A DNA stretch of 57,360 bases from Chloroflexota bacterium (GTDB taxonomy: Bacteria > Chloroflexota > Dehalococcoidia > Lucifugimonadales > Lucifugimonadaceae): the NCBI GenBank assembly GCA_018673955.1, contig JABHBJ010000088.1:1-57360 (forward strand). The letters run 5' to 3'. Shown here one piece after another: positions 1 to 57,360 of this stretch. The translations under genes were made by a program, and so were the position numbers. How positions within the stretch are numbered: the first letter of the stretch is position 1; every line of letters starts with the position of its first letter. The notes beneath the pieces are model-generated. The model was not told the DNA's origin and made no database searches. It saw only the letters and a program-made list of their open reading frames with translations.

Positions 1-385
1 AACCTGATCCTGCGATTGTGTAGCCAACTTTGCCGCCCGGCGCCATGAACGATGTGTGCTTCGTTGGGTCTTCGCTTGGGTCGCCATGCCCTTCTACTGC
101 AATCGGATGCTCACCGCCTAGAGCGATGTTGAGGGCGTGCATGCCCCACCCGATACCCAATACAGGGAACCCGGCGTCAATTGCCTGTGCGAGGGCAACA
201 GGCAGGCTGTCAGAAGATAGGAATCCTGCTTCACCAGCGACCATGAGACCACCCACGTCGCTAGGAAGTTCAGTATCCGATTCAATTACAACGCTCTCAC
301 CAGCGCCGTGCGCTATCGCATCAACGAATGGCTGCGGATTCTCTCCGGGGCGTACGACTAACGCTACTCGCGCTGGATTACTCAT
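1..385 (-). CDS. Class I glutamine amidotransferase-like protein (PuuD-like), partial, catalytic Cys replaced
   Basis: Reading leftwards from an ATG at 385, 128 codons are open and the gene runs off the window start. The fold resembles gamma-glutamyl-GABA hydrolase / class I glutamine amidotransferases: a hydrophobic strand is followed by PVLGIGWGMHALNIALGG at residues 74-91, which matches the nucleophile elbow PVLGICxGMQ of that family, and then by an H-rich stretch and a conserved-looking SFMAPGG. At residue 79 the nucleophilic Cys is a Gly (codon GGG). The visible part should therefore not hydrolyse glutamine by the usual mechanism. It may be a non-catalytic homologue or use another chemistry. 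The C-terminal His/Glu residues lie outside the window. PspAB lies upstream on the same strand with an 88-base gap. Confidence 0.6.
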   Translation of the reverse strand, partial: MSNPARVALVVRPGENPQPFVDAIAHGAGESVVIESDTELPSDVGGLMVAGEAGFLSSDSLPVALAQAIDAGFPVLGIGWGMHALNIALGGEHPIAVEGHGDPSEDPTKHTSFMAPGGKVGYTIAGSG

Positions 386-473
386 GAACTGGCCCTCGGC
401 CTAAGACAAGATTCGATTTCAATAATTTTGTGTCTAATATGCGGCGGCAGAAAATGAACACCGCCGTGGCACT

Positions 474-1070
474 CTAGAACGGGATGCCCCAGAGCCCCAT
501 CCATTCAGTAAGCGATTTTTCGACAGCGAGACCATGCTTACGTAGATCTTGACCCAATCGTGCTTCTGCAGGACGGTCTCGCTCACCCTCATTTTCGCCG
601 GTCGGCACAAACGGGTAGAAGGCTTTTCGGTCATACCTGTAGATCCAGTAGGTACGCAGTCCCGATCGATAGGTATTGTCTTCAACGGTACCGGTGAAAT
701 ATAGCTCGAACACAGCAGCGAGAAGACCGTCCGCGCCATCGTTCATGCCAATGGCATTTCCGACCGTGTAGACCGTGGATACTAGATCGCTGAAATTACC
801 GTCTTCAAGAACGATCCAGCGCATACCTCGGTCATCATCTTCGATTTCGAAAGCAGTTTTGGTTGAACCTTCACCGGAGTACAACACATCGTTGAGTTCG
901 ATCTTGATATCGCGTTGGAACGAGTTCGATTCATCGTTCCGATAGATCACTCCAGCACGTCTCGAAGGGGTGATTTCACCGAGTGCCTGAAGCTTTGCTT
1001 CTGCCTTGATGACAGTCGACATCGCCGACCAGTCGTTCTTGGGAGTTTTGTTCCCGCCGAATATACCCAT
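474..1070 (-). CDS. pspAB: PspA-associated protein PspAB
   Basis: This 198-residue protein begins MGIFGGNKTP and resembles PspAB, the small soluble partner of the phage-shock/envelope-stress system in actinobacteria and Chloroflexi. No catalytic motif is visible. The identification rests on recognised sequence features (N-terminal MGIF, a central F-E-I-E-D-D-D stretch, the C-terminal W-M-G-L-W-G-I-P-F) and on context: the htpX stop lies two bases upstream on the same strand, the arrangement usual for this pair. Its job in envelope stress is known only by association. No PspA is visible in the window. Confidence 0.75.
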   Translation of the reverse strand: MGIFGGNKTPKNDWSAMSTVIKAEAKLQALGEITPSRRAGVIYRNDESNSFQRDIKIELNDVLYSGEGSTKTAFEIEDDDRGMRWIVLEDGNFSDLVSTVYTVGNAIGMNDGADGLLAAVFELYFTGTVEDNTYRSGLRTYWIYRYDRKAFYPFVPTGENEGERDRPAEARLGQDLRKHGLAVEKSLTEWMGLWGIPF

Positions 1071-1072
1071 GG

Positions 1073-1993
1073 CTATCGCAACCCGTAGCGCATGCGCTGT
1101 TCTAGTTCTCGAAGTCGTTTGACTCTTTCTTCCAACGGCGGGTGAGTCGAGAACAAATTCATCGACCCTTCTCCCTTTAATGCTGCCGGAATAATCAAGA
1201 AAGCATTTGCAGTCTGCAACTTACGTAGATCCTTATCTGGAATGTTGTTCACGGTACCGCTGATCTTCTCGAGAGCATCGGCAAGTGCACCGGGGTCGCC
1301 ACAAATTTCGGCACCGGTGTGGTCGGCTCCATACTCACGATATCGAGTAAGCGCCAGTACAAGTAGCTGACCGATGAAATACACGATGATCGTGACTAAG
1401 TAGACCATCATCACGCCGCCGCCGTTGTTGTTACGGCGCCCGCCCATGCCACCGAAGAGCATGTTCCAGAAGAGCATGGTCATCAGAAAACTGGTGACGG
1501 TGACGAGGAAGTTGGCTACAGCGAGCACTCTCATGTCACGGTTAGCGACGTGGGCTAGTTCGTGACCAATAACGGCCTGAAGCTCTCGTTCATTGAGCCG
1601 TTGCTGAATTCCGGTAGTAACGGCAACAAGCGCATTCTGTGGGTTACGGCCCGTAGCAAATGCGTTCGGGATAGCAGTTTCGATTACCGCTATCTTTGGC
1701 ATTGGCATTTCGTATCGATCGGCAAGCTGCTTAACCATCTTATGAAGCGCAGGTTCCTGCTCGGCAGTCACTTCTTTCGCACCTGTCGACCTCAAGATCA
1801 GCTTGTCGGACATGTAGTACTGCACGACCACCATGATGCCGACTATTCCGCCAATGAACATGAGCTGCATTCCAGCAGCCATTAGGAACAGAGCGAATAC
1901 TGCGTAAAGAAACCCGAGCATGAACATGGTGAAGTACATGCGCGTGACGAGTCCGCGGTCTTTATGAAATTTACGGGTACTGGTCGAAGTCAT
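1073..1993 (-). CDS. htpX: Zinc metalloprotease HtpX
   Basis: This is a membrane-embedded M48 protease that degrades misfolded membrane proteins during envelope stress. From the chosen ATG at 1993 it is 306 residues, the usual length. The start is preceded by an AAGGAA Shine-Dalgarno sequence; an upstream in-frame ATG would add 13 poorly conserved residues. Two hydrophobic segments lie near residues 20-60 and two more near 165-215. The zinc motif HELAH is at 134-138, with a downstream Glu in the YREYGAD region as the likely third ligand. It is co-transcribed with pspAB, two bases apart. Confidence 0.95.
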   Translation of the reverse strand: MTSTSTRKFHKDRGLVTRMYFTMFMLGFLYAVFALFLMAAGMQLMFIGGIVGIMVVVQYYMSDKLILRSTGAKEVTAEQEPALHKMVKQLADRYEMPMPKIAVIETAIPNAFATGRNPQNALVAVTTGIQQRLNERELQAVIGHELAHVANRDMRVLAVANFLVTVTSFLMTMLFWNMLFGGMGGRRNNNGGGVMMVYLVTIIVYFIGQLLVLALTRYREYGADHTGAEICGDPGALADALEKISGTVNNIPDKDLRKLQTANAFLIIPAALKGEGSMNLFSTHPPLEERVKRLRELEQRMRYGLR

Positions 1994-2180
1994 TTCCGTT
2001 CCTTCAGTGGGCTGGAGAGTTTTCCAGCGCATTCACAATCAAACTTGCACGTAGAATCTTACCGGAGTGTTGGCTGCGGCGAGAAAAGAATTTCTTGAAA
2101 ATTAGCGCGTCCGACAATCGATCTTGCTCGACCTCGCAGAAGAGCAATTACTTTTACTACGCAGTTGGAGTCGCATCAGA

Positions 2181-3143
2181 TTGACCGAATCATCACCGAG
2201 CAACGTGCCCAACAGTCCTAATATTGAATACACAGACTCTGAACTAGAACACGTCGAGAACTCGGTGGTTCGTGCCACCAAAGAAGCTGGCGCCTTCGTG
2301 GCGAGCAGGTTTGGGGGCATTCTCGAGATTTCTCAAAAAGGCGACAAGCCCGGCAAGGACTTGGTGACCGACGCTGATAAGGCTAGCCAACGGATGATCA
2401 CTGAGATCATGTCGGAAACTTGCCCCGATCACATGCTGCTCGGCGAAGAAGACCCACCTGCCGAGGAACCAGCGGCGGCAGATTGGCTCTGGATCGTCGA
2501 TCCGATCGATGGAACAACCAACTTCGTGAACTCGTCGCCGGTCCACGCTGTTTCAGTCGCTGCACTTTTCAGAGGCGAACCAGTTGCTGCTGCAATTTGG
2601 ATTCCGTGGCCGAACTCCGACGGTTACCTGATGATGCACGCGAGGAAAGACCATGGCACGTGGATTGAAGATGCTCAAGTTCATGTCCACAAATCAAGCG
2701 ATTCGGGTGAGCCGATCACTGGCGTGCTTTCGGCTCGACCGGGATGGATCCGACGAATGTTCAATGTCGAAAAGCCTTTAGAAGGTCACTTTGGCGAGAT
2801 ACGCGTAGGCGGAAGTGCCTGCCACGAGCAGTTCTTGGTAGCAAACGGAACAATGCAATACGCCATCACTGGGTTTGCGATGGCATGGGATTTCGCAGCA
2901 GCAACTCTTTTGGTCAAAGAGTCTGGGGGCAAAGTAATGGTGCTCGGATCTAACCAGCGCTTCGTTGAGTTCGATGGTTGGAGTAGCGGATACGCGAACG
3001 ATTCGGCGACGTACGGTCGAATCAGGAAATGGCAAGGGCTACTGCTATCAGGATCGCCAGCCACAGTCGATTTCGTTTCAGCTAATCTCAAACCAAAACG
3101 AAAAGGCCTACTCGGAAAACTTGCTTCGCTAGTAGGTTCGTAA
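2181..3143 (+). CDS. Inositol monophosphatase family protein
   Basis: This is a lithium-sensitive-type phosphomonoesterase of the IMPase/CysQ/SuhB family, which removes phosphate from inositol phosphate, 3'-phosphoadenosine phosphates or similar substrates using bound Mg2+. Visible motifs are the metal-binding GEE, the hallmark WIVDPIDGTTNF, and a C-terminal WDFAAATLLVKESGG corresponding to WDxAAG. The third A replaces the usual G. Substrate cannot be told from sequence. The start is uncertain: no ATG precedes the conserved region. TTG at 2181 has GGAG 11 bases upstream; TTG at 2124 and GTG at 2205 are alternatives. It is divergent from htpX and convergent with the YcaQ-type gene. Proximity to SCO1664/DUF3090 recalls actinobacterial loci carrying cysQ. 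Confidence 0.85.
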   Translation: MTESSPSNVPNSPNIEYTDSELEHVENSVVRATKEAGAFVASRFGGILEISQKGDKPGKDLVTDADKASQRMITEIMSETCPDHMLLGEEDPPAEEPAAADWLWIVDPIDGTTNFVNSSPVHAVSVAALFRGEPVAAAIWIPWPNSDGYLMMHARKDHGTWIEDAQVHVHKSSDSGEPITGVLSARPGWIRRMFNVEKPLEGHFGEIRVGGSACHEQFLVANGTMQYAITGFAMAWDFAAATLLVKESGGKVMVLGSNQRFVEFDGWSSGYANDSATYGRIRKWQGLLLSGSPATVDFVSANLKPKRKGLLGKLASLVGS

Positions 3144-3172
3144 CGTGCAATCACGCGTCGAGTAGTGGCAGG

Positions 3173-4363
3173 CTACTTTTTCAGTGCGGTCCGAAGCGCG
3201 GGAATCAAATTGCCTTTTCGCCCTATCACAACTCGTTTCATGCTCAACCAATGGGCCATCAAGCGAAGTTCGTCCGCTAAATTAGCAGCGACGTAATCAT
3301 GATCGTGTTCGTCTTCAACAAAGGCACTTTGCACTCTGAGCACCCCTTTGTGTCGATCTGCTTTCAAATCCACACGCGCCACTAGATCTTCGCCGAGTAC
3401 AAACGGATATACGTAGTACCCGTACTTACGCTTCTTCTCAGGAACGTAAATTTCGATTCGATAGAAAAAATCGAATATTCGGTCGATGCGATCGCGATTC
3501 CATACCAGCGGATCGAACGGCGTGAGAAGTGCCTTAGCGTCAGTTGGTTCTGTCGATTCAATAGCTAGCGGAGCAAAAGCGCTACTGTCCCAGCCCTCAA
3601 CTTCTACCTGCTGAACCATTCCCATTTCTACAAGTTCGGTAAGGCGTTTTTTCGCGTCACCATTTTTCAAGTGATAATAGTCGGCGAAATCTTCGGCAGT
3701 ACCAATTCCGTGGGCGGTCACTGCCTTCAGCATCATTTCACGATTCGCTTCTTCCATTGTCGGGGTCACTCCATTGAGATGTTCCGCCGGTACTACCCTT
3801 TCCGTCAGATCATAATAGCGAGCGAAATTTCGTCGATCTCCGATCGACAGTGCACCAACAGCAAAATACCACTCGGCAGCGACTTTTCCAATCGTGTAAC
3901 CCCACCAAGGGCCCGTTCGCTTTCCAGCACCGTCGAGCTCCGAAGCTGTGAGCAGTCCTCGATCTCGCACTTGCTCAAGTACGTCTTCAAGATATCCGGG
4001 GCGCTTTTGCATGATTTCAGCGACGGGGCGACGGGGCTTCTGCGCGGCCATCCGCGGTCTAAATAATCGATGATCCTCTACAGGAACAAAACATGCAGCG
4101 TGAGCCCAGGTCTCAAATACCGATTTCTTGGTGTAAACCAGTTCGTCCAACAGGTTTTGATCATAGATGCCAAGTCGCGAGAATAGAGGCATGTAGTGAG
4201 ATCGAACACACACGTTCACTGAATCGATTTGCAATAGATTCATCGTTCGAATCGAACGTTGAACATCGGCGGTCACAATCGCATTATCAGGGCGTTCGCC
4301 GGCGAGTCCCTGTGCGCGAATCGCTATTCGTTTGGCGTCTTGTTTCGAAAGATAAAGTGGCAT
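3173..4363 (-). CDS. Winged-helix DNA glycosylase of the AlkZ/YcaQ (HTH_42) family
   Basis: This 396-residue protein belongs to the HTH_42/DUF1006 family, whose studied members (Streptomyces AlkZ, E. coli YcaQ) are DNA glycosylases that excise bulky N7 adducts and unhook interstrand crosslinks. The N-terminal LLQIDSVNV carries a Q45-I46-D47 triplet, which matches the QxD catalytic motif described for AlkZ. The SVNVCVRSHYMPLFSRLG stretch is typical of the family. Tandem winged helices are expected in the middle, and the C-terminal region contains the LTPFDPLVWNRDR-type motif. The specificity in this organism is not visible. It is convergent with the IMPase gene (29-base gap) and begins 25 bases downstream of the SCO1664-like gene on the same strand. 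Confidence 0.85.
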   Translation of the reverse strand: MPLYLSKQDAKRIAIRAQGLAGERPDNAIVTADVQRSIRTMNLLQIDSVNVCVRSHYMPLFSRLGIYDQNLLDELVYTKKSVFETWAHAACFVPVEDHRLFRPRMAAQKPRRPVAEIMQKRPGYLEDVLEQVRDRGLLTASELDGAGKRTGPWWGYTIGKVAAEWYFAVGALSIGDRRNFARYYDLTERVVPAEHLNGVTPTMEEANREMMLKAVTAHGIGTAEDFADYYHLKNGDAKKRLTELVEMGMVQQVEVEGWDSSAFAPLAIESTEPTDAKALLTPFDPLVWNRDRIDRIFDFFYRIEIYVPEKKRKYGYYVYPFVLGEDLVARVDLKADRHKGVLRVQSAFVEDEHDHDYVAANLADELRLMAHWLSMKRVVIGRKGNLIPALRTALKK

Positions 4364-4388
4364 CTAGTAATCGATTACAAAGAAAGTT

Positions 4389-5210
4389 TTAGACCATCGG
4401 CCAGGGAACATTGATATCAGGGTCGAGGACAGGATAATGCCCATACTCGATGATCTCGATACCGCGTGTCACGAGATCATCGACCTCTGGCTCGCTAAGC
4501 AACGTGAGTAGTTCACATCTGATGCCAGAATCTGTTTCCAAATCAGCAATTAATGTCTTCACATTGGCGAGCAGTTCGGCAGGATATTCAGACCCGTTGA
4601 ACTCGAACATCACAGTGCGTCGGCGCGCCATCTGGTTGAATGTTAGGCCGTGATCGATCGCCCAAAGTTGGTCCGCTTCATCAAGGATGCAGGATCCACC
4701 CTTGCGATCGGCGTTGTGAACCAACACATCGAACATTGCCATGTCTCGAAAATCGCCCAAGCGTGTATCTCGCATGGAAAAAAAGTTATCCGGCTCTTCA
4801 TCGTCAGGCACAGAAGCCGCATCGATGAACAATTGAACACTACCCTCGCCGTACAGACCCGATCGAATCACGGTTGGCGGAATTAGCGGCCAGCCAAGTT
4901 CTTGAGAAATCAGATACGCGGCTCGTTCACGGTTATGCAGCATCCCTCTCGGAAAATCTCGAAGAGGTCGCTCGCCTGCCTGTGGTTTGTAGATTCCGTA
5001 CATCGAAGCCGATTCGTCAACTTCGATTTCCTCATGCTCTAACTCGGGTTGTGTGTACTTTGAGGGATCGGTCAGACGAACAACGAATACATAGTTCGAT
5101 CCACCGGGATGTAGTCCGATACCAGAAATCGGCCAGTCAGATAATCGCTGCAGCAGAACGCTCTCGGCTACCGGATCAACAGCAGTATCACCATCCGAAC
5201 CAACACTCAC
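4389..5210 (-). CDS. SCO1664 family protein (PI3/4-kinase-like fold)
   Basis: This 273-residue protein has kinase-like motifs of the PI3/4-kinase/HipA type: MYGIYKPQAGERPL resembles the ATP-binding lysine strand, VLVHNADRKGGSCIL the catalytic HNxDRxxxN loop (here G replaces N), and LWAIDHGLTF the metal-binding DxG position. The family is named after Streptomyces SCO1664. Substrate is unknown. Its start overlaps the stop of the DUF3090 gene by four bases (ATGA), so translation is probably coupled. In actinobacteria the same pair is a neighbour of mshC, the mycothiol cysteine ligase; that is prior knowledge of those genomes and no mshC is visible here. Confidence 0.8.
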   Translation of the reverse strand: MSVGSDGDTAVDPVAESVLLQRLSDWPISGIGLHPGGSNYVFVVRLTDPSKYTQPELEHEEIEVDESASMYGIYKPQAGERPLRDFPRGMLHNRERAAYLISQELGWPLIPPTVIRSGLYGEGSVQLFIDAASVPDDEEPDNFFSMRDTRLGDFRDMAMFDVLVHNADRKGGSCILDEADQLWAIDHGLTFNQMARRRTVMFEFNGSEYPAELLANVKTLIADLETDSGIRCELLTLLSEPEVDDLVTRGIEIIEYGHYPVLDPDINVPWPMV

Positions 5211-5752
5211 GAGTGTTCTTCGCCCATTGGGTTTTCCGTTGGATTATAGCCATTTACCTTGACGCAGAAATGGGTGTCGCCCGGATTAAGTGGAACCTCG
5301 CACAGGGGGCACGGTTTGCGGCCAGCTGCAACGATTGAAACCGATCGCTTCATGATTTCCTCAGCCTGCGGGCGTTGGAAACTAAATGTAATTTCTGAAA
5401 TTGGTTCGGGCGAATCTTCTCTCGGAATATCGCTAGCGACAATGGTGAACACATCTGAAGCGGGGTCGTGTTGAAGCGACATGTCACCCGTTTTGAACTC
5501 GACATGCACAGGTACTGGCGAGTCGATGGGAGGCACAGTGAACAGTGCAGGATCAGGTGGAGCATCACGAGTCGATAAGAACTGTTGCAGCGAAACACCT
5601 ACCTGAAATAGCTGTTCCTTTTCCATCCAAACAATCGTTTGACCACGGCTGCTTCGAGCGGTGATGTTGAAAGTACGTTGCCCCGGTTCACCGATTGTCT
5701 CGCAATGGAGATAGTCGACGAGGCCCAGATCGTTTCGTTCGAACTCGCTCAA
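5207..5752 (-). CDS. DUF3090 family protein
   Basis: This 181-residue protein is of DUF3090, a family without assigned function that is found in actinobacteria and Chloroflexi and paired with SCO1664-like proteins. The N-terminus (LGLVDYLHCETIGEPGQRTF) and the C-terminal zinc-finger-like arrangement CPLCEVPLNPGDTHFC are characteristic: two Cys separated by two residues, then H and C eleven and thirteen residues on. A structural zinc site is likely. It is the first gene of the two-gene unit with the SCO1664-like gene; the 140 bases upstream are free and separate it from the divergent cimA leader. Confidence 0.85.
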   Translation of the reverse strand: MSEFERNDLGLVDYLHCETIGEPGQRTFNITARSSRGQTIVWMEKEQLFQVGVSLQQFLSTRDAPPDPALFTVPPIDSPVPVHVEFKTGDMSLQHDPASDVFTIVASDIPREDSPEPISEITFSFQRPQAEEIMKRSVSIVAAGRKPCPLCEVPLNPGDTHFCVKVNGYNPTENPMGEEHS

Positions 5753-5896
5753 ATATTGCTCCGGATTTTCATGAGTACTGAATTATTGTGATCGATTGCG
5801 AGTAAATCACTGGCTCATTTTAGGCATACTGAGCATATCCCGCTAATCGCCTAGGCAAGTACAACCACAATCTGCCTACCTTTATAGATTCTGTGA

Positions 5897-5926
5897 TTGT
5901 CTGCCGCAAGTGATAGCATTGATAAT
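5897..5926 (+). promoter_or_regulatory. Promoter of the cimA T-box leader
   Basis: A TTGTCT -35 box (5897-5902) and a GATAAT -10 box (5921-5926) are separated by 18 bases, with expected transcription start near 5933. It sits just upstream of the T-box leader and has the same spacing as the promoter of the second T-box on the other strand. Confidence 0.6.
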
Positions 5927-5932
5927 TAAGGC

Positions 5933-6238
5933 GTTGCAGAACTACGGTTCTGCGCTACGGAGACGAGTACGTCGGTATTGACGGTATGAGCGAGCCCGAG
6001 ATGGTGAGAGCGGGCACCTGAAGATCGACAGAAAATCACTCCAGAGTCGTTGCCTGAAAGTCTGATGAATATTGATCGACTAGTAGGCGTAGCCGGGTTC
6101 GTGGCCCGTTATAAGGCACGAGAGCATAACAACTGTGCTCTACTGAGTGGCTAGCGCTGATGATTATGAAACGCTGGCAACGAGGGTGGTACCGCGAGTC
6201 ATTTTGACCCGTCCCTTACTGGGATGGGTTTTTTTGTG
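5933..6238 (+). promoter_or_regulatory. T-box riboswitch leader of cimA, probable isoleucine specificity
   Basis: The leader carries the T-box core AGGGTGGTACCGCGAG at 6183-6198, then an intrinsic terminator: ACCCGTCCC (6207-6215) pairs with GGGATGGGT (6221-6229), followed by a run of seven T. A stem I arm with a G-rich apical loop spans about 5986-6018. The candidate specifier is ATC at 6035-6037, in the context AGAAA-ATC-ACTC that closely matches the specifier region of the second T-box here. ATC is an isoleucine codon, which fits control of the isoleucine precursor gene by uncharged tRNA-Ile. The T-box UGGU implies a discriminator base A, consistent with tRNA-Ile. A second ATC occurs at 6024-6026. 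The mechanism is expected to be transcription antitermination. Confidence 0.9.
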
Positions 6239-6304
6239 TCCGATTTTTTTTAGCGGGCACAGCGACCGATCCCGAAGAATAAAAAACAGGAGTTCGAGCG
6301 CGCC

Positions 6305-7927
6305 ATGACAAACAAAGTTGAGCTTTACGACACGACACTTCGTGACGGAACCCAGCAGGAAGGTATTTCACTTTCGGTTGAGGACAAGCTCGCTATTACG
6401 GAGCGACTCGATCAACTCGGTATAGATGTGATCGAAGGTGGATATGCTGGCGCAAACCCGAAGGACGATGAATACTTCCAGAAAGTACAGTCGCTCGATC
6501 TGAAGCATGCCCAAATTGCAGCATTCGGAAATACTCGCCGGGCTAACGTTGAAGCAGAAGATGACCCTACGCTTAAGGCTTTGCTCGATACGAAAGCCCC
6601 GGTCACAACTCTCGTTGGCAAATCGTCCGAATATCAGGTTCGTGACGTGTTGCAGACTTCGTTAGAAGAAAATCTGGCGATGATCGCCGACTCTGTCACT
6701 TACCTGAAGAGCAAAGGACGTCGGGTATTTTTCGACGCTGAGCACTTCTTCGATGGCTACAAGATGAACGCCGAGTACGCCGTCCAAGCGTTACGAGTGG
6801 CGATGGACGCGGGTGCTGAGCGCTTGATTGTCTGCGACACCAACGGCGGAACTTTGCCAAGTGAAGTAGCCGGTATCGTAAAGCAGATTAAAAAAGACCT
6901 CGGCGAAGATGCTGTGATCGGAATTCACTCGCACAACGACACCGATACGGCAGTTGCTTCGGCACTATCGGCGGTCGAGTCAGGCGCTTACCAAGTGCAG
7001 GGCTGTATCAACGGATACGGCGAGCGTACCGGTAACGCCAACATGATCAGCGTTATCGGCAATCTCAAGCTAAAAATGGGCGTAGATGCGGTTTCTGATA
7101 AACAGCTTGCTTCGCTAACTGAAGTTTCTAATTTTGTTTCAGAACGGGTGAACCGATCACCCGATCAGTTCCAACCTTTCGTCGGTTCAAGTGCGTTCTC
7201 TCACAAGGGCGGACTCCACGCTGCAGCTACGCAGAAGTCGGTTCAGGCATATCAGCACATTGAACCTTCGTTGGTCGGTAACTCGAACGATGTTGTTATT
7301 TCTGAGCTGTCAGGTCGCGGGAATGTCATCCACCGAATCAGAGAGATGGCTCTTGACGCTGATTTGAACGATGCTGACGCACGACGAATCGTGCAACACG
7401 TGAAGGATCAGGAATCGAAGGGTTTCTCTTACGAAGGAGCAAACGCCTCCTTTGATCTGGTTCTCCGCCGAGCACTTCCGAACTACGAGGCTCCGTTCGA
7501 GTTGGTCGACTTCATGGTGGTTATCGAAAACCGCCGCCGCTCTTCTTTTGGAACCGGCTGGCGCAAAGACGGCGCAGAGCACCCGATGCTTTCCGAAGCC
7601 ACGGTGAAAGTACGAGTAGGCGACGATGTTCTGCACACTGCCGCTGAAGGCGATGGTCCGGTTGGAGCGCTTGACGGTGCGTTACGAAAAGGATTAATCG
7701 GTGCCTACCCCGAGCTTTCAGCGATTCGCCTTACGGACTACAAGGTGCGTGTGGTGAATGAAGGCGCTGGCACCGGTGCGGCTGTACGAGTCGTAATCGA
7801 ATCGGCCGACGACAAAGACGTTTGGTACACAGTTGGGGCATCGACGAATATTCTCGAAGCTAGTTGGCTTGCTCTAACCGACAGTTTCGAATGGTGGCTG
7901 TTCAAGAACGGTGTTCTTGGAAGCTAA
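6305..7927 (+). CDS. cimA: (R)-citramalate synthase
   Basis: It condenses pyruvate with acetyl-CoA to citramalate, the threonine-independent entry to isoleucine. The 540-residue protein begins with the DTTLRDGTQQEGISLSVEDK motif of the homocitrate/isopropylmalate/citramalate synthase family and has the metal-binding HSHNDT (here GIHSHNDTDTA), NGYGERTGNAN and a C-terminal regulatory LeuA-dimer domain from about residue 400. The NPKDDEYF and GYAGANPK features favour CimA over LeuA, and a separate leuA exists at 19.7-21.3 kb. An AGGAG lies 12 bases before the ATG. It follows an Ile-type T-box, which supports the assignment. The last four bases overlap the convergent JAMM gene. Citramalate could then be processed by LeuCD and LeuB. 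Confidence 0.93.
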   Translation: MTNKVELYDTTLRDGTQQEGISLSVEDKLAITERLDQLGIDVIEGGYAGANPKDDEYFQKVQSLDLKHAQIAAFGNTRRANVEAEDDPTLKALLDTKAPVTTLVGKSSEYQVRDVLQTSLEENLAMIADSVTYLKSKGRRVFFDAEHFFDGYKMNAEYAVQALRVAMDAGAERLIVCDTNGGTLPSEVAGIVKQIKKDLGEDAVIGIHSHNDTDTAVASALSAVESGAYQVQGCINGYGERTGNANMISVIGNLKLKMGVDAVSDKQLASLTEVSNFVSERVNRSPDQFQPFVGSSAFSHKGGLHAAATQKSVQAYQHIEPSLVGNSNDVVISELSGRGNVIHRIREMALDADLNDADARRIVQHVKDQESKGFSYEGANASFDLVLRRALPNYEAPFELVDFMVVIENRRRSSFGTGWRKDGAEHPMLSEATVKVRVGDDVLHTAAEGDGPVGALDGALRKGLIGAYPELSAIRLTDYKVRVVNEGAGTGAAVRVVIESADDKDVWYTVGASTNILEASWLALTDSFEWWLFKNGVLGS

Positions 7928-8403
7928 CTTTGATCGGAAGCCCGGTACGGATCGCCGTCGGTTTCGATGACCAGTTCAGTAACTTCCGATTTACCGTTTA
8001 TCGAGAAAGCGCGAACGACGGGGCGAGTTTTTTCCACCAGAGAAACGATTACTTGGCGAGTAGAAATGCTCGCTACGGCTACGGCGTTCGAGATGTCGGT
8101 TTTTGACGGATAGCCCTGAGTGAACGTGTGCGAATGGTAGATTGCCACAAACACTCGATTCGAGTTCTTCGCTATTTCTTGAGCTTCGACCAACTCACCC
8201 GGCTGCATCGTGTACCGGCTTATCGGCATGCTATTCACGTTCGACATACGATGCATTTCGTCGGCTTCGTGCCCATTGCCAAGTAGTAGACCACAACTCT
8301 CGTTGGGGTCGTCTTGGAGTGCATGAGAAATGAGATCGGCAAGCAAGCGCCGCGGTATCTTGATCGACAAAGCTTCGTTTCGTGAGGTTTGGTCGGCTGA
8401 CAA
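7924..8403 (-). CDS. JAMM/MPN+ metalloprotease (M67 family)
   Basis: This 159-residue, single-domain Mov34/MPN/PAD-1 protein has a complete JAMM zinc site: Glu35 in ESCGLLLG, then H90-x-H92-x7-S100-x2-D103 in the segment YHSHTFTQGYPSKTD. Bacterial members cleave small ubiquitin-like or sulfur-carrier proteins after a Gly-Gly tail, for instance in cysteine or cofactor synthesis. No ThiS/MoaD-like partner gene is adjacent, so the substrate is unknown. The start chosen is a TTG at 8403 with only a weak ribosome-binding site. The gene converges with cimA (four-base overlap) and is divergent from the hydratase. Confidence 0.85.
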   Translation of the reverse strand: MSADQTSRNEALSIKIPRRLLADLISHALQDDPNESCGLLLGNGHEADEMHRMSNVNSMPISRYTMQPGELVEAQEIAKNSNRVFVAIYHSHTFTQGYPSKTDISNAVAVASISTRQVIVSLVEKTRPVVRAFSINGKSEVTELVIETDGDPYRASDQS

Positions 8404-8544
8404 TGGTTTTTCAACACGCTGCCAACGCGTTAGTAACGTGGATGCAAGATTATACGTACAGTCATAGAATCAATTATCGTAATTGAACGATAGTTTCGAC
8501 AAAAGCTGCCTACCCACAAAAAGTTAGCCAGAGCTCAGAAATTG

Positions 8545-9345
8545 ATGAACCAAGAAGAACTTAAGCAATCGGCTGGCATTCTGGCACTAGCCCGAGTCCG
8601 CAATCAATCGATCGACGGCCTCCCCGACGGGTACCGGCCTGCGGACGTAGCAGAGGCGTACCAAGTTCAGGAGCAACTCCATGAACTGTTGGATGAAGCA
8701 GGTTACGGCAAGCGAGTTGGCTACAAGATTGGCTGTACAACCGAAGTGATGCAACAATTCTTAGGCATCGACACCCCCTGCGCTGGCGCAATCTACAACA
8801 CAGCTATCAACTACATTGCCGTGTCGGCACAGTTCGATAACTTTGCCCACCCGGGTGTTGAATGCGAAATTGCAGCATTCATCGGCTCAGACTTGGTTCC
8901 GGCGACGGATGGTTCGCCCTTCACTCGGGAATCAGTTGCTCCGGCGGTTCAGGCATTGTTTGGCGCTATCGAGATCGTCGATGACCGCTGGACCGACTAC
9001 AAATCAGTCGACACACCAACTCTAATCGCCGATGATTTCTTCGCTTCTGGAATCGTTCTAAGCCAACCCAAGCCAGGCGTCGAAGCCCCTGACCTTGCCG
9101 CGGCACGAGGGCACATGATCATAAACGGCAAGCAAGTCGGCGAAGGCACAACTGGCGACATCCTCGGTCACCCATACACAGCCCTCGCTTGGCTCGCAAA
9201 TTCATTAGCAGAGCGTGGTAAGCACCTGCGTTCGGGTGAAATCGTAATGCTCGGCAGCGTCGTCGAGACCCAATGGGTCGTACGCGGTGACGAAGTAGCT
9301 ATCGATATCGAAGGCGTTGGAGGCGCACTTGTGAAGTTCGTTTAG
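8545..9345 (+). CDS. 2-keto-4-pentenoate hydratase / FAH-family protein
   Basis: This 266-residue member of the fumarylacetoacetate-hydrolase fold resembles MhpD/TesE-type hydratases, which add water to 2-hydroxypenta-2,4-dienoate in meta-cleavage catabolism; decarboxylases of the same family look similar. Visible features are the N-terminal PADVAEAYQVQEQL, the KIGCTTEVMQQFLGI region, a Glu-x-Glu metal pair in GVECEIAAFIG, and EIVDDRW. The C-terminal HPYTALAWLANSLAERG is typical. The ATG at 8545 is directly preceded by an in-frame TTG. No dioxygenase or aldolase of a meta pathway is in the window, so the substrate is open. Confidence 0.85.
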   Translation: MNQEELKQSAGILALARVRNQSIDGLPDGYRPADVAEAYQVQEQLHELLDEAGYGKRVGYKIGCTTEVMQQFLGIDTPCAGAIYNTAINYIAVSAQFDNFAHPGVECEIAAFIGSDLVPATDGSPFTRESVAPAVQALFGAIEIVDDRWTDYKSVDTPTLIADDFFASGIVLSQPKPGVEAPDLAAARGHMIINGKQVGEGTTGDILGHPYTALAWLANSLAERGKHLRSGEIVMLGSVVETQWVVRGDEVAIDIEGVGGALVKFV

Positions 9346-9482
9346 TAGCTGCCGCCTCCGATGACGCTCGGCTAGATCCAAGCCTTTCGGACGCTACCAG
9401 CGTGTACTGCGGTATATCATGCCGCTTGCGCGTAGCAACGCGTCGAATCTACATCTTCGATCTGGCATCTGGAGCGGGCACA

Positions 9483-10637
9483 TTGAAAATTACCGATATT
9501 GAAGTCATCAAATGGCATCCAGGGGCTGGTAAAAATTTCATCTACATCAAGCTTTCGACCGACGCCGGAATTACTGGCTGGGGCGAGTCTTACTCTCAAG
9601 CCGATCGAGATACCCAGATCGAAGCCCACGTCGGGCAGCTCGCACGCTACCTAATCGGTCGCGATCCGTTCCACATTCGTCATTTCATGCATGTCGCCCA
9701 CGAAGACTTCGCAACAAAGCGTTCAGCGATGGATCTCCATTGCGCTCTCAGTGGCATCGAAATCGCTATGTGGGACATTGTCGGCAAAGCGACCGAGCAG
9801 CCCATCTACAATCTTATTGGCGGCCCTGTTCGCCCGACTATCAGGGTCTACGCGAACGGCTGGGCCAGCGGATCGGCAGACGACATAGCCCAAAAGGCGG
9901 CAACACTTGTCGAAGAGCGCGGGTTCAACGCTCTAAAATTCGATCCATTTCCGGGTCCGTGGCGTGAATATGTGAATCGTGAGGAACTGACAGAAGCTGC
10001 TGCAACCGTCGGCAAAGTGCGAGAGGCTGTAGGACCCGACGTTGAATTGCTGGTCGAAGTTCATCGGCGACTCGCCCCAATGAACGCAATTCGAATGGCG
10101 AAGTCGATTGAAAAGTACAACCCGTACTGGTTCGAAGAGCCCTGCCCGCCCGACAACATTGACGCGATCAAAGAAGTAAAAGAGAACACGACGATTCCGG
10201 TTGTAACCGGCGAAGCGCACTATACTCGCAACGATTTCCGTGAAATATTCGACAAGCGTGCCGCCGACATCATTAATCCCGATATCTGTAACACAGGTGG
10301 GATTCTGGAGATATCGCAAATCGCCGCAATGGCACAGCCGCACTATATCGGCGTATCGCCTCACGGATATAACTCTACGTCGATTGGTCTAGCGGCGGGT
10401 GTGCATGCTTCGGCGAACATGCCTAACTTCCTGATCTACGAATATTTCGTCAATGTCGAAGAAGTCTGCCGTAGTTTCACATCGGGCTACTTGGAGCCAC
10501 ACAACAGTTACATCGAACTACCAACCGCACCCGGTCTGGGCGTTGAGATCGATGAAGCGAAGCTCTCTCAACATCCGTACAAGCCGTTCCCGCCTCGAAA
10601 TATTCGAACTGTAGAAGACGAACGACAGTGGCACTAG
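9483..10637 (+). CDS. Mandelate racemase/muconate lactonizing enzyme family protein
   Basis: This enolase-superfamily enzyme is 384 residues from a TTG at 9483, which is preceded by GGAG eight bases upstream; the longer reading frame would add an unrelated N-terminus. Members abstract the proton alpha to a carboxylate, usually of sugar acids. The three metal ligands are spaced 26 residues apart: Glu192 in LVEVHRRL (normally Asp), Glu218 in WFEEP and Glu244 in VTGEAH. The segment SPHGYNST late in the barrel supplies the expected His. The galactonate/gluconate dehydratase-like group is the closest in motif pattern, but the substrate is not determinable. A strong hairpin follows 33 bases after the stop. 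Confidence 0.88.
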   Translation: MKITDIEVIKWHPGAGKNFIYIKLSTDAGITGWGESYSQADRDTQIEAHVGQLARYLIGRDPFHIRHFMHVAHEDFATKRSAMDLHCALSGIEIAMWDIVGKATEQPIYNLIGGPVRPTIRVYANGWASGSADDIAQKAATLVEERGFNALKFDPFPGPWREYVNREELTEAAATVGKVREAVGPDVELLVEVHRRLAPMNAIRMAKSIEKYNPYWFEEPCPPDNIDAIKEVKENTTIPVVTGEAHYTRNDFREIFDKRAADIINPDICNTGGILEISQIAAMAQPHYIGVSPHGYNSTSIGLAAGVHASANMPNFLIYEYFVNVEEVCRSFTSGYLEPHNSYIELPTAPGLGVEIDEAKLSQHPYKPFPPRNIRTVEDERQWH

Positions 10638-10670
10638 GTCACCCGAAGTACGATCTGCAAGCAGAGTTAA

Positions 10671-10711
10671 AACAGAACGCCCCCGACCTTGAAGGTCGGG
10701 GGCGTTCTGTT
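10671..10711 (+). terminator. Strong hairpin after the enolase-superfamily gene
   Basis: Arms of 20 bases (10671-10690 and 10692-10711) are perfectly complementary around one central base, GC-rich in the middle (CGCCCCCGACC). No long T run follows on the plus strand, so it is either an imperfect intrinsic terminator or an RNA-stabilising 3' end. It is placed 33 bases after the stop codon. Confidence 0.6.
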
Positions 10712-11284
10712 CAGATGGTCACAGTCAGTGCAGTATCGAAATGCTATGCCGTATTGCCCGGAGAAATGGCAGCGAGCACTAGCCTACTCGGTAGCCGCAC
10801 CAGGTCTTGCTCGCAGCGTAATGACTGCGTCGTACAACCTGTTCTCCAAGCAAATTGGCCTGCCTCAGCTCTTTCGATGACATGAAGTTCGTGTCGAACA
10901 CATGGCCAAGCAGCGCGAATACAAGACGGATTACGTACGGTTTAGCGTTCTACCAGTGGATTTCGTTATTACCCATCCAATGAACTAAGTTCAACGATAC
11001 CACACGCCCTACTATTTCGGTGACGAATACCGTCACACAAACACCTATTAACAACACAGCCGTCCCGATTCAGCCTGGTACTCCTTATTTAGTTACGCAT
11101 TTAGTAATATTTGGTGGCAAATACTGATAATAACCACCGATGCCGAGCATTTATGTGAATTCGCTGGGTATCTTCTCTAGTCTTTTTAGTAATCGCGTGA
11201 ATACTTTCGAGCGTTTGGATCGATATTTCACGATTGCAGAACGATTCGAATACGAAGTGGCGATTTTCGTCGGGGCGGTTGCGA
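10712..11284. other. Intergenic stretch without a supported gene
   Basis: About 570 bases separate the hairpin from the penicillin acylase stop. Short open stretches exist on the plus strand (for example 10740-10880 and 10885-10988), the second reading in a gene-like way for about 34 codons, but neither has a ribosome-binding site or recognisable homology. It could be the eroded end of a lost gene. No RNA gene or repeat is seen. Confidence 0.4.
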
Positions 11285-13630
11285 CTATTGAGGCAACAGT
11301 CGCTGGGTCGATTCAGCAGTACTTGCTATCTCAGACCAATCCCAAAGCTGTGGAATCGTGTCGATTTTGGCCCACATGTTCTGTTGATCGGCGAAATGCG
11401 GACTCGCAGGATGACCTGACGAACCGAGTGGCACGATCCAACGACCGTTACTCCAGTTCGACGGATCATGAATGTATCGATTAATAGGACCGGTCTTGAT
11501 GGCGAACTCTGCTGGCGTAGGGCTTCCGCTGGCAAACGGCACATCACCATCGCCCGATGCTTCAACCCTTGGGGGATTCAGCTGGTCGGCTGCTTCAGGA
11601 TAGGCATCTGCCAACGGGTGGATGTGGCCTGTCTTGTGCAGATCGCCCCACCGCCATTTGCTGACGTCATTGCCGATTCGAGCAACCAGATAGTCGACTC
11701 CCGCTCGAAATGCATTTCGAACGAGGTCACTTGTATCGAATCCATAAGGCGCTTCGGCTAATGATCCGTCTCCCAGTCTTCGGATGAAATCTGGTTTCAG
11801 CTGTCGTCGAAGCTGATCCTCTGCTCCAGCATCAACAGCCTCGCCTGTCACTCCACCGGCTAGTGAGCCGAATGCGGCGATCGCCAATTGCTTATTGAGC
11901 TCACGAGAAGAAGCACCATAAACGGCGGCTGCGGATGAGTCTTCCTTCAGATCGTGATCCCAATCACCGAGTAGTTCTGCGGCAGTTGAATAGATACCGG
12001 CTAATCCCGGCAGGTTTCCGATTGCTCCAGCCAGTACGATTGCAGGAATCGAAATGGTATCACCGTGAATCGACGACATATCGGCAACAGTCGCCTTTCG
12101 ACCTTCCAGATCGTCGATCCGTCCTTGAATACGTCGAGCTCGGTAGTCGGTGCCATACAGATGAGTCAAAAAGTGTTCGTAACCTTCGTCGACAACTCGC
12201 TGGTTACACGTAACAATCCAACCTGAATCAGGATTCTTGGATCGAGGAAGTTCTGCGTTCTTGATAAATCCATTCCACTCATTTTCGCCTGTCCAGCCTG
12301 GAATCGGCCCCCAGCCGTTCGTGCCAGATCGTGCCGGAACTCGCCCCTTGAATAGATACCCGAAGTTGCCGTGAACATCGGCATACGGATAGTTGTTCAC
12401 TCGGTCGGTCCACGTATCGAACGCTTTTTCGAGTTCGTCAGCAGACTGTGACTTCATGGCGCCGTACGCAGCGTCGACCCATTTTGTTCCGCCTCTGGAG
12501 CCGGGATCAGAGATCGCTATCCCCCATCCCGAATCGACGCTTCCTGAAATGATCGGGCCATGATGAGTCTCGACTATCTCAACTTGCTGTGATTCACCGT
12601 TCTTCACAGAAATTTTCTCTGAGGAAGAAACGGCTTCAAGCCAGACATCTTTGAACAGATATTCAACCTTTCCGCCAGTCCGACGCAGTTGCTCTACAAA
12701 TAAGTCTTGTGTGTCGGCACCACCGTGCGTCATGCCCCATCCGACCTTATCGTTGTGGGCGAAGTGCATTGCCATCGGAACGCCCGGAATAGAATGACCA
12801 AGAACCTGAAACTCAGGAGTATGTAGATGCACCTGATAGTAGACGTTCGGAACTTCTAGTCCACGGTGAGAATCGCCAGCTACCAAGGGCAATCCTGACT
12901 CTGTACGATCTCCGGAGATAGCCCAGCCGTTCGAGCCGCCATCGGTTTCACGTAACGATTCGGTGGCGTTAACGACCTCGGTCAATTCTTCGATGGCGTT
13001 CAGCGCACAACCAGAATATTCGGCTCCGGGTGGAACAGTCATAAGCGCACCGGGCTGGCTACCGGGAGAAATAGCGGCAGTACGCTCGGGTCCGATCTCA
13101 GCCGCCAGTTTTGCGAGCCACAGTTTCGCCTGAAACGATCCTTCTGCCGTATTACGCACTTTGTAGACGAGAATGCAGTGCCAGTCTTCCCACTTCTCCG
13201 GTTTCGTGCCAGTGAGCTTGTATTCGACCGGCAGAGGCGCTCCGGACTTTATGAAGGCGTTCACCCCGGCTGTATACGCGGTGATCATCGCCTTTGCCTC
13301 AGGACTGCATATTTCTAGGTCACGTTTTGAAACGATATGCAGCGAACGCTGTCGCATCAGGCGGTCTTGAGGGAGTCCTCGTTCGCCAAGATGCTCAGAT
13401 GACCGACCGAGACAGCGCAATCGGTCGTAGTCCATCTGGAACAGTCGATCCTGCGCAGTAGCGAATCCTTGGGCGAAGAAGAGGTCGGCTTCGTTATCAG
13501 CGGAGATATGCGGGATACCCCATTTATCACGGTAAATAGTGGCACCCGAGACTATTGCCGACAGTACTTGATCCGATTCAACATCAGGTAGCGCATTTTG
13601 TAGATCAGCATCAGTTATTTGGTTAGCCAT
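11285..13630 (-). CDS. Penicillin acylase family protein (Ntn-hydrolase)
   Basis: This large amidase of the N-terminal nucleophile superfamily acts on acyl-amides (penicillins, acyl-homoserine lactones or other N-acyl compounds). The precursor is 781 residues from ATG 13630; an in-frame ATG at 13663 would add 11. The alpha-chain segment has the family pattern IYRDKWGIPHISA and ATAQDRLFQMDYDR. The beta-chain start is visible as DGGSNGWAISG, where the Ser (residue 233 from this start) would become the N-terminal nucleophile after self-cleavage. No signal peptide is seen, unlike the periplasmic enzymes, which suggests a cytoplasmic enzyme. The last codons extend to a CCGCAATAG-type end. It stands alone and divergent from the pseudogene that follows. 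Confidence 0.9.
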   Translation of the reverse strand: MANQITDADLQNALPDVESDQVLSAIVSGATIYRDKWGIPHISADNEADLFFAQGFATAQDRLFQMDYDRLRCLGRSSEHLGERGLPQDRLMRQRSLHIVSKRDLEICSPEAKAMITAYTAGVNAFIKSGAPLPVEYKLTGTKPEKWEDWHCILVYKVRNTAEGSFQAKLWLAKLAAEIGPERTAAISPGSQPGALMTVPPGAEYSGCALNAIEELTEVVNATESLRETDGGSNGWAISGDRTESGLPLVAGDSHRGLEVPNVYYQVHLHTPEFQVLGHSIPGVPMAMHFAHNDKVGWGMTHGGADTQDLFVEQLRRTGGKVEYLFKDVWLEAVSSSEKISVKNGESQQVEIVETHHGPIISGSVDSGWGIAISDPGSRGGTKWVDAAYGAMKSQSADELEKAFDTWTDRVNNYPYADVHGNFGYLFKGRVPARSGTNGWGPIPGWTGENEWNGFIKNAELPRSKNPDSGWIVTCNQRVVDEGYEHFLTHLYGTDYRARRIQGRIDDLEGRKATVADMSSIHGDTISIPAIVLAGAIGNLPGLAGIYSTAAELLGDWDHDLKEDSSAAAVYGASSRELNKQLAIAAFGSLAGGVTGEAVDAGAEDQLRRQLKPDFIRRLGDGSLAEAPYGFDTSDLVRNAFRAGVDYLVARIGNDVSKWRWGDLHKTGHIHPLADAYPEAADQLNPPRVEASGDGDVPFASGSPTPAEFAIKTGPINRYIHDPSNWSNGRWIVPLGSSGHPASPHFADQQNMWAKIDTIPQLWDWSEIASTAESTQRLLPQ

Positions 13631-13847
13631 ATTTCTCGGGTTAATCCTGTTTGATCTCGGCATTTATTCATCGCAACTCGGGTACCTTATTCGGAGCACC
13701 GCCAGTGTCAAGGAGATCATGAGTGAAGGTACGCTCCTTTTGCCCTTGATCACGACGATTTCATTTCGATCGGATAATCAGAAGCGTAATGAGTAGGCTA
13801 TCTCCGCTCGACACACAATAAACCAAACCCCAGACAGGAACTGAACG

Positions 13848-14975
13848 TTGAAGATCACCAGCACATGATCTTGGGTAGCCAAAACTCCATGGAATAACAA
13901 TACGGGAACCGACGAAGTACGAGACCCTACGAATCGAACATTCGTATTTATTCAGGTCGACACCGATGAAGGTATTACGTCTGGGGTGAAATCAATACAT
14001 ACCCTGGCCCTGTAGCCAATGGAGCCATAGCGGCGTTCGATAACCAGATCGGAAAATGGCTGATTAGAGAAAACCCAGAAGACATCGAATGAATCTGGGC
14101 AAAGATATTCAGAGGGATGATGTACATCGGGACCCGAGGTGCGACTACCGCCGTTATACATCGCACTTTGGGACGTACGCGGGAAAGCTCTTAACCAGCC
14201 GGTTTATAAATTGTTGAGTGGCGCGATCAGAGACAAAACCGCCCTTTACTGACAGCCGCCAGATCCGAAATCTCCTGAACATATCACCCAATCAGTTAAG
14301 TCAATTGCCGCTTCGGGTCACAAGGCTTTCAAGATGAATCCGATGATTCACAATCTCCACGTTGGAAATGCCAGTTTCCTAGATGGAGAAATTAGCTCTA
14401 AATGGGAAAACGCAGCGATGGATGTCGTGGCTGCTGCGCGAGAAGCCGCCGGACCAGACATAGAAATACTCATCGACGCACACGGCATGTACAACGTGCC
14501 GACAGCAATTCGCTTGGCGAATCAGGTGGCAGAACGAGATATTTTCTGGCTCGAAGAACCCGTGACTGTAGAAAGTTGGAAAGCACTGAAACAGGTCAAC
14601 GAGCAGATCACTCCGCTCGTTTCGGCTGGAGAGCGACTTCACACCCGGTGGGATTTCGTTCATATTTTCGAAAACGGTCTAGCCGACTACATCATGCTCG
14701 ATGTCACATGAACCGGCGGAATCACCAAGTTGAAGAAAATCGCCACAATGGCAGAGGCGTACTACCGATTTCACTGCATAACCCATCGCCCCCTACCAAC
14801 GTTTTTTGGGTGCACAGGTGATTATGACAGTGCCCAACTTCTACAAGCTCGGAACAAGTCGGTACTACCTGTCGGGCTACAACGCTAAGATCGACTATCC
14901 ACTAGAAATTAGCGAAGGCAACCTCATAAGATCGAGATCGACATTGACAACGAGTTCGCCGGCAAAGATTGGTAG
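13848..14975 (+). pseudogene. Broken mandelate racemase/enolase-superfamily gene
   Basis: Starting from a TTG at 13848 with an AGGA nine bases upstream, the sequence can be followed in pieces through a whole enolase-superfamily enzyme. Pieces include DTDEGIT then, one frame off, [26 protein letters not shown]; an intact core at 14334-14711 with ILIDAHGMY (metal Asp), WLEEPV (Glu) and SAGERLHTRWDF (Glu); ISLHNPSPPTNVF; VPNFYKLGTSRYY; and a last IEIDIDNEFAGKDW ending in TAG at 14973-14975. Stops TGA occur at 13866 and 14709 and, in fragments between, twice more. At least four frameshifts are needed (near 13978, 14160, 14760-14800 and 14920). It is plainly inactive and recently decayed, since the residue-level resemblance is still high. 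Confidence 0.9.
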
Positions 14976-15012
14976 GCGGATTCACCCCACAGTTCCATCC
15001 ATGAGTAAAAAG

Positions 15013-15051
15013 AAACTGCCGCATCACCGTTATTTGGCGATGCGGCAGTTT
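15013..15051 (-). terminator. Intrinsic terminator of the ilv-leu gene cluster
   Basis: On the minus strand a 13-base stem (AAACTGCCGCATC/GATGCGGCAGTTT) closes an 13-base loop and is followed by TTCTTTTT. It lies 23 bases past the leuB stop and is the natural end of the leucine gene cluster. Confidence 0.85.
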
Positions 15052-15073
15052 AGCAAGAATAATTTAGGTCAGA

Positions 15074-16183
15074 CTACCCAGCAACCAAGCCAGCGATCAT
15101 GTCGCCAACTTGACTAGTCGTGAGCGGTCGCTCCCCACCAGTTGCGATATCGCTAGTGCGGTAACCCTCTGAAAGGATCGAATCCACCGCAGTCTCAATC
15201 GTCTGTGCTTCGTCGTTCAATCCGAGTGACAATCGGAGCAGCATTGCTGCGCTCAATATCGATGCCATCGGGTTAGCAATCGACTTACCAGCAATGTCAG
15301 GTGCAGAACCGTGGATTGGTTCGTACAACGCTGGCTTACCGCCACGTCGACGTCGACCGTTCTTTGGCGGCAATGACGACAATGAGGCTGAGGGAAGCAT
15401 TCCGAGCGATCCACCAATTACGGCAGCTTCGTCGGAAATGATGTCACCAAAGGTATTTTCGGCAACGATAACGTCGAAAATCGATGGGTTAGTGATGATC
15501 TGCATTGCTGCGTTGTCGGCAAGCATGTGAATCAGCTCAACATCTGGGTACTCAATACCGACTTCAGTTGCGATTTCTCGCCAAAGTCGTGAGGACTCCA
15601 TAACGTTCATTTTGTCAAGTGAGTGAACTCGCTTTTTTCGGTCTCGAGCAAGCTCGAATGCCACTCGAACGACTCGCTCGATCTCTTTTTCGGAGTATGC
15701 GAGAGTATCGACTGCTCGGCGACCACGGGAATTCTCCCAGCGACGCTTCGGCTTACCGAAGTAAAGTCCACCAGTTAGTTCACGAACGATGATGAAATCA
15801 ACGCCAACCAACAGTTCTGGGCGAAGCGGAGAAGCGTCGATGAGCTGCTCGTATACCTTCGCAGGTCGTAGGTTAGCGAAAAGGCCGAGTCCCTTGCGAA
15901 GAGCGAGAATACCGTCTTCGGGTCGAACCTTTGCTAGCGGGTCGTCCCACTTTGGCCCACCGACAGCACCGAACAAAACAGCATCCGCACCAAGAACAAT
16001 GTTCATGGTGTCGGCTGGAAGTGCAGAGCCGATTTGATCGATGGCAGCGCCACCAACAAGACCAGTTACGTATGTAAAATCATGTCCAAAACGGCTCCCA
16101 ATAGCGTCAAGAACTTTTATCGACTCCGCGGTGACTTCTGGGCCAATACCATCTCCGCCAAGAACTGCGATCCGTGCATCCAT
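15074..16183 (-). CDS. leuB: 3-isopropylmalate dehydrogenase
   Basis: NAD-dependent oxidation and decarboxylation of 3-isopropylmalate to 2-ketoisocaproate; it may also serve the citramalate route. The 369 residues start [11 protein letters not shown] and contain [11 protein letters not shown], the metal-binding [14 protein letters not shown] and [17 protein letters not shown], and the NAD loop [14 protein letters not shown] basic segment, NGRRRRGGK, sits before the NAD loop and is a little unusual. DKMNVME and LADNAAM differ mildly from the consensus DKANVLE and YVDNAAM. It is the last gene of the cluster and precedes the intrinsic terminator; 127 bases separate it from leuD. Confidence 0.95.
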
Positions 16184-16310
16184 CTAACAAGCTCCGTTTT
16201 CACTACTGGAAACCGAGTGTTTTCCAATAAAACAACCAGAGAAGTCTATCAGTGCGTAGTCGTACCCACCAACATAATTTGCAATGAGTACGCAATGCCC
16301 AGGTAAGCGC

Positions 16311-16907
16311 CTACCAGCGGGCGGTGCGTTTTTCCTCGAATGAGCCGATTGCTTCGCCAAGAGACATTGTGATACCGACATCGTCCAATCCTTCAAGAAG
16401 TGAGTTCTTTCGGAACGGATCAACTTCAAAGCTGGCTTTAAGACCCTGATCATCAGTAACCGTCTGTGTTTCGAGATCGACAGTTATTTTGTATCCAGAA
16501 CCACGGAGCGCTCGTGCCATGATGGTGTCCACTTCTGATTCGCTGAGAATCACAGGCAGAAGACCGTTCTGCATGCAGTTATTGCGGAATATATCAGCGA
16601 AGCTCGTAGCGATAATCGACTTGTAGCCCATTTCCATGAGCGCCCACGGTGCGTGCTCCCGTGACGACCCGGATCCGAAGTTACGACCACTAACTAGAAT
16701 GCTCGCGTCGCTGTATCGATCTTCATTGAGGATGAAATCGGGATTAGGAACACCGTCTTCGAGATATCGCCAGTCGAAAAACGCGAACTCTCCGAACCCG
16801 GTGCGCTCAATCCGTTTCAGGAACTGCTTCGGGATGATCTGGTCTGTGTCGACGTTCGCTCGGTCTAGCGGTGCGACGATACTGGTGAGTCTTGTGAACT
16901 TTTCCAA
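16311..16907 (-). CDS. leuD: 3-isopropylmalate dehydratase small subunit
   Basis: It forms the isopropylmalate isomerase with LeuC, carrying the swivelling domain that binds the substrate. The 198-residue length and motifs ANVDTDQIIPKQFLKRI, SGRNFGSGSSREHAPWAL and SFADIFRNNCMQNGLLPV are typical. With LeuC it converts 2-isopropylmalate to 3-isopropylmalate and probably citramalate to 3-methylmalate. It lies downstream of the DUF4328 gene, which separates it from leuC. Confidence 0.96.
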   Translation of the reverse strand: MEKFTRLTSIVAPLDRANVDTDQIIPKQFLKRIERTGFGEFAFFDWRYLEDGVPNPDFILNEDRYSDASILVSGRNFGSGSSREHAPWALMEMGYKSIIATSFADIFRNNCMQNGLLPVILSESEVDTIMARALRGSGYKITVDLETQTVTDDQGLKASFEVDPFRKNSLLEGLDDVGITMSLGEAIGSFEEKRTARW

Positions 16908-17020
16908 TGTAATTACCTTTTATCTATCTGAGTTTCAGGGATTCGGATTAGAATCTGTAAGAATATTTGTAAATTTGGTTTTTGAGGTGACTTGATCGAC
17001 TGACTGCCAGATACAAACGG

Positions 17021-18148
17021 CTATTTGCCAGAACCGCGCCGTTTAGAACGTGATCTTTCGTTTTCAAGATCTTTACGTCGAATACCCTCTTTAAGAGCCT
17101 CTTCGAGAGGATCAACCGGAGCAGGAGGAGTGACAGTAATATCGCCAACCTTGGCGTGACATGCTTCCTGACGTTTGTGAAGTTCAAGCGCAACGAAAAT
17201 TGCGGCGACTCCCAGAACGGCCAGCAGGAGATCGGCGATGACTAGGCGTTGGTGAGCAATAACCACGTCGTCGAGAGTCTCTCGTACTGAGTACCAGTAC
17301 ATACCGATAGTACGTGGGTTGAACAGGAATACAGCGACGAATATCGCAGCCCACACATTGACGATAACAGGAACTTTACCCTTTGTTTTCCACTCGACTT
17401 GATTACTTGTTGTCACATCGGGATCGCTTCCGCGGAATAGTTCTCGGAACACCTGCCATGGCTTAATCAGGTTCAGTACGGGAACGAAAAACCACATCAC
17501 CGATTTCTCAGGCGAAAATCCCTGCTTATCGCTTTTTAGAGTCAACAAGTTTCGGCTTGATCGATGCGTGAACGCCCCGAAGGCGAACATGTTGGCGAGA
17601 AATACCGCCATAAGAAGTACAAACAACATCGCACCGGTGTCTTTGACCGATGTGTACTTATCTTGAACATCCATGAGGCTAGAACACTCTGGTGTCAGAG
17701 CGATAATCTGTTCCTGAGTTGTGCAATCAACGCCTTCAATTGCGGCGAATTCAAGAATTTTGTCGACATCACGCAAAGTCGACTGCTGAGTCGGAGGGAC
17801 GCTGGCAATACCTTGATTTTGTAAATCGCCAAGGTAGCTGGCTGTTGCGCGATCTTGCCATGCCAGCACCAGAGCCACTACAACCCAGGCCGTGAGAGCC
17901 ACGACTACCCATCTGATCTGCGTACTGTTCGACTCGTAGCTGTAAGGCTCGTATCGTTTGGCCTTAGCGCGATCCATCTCGTTCCGACCCGTAATCCGCC
18001 CCATAACCCCGCCGCCACCGGCGACTGGACGACTGGAACTACGGGTAAGCCGACGGGCTTTACCTGAGTCAGCCGTATCTTCACCTGCGACCCGCCTATC
18101 TTTTGGCGGACGAGGGTCATATTTTCCTTTTGGATCACCGGGTTGCAA
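17021..18148 (-). CDS. DUF4328 domain-containing membrane protein
   Basis: This 375-residue protein from a TTG at 18148 has about 75 polar N-terminal residues rich in Arg, Gly and Pro, then a hydrophobic segment near 78-98, others near 172-195, 265-285 and 305-325, and a charged C-terminus rich in Lys, Arg and Glu. The segment PEKSVMWFFVPVLNLIKPWQVFREL fits the DUF4328 pattern of a Trp/Pro-rich re-entrant motif. Function is unknown. It sits between leuC and leuD, 48 bases after leuC and 113 before leuD, so it is likely co-transcribed with leucine genes. A shorter start is possible at an ATG at residue 49. Confidence 0.75.
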   Translation of the reverse strand: MQPGDPKGKYDPRPPKDRRVAGEDTADSGKARRLTRSSSRPVAGGGGVMGRITGRNEMDRAKAKRYEPYSYESNSTQIRWVVVALTAWVVVALVLAWQDRATASYLGDLQNQGIASVPPTQQSTLRDVDKILEFAAIEGVDCTTQEQIIALTPECSSLMDVQDKYTSVKDTGAMLFVLLMAVFLANMFAFGAFTHRSSRNLLTLKSDKQGFSPEKSVMWFFVPVLNLIKPWQVFRELFRGSDPDVTTSNQVEWKTKGKVPVIVNVWAAIFVAVFLFNPRTIGMYWYSVRETLDDVVIAHQRLVIADLLLAVLGVAAIFVALELHKRQEACHAKVGDITVTPPAPVDPLEEALKEGIRRKDLENERSRSKRRGSGK

Positions 18149-18195
18149 TTCTTACTACTCTCAAACTTAATTCTCGACTCAAACTAGAGACCGAA

Positions 18196-19605
18196 CTATT
18201 CGGTCTCCCAGTCTCGAACATCTACGAAGTGACCTTCGATAGCTGCCGCTGCTGCCATTTCAGGGCTTACCAAGTGTGTACGACCACCCTTACCCTGTCG
18301 GCCTTCGAAGTTTCGGTTAGATGTTGATGCACAACGTTCACCCGGTACGAGAATGTCGGGATTCATTCCAAGACACATCGAACAACCCGATTCACGCCAC
18401 TCGAAACCGGCATCTTTGAAGATTTGATCGAGACCTTCTTTTTCAGCGACCATCTTTGTGAGTGTTGAACCCGGCATGATCTGAGCTCGAACGGTCGAAG
18501 CGACGGTGCGTCCCTTTACGATCTCAGAGGCAGAGCGCAGATCTTCGATCCGGGCGTTTGTACAAGATCCAATAAATACCCGGTCAATACTGATATCTTC
18601 AATCTGCGTACCTCCGGAAAGTCCCATGTACTCAAGCGCATGCTTTGCAGAAGAGACATCGGCGGGATCTTCGAAGTCATCAGGCGCAGGAACTCGGTCG
18701 GTGATCTTAGCAACCTGACCGGGGTTCGTGCCCCAACTTACGTGCGGCTCAAGAGAGTCGCAATCAATCTCAAGAAGTTCGTCGTATTGAGCGTCCTCAT
18801 CACTGGCAAACTTGCGCCATTCAGCAACAGCAGTATCGAATGCATCGCCCTTGGGAACGAACTTACGTCCCTTCATCCAGTCGAACGTAGTGTCGTCTGG
18901 AGCGATAAGACCGGCTCGTGCGCCACCCTCAATTGTCATGTTGCAAACAGTCATTCGTCCTGCCATGTCGAGTTTCTTGATGGCATCGCCTGTGTACTCA
19001 ACTACATACCCAGTCCAACCGGCTGTTCCCACTTCTCCAATAGCAGCGAGAATCATGTCTTTAGCTGTCACGCCCTTTTTCAGTTCGCCATTGAAGCGAA
19101 CTTCCATAGTCTTAGGCTTCGCTTGACGAAGAGTTTGAGTAGCAAGAACATGCTCAACTTCAGAAGTGCCTATACCAAACGCAAGTGAACCGAAGGCACC
19201 GTGAGTCGAAGTATGGGAATCGCCACACACGATAGTCATTCCGGGCTGGGTGTAACCCTGTTCTGGGCCAATTACGTGAACGATGCCCTGTGCCGCCGAA
19301 TCGATGTCATACAAAACGACTCCAGTCTCTTCGCAGTTCTTTCGAAGAGTGTCGACTTGAATACGAGCGATCGGGTCTTTGATGACTTCGTTACGTGTAT
19401 CGTCGGTCGGTAAATTATGGTCGACCGTTGAAATCGTGAGATCTGGTCGTCGAACCTTTCGGTTCGTCAGCCTAAGAGCTTCGAATGCCTGCGGGGAGGT
19501 GACTTCGTGCACCAGATGAAGGTCAATGTAAATAAGAGCTGGTTGACCTTCAGGCTCGGCAACGACGTGTTGTTCCCAGATCTTTTCGAACATGGTCTTT
19601 GCCAT
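18196..19605 (-). CDS. leuC: 3-isopropylmalate dehydratase large subunit
   Basis: This Fe-S aconitase-family subunit of isopropylmalate isomerase is 469 residues. Visible are the N-terminal [43 protein letters not shown], the substrate and cluster motifs [13 protein letters not shown] and [11 protein letters not shown] (cluster Cys), and [27 protein letters not shown]. It acts with leuD downstream. The ATG is preceded by GGGAG. A terminator-like hairpin and a second hairpin lie between leuA and this gene, so part of the transcript may end or be processed there. Confidence 0.97.
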
Positions 19606-19627
19606 GTGTACGTTTCTCCCGATAACT

Positions 19628-19648
19628 AAACGACTGATTTAGTCGTTT
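19628..19648 (-). other. Hairpin in the leuC leader
   Basis: AAACGACT and AGTCGTTT pair around GATTT (bases 36-40 of 196xx), a little over 20 bases upstream of the leuC start on the minus strand. It has no T run and could be an RNA-processing or operator site. Its role is not known. Confidence 0.35.
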
Positions 19649-19689
19649 GCCTACAATTATTCAAAGTCTGCAGAAATAGTAACGCAAAA

Positions 19690-19718
19690 GCGGCACTCCG
19701 AATAATTTGGAGTGCCGC
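19690..19718 (-). terminator. Intrinsic terminator-like hairpin between leuA and leuC
   Basis: On the minus strand GCGGCACTCC/GGAGTGCCGC closes a nine-base loop and is followed by TTTT. It starts about 30 bases after the leuA stop, so some transcripts should stop after leuA and leuC-leuB may be expressed at a lower level or from their own promoter. Confidence 0.7.
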
Positions 19719-19748
19719 CTCTTTATGTTTCACTTTGCGTGTGTCGAT

Positions 19749-21317
19749 CTACACCGCACCTGTGGCTGCAGATCGATCCTGTACACCGATTGTGATCAGT
19801 CGGTTGATGGCATTCACATACGCCTTGGCCGAAGCGACGACGATGTCGGAATCGGAACCACGGCCGGAGTAAACCGATCCGTCCTTCGAAACCCTGATTG
19901 TAACTTCACCAAGCGAATCGATTCCTTCGGTAACCGCCGACACGGCGAACTCGGTGAGTTCGATATCGAGGTTCACTACCAAATCGATCGCCTTGCAAAC
20001 CGCATCGACAGGACCTGTGCCCTTCGAGTCGACTGTCCGTGTTTCACCATCCGGGCAATCTAGCATGATTTTCGCCTCTGGCTCTACGTCGTTACCACAC
20101 ACAACGTGAACGGACGTGACTTTGTAAGTTCGGTCGGTATCCACATATCGGTGCTGCTCCGACATCAGAGCTTCAAGATCAACGTCCGTAATCTCTCGCT
20201 TGTTGTCCGCAAGATCCTTGAACGTGACGAACACATTGGCAAGTTCATCGTCTGACAGATCGTAGCCGAGCTCGTGCAGACGTGATCGAAGACCCGCCCT
20301 GCCCGACAGCTTGCCAAGCACGATTGCCTGACCACGCCAACCGACAGTGTGAGGCTCCATAATCTCGAACGTGGTTCGTTCCTTCAAGTACGCATCCTGG
20401 TGAATACCAGACGAGTGCCTGAAAGCGTTTTGACCTACGATCGCCTTGTTAGCCTGAACAGGGATTCCGAAAATCGAACTAACCATACGACTGGAGTTGC
20501 CGATTTCCTTTGTGTTTATGTTTGTGCCGATCTGGTAGTGATCCGGTCGAGTCTCGATAGCCATTATCACTTCTTCAAGAGCTGCGTTACCCGCACGCTC
20601 TCCAAGTCCATTGATACAGCCCTCAACCTGCCGAGCACCGTTTTCGATGGCGGCAAGTGAGTTTGCAGAAGACATTCCGAGATCATTATGGCAGTGAACA
20701 CTAATCACAGCCTGATCGATGTTCGGAACATTGTCTTTGATGCCTTTAATCAACGCACCAAACTCTTTAGGGGTTGTATACCCGACAGTGTCTGGAATGT
20801 TGACGGTAGTGGCACCAGCCTTGATGACAGCTTCCACCATCGCGTACAAGTACTCTGGCTCTGTGCGCGAGGCGTCCATCGGCGAAAACTCAACGTCGTC
20901 GACGTAAGTTTTAGCATGGGCGACAGCGTTCACAGCCATATCCATAATCGCTTCACGGTCTTGCCGCATCTGGTGCATCAGGTGGATGTCCGACGCTGAG
21001 AGGAACGTATGAATACGTGCATTCTCAACGCCTTCAAGCGCCTTACCTGCGGCATCGATATCGGCTTTTACCGCCCGCGCCAAGGAAGTAATAATCGGGC
21101 CTTTCACCTCGTTAGCGATACGGCGTACAGCCTCAAAGTCACCGGGTGAGCTACCTGCGAAACCTGCTTCGATCACATCAACGCCTAGCTTGTTTAGCTG
21201 GTGAGCGAGACGTAGTTTTTCCTCGACAGTTAGACCCGCACCGGCAGATTGCTCGCCATCACGTAGAGTCGTGTCGAAAATAATTACTTTGTCTTCACTA
21301 CCGCTTTGCTGCGCCAT
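19749..21317 (-). CDS. leuA: 2-isopropylmalate synthase
   Basis: It condenses acetyl-CoA with 2-ketoisovalerate, the first committed step of leucine synthesis. The 522-residue protein has FDTTLRDGEQSAGAGL, the metal-binding SVHCHNDLG, and NGLGERAGNAALEEV, with the leucine-binding LeuA dimer domain in the last 120 residues (for example the GRGSDSDIVVASAKAYVNAINRL end), so feedback inhibition by leucine is expected. A GGAGG ribosome-binding site precedes the ATG. It is the fourth gene of the cluster driven from the Leu T-box. Confidence 0.96.
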   Translation of the reverse strand: MAQQSGSEDKVIIFDTTLRDGEQSAGAGLTVEEKLRLAHQLNKLGVDVIEAGFAGSSPGDFEAVRRIANEVKGPIITSLARAVKADIDAAGKALEGVENARIHTFLSASDIHLMHQMRQDREAIMDMAVNAVAHAKTYVDDVEFSPMDASRTEPEYLYAMVEAVIKAGATTVNIPDTVGYTTPKEFGALIKGIKDNVPNIDQAVISVHCHNDLGMSSANSLAAIENGARQVEGCINGLGERAGNAALEEVIMAIETRPDHYQIGTNINTKEIGNSSRMVSSIFGIPVQANKAIVGQNAFRHSSGIHQDAYLKERTTFEIMEPHTVGWRGQAIVLGKLSGRAGLRSRLHELGYDLSDDELANVFVTFKDLADNKREITDVDLEALMSEQHRYVDTDRTYKVTSVHVVCGNDVEPEAKIMLDCPDGETRTVDSKGTGPVDAVCKAIDLVVNLDIELTEFAVSAVTEGIDSLGEVTIRVSKDGSVYSGRGSDSDIVVASAKAYVNAINRLITIGVQDRSAATGAV

Positions 21318-21426
21318 GTGATTCCCTCCAGCGCTCGACCATCATTTGACGGGTATACCCGCCGGGTTTAAACATCGACCCGATTAGTCGAGTCGGCATT
21401 CCCTTCAAAAAAGGAGTGACTACAAA

Positions 21427-22425
21427 TTAAGTAGTCGACTCCAACCAAGGCATCATGTCGCGAAGTTCTTTACCGACTTTTTCAACGCCGTGAACTTCGT
21501 TGTCGGCCCGCATCTGCTTGAACTTGTGCTGACCTTCATCGTTCTCAGCGATCCATTCTCGTGCGAATTCGCCCGACTGAATCTGCTTGAGAACCTTTTC
21601 CATATTCTTCTTTACGCTTGAGTCGATGATGACCGGCCCGCGTGTGTAGTCGCCGTACTCAGCAGTTTCACTGATCGAGTACCGCATGTGACCTAGGCCA
21701 CCCTGGTACATCAGGTCGACAATGAGCTTGAGTTCGTGAAGAACCTCAAAGTAAGCAGATTCTGGCTCGTAGCCAGCTTCAACTAGAACTTCAAAACCGG
21801 TCTTCACGAGTTCGCTTACACCACCACAGAGAACAGCCTGCTCACCGAACAGGTCGGTTTCGGTCTCTTCTTTGAAAGTAGTTTCCAAGATACCGGCTCG
21901 TCCACCACCGACACCCTTTCCGTAAGCAAGTGCGAGGTCGTGAGCAGTTCCCGAAACGTCTTGGTGAACAGCGATGAGACATGGAACACCAAGTCCTCGC
22001 TCGAATACCGCACGTACTCGGTGACCCGGTGCCTTAGGAGCTATCATGACCACGTCTACACCTTCAGGTGCGATGATCTGTTCATACAAAATCGTGAAAC
22101 CGTGGGCGAAGAGAATCGTCTTGCCTTTGGTCAGGTTTGGGAGAACGTCTTCTTCATAAACACGCTTCTGAACGGTGTCAGGAAGACAGAATGAAATTAG
22201 GTCGGCACGCCTCGTTGCTTCAGCATTCGAAACAACTTCGAGTCCTGCTTCTTCAGCAGTCTGCTTGCTGCGACTGCCTTCGTACAGGCCAACAATTACG
22301 TTGAAACCACTGTCCTTGAGGTTCAGCGCATGGGCGTGACCCTGCGATCCATATCCGAGTACTGCGATCGTCTTGTCTCGCAGTATCGAATCATCAATAT
22401 CTTTATCGTAAGTGAGAGTAGCCAT
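21427..22425 (-). CDS. ilvC: Ketol-acid reductoisomerase (NADPH-type class I)
   Basis: It isomerises and reduces acetolactate and acetohydroxybutyrate in valine, leucine and isoleucine synthesis. The 332 residues begin [12 protein letters not shown] and have the Rossmann motif [17 protein letters not shown], the phosphate-binding region with [11 protein letters not shown], and the KARI domain motifs with [18 protein letters not shown] and metal-binding Glu residues in [22 protein letters not shown]. It is a class I (short) enzyme. It follows ilvN with a 74-base gap and precedes leuA by about 110 bases, in which a CGGGTATACCCG palindrome sits. Confidence 0.97.
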
Positions 22426-22499
22426 TTCGAATTGTCAGCCTCAGGGCTCGTGATTATGTTTCCTGCTAGCAGTCCTAGCAGCTTCTTTTGGAAGCGTCC

Positions 22500-23090
22500 T
22501 TAGACGCTTCCAGATTCGCCAGTCGTAATTGGAAGTACATAGGTCGGGTTGCTTGCGTTGGCCTGATAAAGACCGTCCGCTTCACCCTCGACGAGAGTTC
22601 CTCTGAGAGTTGCGACTCTGCCGGTTCGAATCACTTCCAGTAATCCAAACTTTTTGAGCAGTTCGATCAAAGAATCGATCTTCTGTCGTCCACCCGAAAT
22701 TTCGAGTGTCAGACTTTCAACACCAATATCTATCACGTTAGCTCGGTATACATTCGTCAGTTCAAGCACTTCGCCACGAATTGCAGTTGGTGCCGCAACC
22801 TTGATCAGTGCCAGTTCGCGCCAGACAATGTTCTGTTCAGTTATATCGTTAACTTCCACAACATCGATCAACCGATCGAGCTGTGCCGCCACATGCCGAA
22901 CGACCTCATCTGGCCCCTCGACAACAAATGTCATTCGAGACATACCTGGTTGTTCTGATCGCCCAACTGCCAAACTGGCAATGTTGAACCCGCGTCGGCG
23001 GAAAAGTCCAGATATGCGTGCGAGTACACCCGGCTTATCTTGAACAAGAGCCGATATCGTTCGTTGAAATGTACCGTTGCCTGATGCCAT
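22500..23090 (-). CDS. ilvN: Acetolactate synthase small (regulatory) subunit
   Basis: The regulatory subunit of acetohydroxyacid synthase, 196 residues with an N-terminal ACT domain (FQRTISALVQDKPGVLARISGLFRRRGFNIASLAVG) and the C-terminal domain around LIKVAAPTAIRGEVLELTNVY. The valine-feedback site is in the ACT interface. The start ATG overlaps the ilvB stop by one base (TAATG), consistent with coupled translation and equimolar subunits. Confidence 0.96.
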   Translation of the reverse strand: MASGNGTFQRTISALVQDKPGVLARISGLFRRRGFNIASLAVGRSEQPGMSRMTFVVEGPDEVVRHVAAQLDRLIDVVEVNDITEQNIVWRELALIKVAAPTAIRGEVLELTNVYRANVIDIGVESLTLEISGGRQKIDSLIELLKKFGLLEVIRTGRVATLRGTLVEGEADGLYQANASNPTYVLPITTGESGSV

Positions 23091-24772
23091 TAGTTCGGGT
23101 CCTCAATCAGTTCCTGAACACTTTGACCTGCCGGAATCATCGGGTAAAGATCGTCGACTTTTTCGATAACGAAATCGACAATTACAGGACCATTATGGGC
23201 GTTCGCTTCGGCGATAGCCGACTCAAGTTCATCCTGACTCGTCACACGAATTCCCTTCATACCGTAGGCTTCAGCAAGCTTCACGAAATCGGGGTTAGCC
23301 GTGTATGTTTCCGCCTGATAGTCACCGTCGTAGAAGAATCCCTGCCACTGAGTAATCATTCCCAAGTGGTTGTTGTTCAATATCGCGTACTTTACCGGCA
23401 AATTGTTTTCAACAGCCGTCGCCAGCTCCATGAGGGTCATCTGGAAACCACCGTCACCACAGATCGACCAGACTAACTTGTCTGGGTTACCAACCTGCGC
23501 ACCGATAGCCGAAGGCACTTCATAGCCCATCGTTCCGGCTCCGCCAGACGATAGCCAAGAATTGGCGTTTTTGAACTGGTAGTGCTGAGCAGCCCACATT
23601 TGGTGCTGACCAACTCCGGTGGTAATAATCGCATCACCCTTGGTGACGTCAGAGAGCGCTTTCACAACGTGCTGCCCCATCAAGCGTTCAGTTTCAGGAA
23701 TTCGCAACGATGGGTGCTCGGCTTTCAGGTGCTCAATGTGCCGCAACCACTCAACATGAGTCGCCTGCTTCACTTTAGGAATTAACTGGGCGAATACATC
23801 TTTGATGTTGCCGACTACCGGTGCTTCAACTTGAATACTCTTGTTGATTTCAGCGGGATCGATATCGACGTGAATCTTCTTCGACCCAGTCGAGAATCGT
23901 TTAGCATCACCAACGATACGGTCATCGAATCGGCTACCGAAGTTGATGATCAGATCGGCCTGATCGACTGCGAGCGAGGCGTAAGCCATGCCGTGCATCC
24001 CCGGGAATCCGGTGCTAAGCACGTGGTCTTCAGGAAACGATGAAATTCCGAGTAGCGTTGTAACGACCGGAATCTGAGTCTTTTCGGCGAATTCTTTCAG
24101 TTCACCCCATGAACGCGAGAGAACCACGCCGTGACCAGCAAGGATCACGGGGCGCTCTGCTTCATTGATCAGTTTAGCGGCAGCTTCAACCTGAGATTCG
24201 TCAGCCTTGCCGGTAACTTTGTATCCGGGTAGGTCGATCGGTGCGTCAGGGTTGTATTCGCCCATTTCTGTGAAGACATCTTTAGGAATGTCGATCAATA
24301 CCGGTCCGGGACGACCCGTTCGTGCGATGTGGAACGCCTCGTGAATCGTTGCACCGAGATCGTCGGCACGCATTACGAGGTAGTTGTGTTTGGTTACAGG
24401 CAAGGTTGCACCGGTGATGTCAGTTTCTTGGAACGCGTCGGTGCCAATCGCAGCGCGACCTACCTGACCGGTAATTGCGACCATTGGAACCGAATCCATC
24501 ATGGCTGTTGCCAGTCCGGTAACGAGGTTCGTTGCCCCAGGGCCAGACGTAGCGAACGCTACACCGACTTTGCCGGTTGAGCGTGCATAGCCATCTGCCG
24601 AGTGGGCTGCGCCCTGCTCGTGCCTCGACAGAATGTGTCGCAGATCTGGATACTGCGAGAGAACGCCGTAGAGCGGAAGAATGGCGCCACCGGGAATGCC
24701 AAAGACCACGTCGACACCCTCTTTGAGAAGCGCTTCGCAGACTATTTGACTACCACCGAGGTGCTTGGACAT
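23090..24772 (-). CDS. ilvB: Acetolactate synthase large (catalytic) subunit
   Basis: A ThDP- and FAD-dependent enzyme that makes acetolactate and acetohydroxybutyrate from pyruvate (and 2-ketobutyrate). The 560 residues show KEGVDVVFGIPGGAILPLYG, the active-site Glu in RHEQGAAHSADGYA, SGPGATNLVTGLATA, and the ThDP motif GDGGFQMTLMELATAVENNLPVKYAILNNNHLGM. It is the first gene of the minus-strand cluster behind a Leu-type T-box. The leader ends about 120 bases before the start. Confidence 0.97.
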   Translation of the reverse strand: MSKHLGGSQIVCEALLKEGVDVVFGIPGGAILPLYGVLSQYPDLRHILSRHEQGAAHSADGYARSTGKVGVAFATSGPGATNLVTGLATAMMDSVPMVAITGQVGRAAIGTDAFQETDITGATLPVTKHNYLVMRADDLGATIHEAFHIARTGRPGPVLIDIPKDVFTEMGEYNPDAPIDLPGYKVTGKADESQVEAAAKLINEAERPVILAGHGVVLSRSWGELKEFAEKTQIPVVTTLLGISSFPEDHVLSTGFPGMHGMAYASLAVDQADLIINFGSRFDDRIVGDAKRFSTGSKKIHVDIDPAEINKSIQVEAPVVGNIKDVFAQLIPKVKQATHVEWLRHIEHLKAEHPSLRIPETERLMGQHVVKALSDVTKGDAIITTGVGQHQMWAAQHYQFKNANSWLSSGGAGTMGYEVPSAIGAQVGNPDKLVWSICGDGGFQMTLMELATAVENNLPVKYAILNNNHLGMITQWQGFFYDGDYQAETYTANPDFVKLAEAYGMKGIRVTSQDELESAIAEANAHNGPVIVDFVIEKVDDLYPMIPAGQSVQELIEDPN

Positions 24773-24893
24773 ATCGTTTTCCTGGCACGATTGCCGATGT
24801 AAGTCGGCAATTTCTTCTTATTAAGATTTAGTAACTATCGATTCACAACTGTTGCGAACTTAGGGCATATACGAATTCACACTTACGTAGGGC

Positions 24894-25160
24894 AAAAAAA
24901 AATCCCGCCCCTTCACAAAGGACGAGATTTGCATCCCGCGGTACCACCTTCGATTGCCTTGCATTCAACTTTCGTCGAATACCAGACCGCTCAAGGAGCC
25001 GTAACGTGGCCAAATCCGTTTGATCCTAGCCCTGCTTTACAGAGTTCAGACCAACCGCTCCAGAGTGAGTTCTCGAATTAGTACGTACCGGATTCACACC
25101 AACACCGGCTCTCTCTTACGTACTGCATTCGGTACTACTCCCGTTCACAGCGTTTCACAC
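24894..25160 (-). promoter_or_regulatory. T-box riboswitch leader of the ilv-leu cluster, probable leucine specificity
   Basis: On the minus strand the T-box core is GGTGGTACCGCGG at 24936-24948. The terminator stem runs 24899-24930 (AAATCTCGTCC against the GGGGCGGGATTT side), followed by a run of T ending near 24894. The candidate specifier is CTC at 25069-25067, in AGAA-CTC-ACTCTGG, a close parallel to AGAAA-ATC-ACTCCAG in the cimA leader. CTC is a leucine codon. The UGGU sequence pairs with a tRNA having discriminator A, as in tRNA-Leu. A shared stem I pattern with a GAGCCGG stem lies above it. This agrees with the ilv-leu T-boxes known from Firmicutes. Confidence 0.9.
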
Positions 25161-25166
25161 ACGACA

Positions 25167-25196
25167 ATTATAAGTGTTTTGGTCGTTGAGAAGCAA
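25167..25196 (-). promoter_or_regulatory. Promoter of the ilv-leu T-box leader
   Basis: On the minus strand TTGCTT (25196-25191) and TATAAT (25172-25167) are 18 bases apart; transcription would start near 25160, directly ahead of the T-box leader. The divergent GNAT gene starts at 25322. Confidence 0.75.
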
Positions 25197-25321
25197 TCAC
25201 CGAAATATGTAATGTGATAATCAAAACAACTATTCGAGTATTGATGCTGCAACAGAAACCGGTGTGCTATCCACTGGAATACACTTCTTCGGTTATTTAT
25301 TGACGATTCGGCACGAAATCA

Positions 25322-26239
25322 TTGTCTATCCAAACCAACCTTCAGATTCGGAATTTCAAATGGTCTGATATCGACGCTCTTCAGCGATTGCTGAACGAGA
25401 TCGGAAGACATGGTCACAGAAATTGGCCTGCCAACGCCGACGAGCTACGTGCCGAACTGGAATTTCCTAGAGTTAAGCCGAAACGAAACATTGCTCTAGC
25501 GGAACAAGATGATCAGATCGTCGGTTACGCGATTGTCGAACTCGAAACAAACATTGGGCGTTCGGTTATCGGTATTGCCAGCAGTTCCATGGGACTGGCA
25601 ATCCGCAAAGACCTGATCGACTGGGCAACGAATAACGCTGCGCGGGAAACTCCGATAGCTCACCTGTCTACTCGTGACAATGAAACCGAGCTTGAAAAGT
25701 TAATCGCACAACTTGGATGGTCGAAAGTACGTCGGTACTTAAAACTCACGACGTCATCGAATATCACCCCGGCAGTTGCGGCTGTTCCTGATGGATTCAC
25801 GGTAAGAACAATGTTGGGGCTCGACGAAGTACCCGAACTAACCTTTACCCAGAACGAGGCGTTCAAAGAACACTTTGGATATTCACCGAACACCGAAGAC
25901 GAAATTACCGCAAGACTACTTGCAGGTAATTCCAGTCTCGACAATATCGTTATGATTCACGATTCATACGAACAGTTGGTGGCCTACTGCTGGACACTCA
26001 TTCATGAACGTGATGGGCTGAAAGTCGGACGAATCGGGATGACGGGCGTGCTGCCTACGGCTCGAAAACAGGGCCTAGGGCGAGCAATCGCCGAAGTAGG
26101 GTTTAATCATCTGGTTCGCCAAAACGTCGATTCGATAGAGCTGGATGTCGATTCAGAAAACGCCCGAGCAATCCACGTCTATTCGTCGTTAGGTTTCGAA
26201 AATGATAGTGAAGTTAGTTGGTGGGAACGGGCTCTTTAG
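25322..26239 (+). CDS. Tandem GNAT acetyltransferase, mycothiol synthase (MshD)-like
   Basis: This 305-residue protein has two GNAT-like halves: residues 1-150 a degenerate copy and residues 160-305 a complete one, with GMTGVLPTARKQGLGRAIAEVG as the acetyl-CoA loop and IELDVDSENARAIHVYSSLGFE at the end. The two-domain plan and the LDVDxxNxxAxxxYxxLGF pattern resemble MshD, which acetylates Cys-GlcN-Ins, but tandem GNATs of other specificity look similar. The start is a TTG at 25322. It is convergent with, and overlaps by 26 bases, an MshA-like glycosyltransferase, and is divergent from the ilv cluster. Confidence 0.7.
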   Translation: MSIQTNLQIRNFKWSDIDALQRLLNEIGRHGHRNWPANADELRAELEFPRVKPKRNIALAEQDDQIVGYAIVELETNIGRSVIGIASSSMGLAIRKDLIDWATNNAARETPIAHLSTRDNETELEKLIAQLGWSKVRRYLKLTTSSNITPAVAAVPDGFTVRTMLGLDEVPELTFTQNEAFKEHFGYSPNTEDEITARLLAGNSSLDNIVMIHDSYEQLVAYCWTLIHERDGLKVGRIGMTGVLPTARKQGLGRAIAEVGFNHLVRQNVDSIELDVDSENARAIHVYSSLGFENDSEVSWWERAL

Positions 26240-27434
26240 CCTGTACCGGCACTAGCTTTCGGTAGTTATCAAGCAACGCATCCGTCGAGCGATCCCAGCT
26301 CAGTGTTTCAGCGTGCTGTCTTGCTGCATCACCCATTCGATATCTCAGAACATCATTCTTAAGAAGTTCGCACAGACGCTCAGCCATTACATCGCTCTGA
26401 TTAGCGGGAACAAGGTATCCAGTTGTGCCACTTTTGACGATCGTAGGTAATCCTCCGACGTCAGACGCAACTACCGGTCGTCCACAAGCTGCCGCTTCGA
26501 GCGCCGCTAGACCAAAGCTTTCATAGTGAGATGGCAGCACACAGACATCGGCGGCGCTGTAGTGATAGGGAAGCTCGTCTTGACTTATCGAACCAATGAA
26601 ATTCACCGACTGTGTAAGTTTCATTCGACTTGCCAACGTTTGCAGACGTGCTTTCTCTTGCGAGTTCTCGTCACCACCAACAACGTTCAACGTTACCTTG
26701 GTTGGGTTTTCAAAGCTCGCAACGGCACGGAAAAGGTTGTCGAGACCTTTCAATGGCTCGAGGCGACCAACAAATAAGATGTTCATTTCATCGCCGTACC
26801 CGAGGTAATCACGAGACTGTCGCTGTGACATAGGGCGAAATCGTATGAGGTCGACTCCCGGTGGAATCACATCTATTTTTGCTGGATCTATTTCACAATA
26901 TTCAGCAACTGCAGCGCGTTCATGCTCAGTCCAAACTACGACCGAATCTGCGGAGCAGGCGATGTCCCTTTCTGCGATATCACGCTGAGCGACTTCTGAT
27001 TCTTCAGGCATTCCCCGTCGCTTCATCTCGGCCATTGTATGGAAGCTTGTCGTGTGCGGCACGCCCCACTCAGAAGCCAAACACATAGCAACGAGACCCG
27101 AAAGCCAGTAGTGACTGCTAATGATGTCGTATTTGAGGTGGTTAGATACACAGAACCTGCGCATTTGAGATGCGAACTGTGGAAGCAGTTCGTACACACC
27201 AGTCTTGTCCAACAAGGGCGGACCAGCTGGCAGGTGAATTAATCGAGCCCCCGGAGCGAGCATCACGATCTGAGGGTCAAGCGAGTCATGGTGGCGCGTA
27301 AACACATCAACTTGAATTCCCCGAGCGGCAAGTCGTTTTGCCATCTCAAGAATGTATATGTTCATTCCGCCGGAGTCTTTGCCGCCTGCTTGGCGCATAG
27401 GACATCCGTGGACTGTGATTACTGCTACGTTCAT
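26214..27434 (-). CDS. GT4 glycosyltransferase, MshA-like
   Basis: This 406-residue retaining GT4 enzyme contains KDSGGMNIYILEMAKRLAARGI near the N-terminus (the MshA/sucrose-phosphate-synthase signature), SSHYWLSGLVA, TTSFHTMAEMK, VIPPGVDLIRFRP, FVGRLEPLKG, and the nucleotide-binding SHYESFGLAALEAAACGRPVVASDVGGLP. A lysine in PPLLDKTGVYE, the Tyr of SHYW and the Thr of HTM sit where MshA contacts the inositol phosphate. It would then form GlcNAc-inositol-phosphate, but other sugar transfer is possible. It is the last gene of a same-strand run with thrC and hom, and 12 bases downstream of the FemAB-like gene. Confidence 0.75.
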   Translation of the reverse strand: MNVAVITVHGCPMRQAGGKDSGGMNIYILEMAKRLAARGIQVDVFTRHHDSLDPQIVMLAPGARLIHLPAGPPLLDKTGVYELLPQFASQMRRFCVSNHLKYDIISSHYWLSGLVAMCLASEWGVPHTTSFHTMAEMKRRGMPEESEVAQRDIAERDIACSADSVVVWTEHERAAVAEYCEIDPAKIDVIPPGVDLIRFRPMSQRQSRDYLGYGDEMNILFVGRLEPLKGLDNLFRAVASFENPTKVTLNVVGGDENSQEKARLQTLASRMKLTQSVNFIGSISQDELPYHYSAADVCVLPSHYESFGLAALEAAACGRPVVASDVGGLPTIVKSGTTGYLVPANQSDVMAERLCELLKNDVLRYRMGDAARQHAETLSWDRSTDALLDNYRKLVPVQAKEPVPTN

Positions 27435-27446
27435 ATTCGTTGGAAT

Positions 27447-28460
27447 CTAGTTCCCCTGAGCCCCTAAGCCGCGTTTTGCCGTTAATACAAATATCTGCCG
27501 GTCGACCCCACCGAGATGGTATTTGTATGGCTCATTCCCGCGCATGAAATCGAACACTCTGTGACCTGATTGAATAGACGATTTTATCGTCAGAGCGTGA
27601 TTCAATAATCCAACCGACAGGTTAGATTGTGCTGGGTTATAACCACTGTTATATAAATAACGCACTTCACCAGACACAAATGACAACGATGTAGCTTCCC
27701 TTACGCCATCTATTTCCAAGAAGCAAAGTCGCGTAATACCTTCACGTGCCAATTCGATAGCGATCTTGCAGAAAAATTGTTCACGTTCGGTAGTCATGAA
27801 CGCTCTTTTGTCGGGAGTGCTCATGCGGTGGAGTCGAATGAAGTCAGCCATAGAATTTTCGATATCAGTAGGGTCCGAAAGTTCCACGTGATTAACTTCG
27901 CCAACAGCTTCTAATCGGCGCAATTTTCGACGAAGCTCGTGTCGATCTTTTTTCCTGAGAGCAGAGACGTATTCGTCCCAACTGGCTGGTAAATCCATGC
28001 GAGGAGCGACATCTTCTTGTTCAAGCTCGACTTGCCAACCTGCATTTTCCGCTTTTTCACGAAATTGAGTAATCGTCGGTGAATTACCAGGAAGAGATTG
28101 AAGCAAGATGGTGTCGATCTCTGACATCTGGCTCACCGCAGACACGAGTGATTGAATACAAGTCGAGCTAAGTCGATCCCTTGAAAGAAAATCGTGATAG
28201 TCGACCAGATCGGTACTCCCGAGAAAGCTGATCTCAGAACCATCTATCATTAGGGGGGCGATCATATTCACTTCACCTGATTCAGAACGAACCATGATGA
28301 GCTGGAGTTCGGAATCGTTTCCAAACTCAGACCACCACGTTTTCTGCCACGTTTGCGAATCGAAGAATGTCGGTTCGGCACTATTTTCCAGAATCTGCTG
28401 CCAGTGATCTGCGAGACTTTCGAAAGTCCCCTGCTCAATCCCAGCGCTACAACAAGTCAT
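27447..28460 (-). CDS. GNAT/FemAB-like acyltransferase (BioF2 / CelD-type)
   Basis: This 337-residue protein resembles the CelD/BcsL and BioF2-type acetyltransferase group with a FemAB/GNAT fold. Clues are the LRKKDRHELRRKLRRLEAVGEV basic helix, the KRAFMTTEREQFF stretch, and the final RVFDFMRGNEPYKYHLG, the F-DFMRG-E-YKxxLG motif typical of the family. In the cell it may add an acyl or aminoacyl group to sugars or peptides. The gene is adjacent to the MshA-like GT (12-base gap), so it may modify its product. Function is otherwise open. Confidence 0.7.
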   Translation of the reverse strand: MTCCSAGIEQGTFESLADHWQQILENSAEPTFFDSQTWQKTWWSEFGNDSELQLIMVRSESGEVNMIAPLMIDGSEISFLGSTDLVDYHDFLSRDRLSSTCIQSLVSAVSQMSEIDTILLQSLPGNSPTITQFREKAENAGWQVELEQEDVAPRMDLPASWDEYVSALRKKDRHELRRKLRRLEAVGEVNHVELSDPTDIENSMADFIRLHRMSTPDKRAFMTTEREQFFCKIAIELAREGITRLCFLEIDGVREATSLSFVSGEVRYLYNSGYNPAQSNLSVGLLNHALTIKSSIQSGHRVFDFMRGNEPYKYHLGGVDRQIFVLTAKRGLGAQGN

Positions 28461-28521
28461 TTTTTTAGACGTTCCTTAGTCAGCACAAATATGCGAATTC
28501 CATGACGCAAGTCAGCAGTAG

Positions 28522-29583
28522 TTACTTGCCGCTGTTCAGTAGATTCATAACTGAATCGATATCTGGTTCAACGTATTCAAGCTCAATGAGGGCTCGCTTC
28601 TCCGCTGTACCGGGATCTTTCAGTCCGTTACCAGTTAATATGCAGACTATGGTCTTGCCGGTCAGGTCTACACCTAGCTCAGGCAGCTTAATCAACCCAG
28701 CTACCGATGCGGAGGAGGCTGGCTCACAGAAAATGCCCTCTTCTCTAGCCAATCGTAAGTAAGCATCGATAATCTCGTTATCGTCGACGATGTCGATCAT
28801 GCCTTCAGACTCGTCTCTGGCGGCTTCTGCTTTTTCCCAACTTGCAGGGTTGCCAATTCGAATCGCCGTCGCAATCGTCTCAGGCTTCAATACGGGTTTC
28901 CCTAGAACAATCGGTGCTGCTCCCGCTGCTTGAAATCCCATCATTTTGGGCGTCGTTTCGGATCTGCCCAATGACTGATACTCGTTAAAGCCCTTCCAGT
29001 AAGCAGTGATATTACCGGCATTGCCTACAGGTATACAAAGCATGTCAGGCGCTTCGCCAAGTTCGTCGACAATCTCGAAAGCGCCAGTTTTCTGGCCTTC
29101 GATTCGGTATGGGTTGACCGAGTTGACCAACTCTATATCCATGATTTCAACGATACTCCGAACGGCAGTAAGGGCGTCGTCGAAGCTACCATTTACAGCG
29201 AGGATTCGAGCACCGTACGCCATTGCCTGTGCGAGCTTACCAAGTGCGATTTCACCGGCTGGGACCAACACGAGCGTTTCTAGTTGATAGCGTGCGCCAT
29301 AGGCTGCTGCTGCGGCGCTGGTATTACCAGTGGAAGCGCATATGATTCGCTTTTTGCCAGCCTCAAGGGCTTTCGCAATCGCCATAACCATGCCGCGATC
29401 TTTAAACGACCCGGTTGGATTACAGCCTTCGAGTTTGAAATATAGGTCTTTGCAACCGAGCGAATCTCCAATGTTCTGAGATCTTACGAGCGGAGTGCTC
29501 CCTTCTCCCAATGAGACTGACGGTGTGGCAGCCGTAACAGGCAGAAATTCGCGGTACCTGTCTATCAATCCAAAGTTCGTCAA
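28522..29583 (-). CDS. thrC: Threonine synthase
   Basis: PLP-dependent beta/gamma-elimination and replacement converting O-phosphohomoserine to threonine. The 353-residue short form has VSLGEGSTPLVRSQNIG, the PLP-lysine motif GSFKDRGMVMAIAKA, CASTGNTSAAAAAYGARY, and a C-terminal CILTGNGLKDPGT. It follows hom on the same strand (71 bases downstream), so homoserine dehydrogenase and threonine synthase are next to each other. No homoserine kinase is visible in the window. The start is TTG at 29583 with AGGAG 12 bases upstream. Confidence 0.93.
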   Translation of the reverse strand: MTNFGLIDRYREFLPVTAATPSVSLGEGSTPLVRSQNIGDSLGCKDLYFKLEGCNPTGSFKDRGMVMAIAKALEAGKKRIICASTGNTSAAAAAYGARYQLETLVLVPAGEIALGKLAQAMAYGARILAVNGSFDDALTAVRSIVEIMDIELVNSVNPYRIEGQKTGAFEIVDELGEAPDMLCIPVGNAGNITAYWKGFNEYQSLGRSETTPKMMGFQAAGAAPIVLGKPVLKPETIATAIRIGNPASWEKAEAARDESEGMIDIVDDNEIIDAYLRLAREEGIFCEPASSASVAGLIKLPELGVDLTGKTIVCILTGNGLKDPGTAEKRALIELEYVEPDIDSVMNLLNSGK

Positions 29584-29654
29584 CGAAAGGAACGCTCCTG
29601 ATCAAGCCGAGTCAAAGCTCGGCTACTATCGAAAACTCGGGGGCCGGGGAGGGA

Positions 29655-30971
29655 TTAACACCGATCACCGTATTTTTCAACCCGCAGCAAACTGTCCAAT
29701 TGAAGAACAGTATCAAGTTCCTTAATAGATCGCACGGCACTCTGCATATTAGTCTCGCGCGCTGGGTGAGTCATTATGACCAAGTCGGCATGGCTGTTTT
29801 CTGTGTCAGTATCTTTTTGCAGTACGGAATTGATACCAATGTCTGCATCGCCCAGAATTCTTGCAACACTCGCAAGCACTCCCGGTCGATCAGAAGCAGT
29901 TAATCGGATGTAGTACTGGCACTTGTGATCAGACATCGATGCGATAGCGAATGATTCAGGTACCGACGATGATCCACCATCGTTTATTGCGCCTTTCGCA
30001 ATTCTCAGCACATCTCCCATAACAGCACTGGCTGTTGGGTTTGGTCCTGCTCCAGGGCCTTGGAACCAAAGTGGTCCAACCAGATCACCTTCGACTTCAA
30101 CGGTGTTCAATACACCGTTCACCGAAGCCATCGGAACATCAAGTGGAATCAACGCAGGATGCACGCGGGCAAGTAGACCTGAATCCGCATTCGCCTGAGC
30201 CACAGCGAGAAGTTTAATGGTGTAACCGAGTTCGCTGGCGTACCGGAAGTCCTTCGTATGAATTTCGCGAATGCCCTCTCGATGAATCACGTCAACCGGG
30301 ACTTCGGTGTGGAACGCAAGCCGTGCGAGAACAGAAATCTTATACAGCGCATCGAAGCCATCGACATCCGCAGTCGGGTCTGATTCAGCGTAACCTAGCG
30401 CCTGTGCTTCTGCGAGCACGTCGTCGAAGTCGGCGCCTTCGTTGGCCATTTTCGTAAGAATGAAATTCGTCGTTCCGTTAATGATTCCGCGGACACTCTG
30501 GATCTTGTTCCCCGTAAGATCGTTCATCAGCGGGCCTATGATCGGTATGCCCCCTGCGACGCTCGCTTCGTAGTACAGGCAAACGTTATTTTCAGCCGCA
30601 GTGGCGAGCAGTTGGCTCCCGTACTTTGCCATGACTTCTTTGTTCGCGGTGACTACGTGCTGACCAGCATTAAGGGAACTCGTTATGTAGCTGAACGCCG
30701 GATCAACACCACCCATCAATTCAACGACAATTCCAACCTCAGGGTTGGCAATTACGGTTTCGAGATTTGTCGAGACCGTACTGGAATCGATAGTCACATC
30801 ACGTTTTCGTGAGGGATCTCGAACCACAGCAGCCACTACGTTGAGAGAAAGTGCAGGATCTATCGAACGGTGTCGCTGACTGATGGCATTCGCGACCGCC
30901 GAACCGACAACACCAAGACCAAGTAGACCAACGCCCGTTGGCGGGTTGTCCGTCTTTGCTGAATTTGCCAT
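29655..30971 (-). CDS. hom: Homoserine dehydrogenase
   Basis: NAD(P)-dependent reduction of aspartate semialdehyde to homoserine. The 438-residue protein has the GLLGLGVVGSAVANA dinucleotide motif, catalytic-domain signature AGGIPIIGPL and NGTTNFILTKM, and a C-terminal ACT domain from about residue 352 (YYIRLTASDRPGVLASVARILGDADIGINSVLQ), so threonine feedback is expected. Its start lies three bases after the stop of the foldase gene, indicating one transcript. Confidence 0.95.
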   Translation of the reverse strand: MANSAKTDNPPTGVGLLGLGVVGSAVANAISQRHRSIDPALSLNVVAAVVRDPSRKRDVTIDSSTVSTNLETVIANPEVGIVVELMGGVDPAFSYITSSLNAGQHVVTANKEVMAKYGSQLLATAAENNVCLYYEASVAGGIPIIGPLMNDLTGNKIQSVRGIINGTTNFILTKMANEGADFDDVLAEAQALGYAESDPTADVDGFDALYKISVLARLAFHTEVPVDVIHREGIREIHTKDFRYASELGYTIKLLAVAQANADSGLLARVHPALIPLDVPMASVNGVLNTVEVEGDLVGPLWFQGPGAGPNPTASAVMGDVLRIAKGAINDGGSSSVPESFAIASMSDHKCQYYIRLTASDRPGVLASVARILGDADIGINSVLQKDTDTENSHADLVIMTHPARETNMQSAVRSIKELDTVLQLDSLLRVEKYGDRC

Positions 30972-30974
30972 TGA

Positions 30975-32165
30975 CTACTGACCAGCCAGAGCAGCAGCGC
31001 CAAACGGAGGTGGAGTCGGAGTAGGAATAATTGCTGAAAGACGAACTTGGGCGTTCACCCAATCGAAGATTGCGCTATCCAAAACCATGTGAAGATCGAA
31101 ATTACGCTGTTCTTCGTTGAAGAAAATTGTCATGCCCCGAGAAGTCAGCAATTCGAAATTTTCCGGATCCACTTCGCGAGCGTCGTTCACTTCAGCAACT
31201 ACTAAGTAGGACCACCAGTTGTTCTCTTCGTCGAAACGTGGCGAGCTCGGCGTTCGAATCGGCAATAGCCGTTCTCCATCCCCGTCGAGACCAAACATGA
31301 GAGCATCGAGCTCTGGAATAACACCGAAAGGCTTCCAGCCCTGATCACCAAGATTCCGACTGGCGTTCGGGTCGTCAGAATACTGAAGCACTACGCTCTC
31401 CATTGTTGCTCCCGCAACTAACGTACGCTCGATCGCTCGACGATCTTCGGAATCATTAGAAAGTCTAATGATTTCGTAGATATGTACTTGAGCTTGAACA
31501 CGCGGAATTGTGTCGCCTATAACGTCTCGTAGTCGCTCTTTAAACATGCTCTTTCGAATGAAATCTCTGAAAACCTTTTCATCAATACCAATACGGTGGA
31601 TGAACTGTCGCTTAGCTTCTTCGACATTGTCCTTGTATTCCTGAGACTCTAGTTCTGCGACGGTAACTGCGACAAAACCAAGGATGGAGTTCAGTCGTTC
31701 GTCAACATCTTCAGCACTTACCGCAATGCCGTAGCGAGGTGCGAGTTGAAACGCTAACTCGTTTTCCTGCAGGGTCTGCAAAGAGTCGAACAGCGAGTTT
31801 CCAATTTCAAACGGAACGCCCAGATTTTCACTCATCCGTTGATTGAAACGAATGAAGTTGACTACGTCTCCACGGCTGTATTCAGTGCCTTCAACTCTGA
31901 GAGCGAGCTCACGCGGAGGAAATACGTAGTTCTGAAAATAGGCATAAACCGGAATCGCCAGCAGACCAATCAAAACCACTAGACCAACGATCATAAATGG
32001 CCGGGTTCTAACTTGAAATTGATGTTGTTCGTTGACCATTTCGCGGCGGGTTTTACCACCACGGACAGTGATACTACGACGACCAGCTTCGTAGTCGGGT
32101 ATAGGCCCCCCGGGTACCGGTTTCTGCTCTTCGTTGCGATCTTCAGTTGAGTCTTCTGTGGACAT
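30975..32165 (-). CDS. Membrane-anchored SurA/PpiC-like foldase
   Basis: This 396-residue protein has a ~55-residue charged cytoplasmic head, one transmembrane helix near 57-77 (FMIVGLVVLIGLLAIPVYAYF), then an extracytoplasmic region with a SurA N-terminal-like helical domain and a parvulin-like segment about residues 225-330 (VQAQVHIYEIIRLSNDSE, a QYSDDPNASRNLGDQGW pattern). The tail is proline-rich (IPTPTPPP). It would help fold exported proteins; whether the parvulin part is catalytically active is not evident. It sits between rpsR (88-base gap) and hom (3-base gap). Confidence 0.75.
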   Translation of the reverse strand: MSTEDSTEDRNEEQKPVPGGPIPDYEAGRRSITVRGGKTRREMVNEQHQFQVRTRPFMIVGLVVLIGLLAIPVYAYFQNYVFPPRELALRVEGTEYSRGDVVNFIRFNQRMSENLGVPFEIGNSLFDSLQTLQENELAFQLAPRYGIAVSAEDVDERLNSILGFVAVTVAELESQEYKDNVEEAKRQFIHRIGIDEKVFRDFIRKSMFKERLRDVIGDTIPRVQAQVHIYEIIRLSNDSEDRRAIERTLVAGATMESVVLQYSDDPNASRNLGDQGWKPFGVIPELDALMFGLDGDGERLLPIRTPSSPRFDEENNWWSYLVVAEVNDAREVDPENFELLTSRGMTIFFNEEQRNFDLHMVLDSAIFDWVNAQVRLSAIIPTPTPPPFGAAALAGQ

Positions 32166-32253
32166 TTTCGGCGCTTGCTACTGCTGCGACCGTGGATCGC
32201 TTCAAAAGCAATACCTCCGGCCATACTAACGTTGAATTGCCTGCGAGAAGAGG

Positions 32254-32799
32254 TTACTTCTCTTCTTCGTCAGAACTATCATCTACGGTTTCTGAAGCCT
32301 CTTCAGATGGAACGTCTTCGGTAACCTCATCGGTTTCCTCTGACGATTCCTCAGCAACTTCAGTGGAAACTTCTTCAGCAACCGCTTCGGTTTCCCGTGA
32401 CGCAGTTTCTTCTGTTGATTCCTCAACGGCTTCAGCTACCACAGTAGCTTCATCAGCCTCGGTGCTAGTTTCTTCTTCAGTCGTTTCTTCTTCGTCTGAA
32501 ATCTTTCCGCCGGCGGAAACAGTTCCAGTTACACGCAGGTGATCAGGAGCGTAAGGAAGCAGGGCCAAATGACGCGCACGCTTAATAGCCGTCGTCAGGT
32601 TTCTCTGGCACTTCGCACAGTTGCCAGATTTTTTTCCGGCTTCAATGCGACCACGGTCAGTGATGAATCGCCGGATGCTTGAAACATCTTTGTAGTCAAC
32701 GGTGCTCTCTTTGCAGTAGCACTGGCGTCGACGTCGGGCTCCGCCGCGGCGGAATGGTGGGCGACCTGCGGCATCTTGAGTTGTTCGGGGGGGTGTCAT
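32254..32799 (-). CDS. rpsR: Ribosomal protein bS18 with long acidic C-terminal extension
   Basis: Residues 1-95 are a standard S18, with the zinc-type cysteines C27-x-C29 and C61-x-x-C64 (GNCAKCQR), the DYKDVSSIRRFITDRGRI core and TTAIKRARHLALLPY. Residues about 97-181 form an extra tail of mostly Glu, Ser, Thr, Val and Asp with almost no basic residues. The normal protein is about 75-95 residues, so the tail nearly doubles the length. The gene follows rpsF and ssb as usual. The start is GTG/ATG near 32799. Confidence 0.93.
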   Translation of the reverse strand: MTPPRTTQDAAGRPPFRRGGARRRRQCYCKESTVDYKDVSSIRRFITDRGRIEAGKKSGNCAKCQRNLTTAIKRARHLALLPYAPDHLRVTGTVSAGGKISDEEETTEEETSTEADEATVVAEAVEESTEETASRETEAVAEEVSTEVAEESSEETDEVTEDVPSEEASETVDDSSDEEEK

Positions 32800-32867
32800 T
32801 TTTTACCTCGCGGAAAGGACAGCAGAACTATTCGACAACTTGCCAAACTTGTCCTGCACGGAAACTG

Positions 32868-33326
32868 CTACCAGGGCAGTTCCTCCACGTCTTCTGATGG
32901 GTTATTTACAGCAGTAGATTGTTGAGCCGGAGACCCAAGTGGCTCTGCTGAATAAGATTGGGCTTGCGGCGGTGCGCCACTTCCCGTTGATTCACCGCCA
33001 GGAGAATCAAGGAAAACGACCTTGAAAGCTCTAACTTCTAGCGATGTGCGGGCCTCACCCGAACTGCTTGTATACTGACGTGTCGATAACCGACCATCAA
33101 CAAACACTCGGCGACCCTTTGCCAAATACTGGTTTACCGATTCTGCCTGACGCTCCCAAGCGGTAACTCGGAACCATTCGGTTTCTTCGGTCCATTCACC
33201 TTTTTCGTCACGCCTGTTGTTGTTCACAGCAAGGCTGAAACTTGTAACTGGAGTGCCACTTGGCGTGTAACGCATCTCAGGATCGTTACCTGCCCGGCCA
33301 ATAAGAAGTATCTGGTTAAGACTCAA
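32868..33326 (-). CDS. ssb: Single-stranded DNA-binding protein
   Basis: The 152-residue OB-fold protein starts at a TTG at 33326, giving MSLNQILLIGRAGNDPEMRYTPSGTPV; longer upstream reading adds residues that do not match the family and overlap rpsF. Visible are FSLAVNNNRRDEKGEW, WFRVTAWERQAESVNQYLAKGRRVFVDGRL, a Gly/Ser/Gln-rich linker, and an acidic tip EDVEELPW where partners dock (usual DDDLPF, here ending in W). It lies between rpsF and rpsR, the usual replication/ribosome operon order. Confidence 0.95.
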   Translation of the reverse strand: MSLNQILLIGRAGNDPEMRYTPSGTPVTSFSLAVNNNRRDEKGEWTEETEWFRVTAWERQAESVNQYLAKGRRVFVDGRLSTRQYTSSSGEARTSLEVRAFKVVFLDSPGGESTGSGAPPQAQSYSAEPLGSPAQQSTAVNNPSEDVEELPW

Positions 33327-33360
33327 TTGAAATCCATCCGTACTAGCTAAAAGCCAGACT

Positions 33361-33678
33361 CTACTCAGCTTCTTCGGTAACAACAACCGGCTTGATCTCA
33401 TCGCGAACGAGGAGATGGCGGATGATCGACTGATCGGCGCCAATCGCTCGTTCGAGCTCAGGAGCCTTGGTAGCATCGATTTCGAAGTTCGCCTGAAGGT
33501 AGTAACCCGCGGTGTTCTTCAGAATTGGGTAAGCCAATGTGCGCTTACCCCATACGTCAGTGCCTGAAACTTCACCGCCGACACCGGCTACAAGTGAAGT
33601 GATTTTTTCTACGGATTCGGTACCCTGCTCTTCGTCAGCTTCGCTACCTAGAATCCAAACTAATTCGTACTTTCTCAA
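33361..33678 (-). CDS. rpsF: Ribosomal protein bS6
   Basis: Small-subunit protein that binds S18 in the ribosome's platform. The start at TTG 33678 gives MRKYELVWIL, the normal N-terminus, with a GGTGG ribosome-binding site just upstream; a longer TTG start at 33711 would add 11 residues. The 105-residue protein shows VWGKRTLAYPILKNTAGYYLQANFEI and ends with a short acidic tail. It is the first gene of the rpsF-ssb-rpsR order. Confidence 0.95.
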   Translation of the reverse strand: MRKYELVWILGSEADEEQGTESVEKITSLVAGVGGEVSGTDVWGKRTLAYPILKNTAGYYLQANFEIDATKAPELERAIGADQSIIRHLLVRDEIKPVVVTEEAE

Positions 33679-33811
33679 CGATCCACCGTGTTCTTTATAA
33701 TTTTGAGCCAAACACGTTCAGTCTATCACGCGATTACGTCTCGTCAGCCACAATTTTTGCAGTAGCTGACGCTAGTTCCAAGCTAAGTGTCACTTTTCGA
33801 CCATAAAACCA

Positions 33812-35056
33812 CTAGGAATCGAGACCCGGGACTGGGAATTTCGATGCAAACTTGGCGACTTCGCCACCAAGCTTCGCAAGTGCAGATTCATTGTCGTGAG
33901 CCTTAACTGCTTCGAGAATATAACCCGCAACGTGTTCCATATCAGTCACATTCATCTCACGTGAGGTAAGTGCTGGAGTACCGATTCGGATACCAGATGT
34001 GACCATCGGCGACTCAGGATCGAATGGAATGGTATTTTTGTTTACCACTAACCCAGCAGTAATCAGAGCTGCTTCTGCATTCTTACCTGTAAGGCCAATC
34101 GACCGAGTGTCGACGAGCATCATGTGGTTCTCTGATCCGCCCGCGACGATTCTCAGTCCACCAGCAGCAAGCCCGCTGGCTAGTGCCTTCGAATTCTGAA
34201 CGACCTGATTTGCGTAGTCCTTGAATTCAGGTTGCATGGCCTCTTTAAACGCAACTGCCTTACCGGCGATTGCGTGTTCCATTGGGCCGCCCTGCATATT
34301 TGGAAATACTGCGGAGTTATACTTGCGGCGAAGCGACTTTTTAGTGAGAGCCATTGCGCCACGAGGGCCCCGAAGGGTTTTGTGGGTCGTGCTCGTTACG
34401 ATGTCGGCATATTGAACAGGCGACGGGTGAGCACCACCGGCGATGAGACCAGCAATGTGGGCCATGTCGACCAACAGGTAGGCACCGACTGAATCGGCAA
34501 TTTCACGGAAGCGTTTGAAGTCGATGGTCATCGGATATGCGGTGTAACCGGCGATGATGATCTTTGGCTGAAACTCTTGCGCCTGTTTTTCGACAGCGTC
34601 GTAATTGAGTGCTTCAGTGTCGGGATCAACTCCATAGTGGCCGAATTCGTATAGCTTGCCCGAGAAATTCACAGGCGATCCGTGAGTAAGGTGACCACCG
34701 TGGTCGAGCGACATTGCCATCACTTTGTCGCCAGGATCAGCGAGAGTGAAGAATGCTGCCATGTTGGCCTGCGAACCAGAGTGAGGCTGAACATTGGCGT
34801 GATCGGCTCCGAATAGATCTTTTGCGCGATCAATCGCAAGCTGCTCGCTAATATCGACGTTTTCACATCCAGCGTAGTAGCGTCGCCCCGGGTACCCCTC
34901 GGCGTACTTGTTTGTGAGAACAGAACCGCCAGTTTCTAGAACGGCAGCACTGGTGTAGTTCTCAGATGCGATCATCACCAGTTGATCACGCTGACGTCGC
35001 TGTTCATTTTCTATTACTTTCGCGATTTCAGGATCAAAAGTGGAAATTGCCGACAT
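33812..35056 (-). CDS. glyA: Serine hydroxymethyltransferase
   Basis: PLP-dependent interconversion of serine and glycine with tetrahydrofolate, supplying one-carbon units. The 414-residue protein shows NKYAEGYPGRRYYAGCENVD, NVQPHSGSQANMAAF, VDMAHIAGLIAGG, and the PLP-lysine motif TSTTHKTLRGPRGA. Upstream (35118-35150) there are AT-rich palindromes that may be operator sequences. It is alone on the minus strand, ahead of the rpsF cluster. Confidence 0.97.
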   Translation of the reverse strand: MSAISTFDPEIAKVIENEQRRQRDQLVMIASENYTSAAVLETGGSVLTNKYAEGYPGRRYYAGCENVDISEQLAIDRAKDLFGADHANVQPHSGSQANMAAFFTLADPGDKVMAMSLDHGGHLTHGSPVNFSGKLYEFGHYGVDPDTEALNYDAVEKQAQEFQPKIIIAGYTAYPMTIDFKRFREIADSVGAYLLVDMAHIAGLIAGGAHPSPVQYADIVTSTTHKTLRGPRGAMALTKKSLRRKYNSAVFPNMQGGPMEHAIAGKAVAFKEAMQPEFKDYANQVVQNSKALASGLAAGGLRIVAGGSENHMMLVDTRSIGLTGKNAEAALITAGLVVNKNTIPFDPESPMVTSGIRIGTPALTSREMNVTDMEHVAGYILEAVKAHDNESALAKLGGEVAKFASKFPVPGLDS

Positions 35057-35117
35057 GGGATCTCCGATATAGGGTTCCAGCGCACTTTTCAGGGCGTGGA
35101 TACTGTTGCTTTGCTAG

Positions 35118-35150
35118 CAAATATTTGTTGAATTTAATTTTGAAATTCAA
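35118..35150 (-). promoter_or_regulatory. AT-rich dyads upstream of glyA
   Basis: CAAATATTTG (35118-35127) is a perfect palindrome and TTGAATTT/AAATTCAA (35128-35135 and 35143-35150) a spaced inverted repeat, both between glyA and the divergent PIG-L gene. They could be operators or parts of the promoters. No further support. Confidence 0.3.
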
Positions 35151-35288
35151 ATGCAGATTTTAAGTCTATAGCTGGCACCAAAAATTCGCCGCTCTTCCTT
35201 CAATAATCACTAATATTTCGTTAGCACTCGTTATGATGTGTTGCCTTACGCCCAAGATTTGATGCGCTTCCCCTGCTGAGGACAATCT

Positions 35289-36041
35289 ATGACCTACCCC
35301 TTTTCGATGCCAAACCAGGTGACGAATTTCGATGCTATCGACTACGTCCCAAAACGGGCAATGGTAATTTTCGCCCACCCTGACGATGCTGAAATTGGTG
35401 CAGGCGCAACAGCCGCGCTTTGGGCGGATAAGGGTTGCGAGATTACGTATGTTCAGTGCACAACGGGTAGTAGCGGAAGCAACGATACGGAGATGACTTC
35501 GGAGCGCATAGTTGCGATACGATCTGTCGAACAGCGCGCTGCTGCGGATGCAATTGGCGTTAGCGACATCGTTGTTTTAGATCACCCAGACGGCGAACTT
35601 GAAGCCGGCCGCGTGTTTTTAGGTGAAGTCGTTCACGCATTACGCAAGTATCGACCCGAAGTCGTGTTCACCCACGATCAGCACAGAATTCACCGCTTCC
35701 AGCACCGTGACCACCGAAATGTTGGTATTACGGTTCAGGACGCGGTGTATCCATATGCTCGAGATCATCTGCACTTCCCCGAGCAGCTCGTCGATGGCAT
35801 CAAACCGTATAAAGTGAAGCACATATTCTTCTGGGGTACTGACATCCCCGATGTGATCGTCGATGTGTCTGATTCTGTCGATACAAAAATCAACGCACTT
35901 TCCAAACATGAAAGCCAGCTGCCAGGACTATCGTTCGGTTCAGATATGGATCTCCGAGTGCGCGCTCGACACTCTGATGCTGCCAAAGGCTACGGCTTCA
36001 AATATGGCGAATCGTTTCGACGCCTCACCGCCCGTACTTAA
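35289..36041 (+). CDS. PIG-L family deacetylase (MshB/BshB-like)
   Basis: This 250-residue zinc hydrolase of the LmbE/PIG-L group deacetylates GlcNAc-linked substrates. The zinc motif AHPDDAEIGAGA is near residue 31, and a later HRDH (in FQHRDHRNVG) supplies the third ligand. Members include MshB (mycothiol), BshB (bacillithiol) and lincosamide/other antibiotic deacetylases. The start ATG at 35289 has GAGG upstream. Seventeen bases downstream is the CapC-like phosphoesterase, so both may be in one unit. Substrate is not shown. Confidence 0.85.
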   Translation: MTYPFSMPNQVTNFDAIDYVPKRAMVIFAHPDDAEIGAGATAALWADKGCEITYVQCTTGSSGSNDTEMTSERIVAIRSVEQRAAADAIGVSDIVVLDHPDGELEAGRVFLGEVVHALRKYRPEVVFTHDQHRIHRFQHRDHRNVGITVQDAVYPYARDHLHFPEQLVDGIKPYKVKHIFFWGTDIPDVIVDVSDSVDTKINALSKHESQLPGLSFGSDMDLRVRARHSDAAKGYGFKYGESFRRLTART

Positions 36042-36057
36042 TTGAGACTGTAACTGA

Positions 36058-36945
36058 ATGCCACGAGTCGACTTACACACACATATCCTATCCGGCCTAG
36101 ATGATGGCCCTGTAACCGTAGAAGAAAGCCTAGCGATGGCTCGCTTAGCAGCGAGTGATGGCACCGATATCATCGTGGCTACGCCTCACTACCGGGATGT
36201 GGAGCTTGAACATCATTCGTCTCCTATCGTTAGCGAATTAGCCGATACACTGAATGCCGCACTCCGAAGCGACACTCTTCGAGAGAGCACCCCTCCAGTA
36301 CGAATACTCACTGGGATGACCCATCGACTTGATATGTCGCTCCCAGATTTAGTTGACTCTGAATCAGCGATCACATTGAATAGAACACGGTTTCTACTAG
36401 TCGAGCCGCCTTTTAGCCGACTTCCTTCTTATGTGGAAGAAGTTATCGGACGCCTTCTGACTCAGCGGCTCGTGCCTGTAATTGCTCATCCTGAGCGAAA
36501 TATTTTATTTCAGCAAAACCCGAACCGACTGCAACATTTGGTCGATGATGGCGTGATTGTTCAGGTAGCTTCAGGCAGTCTGACCGGCGAGAATGGCGAC
36601 AACGCTCGGCGAGCCGCAGAACTTTACATAAGGCGTGGTTTGGCACACGTGGTTTCATCTGAAATGCACAGCGAACGGGCGTCACGGCCACCACAATTGA
36701 GCGAGGCGTTTGAGAAAGTTGTCGATCTGGTTGGTTATCCAGAAGCGATCGATATTTTCGAGACTAATCCTGACATGATCCTTCAGGGTCGAACACCTCA
36801 ACGCGAACGTGTTGCACAATCTCTCTTTAAACGAAGCTGGATGCGGAAGCCAACGATTGAAATGAGTAATCGAATAGCCGAACGAACACGGCAATCGTGG
36901 AAACAAACATTCCGTAGGGCTATGCGGCGGACAACCCGCGGATAA
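36058..36945 (+). CDS. CpsB/CapC-type PHP phosphoesterase
   Basis: This 295-residue protein is of the CapC/CpsB/YwqE tyrosine phosphatase group with a PHP fold. Metal motifs DLHTHIL at residues 5-11, TPHY, HPERN and a late VVSSEMHSE are visible; the last differs from the usual SDAH, with E in place of D. Members dephosphorylate tyrosine kinases that control polysaccharide export. The C-terminal 50 residues are strongly basic (RKPTIEMSNRIAERTRQ). The gene is 17 bases after the PIG-L gene and converges with the PAP2 gene, overlapping it by 26 bases. Confidence 0.8.
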   Translation: MPRVDLHTHILSGLDDGPVTVEESLAMARLAASDGTDIIVATPHYRDVELEHHSSPIVSELADTLNAALRSDTLRESTPPVRILTGMTHRLDMSLPDLVDSESAITLNRTRFLLVEPPFSRLPSYVEEVIGRLLTQRLVPVIAHPERNILFQQNPNRLQHLVDDGVIVQVASGSLTGENGDNARRAAELYIRRGLAHVVSSEMHSERASRPPQLSEAFEKVVDLVGYPEAIDIFETNPDMILQGRTPQRERVAQSLFKRSWMRKPTIEMSNRIAERTRQSWKQTFRRAMRRTTRG

Positions 36946-37507
36946 GTCGCACGAAGCCTGTGATTAACGGTTCAAGGAATCGGCGCAGGTAAGTTGTGAA
37001 CACGTAGATCGCTATTCCAACTACTGCACCACCAATGATGTCGGTCGGGTAGAAAACCCCGGCGTACATGCGTGAGAATCCAAATAAAGCCGCTGCCGCA
37101 GACAGCCATAATCCGAACTTTCGGTTGATAGTCCAAGCTGCAGTAGCTACGGCGAATCCCACAGCCACGGGGTTTGCAGGAAATGAAGGATCAGTTGGCG
37201 GATAGAACAACAGGGTCAATTGATCGCCGTGCTCCACGAATGGCCTTGGTCGTTCGATGATGATATTGAAGAGCCAGACGACAATGTTGGCGATTGAGAG
37301 AGCGCTGATACCCATGAGTGTGGTTAGCTGATATCTGATCCGCTGTGCAGGATTATTGCCAGAGAACCAAAGACCAAGCATACTCAGCGAGAACACTAGT
37401 GGCATCATGTAGTCGCTCGCAGCGATTCGCATGAGGTTGTCGAATGCGGCTATATTGCCAGACAATCCGTTCAGCCAAATCACGATATCTGCGTCGATGG
37501 ATGTCAT
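36920..37507 (-). CDS. PAP2-fold membrane protein lacking canonical catalytic residues
   Basis: This 195-residue protein has five to six hydrophobic helices and the overall outline of PAP2 phosphatases (lipid phosphate or undecaprenyl-PP phosphatases). The three motifs can be located: RPRPF at 86-90, SFPANP at 108-113, and SRMYAGVFYPTD at 145-156. The expected Lys before RP is L79 or N81, the Ser-x-His of motif 2 is A111/P113, and the nucleophilic His of motif 3 is F152. Arg146 and Asp156 remain. It is therefore probably not a phosphatase in the usual way. It is translationally coupled (ATGA) to the membrane protein upstream. Confidence 0.8.
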   Translation of the reverse strand: MTSIDADIVIWLNGLSGNIAAFDNLMRIAASDYMMPLVFSLSMLGLWFSGNNPAQRIRYQLTTLMGISALSIANIVVWLFNIIIERPRPFVEHGDQLTLLFYPPTDPSFPANPVAVGFAVATAAWTINRKFGLWLSAAAALFGFSRMYAGVFYPTDIIGGAVVGIAIYVFTTYLRRFLEPLITGFVRLIRGLSAA

Positions 37508-38133
37508 TTCGATGACCTACCCAAAATCGACTTAATCAAATTCCACGAATCGGCTTCACTAACGCCATTTCGCCAAAGCTCACCGATATCAGCGCGGAAA
37601 TTTCGCCAAGATTCAGGCTGAATAGATAAGTACGAACGATCGGTGAGCCCTGCAAGGCCGTCGGTCATTTCTGAATCCTGATCGCCGCTAGAATTACGTT
37701 GAGCACGGCTCAGAAATTCTATGGTCAGTGTTCCTACAATGGCAGAAACTACAAATGCTGCGACCGCAGCGAGAGAGAACCAACCTGTCTGCTTAACACC
37801 GTCGAGCCCACCATGGATATCGTTGACGTTACGAGCACCGGCAAGTTCATCCCAGCTGGCTTTGCCCCAGTCACGAGTCAAGGAGTCGGCCTCCACACTG
37901 CCCGCAGCCCACGGACCGTCAATCCAGAGAGGTTGCATGAAGAAAATTACGATTGCGCTGACTATCAGTACTATGCCGAACCAGCGAGTCGTAATGGCGT
38001 AAGGAGTCAGCCAAAGACCGCGCGTTCCGGCATTTGAAACGGCTATCTGAATGGCGCCAAGGCTCGTGAGAAATGCGAACAGAAAGTAATGACCCGCAAA
38101 CAAATCACGTACCACTCCCGGGTCGGTATTCAA
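37504..38133 (-). CDS. Uncharacterised membrane protein, coupled to PAP2-like gene
   Basis: I do not recognise this 209-residue protein. It has hydrophobic segments near residues 10-30, 47-67 and 118-140, then a charged C-terminal tail of about 65 residues with Trp and Arg. The start overlaps no upstream gene; its stop overlaps the PAP2-like start by four bases (ATGA), suggesting the two are made together and perhaps form a complex. Upstream lies ilvE on the same strand with a gap of about 100 bases. Confidence 0.6.
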   Translation of the reverse strand: MNTDPGVVRDLFAGHYFLFAFLTSLGAIQIAVSNAGTRGLWLTPYAITTRWFGIVLIVSAIVIFFMQPLWIDGPWAAGSVEADSLTRDWGKASWDELAGARNVNDIHGGLDGVKQTGWFSLAAVAAFVVSAIVGTLTIEFLSRAQRNSSGDQDSEMTDGLAGLTDRSYLSIQPESWRNFRADIGELWRNGVSEADSWNLIKSILGRSSK

Positions 38134-38231
38134 CCAGCCATCCCTTACCTATCTTGAGCTCTGAAATTTGCGTATCTTCAACAATTCAAACAGCATTGAT
38201 TGTTCAAACACCAGACGTAATTGCCATTTAC

Positions 38232-39179
38232 CTACCCGCCCGCTTTTCCGCTTGACGGGGTGACCATCGTGCACCAATCAGCGTAGTTTGGCTGATCCCC
38301 GACTACCGTCTTGAAGTACAAATCCTGAAGCTTCTTGGTGATATGTCCGGTCTCGCCAGTTCCGATATTGCGATTATCTAACTCCCCAACCGAAGTTAGG
38401 TGAGCAGCGGTACCAGTGAGGAACACTTCATCAGCAAGGTATAGCTCGGATCGGTGAATATGTCGCTGAACGACTTCTAGACCAAGTTCGTCTTTCGCAA
38501 GTTGGATAACAGAGTCGCGAGTGATTCCCAATAGGCAGTTATCAGTCTCAGAAGGGGTATTGATAACGCCATCACGAATCATGAACAGGTTTTCGCCCGA
38601 ACCTTCAGACACTGAACCATCCTGATTCAGCAAAATCGCTTCATCAAATCCGGCGGCGAGTGCTTCAGTCTTAGCGAGAATACTCGTTGTATACAGACCC
38701 GAAATCTTCACCCCAGTTGGCATTGAAGAGTCCATTGGACGTCGCCATGATGATGTCTGGCATTTCAGCGGACGGCTGTTATCGATGTAGTTTCCAAAGG
38801 GCTGGATTACCAGCATGAACTCGTCTGCAACAGTGTTCAGATTGAGGTTGGCAACCAGCTGCTCACCCTTGAACGCGAGAGGCCTGATGTAAACATCTTC
38901 GGCGAACCCGTTCTTCTCAAGAAGGTCGATTGTAATTTTACACAGATCGGCGACCGAGTAAGGAAGATTGATCCGCAAGATCTTGCAACCGCGCAGAAGC
39001 CGTTCGTAGTGTTCCTCTAATCGGAAGATTGCTACTTTGCCGAGTCGTTCGTTCCAGTTTCCTCGAATTCCTTCGAAGACAGCTGTTCCGTAGTGCAGAG
39101 CGTGAGTTTTGACGCCTACTGTAGCGTCCTCTTCGGGAACTTGCTTCCCACCGAGGAATGCCCAGATCTGTTGCGTCAT
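38232..39179 (-). CDS. ilvE: Branched-chain amino-acid aminotransferase
   Basis: Fold-type IV PLP enzyme giving the last transamination of leucine, valine and isoleucine. From ATG 39179, with AGGAGAAG upstream, the protein is 315 residues; the longer frame would add a poorly matching 19. Visible are the N-terminal IWAFLGGKQVPEEDATVGVKTHALHYGTAVFEGIR, the RLEEHYERLLRGCKIL motif, SSWRRPMDSSMPTGVKISGLYTTS with the PLP lysine, DGSVSEGSGENLFMI and VFLTGTAAHLTSVGEL. It has its own promoter and leader (see 39204-39343). Confidence 0.96.
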   Translation of the reverse strand: MTQQIWAFLGGKQVPEEDATVGVKTHALHYGTAVFEGIRGNWNERLGKVAIFRLEEHYERLLRGCKILRINLPYSVADLCKITIDLLEKNGFAEDVYIRPLAFKGEQLVANLNLNTVADEFMLVIQPFGNYIDNSRPLKCQTSSWRRPMDSSMPTGVKISGLYTTSILAKTEALAAGFDEAILLNQDGSVSEGSGENLFMIRDGVINTPSETDNCLLGITRDSVIQLAKDELGLEVVQRHIHRSELYLADEVFLTGTAAHLTSVGELDNRNIGTGETGHITKKLQDLYFKTVVGDQPNYADWCTMVTPSSGKAGG

Positions 39180-39203
39180 AATTCTTCTCCTAAATATGCA
39201 ATA

Positions 39204-39286
39204 ACGCCCGCAACTTCTGCGCCCAAATCTAGGCAAATAGCAGAAAGCGCGGGCGTGTCAGCTCAAATAAGTAACTGCACTCTCAA
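39204..39286 (-). promoter_or_regulatory. ilvE leader with hairpin and a possible Leu/Val/Ile peptide
   Basis: On the minus strand a possible 7-codon peptide, TTG AGA GTG CAG TTA CTT ATT then TGA (39286-39263), would be M-R-V-Q-L-L-I. It has Val, Leu, Leu and Ile codons, although no good ribosome-binding site precedes it. Directly after it is an imperfect hairpin, ACGCCCGC...GCGGGCGT, spanning 39204-39256, followed by TTATT but no real T run. This looks like a simple attenuator, but the fit could be chance. Confidence 0.35.
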
Positions 39287-39315
39287 AGGCAGCTCGTCAA
39301 AGCAACCAGCCGCCA

Positions 39316-39343
39316 ATTATACGAACGCTTGGGCAGGCAACAA
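39316..39343 (-). promoter_or_regulatory. Candidate ilvE promoter
   Basis: On the minus strand TTGTTG (39343-39338) and TATAAT (39321-39316) are separated by 16 bases, giving a start near 39309 and a leader of about 130 bases before ilvE. Confidence 0.55.
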
Positions 39344-39401
39344 GACCAATTTGCGCACCAAAGCACAATTTAGCCTCGAAGCTGACCCTTGTGGTCGTTA
39401 T

Positions 39402-40556
39402 TTAGTGCGCCGCGATTGTTCGTTCGGCGATGTAATCAAAATTGATATCTTCGCCCAAACCTGGAAGCATCGGCATCTCGATATAACCGTCGTTATCCAT
39501 TGCGTCGACAATGCTGTTCAGGTGGTTCGGAACTTCATCGTGATCGATGAACGGGTGAAGCAATCCTCGCTCGTACCAAGTGGTGTTCATAATTCCACCG
39601 ATTACTGCGAGGTTTCCAGCTCCACCACCGTGAATTTCACAATCCATGTTGAACGACTCAGCCAGATGAGCACACTTCATGCTCGGACCGATGCCTCCAA
39701 CGTCGGCAACTCCTACTCGAACAATGTCGCATGCCTTGCTTGCAATCCACTCAGCACGAGTGTGGTGCTTTCCGTAAGCGTATTCAGGACCAATCACCGG
39801 AATCTCCAATTGGTCAGCGAGCCAACGATAAGACTCCGTCGAATGCTCATCCATTGGCTCTTCATACCAGTGGTAGCCGAGATGTTGAATTCCTTTACCC
39901 AACCGTAAAGCCTCCATTCTCGAGTACCAGTGGTTCGCATCAAGCATCAAGGGAAAATCAGGTCCGACAGCTTCTCGAACAGCAGCACATGCTTTGATGT
40001 CCATGTCGACACTAGGAGCCCACGTTACTGGAGGCATCCACGTGTGGAGCTTGATAGCCTTGTAACCGCGGTTGACCATCCACTCGGCGAAATTTGCGTA
40101 GTCCTCAGGAGTGGCGAGTCCACCCTCCATCTCATCACCACACATGGTCGATCCGTAGGCGAGAACCTTGTCCCGGTATCCGCCCAGCATCTTCCAAACA
40201 GGTGTGTTTGATGCACGACCTGCCAGATCCCATAATGCCATTTCGGCAACTGCCATCGAACGGTCGGTAAGATTGGCTCCGCTTCCGCGCTGCCACTTGG
40301 CAAGGTTGATCCAGAGCTTTTCACGATCCCGCGGGTCTTCGCCCATGAAGACTTTTTTGAAGAAGTTCTCAACGATGTACGGGCGAAGCGCTTCTGGCGA
40401 ACCGAACGAATAGCCAGAGTTACCTTCATCGTCGATAATAGTCAATAACGCTTCAGTCGTGTCGTGTTCAGGACCCGGGTGAGTATGACCGTCGGTGTCA
40501 TTTACCTTCTTAGAAGTCGATTTGAACGTGGTGACTTCAATTTTCTCGATTTTCAT
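39402..40556 (-). CDS. Mandelate racemase/muconate lactonizing enzyme family protein
   Basis: This 384-residue enolase-superfamily enzyme differs from the one at 9.5 kb. It has Lys169 in IKLHTW, metal ligands Asp206 (LDANHW), Glu232 (WYEEP) and Glu258 (GPEYAY) at 26-residue spacing, and His309 in EIHGGGAGN. This set of a barrel Lys and a His is intact. N-terminal VSKK/NDTDGHTHPGPEHDT is longer than usual. The exact acid-sugar substrate cannot be named. The gene is 100 bases upstream of the ilvE promoter, on the same strand. Confidence 0.88.
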   Translation of the reverse strand: MKIEKIEVTTFKSTSKKVNDTDGHTHPGPEHDTTEALLTIIDDEGNSGYSFGSPEALRPYIVENFFKKVFMGEDPRDREKLWINLAKWQRGSGANLTDRSMAVAEMALWDLAGRASNTPVWKMLGGYRDKVLAYGSTMCGDEMEGGLATPEDYANFAEWMVNRGYKAIKLHTWMPPVTWAPSVDMDIKACAAVREAVGPDFPLMLDANHWYSRMEALRLGKGIQHLGYHWYEEPMDEHSTESYRWLADQLEIPVIGPEYAYGKHHTRAEWIASKACDIVRVGVADVGGIGPSMKCAHLAESFNMDCEIHGGGAGNLAVIGGIMNTTWYERGLLHPFIDHDEVPNHLNSIVDAMDNDGYIEMPMLPGLGEDINFDYIAERTIAAH

Positions 40557-40874
40557 TTTTAGAGTGCGCTACTTTCAAATGGGATAGCTGCCGAGGCTGG
40601 TTATTGCAACGTTACGGCGATCGCATGGCTGGGCATATCGGCTCACGAAATTGGCAAGCATTCTAAGCTGATCGCCGCTGGCATGCCTCAAATTACGGTG
40701 TTTTTGTCGGTTAATTGCCGATCATTACAGTTTGAGAGTCGAAATCATGTGCCATACACTCGACTCATGCCACCACCTGCCTGATTGACTCCTGACGACT
40801 GCCAGAACAACCCAAAGATATGTCAATAGAATGGTTCTGACCAACTGACAGTCGACGGTACAACTCGCAGCGAT
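40557..40874. other. Intergenic stretch with nothing recognised
   Basis: About 320 bases between the enolase-superfamily gene start and the comEA remnant. It should hold the promoter of the minus-strand gene. Short frames on the minus strand (40725-40946) overlap the remnant and look like shadows. No hairpin with a T run and no RNA gene is seen. Confidence 0.4.
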
Positions 40875-41290
40875 GTGACTCAGATCGTCCCAAGTTTGGG
40901 TGTTATCGCAGTCACAGTTGTAGTCACTCGATGGTTGAGTCGGCATTCTGAACGACCGAGCGTTGAAATTCTTATTCCCTCACCTGCCCCCGTCACATTC
41001 CAGGTGACTGGGGCAGTCGTTCGCCTGATGTGTATTCTCTCGATGGTGAGCAAAGAATCGATGACGCTATCGACGCCGCCGGTGGGTTCACCGACGACGC
41101 CAATGTTGACTGGATGAATGGGGCATTACGAGTAGGAGACGGTGCGAAAGTCGTCGTTCCCTCGTTTAGCACCAGCTAGCACGGGCGATGGAAGCACTGG
41201 AACTACAAAAGGCGATGCCTCCGATGTTGATACCAGTGGTTCTAATGACTCGATAGCACCGATGGCCAACGGCTGTGGGTCGTTTCCCCC
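40875..41290 (+). pseudogene. comEA-like remnant (SLBB domain, HhH domain lost)
   Basis: From a GTG at 40875 there is a hydrophobic segment (LGVIAVTVVVTRW), a short Pro-rich linker (SPAPVTFQVTGAVVR), then after a one-base deletion near 41024 the frame continues as PDVYSLDGEQRIDDAIDAAGG and RVGDGAKVVVPS, which is the SLBB domain of ComEA-type DNA-uptake receptors. A TAG at 41177 and a shift are followed by a Gly/Ser/Thr/Asp-rich linker (DGSTGTTKGDASD) up to about 41290. The helix-hairpin-helix DNA-binding part that should follow is gone; the neighbouring hydroxyacid dehydrogenase gene ends at 41293 on the other strand. Confidence 0.75.
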
Positions 41291-41292
41291 CA

Positions 41293-42360
41293 TTAGCTCC
41301 ACGCGACCGTGACAGGATCTGGGATGCCATCCCAGCGGCTCGGGCCTTGCGCCCGCATTACCGCGATTCGTTTTACGACTTCCGGATTACCGAGTCCGTG
41401 CAACGGCTTACCAGTCAATATGTTCACAGCGTTCTCGCCCCAGCGCGTAGCACCGGCAATTCCGCTGATGTCGGAAGTGCCCGCAATGTGCGGAGTTATC
41501 GTCAGATTATCGAGCTTCAGAAGCGGACTCTCGGCGTCGAGAGGCTCGATTTGCGTTACGTCGATTCCTGCGGCGTAAATCACGCCCGTTTCCAGTGCTT
41601 CCTGAAGTCCAGCTTCATCGACAATCGGACCACGTGCGCAGTTGATAAAAACGCCAGTTGGCTTCATCTTGTTGAATGCGTCGATGTTGAATATTTCGTT
41701 CGTCTCATCGGTCGCTGGGGAGTGAACAGTGAGGTAGTCCGACTCGGCGAGAAGCGTGTCGAAATCAACCATCTCTACGCCAACCAAATCGGCGGCGGTC
41801 TGAGGAACGTACGGATCGTAAGCGATGATTTTTGAAGGCCCGAATCCACGCACCCGATTAGCAAATCCCTTGCCGATGCTACCGAGTCCGAATATGCCCA
41901 CGGTGTTACCCGCGATTCGCCGTAGCTGACCACGCAATGCATCGACTTCGGCTGGTCGATCTGACCATGCTCCTGCCTTCAAAACAGCGTTCTGTTCAGG
42001 AATTTTTCGAGTAATCGAAAGCAGCATAGCCATTGCGTGATCGGCTACTTCAGATGTGTTGATTCCAGGAGTGTTCGTAGCGCAGATTCCAAGCTCGGTC
42101 GCGGTTGCGAGATCGATCGAATCGACTCCAACTCCGGATCTTCCAACCATCTTGAGATCTGGCAAAGCCTCCATCACTTTGCGAGTGGTGTGCGGAACCG
42201 TGCCTACCAGCAGAACGTCGGCATCCTTCGCCGCTGTAATCACCTCGTTCTCGGTTCGAGCAGGAACGTACTCTACATCTATACCGGCATTTTCGATGAC
42301 GTCGGTTGTCAGCTTGCTCGGGGGGCGGTTGTAGATGGTGATAACGACCTTGAATGCCAT
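41293..42360 (-). CDS. D-isomer-specific 2-hydroxyacid dehydrogenase
   Basis: An NAD-dependent 2-hydroxyacid dehydrogenase related to phosphoglycerate dehydrogenase / C-terminal binding protein, 355 residues. Visible are GRSGVGVDSIDLATATELGI, the NAD-binding GNTVGIFGLGSIGKGFANRV, the catalytic Arg in NCARGPIVDE, a Glu in TQIEPL, and the catalytic His in TPHIAGTS. The extra C-terminal extension and N-terminal domain resemble the CtBP-like subgroup. The substrate is unknown. It converges with the comEA remnant and is divergent from the CocE gene. Confidence 0.85.
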   Translation of the reverse strand: MAFKVVITIYNRPPSKLTTDVIENAGIDVEYVPARTENEVITAAKDADVLLVGTVPHTTRKVMEALPDLKMVGRSGVGVDSIDLATATELGICATNTPGINTSEVADHAMAMLLSITRKIPEQNAVLKAGAWSDRPAEVDALRGQLRRIAGNTVGIFGLGSIGKGFANRVRGFGPSKIIAYDPYVPQTAADLVGVEMVDFDTLLAESDYLTVHSPATDETNEIFNIDAFNKMKPTGVFINCARGPIVDEAGLQEALETGVIYAAGIDVTQIEPLDAESPLLKLDNLTITPHIAGTSDISGIAGATRWGENAVNILTGKPLHGLGNPEVVKRIAVMRAQGPSRWDGIPDPVTVAWS

Positions 42361-42521
42361 TCTGTTTCTCCGATTTTCTTGTGTAGGTGGCGTTGCTGTT
42401 CACGTGGATTCTCGGGCAGAAGCTTACTCTATTTCTACTTGGTGGCGGTATTGAAGATCGGTAAAATCTGGCACACAATGCGGCAATCTAAATACAACTC
42501 ATCAGTACTGGAACTTCCGAC

Positions 42522-44237
42522 GTGACTCTCGACTCTCTTCCGCTCATCGAGCCTGGCCGACTTAGGCTCAACATTCAGGTGCCGATGAGAGACGGAGTAA
42601 ATCTTTCAGCCGATATTTGGTTACCACCAACTTCGCTTGGAGTGGGGCCTTGGCCGGTGCTATTACTGCGTACTATCTACGACAATCAGGAAGCTCGTTA
42701 CATAGAGTGGGCTCGTCAGTTCACTGCACGCGGTTACGCTGTCGTGATGCAAGATTGCAGAGGCCGTGGCGATTCTGATGGTGATTGGGAACCGTACGTT
42801 TGCGAACTGTACGATGGCTTCGACACTCACGAATGGATCGGTGAACAAAGCTGGTGCGATGGCAACATCGGAACGTTCGGTCTTTCCTATCCCGGCTTCA
42901 CGCAAACCCTGCCAGCTACGTTGCGATCAAAGTACTTAAAAGCCGTCGCACCGATTGCTTCACAACAGGACAACTACGGCCACCATCGAGTAAACGGTGT
43001 CATTCACCACAACGTGAGCTTCGCTTTCCTCAACATGCTAGGTCGATCGATGCAGTACGAATCACTAAAGCACTTCGATCAGGACACCTTGTTCTTCGCC
43101 TTGCCACTCGACACTGCAATGGAGGAAGTTTCGACTGCACACCCGTATTACGCCGGAATAATCGCTCACGAGCAATACGATGAGTGGTGGTCGAGCTACA
43201 GCTTGCGCGACAAGTACGACCAAGTTGATATTCCTTCGTACTTCATCACTGGATGGTTCGACTCGCTTTCGAACGAAAACTTCAAGCTATTCAATGGCTG
43301 GAGGAAGAACGCTCGGTCTGAAGACGCCCGCAAAAAAACCAAGTTATTGGTCGGACCCTGGAGCCACCAGATAGCCCCATGGGGCCGAGTACCTATGGGT
43401 GAAAATGGTGAGTATGCTGATCGAACTTTCGGCAAGCAGGCGCTTTCTGATGTGATCGAAATACACATGCATTGGTACGACCAGCAGCTAAAGGGCATCG
43501 ATACAGGAATAGACGACGAAGCTCCGATTCGGCTGTTCGTTATGGGCGCGAACGAGTGGCACGACGAATACGAATGGCCACTGGCTCGAACTGAGTGGAC
43601 GAAGTACTACTTGCATTCTTATGGAGATGCTGAATCAGACGGAGGATTGCTTTCAGTCGAAGCTCCGTCAACAGAAGAACCCGTCGATCGATTCACCTAT
43701 GAGCCCAGCAACCCTGTAGCTTCGCTTGGTTCGCAGTACCAGACGTTCGATTTCTGCGGCCCGCACGATCGTTCTAAATTACAACAACGTGACGATGTCT
43801 TGACGTTCACAACCGCGCCGTTGGCGGAAGATACCGAAGTGACTGGTCCGATCAGAGCGACCATCTGGGCATCTTCGGACGCAATAGATACCGACTTCAC
43901 TGCGGCACTCACCGATGTTGAACCAGACGGGAAAGCGATTGCGCTTTGCGAAGGCATTGTCCGTGCACGTTTCAGAAACGGAACAGACAATCCAGAAATG
44001 ATAACACCCGGTGATATTTACGAATTCGGGATCGACATGTGGAACACTTCCAACATGTTCAAGAAGGGACATTCGATACGAGTCGAAATTTCCAGCTCGA
44101 ACTTCCCTCGCTACAACCGCAACCTCAACACTGGAAACCCGATAGCCACCGACACCGAAATACGAACCGCCAATCAAACGCTCTACCACGGGGTGGAAAA
44201 TCCGTCTCACCTGACGCTGCCGATCATTCCGAGGTGA
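42522..44237 (+). CDS. CocE/NonD family hydrolase
   Basis: This 571-residue serine hydrolase of the X-Pro dipeptidyl-peptidase/cocaine esterase family starts at GTG 42522. The alpha/beta-hydrolase domain has nucleophile motif GLSYPG with Ser122 (after GNIGTF), an acid in YFITGWFDS, and the catalytic His in LLVGPWSHQ; the C-terminal jelly-roll domain carries DTDFTAALTDVEPDG and KKGHSIRVEISSSNFPRYNRN. Such enzymes cleave esters and amides, and the natural substrates in environmental bacteria are mostly unknown. No signal peptide is visible. A second, damaged copy lies 320 bases downstream. Confidence 0.92.
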   Translation: MTLDSLPLIEPGRLRLNIQVPMRDGVNLSADIWLPPTSLGVGPWPVLLLRTIYDNQEARYIEWARQFTARGYAVVMQDCRGRGDSDGDWEPYVCELYDGFDTHEWIGEQSWCDGNIGTFGLSYPGFTQTLPATLRSKYLKAVAPIASQQDNYGHHRVNGVIHHNVSFAFLNMLGRSMQYESLKHFDQDTLFFALPLDTAMEEVSTAHPYYAGIIAHEQYDEWWSSYSLRDKYDQVDIPSYFITGWFDSLSNENFKLFNGWRKNARSEDARKKTKLLVGPWSHQIAPWGRVPMGENGEYADRTFGKQALSDVIEIHMHWYDQQLKGIDTGIDDEAPIRLFVMGANEWHDEYEWPLARTEWTKYYLHSYGDAESDGGLLSVEAPSTEEPVDRFTYEPSNPVASLGSQYQTFDFCGPHDRSKLQQRDDVLTFTTAPLAEDTEVTGPIRATIWASSDAIDTDFTAALTDVEPDGKAIALCEGIVRARFRNGTDNPEMITPGDIYEFGIDMWNTSNMFKKGHSIRVEISSSNFPRYNRNLNTGNPIATDTEIRTANQTLYHGVENPSHLTLPIIPR

Positions 44238-44557
44238 TGTAACACACTGTCATAATGACAACACCACAACCACGGGCACCCGGTCCAAGTTCGCAAGGCG
44301 CCTACCGGGGCGGCAAAGTTCGCAACGCCAAAGCGATCAACACGGCGGAATCGGTCGTGGAATGGGCGATGCGCCTAATTCACGGATGAAGATGATCTAC
44401 ATGTGGGTCGGTATCGAACTACTCATCTTGTTTTGTTAATGATTTTCGGCATCACCGATTAAAGAACCGTAAAGACGTCGGGGGACTCCTTCGATCGTCA
44501 GAACTCCGACCTAAAATCAGTGACGCGCCACGCCTGAGCGAATAAACTCGCTCAGAA
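44238..44557. other. Gap between two CocE genes, with a 44-codon open frame
   Basis: A 44-residue frame at 44255-44389 (plus strand; MTTPQPRAPG start) is followed by a frame overlapping its stop at 44387 (MKMIYMWVG, then a hydrophobic stretch ELLILF and, one frame off, LLMIFGITD). This has the look of the remains of a small membrane protein gene, but nothing is recognised. The rest holds the promoter of the second CocE gene. Confidence 0.35.
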
Positions 44558-46519
44558 ATGACTTCTCACGACCAATCTTCTTCCCAACCTTTGTACGGCG
44601 TCCACACCATTCGCGATGTGATGATGCCAATGCGTGACGGCATTAATCTCGCCACAGATATTTTTCTTCCATGTCACGGTGACGGTCGAGTAGTCGACGC
44701 CAGCGAGCAAGTGCCTGCACTCCTCGTTCGGACCTCGTACGACAAGACGGCTCCCGAGTGGGACGATGTGATTCCGTATTACGTGCGGCGTGGCTACGCA
44801 TTCGTCGTTCAAGATCTACGATCTCGTTTCCGCTCTGAGGGCGACGGTCACTACTACCACACAGTGAATCCGTGGGAGGGCGACGACGGGTACGACACTG
44901 TCGAGTGGCTCGCCGAGCAAGATTGGTGCTCCGGCAAGATTGGAACTTTGGGGTCTTCTCACCGAGCTATCACTCAAACCCAGCTGGCACTTCGCAAACC
45001 TCCTCACCTCGCCGCTATGTGGGTTGAAGCGGGTCCGACTGACATCTACCGACATGAGGCTCGCGAAGGCGGAGCCATGTCGCTGCAGATGTTCGGCGCT
45101 GCACATCTACACGCCCTAGATAGCCACGAAGTTGGCGACGATCCCGAGAAAGCCAGGATCATCTTAGACGCCATGCGCGACATGCCCAAGTGGCTACAAA
45201 AATTTCCGCTAAAGCCGGGAGAGACAGCTCTGCGAGTCGCCCCTGATCTCGAAAAGACTGTTTTCGACTACTACTACCGGGGTGAGTACGACGAGTGGTG
45301 GTCGCAAGAATCGGCTAATCAGGAGCCGTTACTCGAAGCTGGTGAACACGCCGATGTAGCCGTGACTGTTTCGTGCGGATGGTACGATAATTTTGTCGGT
45401 GCTACGGCAAATTATTTCAAAACGTTGAACCACCAAAACGAGTCACCGACACGACTTGTTCTCGGAGCTTGGTGACACGGCGGCACACGGTCCACTGGTC
45501 AGTGGCATGGAGATACGGACACAGGTGCAGATAGCGTTTGGGGTTCGGAGATTTACAATCCGGAGAGGCTGAAGTTTTTCGATGAGCACTTGAAGGGAAT
45601 GGAAGCGAGAGAGAACGATCCGCCCGTGCGGATTTATGTTATGGGTACTGGCGATGGCAAGAAAACCCCTGAGGGTCACTTGAATCATGGCGGTTACTGG
45701 CGTGACGAGAACGAATGGCCGCTCGAACGAGCTCAGTTCCAAACGCTCTATCTGCATGATGATGGATCGCTCGATTCGTTCGAGGCGATGGAGGACGATA
45801 GCTCAGTAACGTACACGTATAATCCAGAAAAGCCGGTGCCAACGGTTGGTGGTCAGCTGGTCGGCATGTTCAAGATCAAATCACCTGAAGACGGTGGTCC
45901 CGCAGTCGACGATGTTCCAGAATTTCTCGATCAGTGGACACTCGCTCGCAATAATCTAACCGAAGTAATCGCTGCTGGTGGGTTCCATCAAAAGGAAGGT
46001 CCCGAATGGATCGGTGCCGAGGAGCCGTATCAGCTACTGAAAGATCGTTCAGACGTTTTAGCGTTCGAAACTGATCCACTGGAAGACGATACGGAAGTCA
46101 CCGGCGAAGTGATGATAAAGCTGTGGGTGTCGTCGACCGCGAGCGATACTGATTTCACGGTGAAGCTAATCGACGTTTACCCGATGAGCGATGACTATCC
46201 CGAGGGCTATCACCTGAACCTGTCTGACACGATTTTGCGGGCTCGCTACCGCAATTCGTGGACCGATCCTGAAATGATGACCCCGGGCGAGCCAGCCGAA
46301 GTTTCGATCACCCTTTGGCCGACGTCGAGTGTGTTCAAGAAGGGACATCGCATTCGACTGGATATTTCGAGTTCAAACTTTCCTCGATTCGACGTAAACC
46401 CGAACACGGGCGAGCCGGTTGGGCGTCATACCCATATGCTCAAAGCTGATAACACGATTCACACCGGTGCTGATCACCCATCGAGGATAGTGCTGCCGAT
46501 TATTCCCGCTGTGGAGTAG
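44558..46519 (+). pseudogene. Second CocE/NonD family hydrolase, interrupted by an in-frame TGA
   Basis: The frame is open from ATG 44558 to TAG 46517-46519 apart from one TGA at 45473-45475, and the flanking parts join in the same frame: LVLGAW before, HGGTRSTGQW after. TGA falls exactly where the residue before the catalytic His (here His307) should be, in the usual GPWxH motif. The N-terminal part resembles 42522-44237, with nucleophile Ser134, but GxSxxG reads GSSHRA, so the last Gly is Ala. The C-terminal part has DTDFTVKLIDVYPMS and KKGHRIRLDISSSNFPRFD. It is either a recent pseudogene or, less likely, a recoded or misread codon. Confidence 0.75.
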
Positions 46520-46908
46520 GCATGTCATACCTATTTTCAAGAGAGGGCAGTCAGGACGCGTGCGGGTGGCTCGGATAGTACTTCAGATTGAGTTGTAACC
46601 GCCAATCGACATCACTAATTGAGTTGGTAAATTCCGTAGCCAGTCTTAGCATTATTAGCGGAAATTGTAAGGAGCAAGTAATCCCCGGTATCATCACCGA
46701 TCGCGCTTGATACTCCGCTCGGGGATTTGATCGATGTTTCACTGACGAGATATCGGTGGTGATACTCCTCCCTGAGTCGATAGTTCACGAAGTAGATTTC
46801 GCTGGAACTACCCTCAACTGAGACAACCCACACTAGTGCATGCTCAACTAAACTAGGAAAATGTTATTCTATTGGGAGCATATTCATCCGGTCAGCCCTC
46901 ATTAATCC
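46520..46908. other. Intergenic stretch with an orphan minus-strand frame
   Basis: No supported gene. A 72-residue frame on the minus strand (46615-46833, from a GTG) reads in a protein-like manner, but I recognise nothing and it has no good ribosome-binding site. It may be a remnant of a secreted protein. The remainder is AT-rich and includes the promoter region of the DUF4395 gene. Confidence 0.35.
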
Positions 46909-47463
46909 ATGACACCAGATCCGCAAAAAAAACCTTCGTTCTTCAGCTTCCCGCACCCTATGAACTCGAGCGTCGCTCGCGTCGTAGCAGCGGGAGTTGT
47001 AATCATGGCTGTAGCCACGATTCTTCTCGACCAGCCATGGATCACTCTCGTGCTGTCATTTGGATTCATCGCTCGTGTTACAACCGGCCCACGAGTCAGC
47101 CCTTTAGCTATTCTCGCTTCTAAGGCGATCGTTCCAAAACTAGGATTACCATATCGGCCAGTTGCCGGACCACCGAAGCAGTTCGCTGCGGCTATCGGAA
47201 TTGCATTTAGCGTTTCGGCGGCTATTCTTTCACTAGGATTCGGATTAAACGGAATTGCCTACATCGTTTTGGGTGGGTTGGTTTTCGCTGCCGGACTTGA
47301 AGCAGTATTTGGATTCTGCCTCGGTTGCCAGATTTTCGGCATTCTGATGAAATTTGGAGTCATTCCCCAAAGTGTCTGTGACGAGTGTGCCGATTTCGCC
47401 AACCGTGCGAAGCGCATGGCAGCCAGCGGACTCCGTCCCGACGGAACACCTTTTCTCGACTAA
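46909..47463 (+). CDS. DUF4395 domain membrane protein
   Basis: A 184-residue protein with about four hydrophobic helices. Family landmarks are the N-terminal PRVSPLAILASKAI, GPPKQFAAAIGIAFS, FGFCLGCQIFGIL and IPQSVCDECADF. The Cys pairs C-x-x-C (CLGC) and C-x-x-C (CDEC) suggest a redox or metal role; in other genomes the family often accompanies thioredoxin- or sulfurtransferase-like genes, none of which is adjacent here. A large palindrome follows 20 bases after the stop. Confidence 0.85.
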   Translation: MTPDPQKKPSFFSFPHPMNSSVARVVAAGVVIMAVATILLDQPWITLVLSFGFIARVTTGPRVSPLAILASKAIVPKLGLPYRPVAGPPKQFAAAIGIAFSVSAAILSLGFGLNGIAYIVLGGLVFAAGLEAVFGFCLGCQIFGILMKFGVIPQSVCDECADFANRAKRMAASGLRPDGTPFLD

Positions 47464-47483
47464 CGTTCAGCGACGAACACTCT

Positions 47484-47539
47484 AAATTAAATATAAAAAT
47501 ACCTGACCGAATTCGGTCAGGTATTTTTATATTTAATTT
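47484..47539. terminator. Perfect 56-base palindrome, bidirectional terminator
   Basis: The two 28-base arms are exact complements with no loop, centred on GAATTC. The ends are A-rich on the left and T-rich on the right, and the middle carries TACCTGACCG. It lies between two convergent genes (the DUF4395 gene and the minus-strand RraA-like gene), where a two-way terminator is expected. Confidence 0.85.
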
Positions 47540-47724
47540 TCGAAGCTCAATGACTAAGCAACACTTTATCATTGCGAAGAAGAATGACATGTAATTGAAC
47601 AACCGATGAGAATCTTGGCAAAAGTAAGTTGGCGGTTGATTCGCTAATAGCGTTACACAGCGTTACTGATTGCCCCGATGCCTCAGGGCAGGCTCCTCAC
47701 AATGACAACCATGCTCTCCGCAGA

Positions 47725-48456
47725 CTACGCCTCGCCACGAGATTTGTACTCTTCGAAGAGCTTCCAAGTATTGTCGTTAAACGGATAGTACCTGCCGGGT
47801 GAACCGGGATTCTTACGAAGTTCCTTCTTGATTACCTGTTCAACCTCTTCACGTTCGGCAGCAATCTCCAAAACGCGCTCTGCCATCGCAGCAGGAACAA
47901 CTACGACACCATCGTCATCACCCACGATAGCGTCGCCGGGGCGAACCACTACTCCACCGCACTCAATTACATCGTTAACACCCCACGGCTGCATCACTGC
48001 TGGTCCCTGCTTGGCAGTGGATGAATGAGCAAATACTGAGAATCCGTAGTCCTTCAACTCGGCTGTATCGCGTACTGAACCGTCAGTAACCAACCCGCCG
48101 ACCTTCAACTGAGCCAAGCGGTAGAACTTGATGTCGCCACCAACCGATTCCCAAGGACCGACCGATGAAGCGACGAGCACTTCGTTGGGTCCACAAAGTT
48201 CAAACGCAACATACTCAGGAGAATCCTCAGCTTTTGGTTTGTCCTTAAGGACGTCGGGGCGGTGTGGTACGAACCGAAGAGTGACCGCCCTACCGACCAT
48301 CTTCTGCCCAGGAAATATAGGACGTGCGCCATGAATCATCGCCTGCGGCCAACCGTCGACCCAAAGTCCATCAATCAGTGTTTGGGTGGGAAGTTCGCCT
48401 AATTTGGCGAGCATCTCATCTGAAATTGCGGGTGCGGAAGTCACTATCTTCTCCAA
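47725..48456 (-). CDS. RraA family protein (HMG/CHA aldolase-like)
   Basis: A 243-residue member of the RraA/DlpA family, which contains class II 4-hydroxy-4-methyl-2-oxoglutarate/4-carboxy-4-hydroxy-2-oxoadipate aldolases, demethylmenaquinone-like misannotations and RNase E regulators. Visible are KVGGLVTDGSVRD and the metal/phosphate motif GDAIVGDDDGVVVVP. As no RNase E partner is visible, an aldolase-type catabolic role is preferred by context. It is 34 bases after the PanE-like gene on the same strand. Confidence 0.8.
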   Translation of the reverse strand: MEKIVTSAPAISDEMLAKLGELPTQTLIDGLWVDGWPQAMIHGARPIFPGQKMVGRAVTLRFVPHRPDVLKDKPKAEDSPEYVAFELCGPNEVLVASSVGPWESVGGDIKFYRLAQLKVGGLVTDGSVRDTAELKDYGFSVFAHSSTAKQGPAVMQPWGVNDVIECGGVVVRPGDAIVGDDDGVVVVPAAMAERVLEIAAEREEVEQVIKKELRKNPGSPGRYYPFNDNTWKLFEEYKSRGEA

Positions 48457-48490
48457 TATCTACACATAACTACGTCAGGACAAAATACGG

Positions 48491-49405
48491 CTAGGAGCCT
48501 TGTTTGAATTTATCGAGCACTGTTACCAATGCTGCACTGGCGGGCACAGGAATATTCGCTTCACGACCGATCCGGACAACTGCGCCAAGAATGTCATCGA
48601 GTTCTAACGGTTTACCATTATTGAGATCGTACTGAAGTGAGGCTTGCGTTTCCTCAGCTTCACCGATTGCATCATTCATCTTCAATTCAACACATCGTGG
48701 TGGAAACGTAACGCCTTGCGACTGACCAACGGCGACAATCTCTTCCATAACCGTTCGAACAGTGTGCTCGCCGTGCGGGCTTGAAAGAACCTCGACGAAC
48801 GAGGCCCGAGAAGCTGCCATGACAGATCCGATCGATCCTACGCTCACCATTTTGGTCCACAAGGTGTCAATGATGTTGCTACTGACCGCTACCTGCATGC
48901 CGTCTCGGTCGAACAACTTACGAACGGCTTCAGTGCGTTCGGTCGTCGAACCGTCTTCTTCCCCGAACTCGATCATCGCGGTCGAGCCGCTCTGGTGTAT
49001 GTGACCTGGCCCAGCGATTCCAGTCTCGATGTATGTAGCACCCTGAAGCACGTGCTTGCCACCGAACGCCTCGCTTAGAATTTGGCCAGACGTCGCACCA
49101 TTTTGAATCGTGAGAATAATCGTATCTTTACCGACCATGCCATTCATCGTAGGAAACGATTCTGCGTTCGAGTAAAGCTTGATGCAATGAAGAATCAAGT
49201 CGACTTCGCCAAAAGTCGATGGATCATCAGTAACCGGAACCTTCACATTGAAATTGCCCCAGTGACTATCGACTTGCAGTCCGTTTTTGGCGATTGCGTC
49301 GCCGTGAGCACCACGGGCGATCAAAACAACATCTTCGCCCTGATTGGCGAGAAGTCCACCGAAATATCCACCGACTGCTCCCGCACCCATTACTGCTATC
49401 CGCAT
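48491..49405 (-). CDS. 2-dehydropantoate 2-reductase family protein
   Basis: This 304-residue NADPH-dependent reductase of the PanE/ApbA family starts MRIAVMGAGAVGGYFGGLLA with the Rossmann motif. KMVSVGSIGSVMAA is the catalytic Lys/Ser-Asn region, and a C-terminal helical domain follows (LEVMEEIVAVGQ area). Pantoate synthesis for coenzyme A is possible, but paralogues act on other 2-keto acids; next to an aldolase-like gene, a catabolic 2-keto acid is equally possible. Confidence 0.85.
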   Translation of the reverse strand: MRIAVMGAGAVGGYFGGLLANQGEDVVLIARGAHGDAIAKNGLQVDSHWGNFNVKVPVTDDPSTFGEVDLILHCIKLYSNAESFPTMNGMVGKDTIILTIQNGATSGQILSEAFGGKHVLQGATYIETGIAGPGHIHQSGSTAMIEFGEEDGSTTERTEAVRKLFDRDGMQVAVSSNIIDTLWTKMVSVGSIGSVMAASRASFVEVLSSPHGEHTVRTVMEEIVAVGQSQGVTFPPRCVELKMNDAIGEAEETQASLQYDLNNGKPLELDDILGAVVRIGREANIPVPASAALVTVLDKFKQGS

Positions 49406-49632
49406 TGCCAGTACCTAACCCGTTTCATTCGTATCTGTAACCGCAAACTAAATTCGCCGACAACGATATCGGATTACAGACTAGATTGGCTTGAAAATAT
49501 GCAGGGACTTGCTCTATAACCTACTAACTCCATTTCAATAAATTTGCCTTTTTGACTGATTTTAATTTGTTTAAGGAATTGAAACAAACCACTGGTAAAA
49601 TTGTTGGTCGAGTCAACAAAGGAACCATAAAT

Positions 49633-50361
49633 TTGTCAGAAAATACTCTCGTTCGATCTAGTGCCCGCTCTCTCTCAGAACAGCGACCGGTAAAGATCAC
49701 TCCCGGTTACGTACCCGATGCTGAAGGTTCAGCGCTAATCGAAACCGGAAATACCGTGGTGATGTGCGCAGCTACTGTAGAAACTAGAGTTCCGCCTTGG
49801 ATGCGCGGCAAAGGAACCGGATGGGTAACCGCCGAGTACTCGATGCTTCCTCGCTCGACTCGTGAGCGTGTACGCCGCGAACGCTCGAAAGTTGGCGGAC
49901 GGACACAGGAAATCCAGCGTCTTATCGGACGAGCCTTGCGATCGGTAACCGATCTTTCAGCTCTTGGCGAAATTTCGATAATGCTCGACTGCGATGTACT
50001 CCGCGCTGACGGTGGAACACGAACTGCTTCGATCACCGGAGCCTACGTTGCCCTTCACCAGGCGCTAAAAGAACTACATGAAGCAGGAACGATAGAAACG
50101 ATTCCACTGAAAGACCAGATCGCAGCCATTAGCGTCGGCATCGTCGACGGTGCCGCCGTTCTCGATCTCGACTACAACGAAGACTCCTCAGCTGATGTCG
50201 ACATGAACGTCGTTATGACTGGCGCAGGCGAATTCGTCGAGCTACAGGGCACTGGCGAAGAAGCGACGTTTAGTCGATCGCAGTTAGACGAAATGCTCGT
50301 ACTCGGTGAAGTAGGAATCAAAAACCTACTCGAAGCACAACGCACAGCCCTCGGTCTCTAA
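49633..50361 (+). CDS. rph: Ribonuclease PH
   Basis: Phosphorolytic 3' exoribonuclease that trims tRNA ends. From TTG 49633, with AAAGGA about nine bases upstream, the protein is 242 residues, the normal length; the longer open frame adds an unmatched 27-residue head. [15 protein letters not shown] stands where R-x-DGR-x-x-x-QLR is usual, so the N-terminus is unusual. [46 protein letters not shown] and [23 protein letters not shown] are fully conserved. It precedes eno. Confidence 0.9.
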
Positions 50362-50427
50362 AAATATTTGACGCCGTCCGAATTTTCGATGGCACAGCCT
50401 TGCAAGCAGAAGAAACAAAAGAATTAC

Positions 50428-51717
50428 ATGGCGAAAATCACTTCAGTTCTCGGACACGAAATTCTAGACTCGCGTGGCAACCCAACCGTTGGCGCAACGG
50501 TAATGCTCGATGACGGCACGTCTGCATCAGCGGCGGTTCCCTCGGGAGCCAGCACAGGCAGCCGCGAAGCTGTTGAACTTCGAGATGCTGACAAAAGTCG
50601 ATTCGGCGGCAAAGGCGTTCTCAAAGCGGTGGGCGCAGTAAACGGCGAGCTTGCGAAGGCCGTTATTGGACTACAAGCGACCGATCAGCGAGCCATCGAT
50701 CAAGTAATGATCGACATAGACGGCACTGCCAACAAAGGTCGAGTCGGTGCGAACGCCATACTCGCTATCTCTCTCGCAGCTCTACGGGCTGGAGCCTTCA
50801 GCTCCGGTAAGGAAGTGTTCGAACATATTGCTCAGCTCGCTAACAACGATTCGCCGATCGAACTTCCGGTTCCAATGTTCAACGTTCTAAACGGTGGTGC
50901 TCACGCAATGGGCTCAACCGATTTTCAAGAATTCATGGTCGTTCCAGCAGGTATCGACTCGTTCTCCGAAGCACTTCGCTGCGGTGCAGAGATGTACCAG
51001 TGGCTCAACAAGAAACTGCACGCCGACGGACATGCAACCACCGTTGGCGACGAGGGTGGATTTGCTCCACAGGGACTAACCAACCGACAGGCGCTTGAGT
51101 ACGCAACCGCTGCTATTGAAGGCGCAGGCTACAAACCAGGCGAAGAGGTGTTCATCGCACTCGACCCTGCATCATCAGAGTTCTATGTCGACGGCATCTA
51201 CGACCTCTCCCGAGAAAGCCGCAAGCTGTCGAGCGAAGAAATGGTTGAAGAGTACGCAGAGCTCGCGAACGACTTCCCGATCTACTCTGTAGAGGACGGA
51301 CTTGCCGAAGACGATTGGTCTGGATGGGAAGTGCAAACAGCCAAGACAGGTGATCGCATCCAACTAGTTGGAGACGACTTATACGTTACACAGGCCCACT
51401 ACGTTCAGAAGGGTATCGACACTAAGTCAGGAAACGCAGTTCTCGTGAAGTTGAATCAGGTCGGCAGCGTTTCAGAAACTCTCGACACCGTTTCCCTCGC
51501 ACAAAACTCAGATTTCGGCGTTGTAATCAGTCACCGATCCGGGGAGACTGAAGATACGTCGATTGCGGATCTCGCAGTCGGGACTTCCGCCGGTCAAATC
51601 AAAACAGGTGCTCCGGCTCGAAGCGAACGAATCGCAAAATATAACCGCCTACTTCGAATCGAAGAACTTCTTGGCGATAAGGCACAATACGCAGGCAAAC
51701 GAGTCCTGCCTAACTAA
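50428..51717 (+). CDS. eno: Enolase
   Basis: Interconverts 2-phosphoglycerate and phosphoenolpyruvate in glycolysis. The start ATG at 50428 gives MAKITSVLGHEILDSRGNPTV, the normal N-terminus; the frame upstream adds 20 residues. The 429-residue length is typical. Visible are SGASTGSREAVELRD, the loop with GDEGGFAP, KLNQVGS with the catalytic Lys region, and SHRSGETED. GNPTVGATV replaces the common NPTVEVDV. It follows rph and leads gap in the same direction. Confidence 0.97.
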   Translation: MAKITSVLGHEILDSRGNPTVGATVMLDDGTSASAAVPSGASTGSREAVELRDADKSRFGGKGVLKAVGAVNGELAKAVIGLQATDQRAIDQVMIDIDGTANKGRVGANAILAISLAALRAGAFSSGKEVFEHIAQLANNDSPIELPVPMFNVLNGGAHAMGSTDFQEFMVVPAGIDSFSEALRCGAEMYQWLNKKLHADGHATTVGDEGGFAPQGLTNRQALEYATAAIEGAGYKPGEEVFIALDPASSEFYVDGIYDLSRESRKLSSEEMVEEYAELANDFPIYSVEDGLAEDDWSGWEVQTAKTGDRIQLVGDDLYVTQAHYVQKGIDTKSGNAVLVKLNQVGSVSETLDTVSLAQNSDFGVVISHRSGETEDTSIADLAVGTSAGQIKTGAPARSERIAKYNRLLRIEELLGDKAQYAGKRVLPN

Positions 51718-51780
51718 CGCAGCAATCTTTTATTTCGATCAAAATGACACGAACTGAGCAAACGAAATAGGCAAAGACAA

Positions 51781-52800
51781 ATGACAAAAACGAAAGTTGG
51801 AATCAACGGGTTCGGAAGAATCGGCAGACAGGTTTTCCGTACTATCGCCGAGCGACATCGCGATACTCTCGAAGTAGTCGCCATTAATGATCTCGGTGAT
51901 GCGGCAACTAACGCACACCTGTTCAAGTTCGACTCAACATACGGTCGGTACTCAGGAACAGTTGAAGCAAAAGACGGATCACTGATCATCGATGGGCGAA
52001 CTATAGCTTCGTTCTCAGAGCGAGAACCTTCCGAAATCAAATGGGGCGACATCGGAGTTGAGATCGTAATCGAGTCCACCGGATTATTTACTGATGCCAA
52101 AAAGGCAGCAGGCCACCTCACTGGTGGTGCGAAGAAAGTCATCATCTCGGCTCCCGCCAAGAACGAAGACCTCACGATCGTACTTGGCGTCAATCAAGAT
52201 CAATACGATCCTTCAGCGCACAACGTAATCTCGAACGCATCTTGTACCACGAACTGTGTCGCTCCAATGGCGAAAGTCTTGCACGACAGCTTCGGCATCG
52301 AAAGAGCCTTGATGTCAACCATCCACGCTTACACGAACGACCAGAAAATTCTCGATCAAGTTCATAGCGATCTTCGTCGAGCTCGTGCGGCAGCGAACAG
52401 CATCATTCCGACAACTACCGGTGCAGCTAAAGCCGTGACTCTGGTGATTCCCGAACTAGAAGGCAAGATCGACGGCATGGCTTACCGAGTACCTGTGATC
52501 ACTGGATCGGTAACCGATCTGACAGTGAAGCTCACTAAGGGTGCTTCACTTGCCGACGTAAACGAAGCCTACCGTCAGGCATCAATGAGCGACAATTTCC
52601 ACCACATCCTCGGCTACTCCGACGAGCCGTTGGTATCTACCGATTACATCGGCAACCCGAACTCCTGCACCATCGACTCTCTCGCTACTTCAGCCGTTGG
52701 AGATGATTTCGTGAAGGTAGTCGGATGGTACGACAACGAGTGGGGTTACTCCTCACGAACTGCCGACCTCGCTAACTTCATGGTCGAAAAGGGTATCTAG
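51781..52800 (+). CDS. gap: Glyceraldehyde-3-phosphate dehydrogenase
   Basis: NAD(P)-linked glycolytic enzyme of 339 residues. It has [16 protein letters not shown] at the N-terminus, the active-site [18 protein letters not shown] with the nucleophilic Cys, and the C-terminal [16 protein letters not shown]. It sits 63 bases after eno and is followed by a strong intrinsic terminator. Confidence 0.97.
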
Positions 52801-52823
52801 CCCAGGTTCGAACAAAAAGCTTT

Positions 52824-52865
52824 ATAAAAAGACCCGTGGCGAACATTCACCACGGGTCTTTTTAT
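52824..52865 (+). terminator. Intrinsic terminator after gap
   Basis: ATAAAAAGACCCGTGG (52824-52839) pairs with CCACGGGTCTTTTTAT (52850-52865) around a ten-base loop. It ends with TTTTT, and the left arm has AAAAA, so it can also act leftwards. Confidence 0.9.
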
Positions 52866-52914
52866 TGATTCGAATGCACTCGTTTACGCCAATAATCGGA
52901 ACATAGTTATATGA

Positions 52915-53209
52915 TACCGGTGTACAGATATTAGATATTTTCTCGAATCTGTCACAACGACACCCAATCGTAAATTCGGAGAAGTTCTGGTCCAGCCTGA
53001 GCCGGAAAGCTTCACAATAAACAAACCTACCGACACGCCCCATATAAGTTTAAGTTCTCCCAACAAACATATGAATCTAGTTGGACGAGAAGGCGAGTTG
53101 TCTGTTCTGAACAGTGCTTTAGAAGAGGCACTATCGGGGCGCACACAAACAGCAACCGTTACTGGCGAGTCAGGAATCGGCAAGACATTCCTTTATGGAG
53201 TTCTGTGAT
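52915..53209 (+). pseudogene. Remnant of an AAA-type ATPase (cyclase/LuxR-like regulator)
   Basis: One frame from about 52915 to the TGA at 53207-53209 reads NRKFGEVLVQPEPESF, then HMNLVGREGELSVLNSALEEAL and VTGESGIGKTFLYGVL. The VGREGEL start and the P-loop GESGIGKTF match the N-terminus of the large AAA ATPases found in LuxR-family and adenylate-cyclase-type regulators, which continue for hundreds of residues. Here the frame stops straight after the P-loop. The rest of the gene is absent. Confidence 0.6.
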
Positions 53210-53228
53210 GACGATGCTGGTACTTGAA

Positions 53229-53452
53229 TTTGGGAATCTGGAACACCTTCCCAAACCAATCAACCCTTTGATCCGGCGTTATCGAGTGATACGTGAGGAT
53301 CATGGCGTTCGACCATCGTCACCATCAAGATCCACGATAAGAAAATCTTCGACTTGCTCGACTACGCGAGTGGCGATGGTTGTCGATTCGGTCTCGCTGA
53401 GCCCAATAAATATGCAGACTGGCAGATTTACGAAAGCCTGACCTATTCATAA
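53229..53452 (+). pseudogene. Unrecognised coding remnant
   Basis: One frame between 53229 and the TAA at 53450-53452 has a TGA near the middle, then TIKIHDKKIFDLLDYASGDG and CRFGLAEPNKYADWQIYES. This is a protein-like composition, and it ends just before the pdxS promoter. I cannot name a family. It is most likely a degraded gene in the same decaying patch as the ATPase remnant. Confidence 0.3.
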
Positions 53453-53640
53453 CGATCTGCAGTTAGTTATCCAATGACTATCCTCCGGGTAGACCCCTTT
53501 CAAGCGTGCCTGGCTGGCTGGGAGTTTTTATTTGTGGCGGTGCCATTACAAAAATCGAAGAAAACTGATCAGTACCCGCTCTCGATCAAGGTTTTTTTGA
53601 ATAACCCAACTGTTCAATCCCCATTTTTATTATCAGCCAT

Positions 53641-53662
53641 CGCCTGTGTACAGGCGTATAAT
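53641..53662 (+). promoter_or_regulatory. pdxS promoter with a dyad next to the -10 box
   Basis: TATAAT at 53657-53662 is directly preceded by CGCCTGT-GT-ACAGGCG (53641-53656), an inverted repeat with 7-base arms filling the -35/-10 spacer. No good -35 hexamer is visible at 17 bases, so the site may need an activator or be repressed by a protein binding the dyad. pdxS begins 121 bases downstream. Confidence 0.5.
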
Positions 53663-53783
53663 TTCGAGCAATGCGTCACGATGACGCAAAGGTGTGGCGC
53701 GGGTTCGGTGTCGCGGTCACATTCCACCCTGATCTCCAAACGACAAATTGGATTGATCTCTAAAAGCCGGAAGGACCACAAAA

Positions 53784-54722
53784 ATGTCTACATCAACAAA
53801 TGGCGCAGCAGGCGCACAGCGTTGGAAAGAAATGTCAAAGCCGGAAGTCGGCGACTGGCGAGTAAAGGGCGGACTAGCCCAGATGCTCAAGGGCGGCGTC
53901 ATCATGGACGTCGTGACCCCAGATCAAGCGAAAATTGCTGAAGACGCCGGTGCTGTGTCAGTAATGGCGCTTGAACGCGTTCCATCAGACATACGCCGTG
54001 ATGGTGGAGTCGCACGAATGTCCGACTCCGATCTAATCTCAGGCATCATCGACGCCGTATCCATTCCAGTGATGGCAAAAGCTCGAATCGGCCACTTTGT
54101 CGAAGCCCAGATTCTCGAAGCACTCGGCGTCGACTACTGTGACGAATCTGAAGTTTTAACCCCAGCAGACAACGAGTACCACATCGATAAATGGCAGTAC
54201 AAAATGCCTTACGTTTGTGGCGCACGAAACATCGGTGAGGCACTTCGCCGAATTGGTGAAGGTGCAGCGATGATCCGCACGAAGGGTGAAGCAGGAACAG
54301 GCGACATCGTTCACGCTGTAACGCACGCTCGTCAGATCCAGGCTGACATCCGCACGATCGAGCACGCACCAACAGAAGAACTAATGACACTCGCACGCGA
54401 CTACGGCGCTCCTTACGAGCTAGTAGTTGAAGTTGCTCGCACCGGAAAACTTCCTGTTGTGAACTTCGCCGCTGGTGGAATCGCCACTCCTGCCGACGCT
54501 GCTCTGCTTATGCAGATTGGTGTTGAAGGTGTGTTCGTCGGTTCAGGAATCTTCAAGAGTTCTAACCCAGCCAAGATGGCGGATGCCATTGTTCGGGCAA
54601 CGACTCACTTCAATGATCCTGACATGCTTGCCGAAATCTCTCGTGGACTAGGTGACGCTATGCCCGGTATAGAAGCGAACAAAATCCCTGAAGACGAGCA
54701 GCTTCAGACTCGTGGCTGGTAG
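53784..54722 (+). CDS. pdxS: Pyridoxal 5'-phosphate synthase, PdxS subunit
   Basis: Makes pyridoxal phosphate from ribose-5-phosphate, glyceraldehyde-3-phosphate and ammonia from PdxT. The 312-residue barrel protein shows [79 protein letters not shown], and the PLP-forming lysine in [24 protein letters not shown] site precedes the ATG. It is followed by pdxT 59 bases downstream. Confidence 0.98.
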
Positions 54723-54752
54723 GCGTTCAAATTACTAACGTAAACGAAAATT

Positions 54753-54788
54753 CAAGCACGCTGATACGACCTCGTATCGGCGTGCTTG
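54753..54788 (+). other. Hairpin enclosing the pdxT start
   Basis: CAAGCACGCTGATACGA (54753-54769) is the complement of TCGTATCGGCGTGCTTG (54772-54788) with one wobble pair and a two-base loop. The GTG start of pdxT (54782-54784) lies inside the right arm. No T run follows, so it is more likely to control translation or RNA stability than to terminate. Confidence 0.75.
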
Positions 54789-55423
54789 CGCTTCAAGGTG
54801 ACTTCGCCGAGCACATCCATATGCTCGATATGATCGGGATCGACTCCATCGAAGTTCGTAAGGTTCAACAGCTTTCTGAAATCGACGGTCTCATCATTCC
54901 GGGGGGAGAAAGCACGACCATCGTCAAACTGCTTAACATGTTCGATTTTGTAGACGACCTAAAGTTGCACGTTGAATCGGGAATGGCACTTTGGGGAACG
55001 TGCGCCGGGATGATCGTGATCGCCCGTGAGCTTGCCGACCCCTACCCGACTCCGATTAATCTGATCGACATTGGAGTTTCACGAAATTACTTCGGCCGAC
55101 AGGTCGATAGCTTCGAAGCTGAACTAAACATAAAGGGCATCGAAGGCGATCCCATGCGAGCCGTGTTCATCCGTGCGCCCATCGTACAGAGCACCGGCGA
55201 CAATATCGAAACTCTGGCGACCGTTCCGGCAACCGACGATCACCCAGAGCAGGCCGTGGCCGTAAAATCTGGGCGAGTATTGGCAACTTCGTTTCACCCG
55301 GAACTAACGCGAGACACCCGACTTCATTCTCTTTTCGTACAACTGGCAGAGGACGCTCGTATAGACGAAAATAGAACTAACGCTAAACGACGTTTGACTG
55401 AGGAACCCGCAAGCAAAGTATGA
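54782..55423 (+). CDS. pdxT: Pyridoxal 5'-phosphate synthase glutaminase subunit PdxT
   Basis: Supplies ammonia to PdxS by glutamine hydrolysis. GTG 54782 gives MLALQGDFAEHI, whereas family proteins begin one strand earlier (IGVLALQGD), and the frame is open upstream (STLIRPRIGVLALQG). The only other candidate near is a CTG at 54761. The amidotransferase motifs GGESTT, WGTCAGM with the Cys nucleophile, and TSFHPELTRD with His-Glu are intact. A 25-residue C-terminal extension follows the usual end. Its stop overlaps the start of the next gene (ATGA). Confidence 0.93.
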   Translation: MLALQGDFAEHIHMLDMIGIDSIEVRKVQQLSEIDGLIIPGGESTTIVKLLNMFDFVDDLKLHVESGMALWGTCAGMIVIARELADPYPTPINLIDIGVSRNYFGRQVDSFEAELNIKGIEGDPMRAVFIRAPIVQSTGDNIETLATVPATDDHPEQAVAVKSGRVLATSFHPELTRDTRLHSLFVQLAEDARIDENRTNAKRRLTEEPASKV

Positions 55424-56358
55424 TCCGCCATCTTCACCCAACAGATTCACCCGGACTGCTCCAGTTCGGTCAGTCTTCGGGCCGGGGTGAAATATGCACT
55501 TTAATAGGTGCACTTCATGGCGGACCAAGCGGTTTCCCGACGGTTAAATACGCAAGCATCGCTCTATCGCCACGAGCATGGCAGAGCTGCTGGGTCAAAG
55601 CACACCGCGGTCGAATCGATGGCGTGCTCCGAGCAGGTCCTCGGTCTGGACCACAGGCGTGGGAAGTTGCCGAGCTTTATCTACGCAATACCAAGAGTGA
55701 ACTAGCACTAGATCTTCTAGAGCAAATCTCGGTCCCCGCCGGCGGTGCAGGCGCACATCGAATATTCATTCGTATACCAACCAACAGCGATCTGTTCGTT
55801 CACGCTCGTAGGGCAGGATACGCGCCCCTATACCGAGAAAGCGTATTCGTCGCAGAAACCGGCCGAACAGCGTTGACCAAACTCGGAATCCCCGATCACC
55901 CGATACGACTGCGACCAAGAATCGAAGCAGACGATCAAGCTCTTTTCAAAATGCACAGTGGAGTGACTCCGATCGAAGTAAGAATGAAGTCGGGGCAAAC
56001 GCTGAAAGACTGGTCATCATCGAGCGAAAGTCTGAGCCGAAAAGCTCGCGACTGGGTTCTTGATCTACCAGACGGAGAGATCGGTGCGCTGATCCGTCTA
56101 AATTCGATACGCTCTGGTCATACGTTCACGCTAAATTGGGCAACCCGTGCCGGTTCAGAACTACCCGGATTGCTCGCAACTGCGCTGGCTGAAAGTAAAG
56201 ATTCTCAAGTGTCGACAGTCGTGCCAGAATATCGGCCTGCGCTATCACATTTACTAGTCACACTCGGATTCACTGAACAGGCGCAATATGAGATTATGGT
56301 CAAACCGCTTGCTCAACAAGTTACAGAAGCACAAAAGGCGTTTGCGGCGATAAGCTAG
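55420..56358 (+). CDS. Tandem GNAT-like protein
   Basis: This 312-residue protein, coupled to pdxT by an ATGA overlap, reads as two GNAT-like halves: an N-terminal part with LRNTKSELALDLLEQI and HRIFIRIPTNSDLFVHARRAGY (the C-terminal acetyltransferase-like strand-helix), and a C-terminal part with EYRPALSHLLVTLGFTEQAQYEIMVKPL. Neither half shows a clean acetyl-CoA Q/RxxGxG loop. It is probably a conserved Chloroflexota protein without known function. It lies between pdxT and the R3H ATPase, 41 bases upstream of the latter's start. Confidence 0.55.
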   Translation: MIRHLHPTDSPGLLQFGQSSGRGEICTLIGALHGGPSGFPTVKYASIALSPRAWQSCWVKAHRGRIDGVLRAGPRSGPQAWEVAELYLRNTKSELALDLLEQISVPAGGAGAHRIFIRIPTNSDLFVHARRAGYAPLYRESVFVAETGRTALTKLGIPDHPIRLRPRIEADDQALFKMHSGVTPIEVRMKSGQTLKDWSSSSESLSRKARDWVLDLPDGEIGALIRLNSIRSGHTFTLNWATRAGSELPGLLATALAESKDSQVSTVVPEYRPALSHLLVTLGFTEQAQYEIMVKPLAQQVTEAQKAFAAIS

Positions 56359-56385
56359 CAACGTCAAAACCTACAAATCACGAAC

Positions 56386-56402
56386 AGGAGAAGTTCGAAC
56401 TG
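56386..56402 (+). promoter_or_regulatory. Shine-Dalgarno sequence and CTG start of the R3H ATPase
   Basis: AGGAG at 56386-56390 is nine bases before CTG at 56400-56402. No ATG, GTG or TTG occurs in this frame between the TGA at 56289-56291 and codon 74 (GTG), while conserved sequence already begins at codon 6-7. This spacing decides for CTG as the start. Confidence 0.6.
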
Positions 56403-57360
56403 GTAGATCCCACCGCACATGTCGTCGACGACCTTCAAGCATTCATCGATATATTCCCTTACGAAATCGCCACTGCACTTGAGGCGCATGAAAATATAGG
56501 AGACCTCGTTGAGGTCGTCCTCGATCTTGGAAGAACTCCCGAAGCTCGGTTCTCGGTCGATCAAATATCGCTCAGTGACATCGAAGTTTCACGCGGTCAG
56601 ATAGCCCACGTGGTCGAGCACGTCGGTCACTTTGGCGATGACAACCGAGCCGGTATCGAACGTACTCTCCACCGAATATCGGTGATGCGTAACCGGGCAG
56701 GTGAACCAGTTGGACTCACATGTCGTGTCGGCCGAGCCGTTTTCGGATCAGTTCGACTCATCGACGATCTCATACGCTCTGGTAAGAGCGTTCTCATTCT
56801 GGGTCGACCCGGAGTCGGCAAAACTACGATTCTCCGTGAAACCGCCCGCGTCCTCGCCGACGAAGACCACAAGCGTGTCGTAGTAGTCGATACCTCAAAC
56901 GAAATCGCTGGCGATGGTGATGTTCCTCACCCAGCAATCGGTCATGCGCGCCGTATGCAAGTAGCGAACACTAGCTTGCAGCACAAAGTGATGATCGAAG
57001 GCGTTGAGAACCACATGCCAGAAGTCATCGTGATCGACGAAATGAGCACCGAACTCGAAGCTCTCGCGGCACGCACGATCGCCGAACGTGGCGTGCAGCT
57101 CGTCGCTACTGCCCACGGAAACACTTTAAGCAACGTGATGTCGAATCCGACTCTAGCCGACCTCGTTGGTGGGCAGCAGACTGTGACCCTCGGTGATATC
57201 GAAGCTCGGCGACGTAAAACGCAGAAGACGGTTCTCGAACGTAAGCACGAGCCTACTTTCGACATCGTTGTAGAAATTCGTGAACGAAACGCTGTAGCGA
57301 TTCATCCTGAAGTCAGTACCGCAGTCGATCGCATGCTGAGGGGAATTTCGATTCCGCAGG
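56400..57360 (+). CDS. R3H/AAA ATPase, SpoIIIAA (Ycf45)-like, partial
   Basis: The gene begins with CTG at 56400, preceded by AGGAG, and runs off the window end (320 codons seen). The N-terminal VDDLQAFIDIFP and GDLVEVVLDLG segments, then DDNRAGIERTLHRIS, GLTCRVGRAVFGS and the P-loop GRPGVGKTTILRE are typical. VVVDTSNEIAGDGD and EVIVIDEM (Walker B) follow, then VGGQQTVTLGD and RRRKTQKTVLERK. In other bacteria this protein (single-stranded nucleic acid-binding, R3H) has an R3H domain at the C-terminus, which is outside here. Its cellular function is poorly defined. Confidence 0.9.
   Translation, partial: MVDPTAHVVDDLQAFIDIFPYEIATALEAHENIGDLVEVVLDLGRTPEARFSVDQISLSDIEVSRGQIAHVVEHVGHFGDDNRAGIERTLHRISVMRNRAGEPVGLTCRVGRAVFGSVRLIDDLIRSGKSVLILGRPGVGKTTILRETARVLADEDHKRVVVVDTSNEIAGDGDVPHPAIGHARRMQVANTSLQHKVMIEGVENHMPEVIVIDEMSTELEALAARTIAERGVQLVATAHGNTLSNVMSNPTLADLVGGQQTVTLGDIEARRRKTQKTVLERKHEPTFDIVVEIRERNAVAIHPEVSTAVDRMLRGISIPQ

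What the first reader, a model, noticed from the sequence alone, without database searches (positions are those of the whole stretch)
25322..36041. Scattered parts resembling mycothiol biosynthesis
A glycosyltransferase with the MshA signature (26214-27434), a PIG-L deacetylase (35289-36041) and a tandem-GNAT MshD-like protein (25322-26239) occur within 11 kb, and an inositol monophosphatase (a possible dephosphorylation step) plus the SCO1664/DUF3090 pair are at 2.2-5.8 kb. In actinobacteria that pair neighbours mshC. These are the sugar-thiol pathway steps A, A2, B and D. The ligase step is missing in the window. If real, this would be a low-molecular-weight thiol pathway outside actinobacteria, perhaps with a different acyl or amino-acid cap (see the adjacent FemAB-like gene).
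Basis: partly seen in the sequence, partly recalled or inferred. Interest (0 to 1): 0.7.

Follow-up and report, generated by a model that had tools for sequence, protein, structure and literature searches.

The report
Mycothiol-like pathway with a swapped ligase
Marine SAR202 bacteria and their Chloroflexota relatives carry the sugar-building genes of a mycothiol-like protective thiol, but tend to have either a relative of the usual cysteine-attaching enzyme or an unrelated, tRNA-using type of enzyme beside them, which would be a new way to make such a molecule if tests confirm it.

Summary
The window is from a SAR202 (Dehalococcoidia, Chloroflexota) MAG. The parts lie where stated. The glycosyltransferase (26214-27434) is MshA-like: 361 bits to the MshA model (cut-off 462.5 not met), inositol-phosphate pocket kept. 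No MshC was found in this MAG or in a complete genome of the genus; the only homologue is ordinary CysRS. The tandem GNAT has the MshD fold but not its Glu; IMPase and PIG-L are generic. The real finding is the neighbour: a FemAB-like gene (27447-28460) adjoins this GT in 43 of 64 genomes with both positions printed, and FemAB-GT4-PIG-L form a tight gene run in Dehalococcoides and others. Of 208 GT4-bearing Chloroflexota genomes (301 searched), 68 have FemAB only, 118 a second CysRS-family gene only (93 of them on the strict MshC-like list), 15 both, 7 neither. The modelled FemAB-like fold is nearest to aminoacyl-tRNA-dependent transferases. Best reading: a mycothiol-type pathway in which a tRNA-dependent FemAB-like enzyme replaces MshC. 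Cysteine, tRNA and thiol are not shown; a glycolipid role is a serious rival.

The parts
26214..27434 (-). MshA-like GT4 glycosyltransferase, predicted UDP-GlcNAc:inositol-phosphate transferase
   Evidence: TIGR03449 361 bits; PDB best 3c4q MshA 236 bits, then 6kih Tll1590 209 bits; MshA pocket residues kept; C. glutamicum MshA falls among Chloroflexota homologues
27447..28460 (-). FemAB-like double-GNAT protein (PF13480), candidate aminoacyl-tRNA-dependent transferase standing in for MshC
   Evidence: PF13480 90.5 bits; adjacent to GT4 in 43 of 64 genomes with both positions printed; model nearest to FemX/FemA/Sbb17; 11 of 25 relatives also match PF04339 FemAB_like, 2 of 25 PF02388 FemAB
35289..36041 (+). 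PIG-L/LmbE deacetylase, candidate MshB/BshB-type de-N-acetylase; possibly a paralogue of the copy that adjoins GT4 elsewhere
   Evidence: PF02585 103 bits, BshB1 model 103 bits; HPDD and HRDH in the translation; groups weakly (88/73) with the second, non-adjacent copy of L107
25322..26239 (+). Tandem GNAT, MshD-like fold, convergent with and overlapping the GT4 end; possible N-acyl cap enzyme
28522..29583 (-). Threonine synthase, upstream neighbour in the same gene run
   Evidence: TIGR00260 319.7 bits, over cut-off; synteny
29655..30971 (-). Homoserine dehydrogenase, upstream neighbour
   Evidence: NF004976 507 bits, over cut-off; synteny
36058..36945 (+). PHP/CpsB-like phosphatase next to PIG-L
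   Evidence: PF19567 141.7 bits
2124..3143 (+). Inositol monophosphatase family protein, unspecific; no evidence that it belongs to the module
   Evidence: PF00459 150.9 bits; no specific model reached
4389..5752 (-). SCO1664 and DUF3090 pair; no evidence that it belongs to the module
   Evidence: TIGR03843 188 bits, over cut-off; PF11290 91 bits

Best explanation
A mycothiol-type pathway in Chloroflexota. Ino1 makes inositol phosphate; the MshA-like GT4 adds GlcNAc to it; a phosphatase and a PIG-L deacetylase give GlcN-inositol; then the FemAB-like protein, rather than an MshC ligase, attaches an amino acid, most simply cysteine from Cys-tRNA, to the glucosamine amine; in SAR202 the tandem GNAT may cap the product. 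Shown here: gene presence, pocket conservation, conserved neighbourhoods, failure to find MshC and BshC, the alternation of the FemAB-like gene with a second CysRS-family gene, and the fold resemblance of a predicted model. Inferred: every substrate, the use of tRNA, the cysteine and the thiol.
Against: No substrate or thiol data. The MshA cut-off is reached in 0 of 301 genomes. PF13480 proteins also occur in exopolysaccharide settings (recalled). The fold margin over CoA-dependent GNATs is small, and by Foldseek E-value VipF acetyltransferases rank 5 and 6, though with TM 0.39-0.40 against 0.59-0.61 for the first four. 15 genomes have both FemAB and a second CysRS-family gene; 13 of these 15 have FemAB next to GT4. 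Genomes are related, so the Fisher values overstate independence, and several swapping genomes of f48 and f55 are incomplete. Ino1 lies beside a GT4 and a phosphatidylinositol-phosphate-synthase-like gene, so inositol already has a use in lipids. The window PIG-L may not be the GT4-linked copy. In 21 of 64 genomes (families f32, f47, f64, f76, f95, f97, f98) the FemAB-like gene is not beside the listed GT4.
Confidence: 0.45

Rival explanations
1. The trio builds a modified membrane or surface glycan, for example a glucosaminyl-phosphatidylinositol-like lipid whose free amine is then aminoacylated or acylated by the FemAB-like protein. No free thiol is made.
For: Ino1 sits next to a GT4 and a phosphatidylinositol-phosphate-synthase-like gene; FemABX enzymes act on cell-wall precursors (passages of PMC4964394); a CpsB/PHP gene is next to the window PIG-L.
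Against: The GT4 keeps the MshA pocket for a free inositol phosphate and alternates its partner with an MshC-like gene; the neighbours seen are hom, thrC and ilv/leu genes and, in Dehalococcoides, tuf- and ribosomal-protein-like genes (named by eye from sequences printed), not a polysaccharide cluster.
Confidence: 0.28
2. The FemAB-like protein is a CoA-dependent N-acyltransferase working as an MshD substitute or acylating glucosamine, and the ligase of the MshC-less lineages is still unknown.
Against: FemX, FemA and Sbb17/Sba18 rank above them; FemAB mostly alternates with the second CysRS-family gene instead of joining it.
Confidence: 0.2
3. The GT4 is a sucrose-phosphate-synthase-like or other sugar-phosphate transferase, for example for osmolytes.
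For: The second-best solved chain is Tll1590, 6kih, a cyanobacterial sucrose-phosphate synthase (that name recalled), full length at 209 bits; the tree does not separate this row from the base of the set.
Against: At the five pocket positions where MshA and Tll1590 differ (20, 21, 24, 78, 134) the window protein follows MshA; the sucrose-phosphate-synthase model gives 105 bits against 361 for MshA.
Confidence: 0.07

Closest known systems
Mycothiol biosynthesis (MshA, MshB, MshC, MshD; Actinobacteria)
   Same: MshA-like GT4 with the inositol-phosphate pocket; PIG-L deacetylase; Ino1 of the TIGR03450 type in two relatives tested (516 and 536 bits, below its cut-off of 638); many other Chloroflexota have an MshC-like truncated CysRS paralogue
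   Different: No MshC found in the host or its complete congener; a FemAB-like gene beside the GT4 instead; no true MshD; none of the Msh models reaches its cut-off
Bacillithiol biosynthesis (BshA, BshB, BshC)
   Same: PIG-L closest to the BshB1 model; GT4 plus deacetylase logic
   Different: BshA model only 124 bits; BshC family in 0 of 60 genomes
FemABX-type aminoacyl-tRNA-dependent transferases, incl. Sbb17/Sba18 with streptothrisamine and Orf11 of BD-12 (PMC12945691, passages)
   Same: Double-GNAT fold, a basic helix and an invariant Lys near the C-terminus; known relatives aminoacylate amino groups of small molecules
   Different: Sequence too diverged to hit any PDB chain; partner genes point to a glucosaminyl-inositol acceptor; tRNA use untested

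Membership tests
Mycothiol pathway | MshA-type GT4 | tested here: inconclusive
   361 bits to TIGR03449, cut-off 462.5 not met; C. glutamicum MshA groups with two Chloroflexota rows (100/96) inside a 49-row tree whose backbone is unresolved and whose bootstrap had not settled; ligand residues as I recall them (His9, Asp20-Asn25, Lys78, Tyr110, Thr134, Arg154) are all kept in the window protein
Mycothiol pathway | MshC cysteine ligase | tested here: not met
   The only CysRS-family gene found is CysRS: cysS 499 (cut-off 340), MshC 300 (cut-off 485); same in complete congener G013 (507 and 305); over the MshC cut-off 0 of 60 relatives and 0 of 301 Chloroflexota, though 108 of 301 reach E at most 1e-105
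Mycothiol pathway | MshB deacetylase | tested here: inconclusive
   PIG-L present but 33 bits to MshB (cut-off 224), 103 to BshB1 (cut-off 182.5)
Mycothiol pathway | MshD acetyltransferase | tested here: not met
   95.6 bits, cut-off 163.1; MshD E234 (named in the passage; its role as base is recalled) aligns to Arg
Mycothiol pathway | Inositol-phosphate synthase (Ino1) | tested here: met
   Met for the genus, not for the MAG: PF01658 in 53 of 60 relatives incl. complete G013 and 112 of 119 of the class; not found in the 87% complete MAG, where the GT4 that follows Ino1 in G013 starts at base 138 of the L002 stretch, taken to begin at contig base 1
Mycothiol pathway | The thiol itself in cells | not testable with these tools
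   Needs thiol labelling and mass spectrometry
Bacillithiol pathway | BshC ligase (PF10079) | tested here: not met
   0 of 60 genomes; controls B. subtilis, Thermus and Deinobacterium ring
FemABX aminoacyl transferases | Double-GNAT fold like FemX/FemA | tested here: met
FemABX aminoacyl transferases | Match to a FemAB sequence family | tested here: inconclusive
   Window member matches only PF13480; 11 of 25 relatives match PF04339, 2 of 25 PF02388
FemABX aminoacyl transferases | Catalytic Lys equivalent to FemX Lys305 | tested here: inconclusive
   Tyr312-Lys313 invariant in 25 of 25 at a similar distance from the C-terminus; no residue-level structural alignment was available
FemABX aminoacyl transferases | Uses aminoacyl-tRNA | not testable with these tools
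   Needs an in vitro assay

The most novel reading that the evidence does not exclude
Dehalococcoidia, including SAR202 and Dehalococcoides, make a mycothiol-like thiol by a tRNA-dependent route: the FemAB-like enzyme moves cysteine from Cys-tRNA onto glucosaminyl-inositol. It would be a low-molecular-weight thiol built by a tRNA-dependent ligase, interchangeable in evolution with the synthetase-derived MshC, and Chloroflexota with the MshC-like gene would make mycothiol or a close relative.
Probability: 0.3. Interest if true: 0.9.

Novelty: new variant of a known kind. Interest (0 to 1): 0.72.

Why it matters
Mycothiol is described as the thiol of actinomycetes, and a novel, unassigned thiol has been detected in Chloroflexus aurantiacus (passages of PMC6336425). 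The data name concrete candidate genes for a thiol in part of the Chloroflexota (MshA-like GT4 plus MshC-like ligase) and a different candidate ligase for the Dehalococcoidia, among them SAR202 and the organohalide-respiring Dehalococcoides. If right, two unrelated ways of attaching cysteine to glucosaminyl-inositol have replaced each other, and the question can be tested in existing cultures. Ten literature searches gave no listing that I recognised as describing this. I read passages only, of seven papers, so this is no proof that it is unpublished.

Tried and rejected
Canonical mycothiol in the host: rejected, no MshC found. Bacillithiol: rejected, no BshC in 60 genomes. IMPase and SCO1664/DUF3090 as pathway parts: no support; none of the 16 MshC-like neighbourhoods fetched matched the window copies (a tblastn with the window's own diverged copies, so the absence is weak). 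PF07994 as an Ino1 probe: 5 of 60, but the Corynebacterium control did not ring, so PF01658 was used. First idea that FemAB and MshC strictly exclude each other: weakened. With the strict MshC-like list 3 of 87 FemAB genomes overlap, but counting any second CysRS-family gene 15 of the 83 GT4-bearing FemAB genomes do, six of them in f79 and four in f70. The second copies of f79 were not printed and not inspected; of f70 only G221 appears on the MshC-like list. Three second copies of order-level relatives that I tested are CysRS-GT2 fusions, so that count overstates MshC-like genes. PIG-L tree: too weak to settle orthology. Actinobacterial MshA from plasmids: no broad set among the rows shown, so the GT4 tree has one MshA reference. 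FemAB against PDB by sequence: nothing at E up to 0.1 with the profile or 10 with the window protein.

Rows left out: 27 weak FemAB genomes under 240 bits were not counted as FemAB; A2 holds 25 of the 43 FemAB rows; A1 and A3 leave out L025, where unknown letters had shown, and A3 also L019, which has no GNAT match; the adjacency count uses 64 of 87 FemAB genomes; the GT4 tree uses 44 of the 85 loci. GT4 'absent' means no MshA-model match at E 1e-80: G023, for one, has a homologue by the window protein.

Full report
Host. The GT4 protein finds SAR202/Dehalococcoidia genomes, including the complete chromosome of Candidatus Lucifugimonas marina JH1073, 3,094,136 bases. The window is contig C32 of a 2.2 Mb, 87% complete MAG. 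G013, of the same genus, is a one-contig genome of exactly that length, so I take it to be that strain.

No known ligase. The only CysRS-family gene found in the MAG and in G013 is CysRS (the MAG protein has 421 bits to a solved CysRS and 236 to solved MshC). BshC was found in 0 of 60 genomes.

Inositol. PF01658 marks Ino1 in 112 of 119 class members, 77 of 77 high-quality ones, and in 53 of 60 relatives. It was not found in the MAG. In G013 and D. mccartyi Ino1 is followed by a GT4 and a phosphatidylinositol-phosphate-synthase-like gene. In the MAG the matching GT4 starts at base 138 of its stretch, which by its length begins at the contig end, so Ino1 would lie just off it. Ino1 therefore shows that inositol phosphate can be made, not that it is for a thiol.

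The constant partner. In 15 of 15 SAR202-type loci compared the order is hom, thrC, FemAB-like, GT4, with the GNAT convergent behind it in 14. In D. mccartyi 195 (G107, recognised by its length of 1,469,720 bases, recalled) FemAB, GT4 and PIG-L are separated by 3 and 12 bases, near genes that look by eye like tuf, nusG and ribosomal proteins. Contiguous trios are in 15 of the 43 FemAB-bearing loci, one of them (L045, G148) outside the class. Of 64 genomes with both positions printed, FemAB and GT4 are adjacent in 43 and not in 21.

The alternation. 301 Chloroflexota genomes were searched for the GT4 (208 with E at most 1e-80), for MshC (0 over the cut-off, 108 at E at most 1e-105), for the FemAB-like profile (87 at 240 bits or more, 27 weaker) and for CysRS-family genes. 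Among the 208, 68 have FemAB with at most one CysRS-family gene, 118 a second CysRS-family or MshC-like gene without FemAB, 15 both and 7 neither. In 62 families by majority: 27 FemAB, 28 second gene, 5 both, and 2 (f48, f55) without a majority, where different genomes of one family hold one or the other. With the strict MshC-like list the genome split is 80, 93, 3 and 32. One or other partner is present in 201 of 208 GT4-bearing genomes and 28 of 93 others (counts). In 17 of 17 genomes with two or more copies at least one is truncated as MshC is; one such protein is marginally closer to solved MshC (326 bits) than to CysRS (317). Related genomes are not independent, so the p-values are only a guide, and several of the swapping genomes are incomplete MAGs.

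Literature. Chloroflexus aurantiacus is reported to hold a novel thiol (passage, PMC6336425). A paper on an Arctic SAR202 MAG lists a gene annotated as mycothiol maleylpyruvate isomerase (passage, PMC6123686); that is an annotation name only. A review of synthetase-like peptide ligases treats MshC and Fem-type ligases as parallel solutions in other pathways (passages, PMC2922099).

Reading. The simplest account is a mycothiol-type route whose ligase step is done by a tRNA-dependent FemAB-like enzyme in one part of the phylum and by an MshC-like enzyme in another. The thiol, the cysteine and the tRNA are untested, and a modified inositol lipid is a serious alternative.

Noticed in passing
L031:2012-4225, L033:5269-7593, L036:3045-5327: In three genomes of other families of the same order a second CysRS-family gene is a fusion of a CysRS-like part with a family-2 glycosyltransferase-like part (738-775 aa), beside a normal CysRS elsewhere in the genome.
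   Followed up: partly
window 44558-46519: Two neighbouring ORFs match the first and the last part of one CocE/NonD hydrolase model, as if one gene were split.
   Followed up: no
L170:6898-9826, L171:5004-8075: Ino1, a GT4 and a phosphatidylinositol-phosphate-synthase-like gene form a run in D. mccartyi and in G013, suggesting phosphatidylinositol-type lipids in Dehalococcoidia.
   Followed up: partly
control genomes: Deinobacterium chartae is the only control besides C. glutamicum with an MshA-model match at E at most 1e-80, although it also has BshC.
   Followed up: no
window 30975-32165: A 396-aa protein kept in front of hom in the 15 SAR202-type loci compared matches no Pfam or NCBIfam model at E 0.001.
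   Followed up: no
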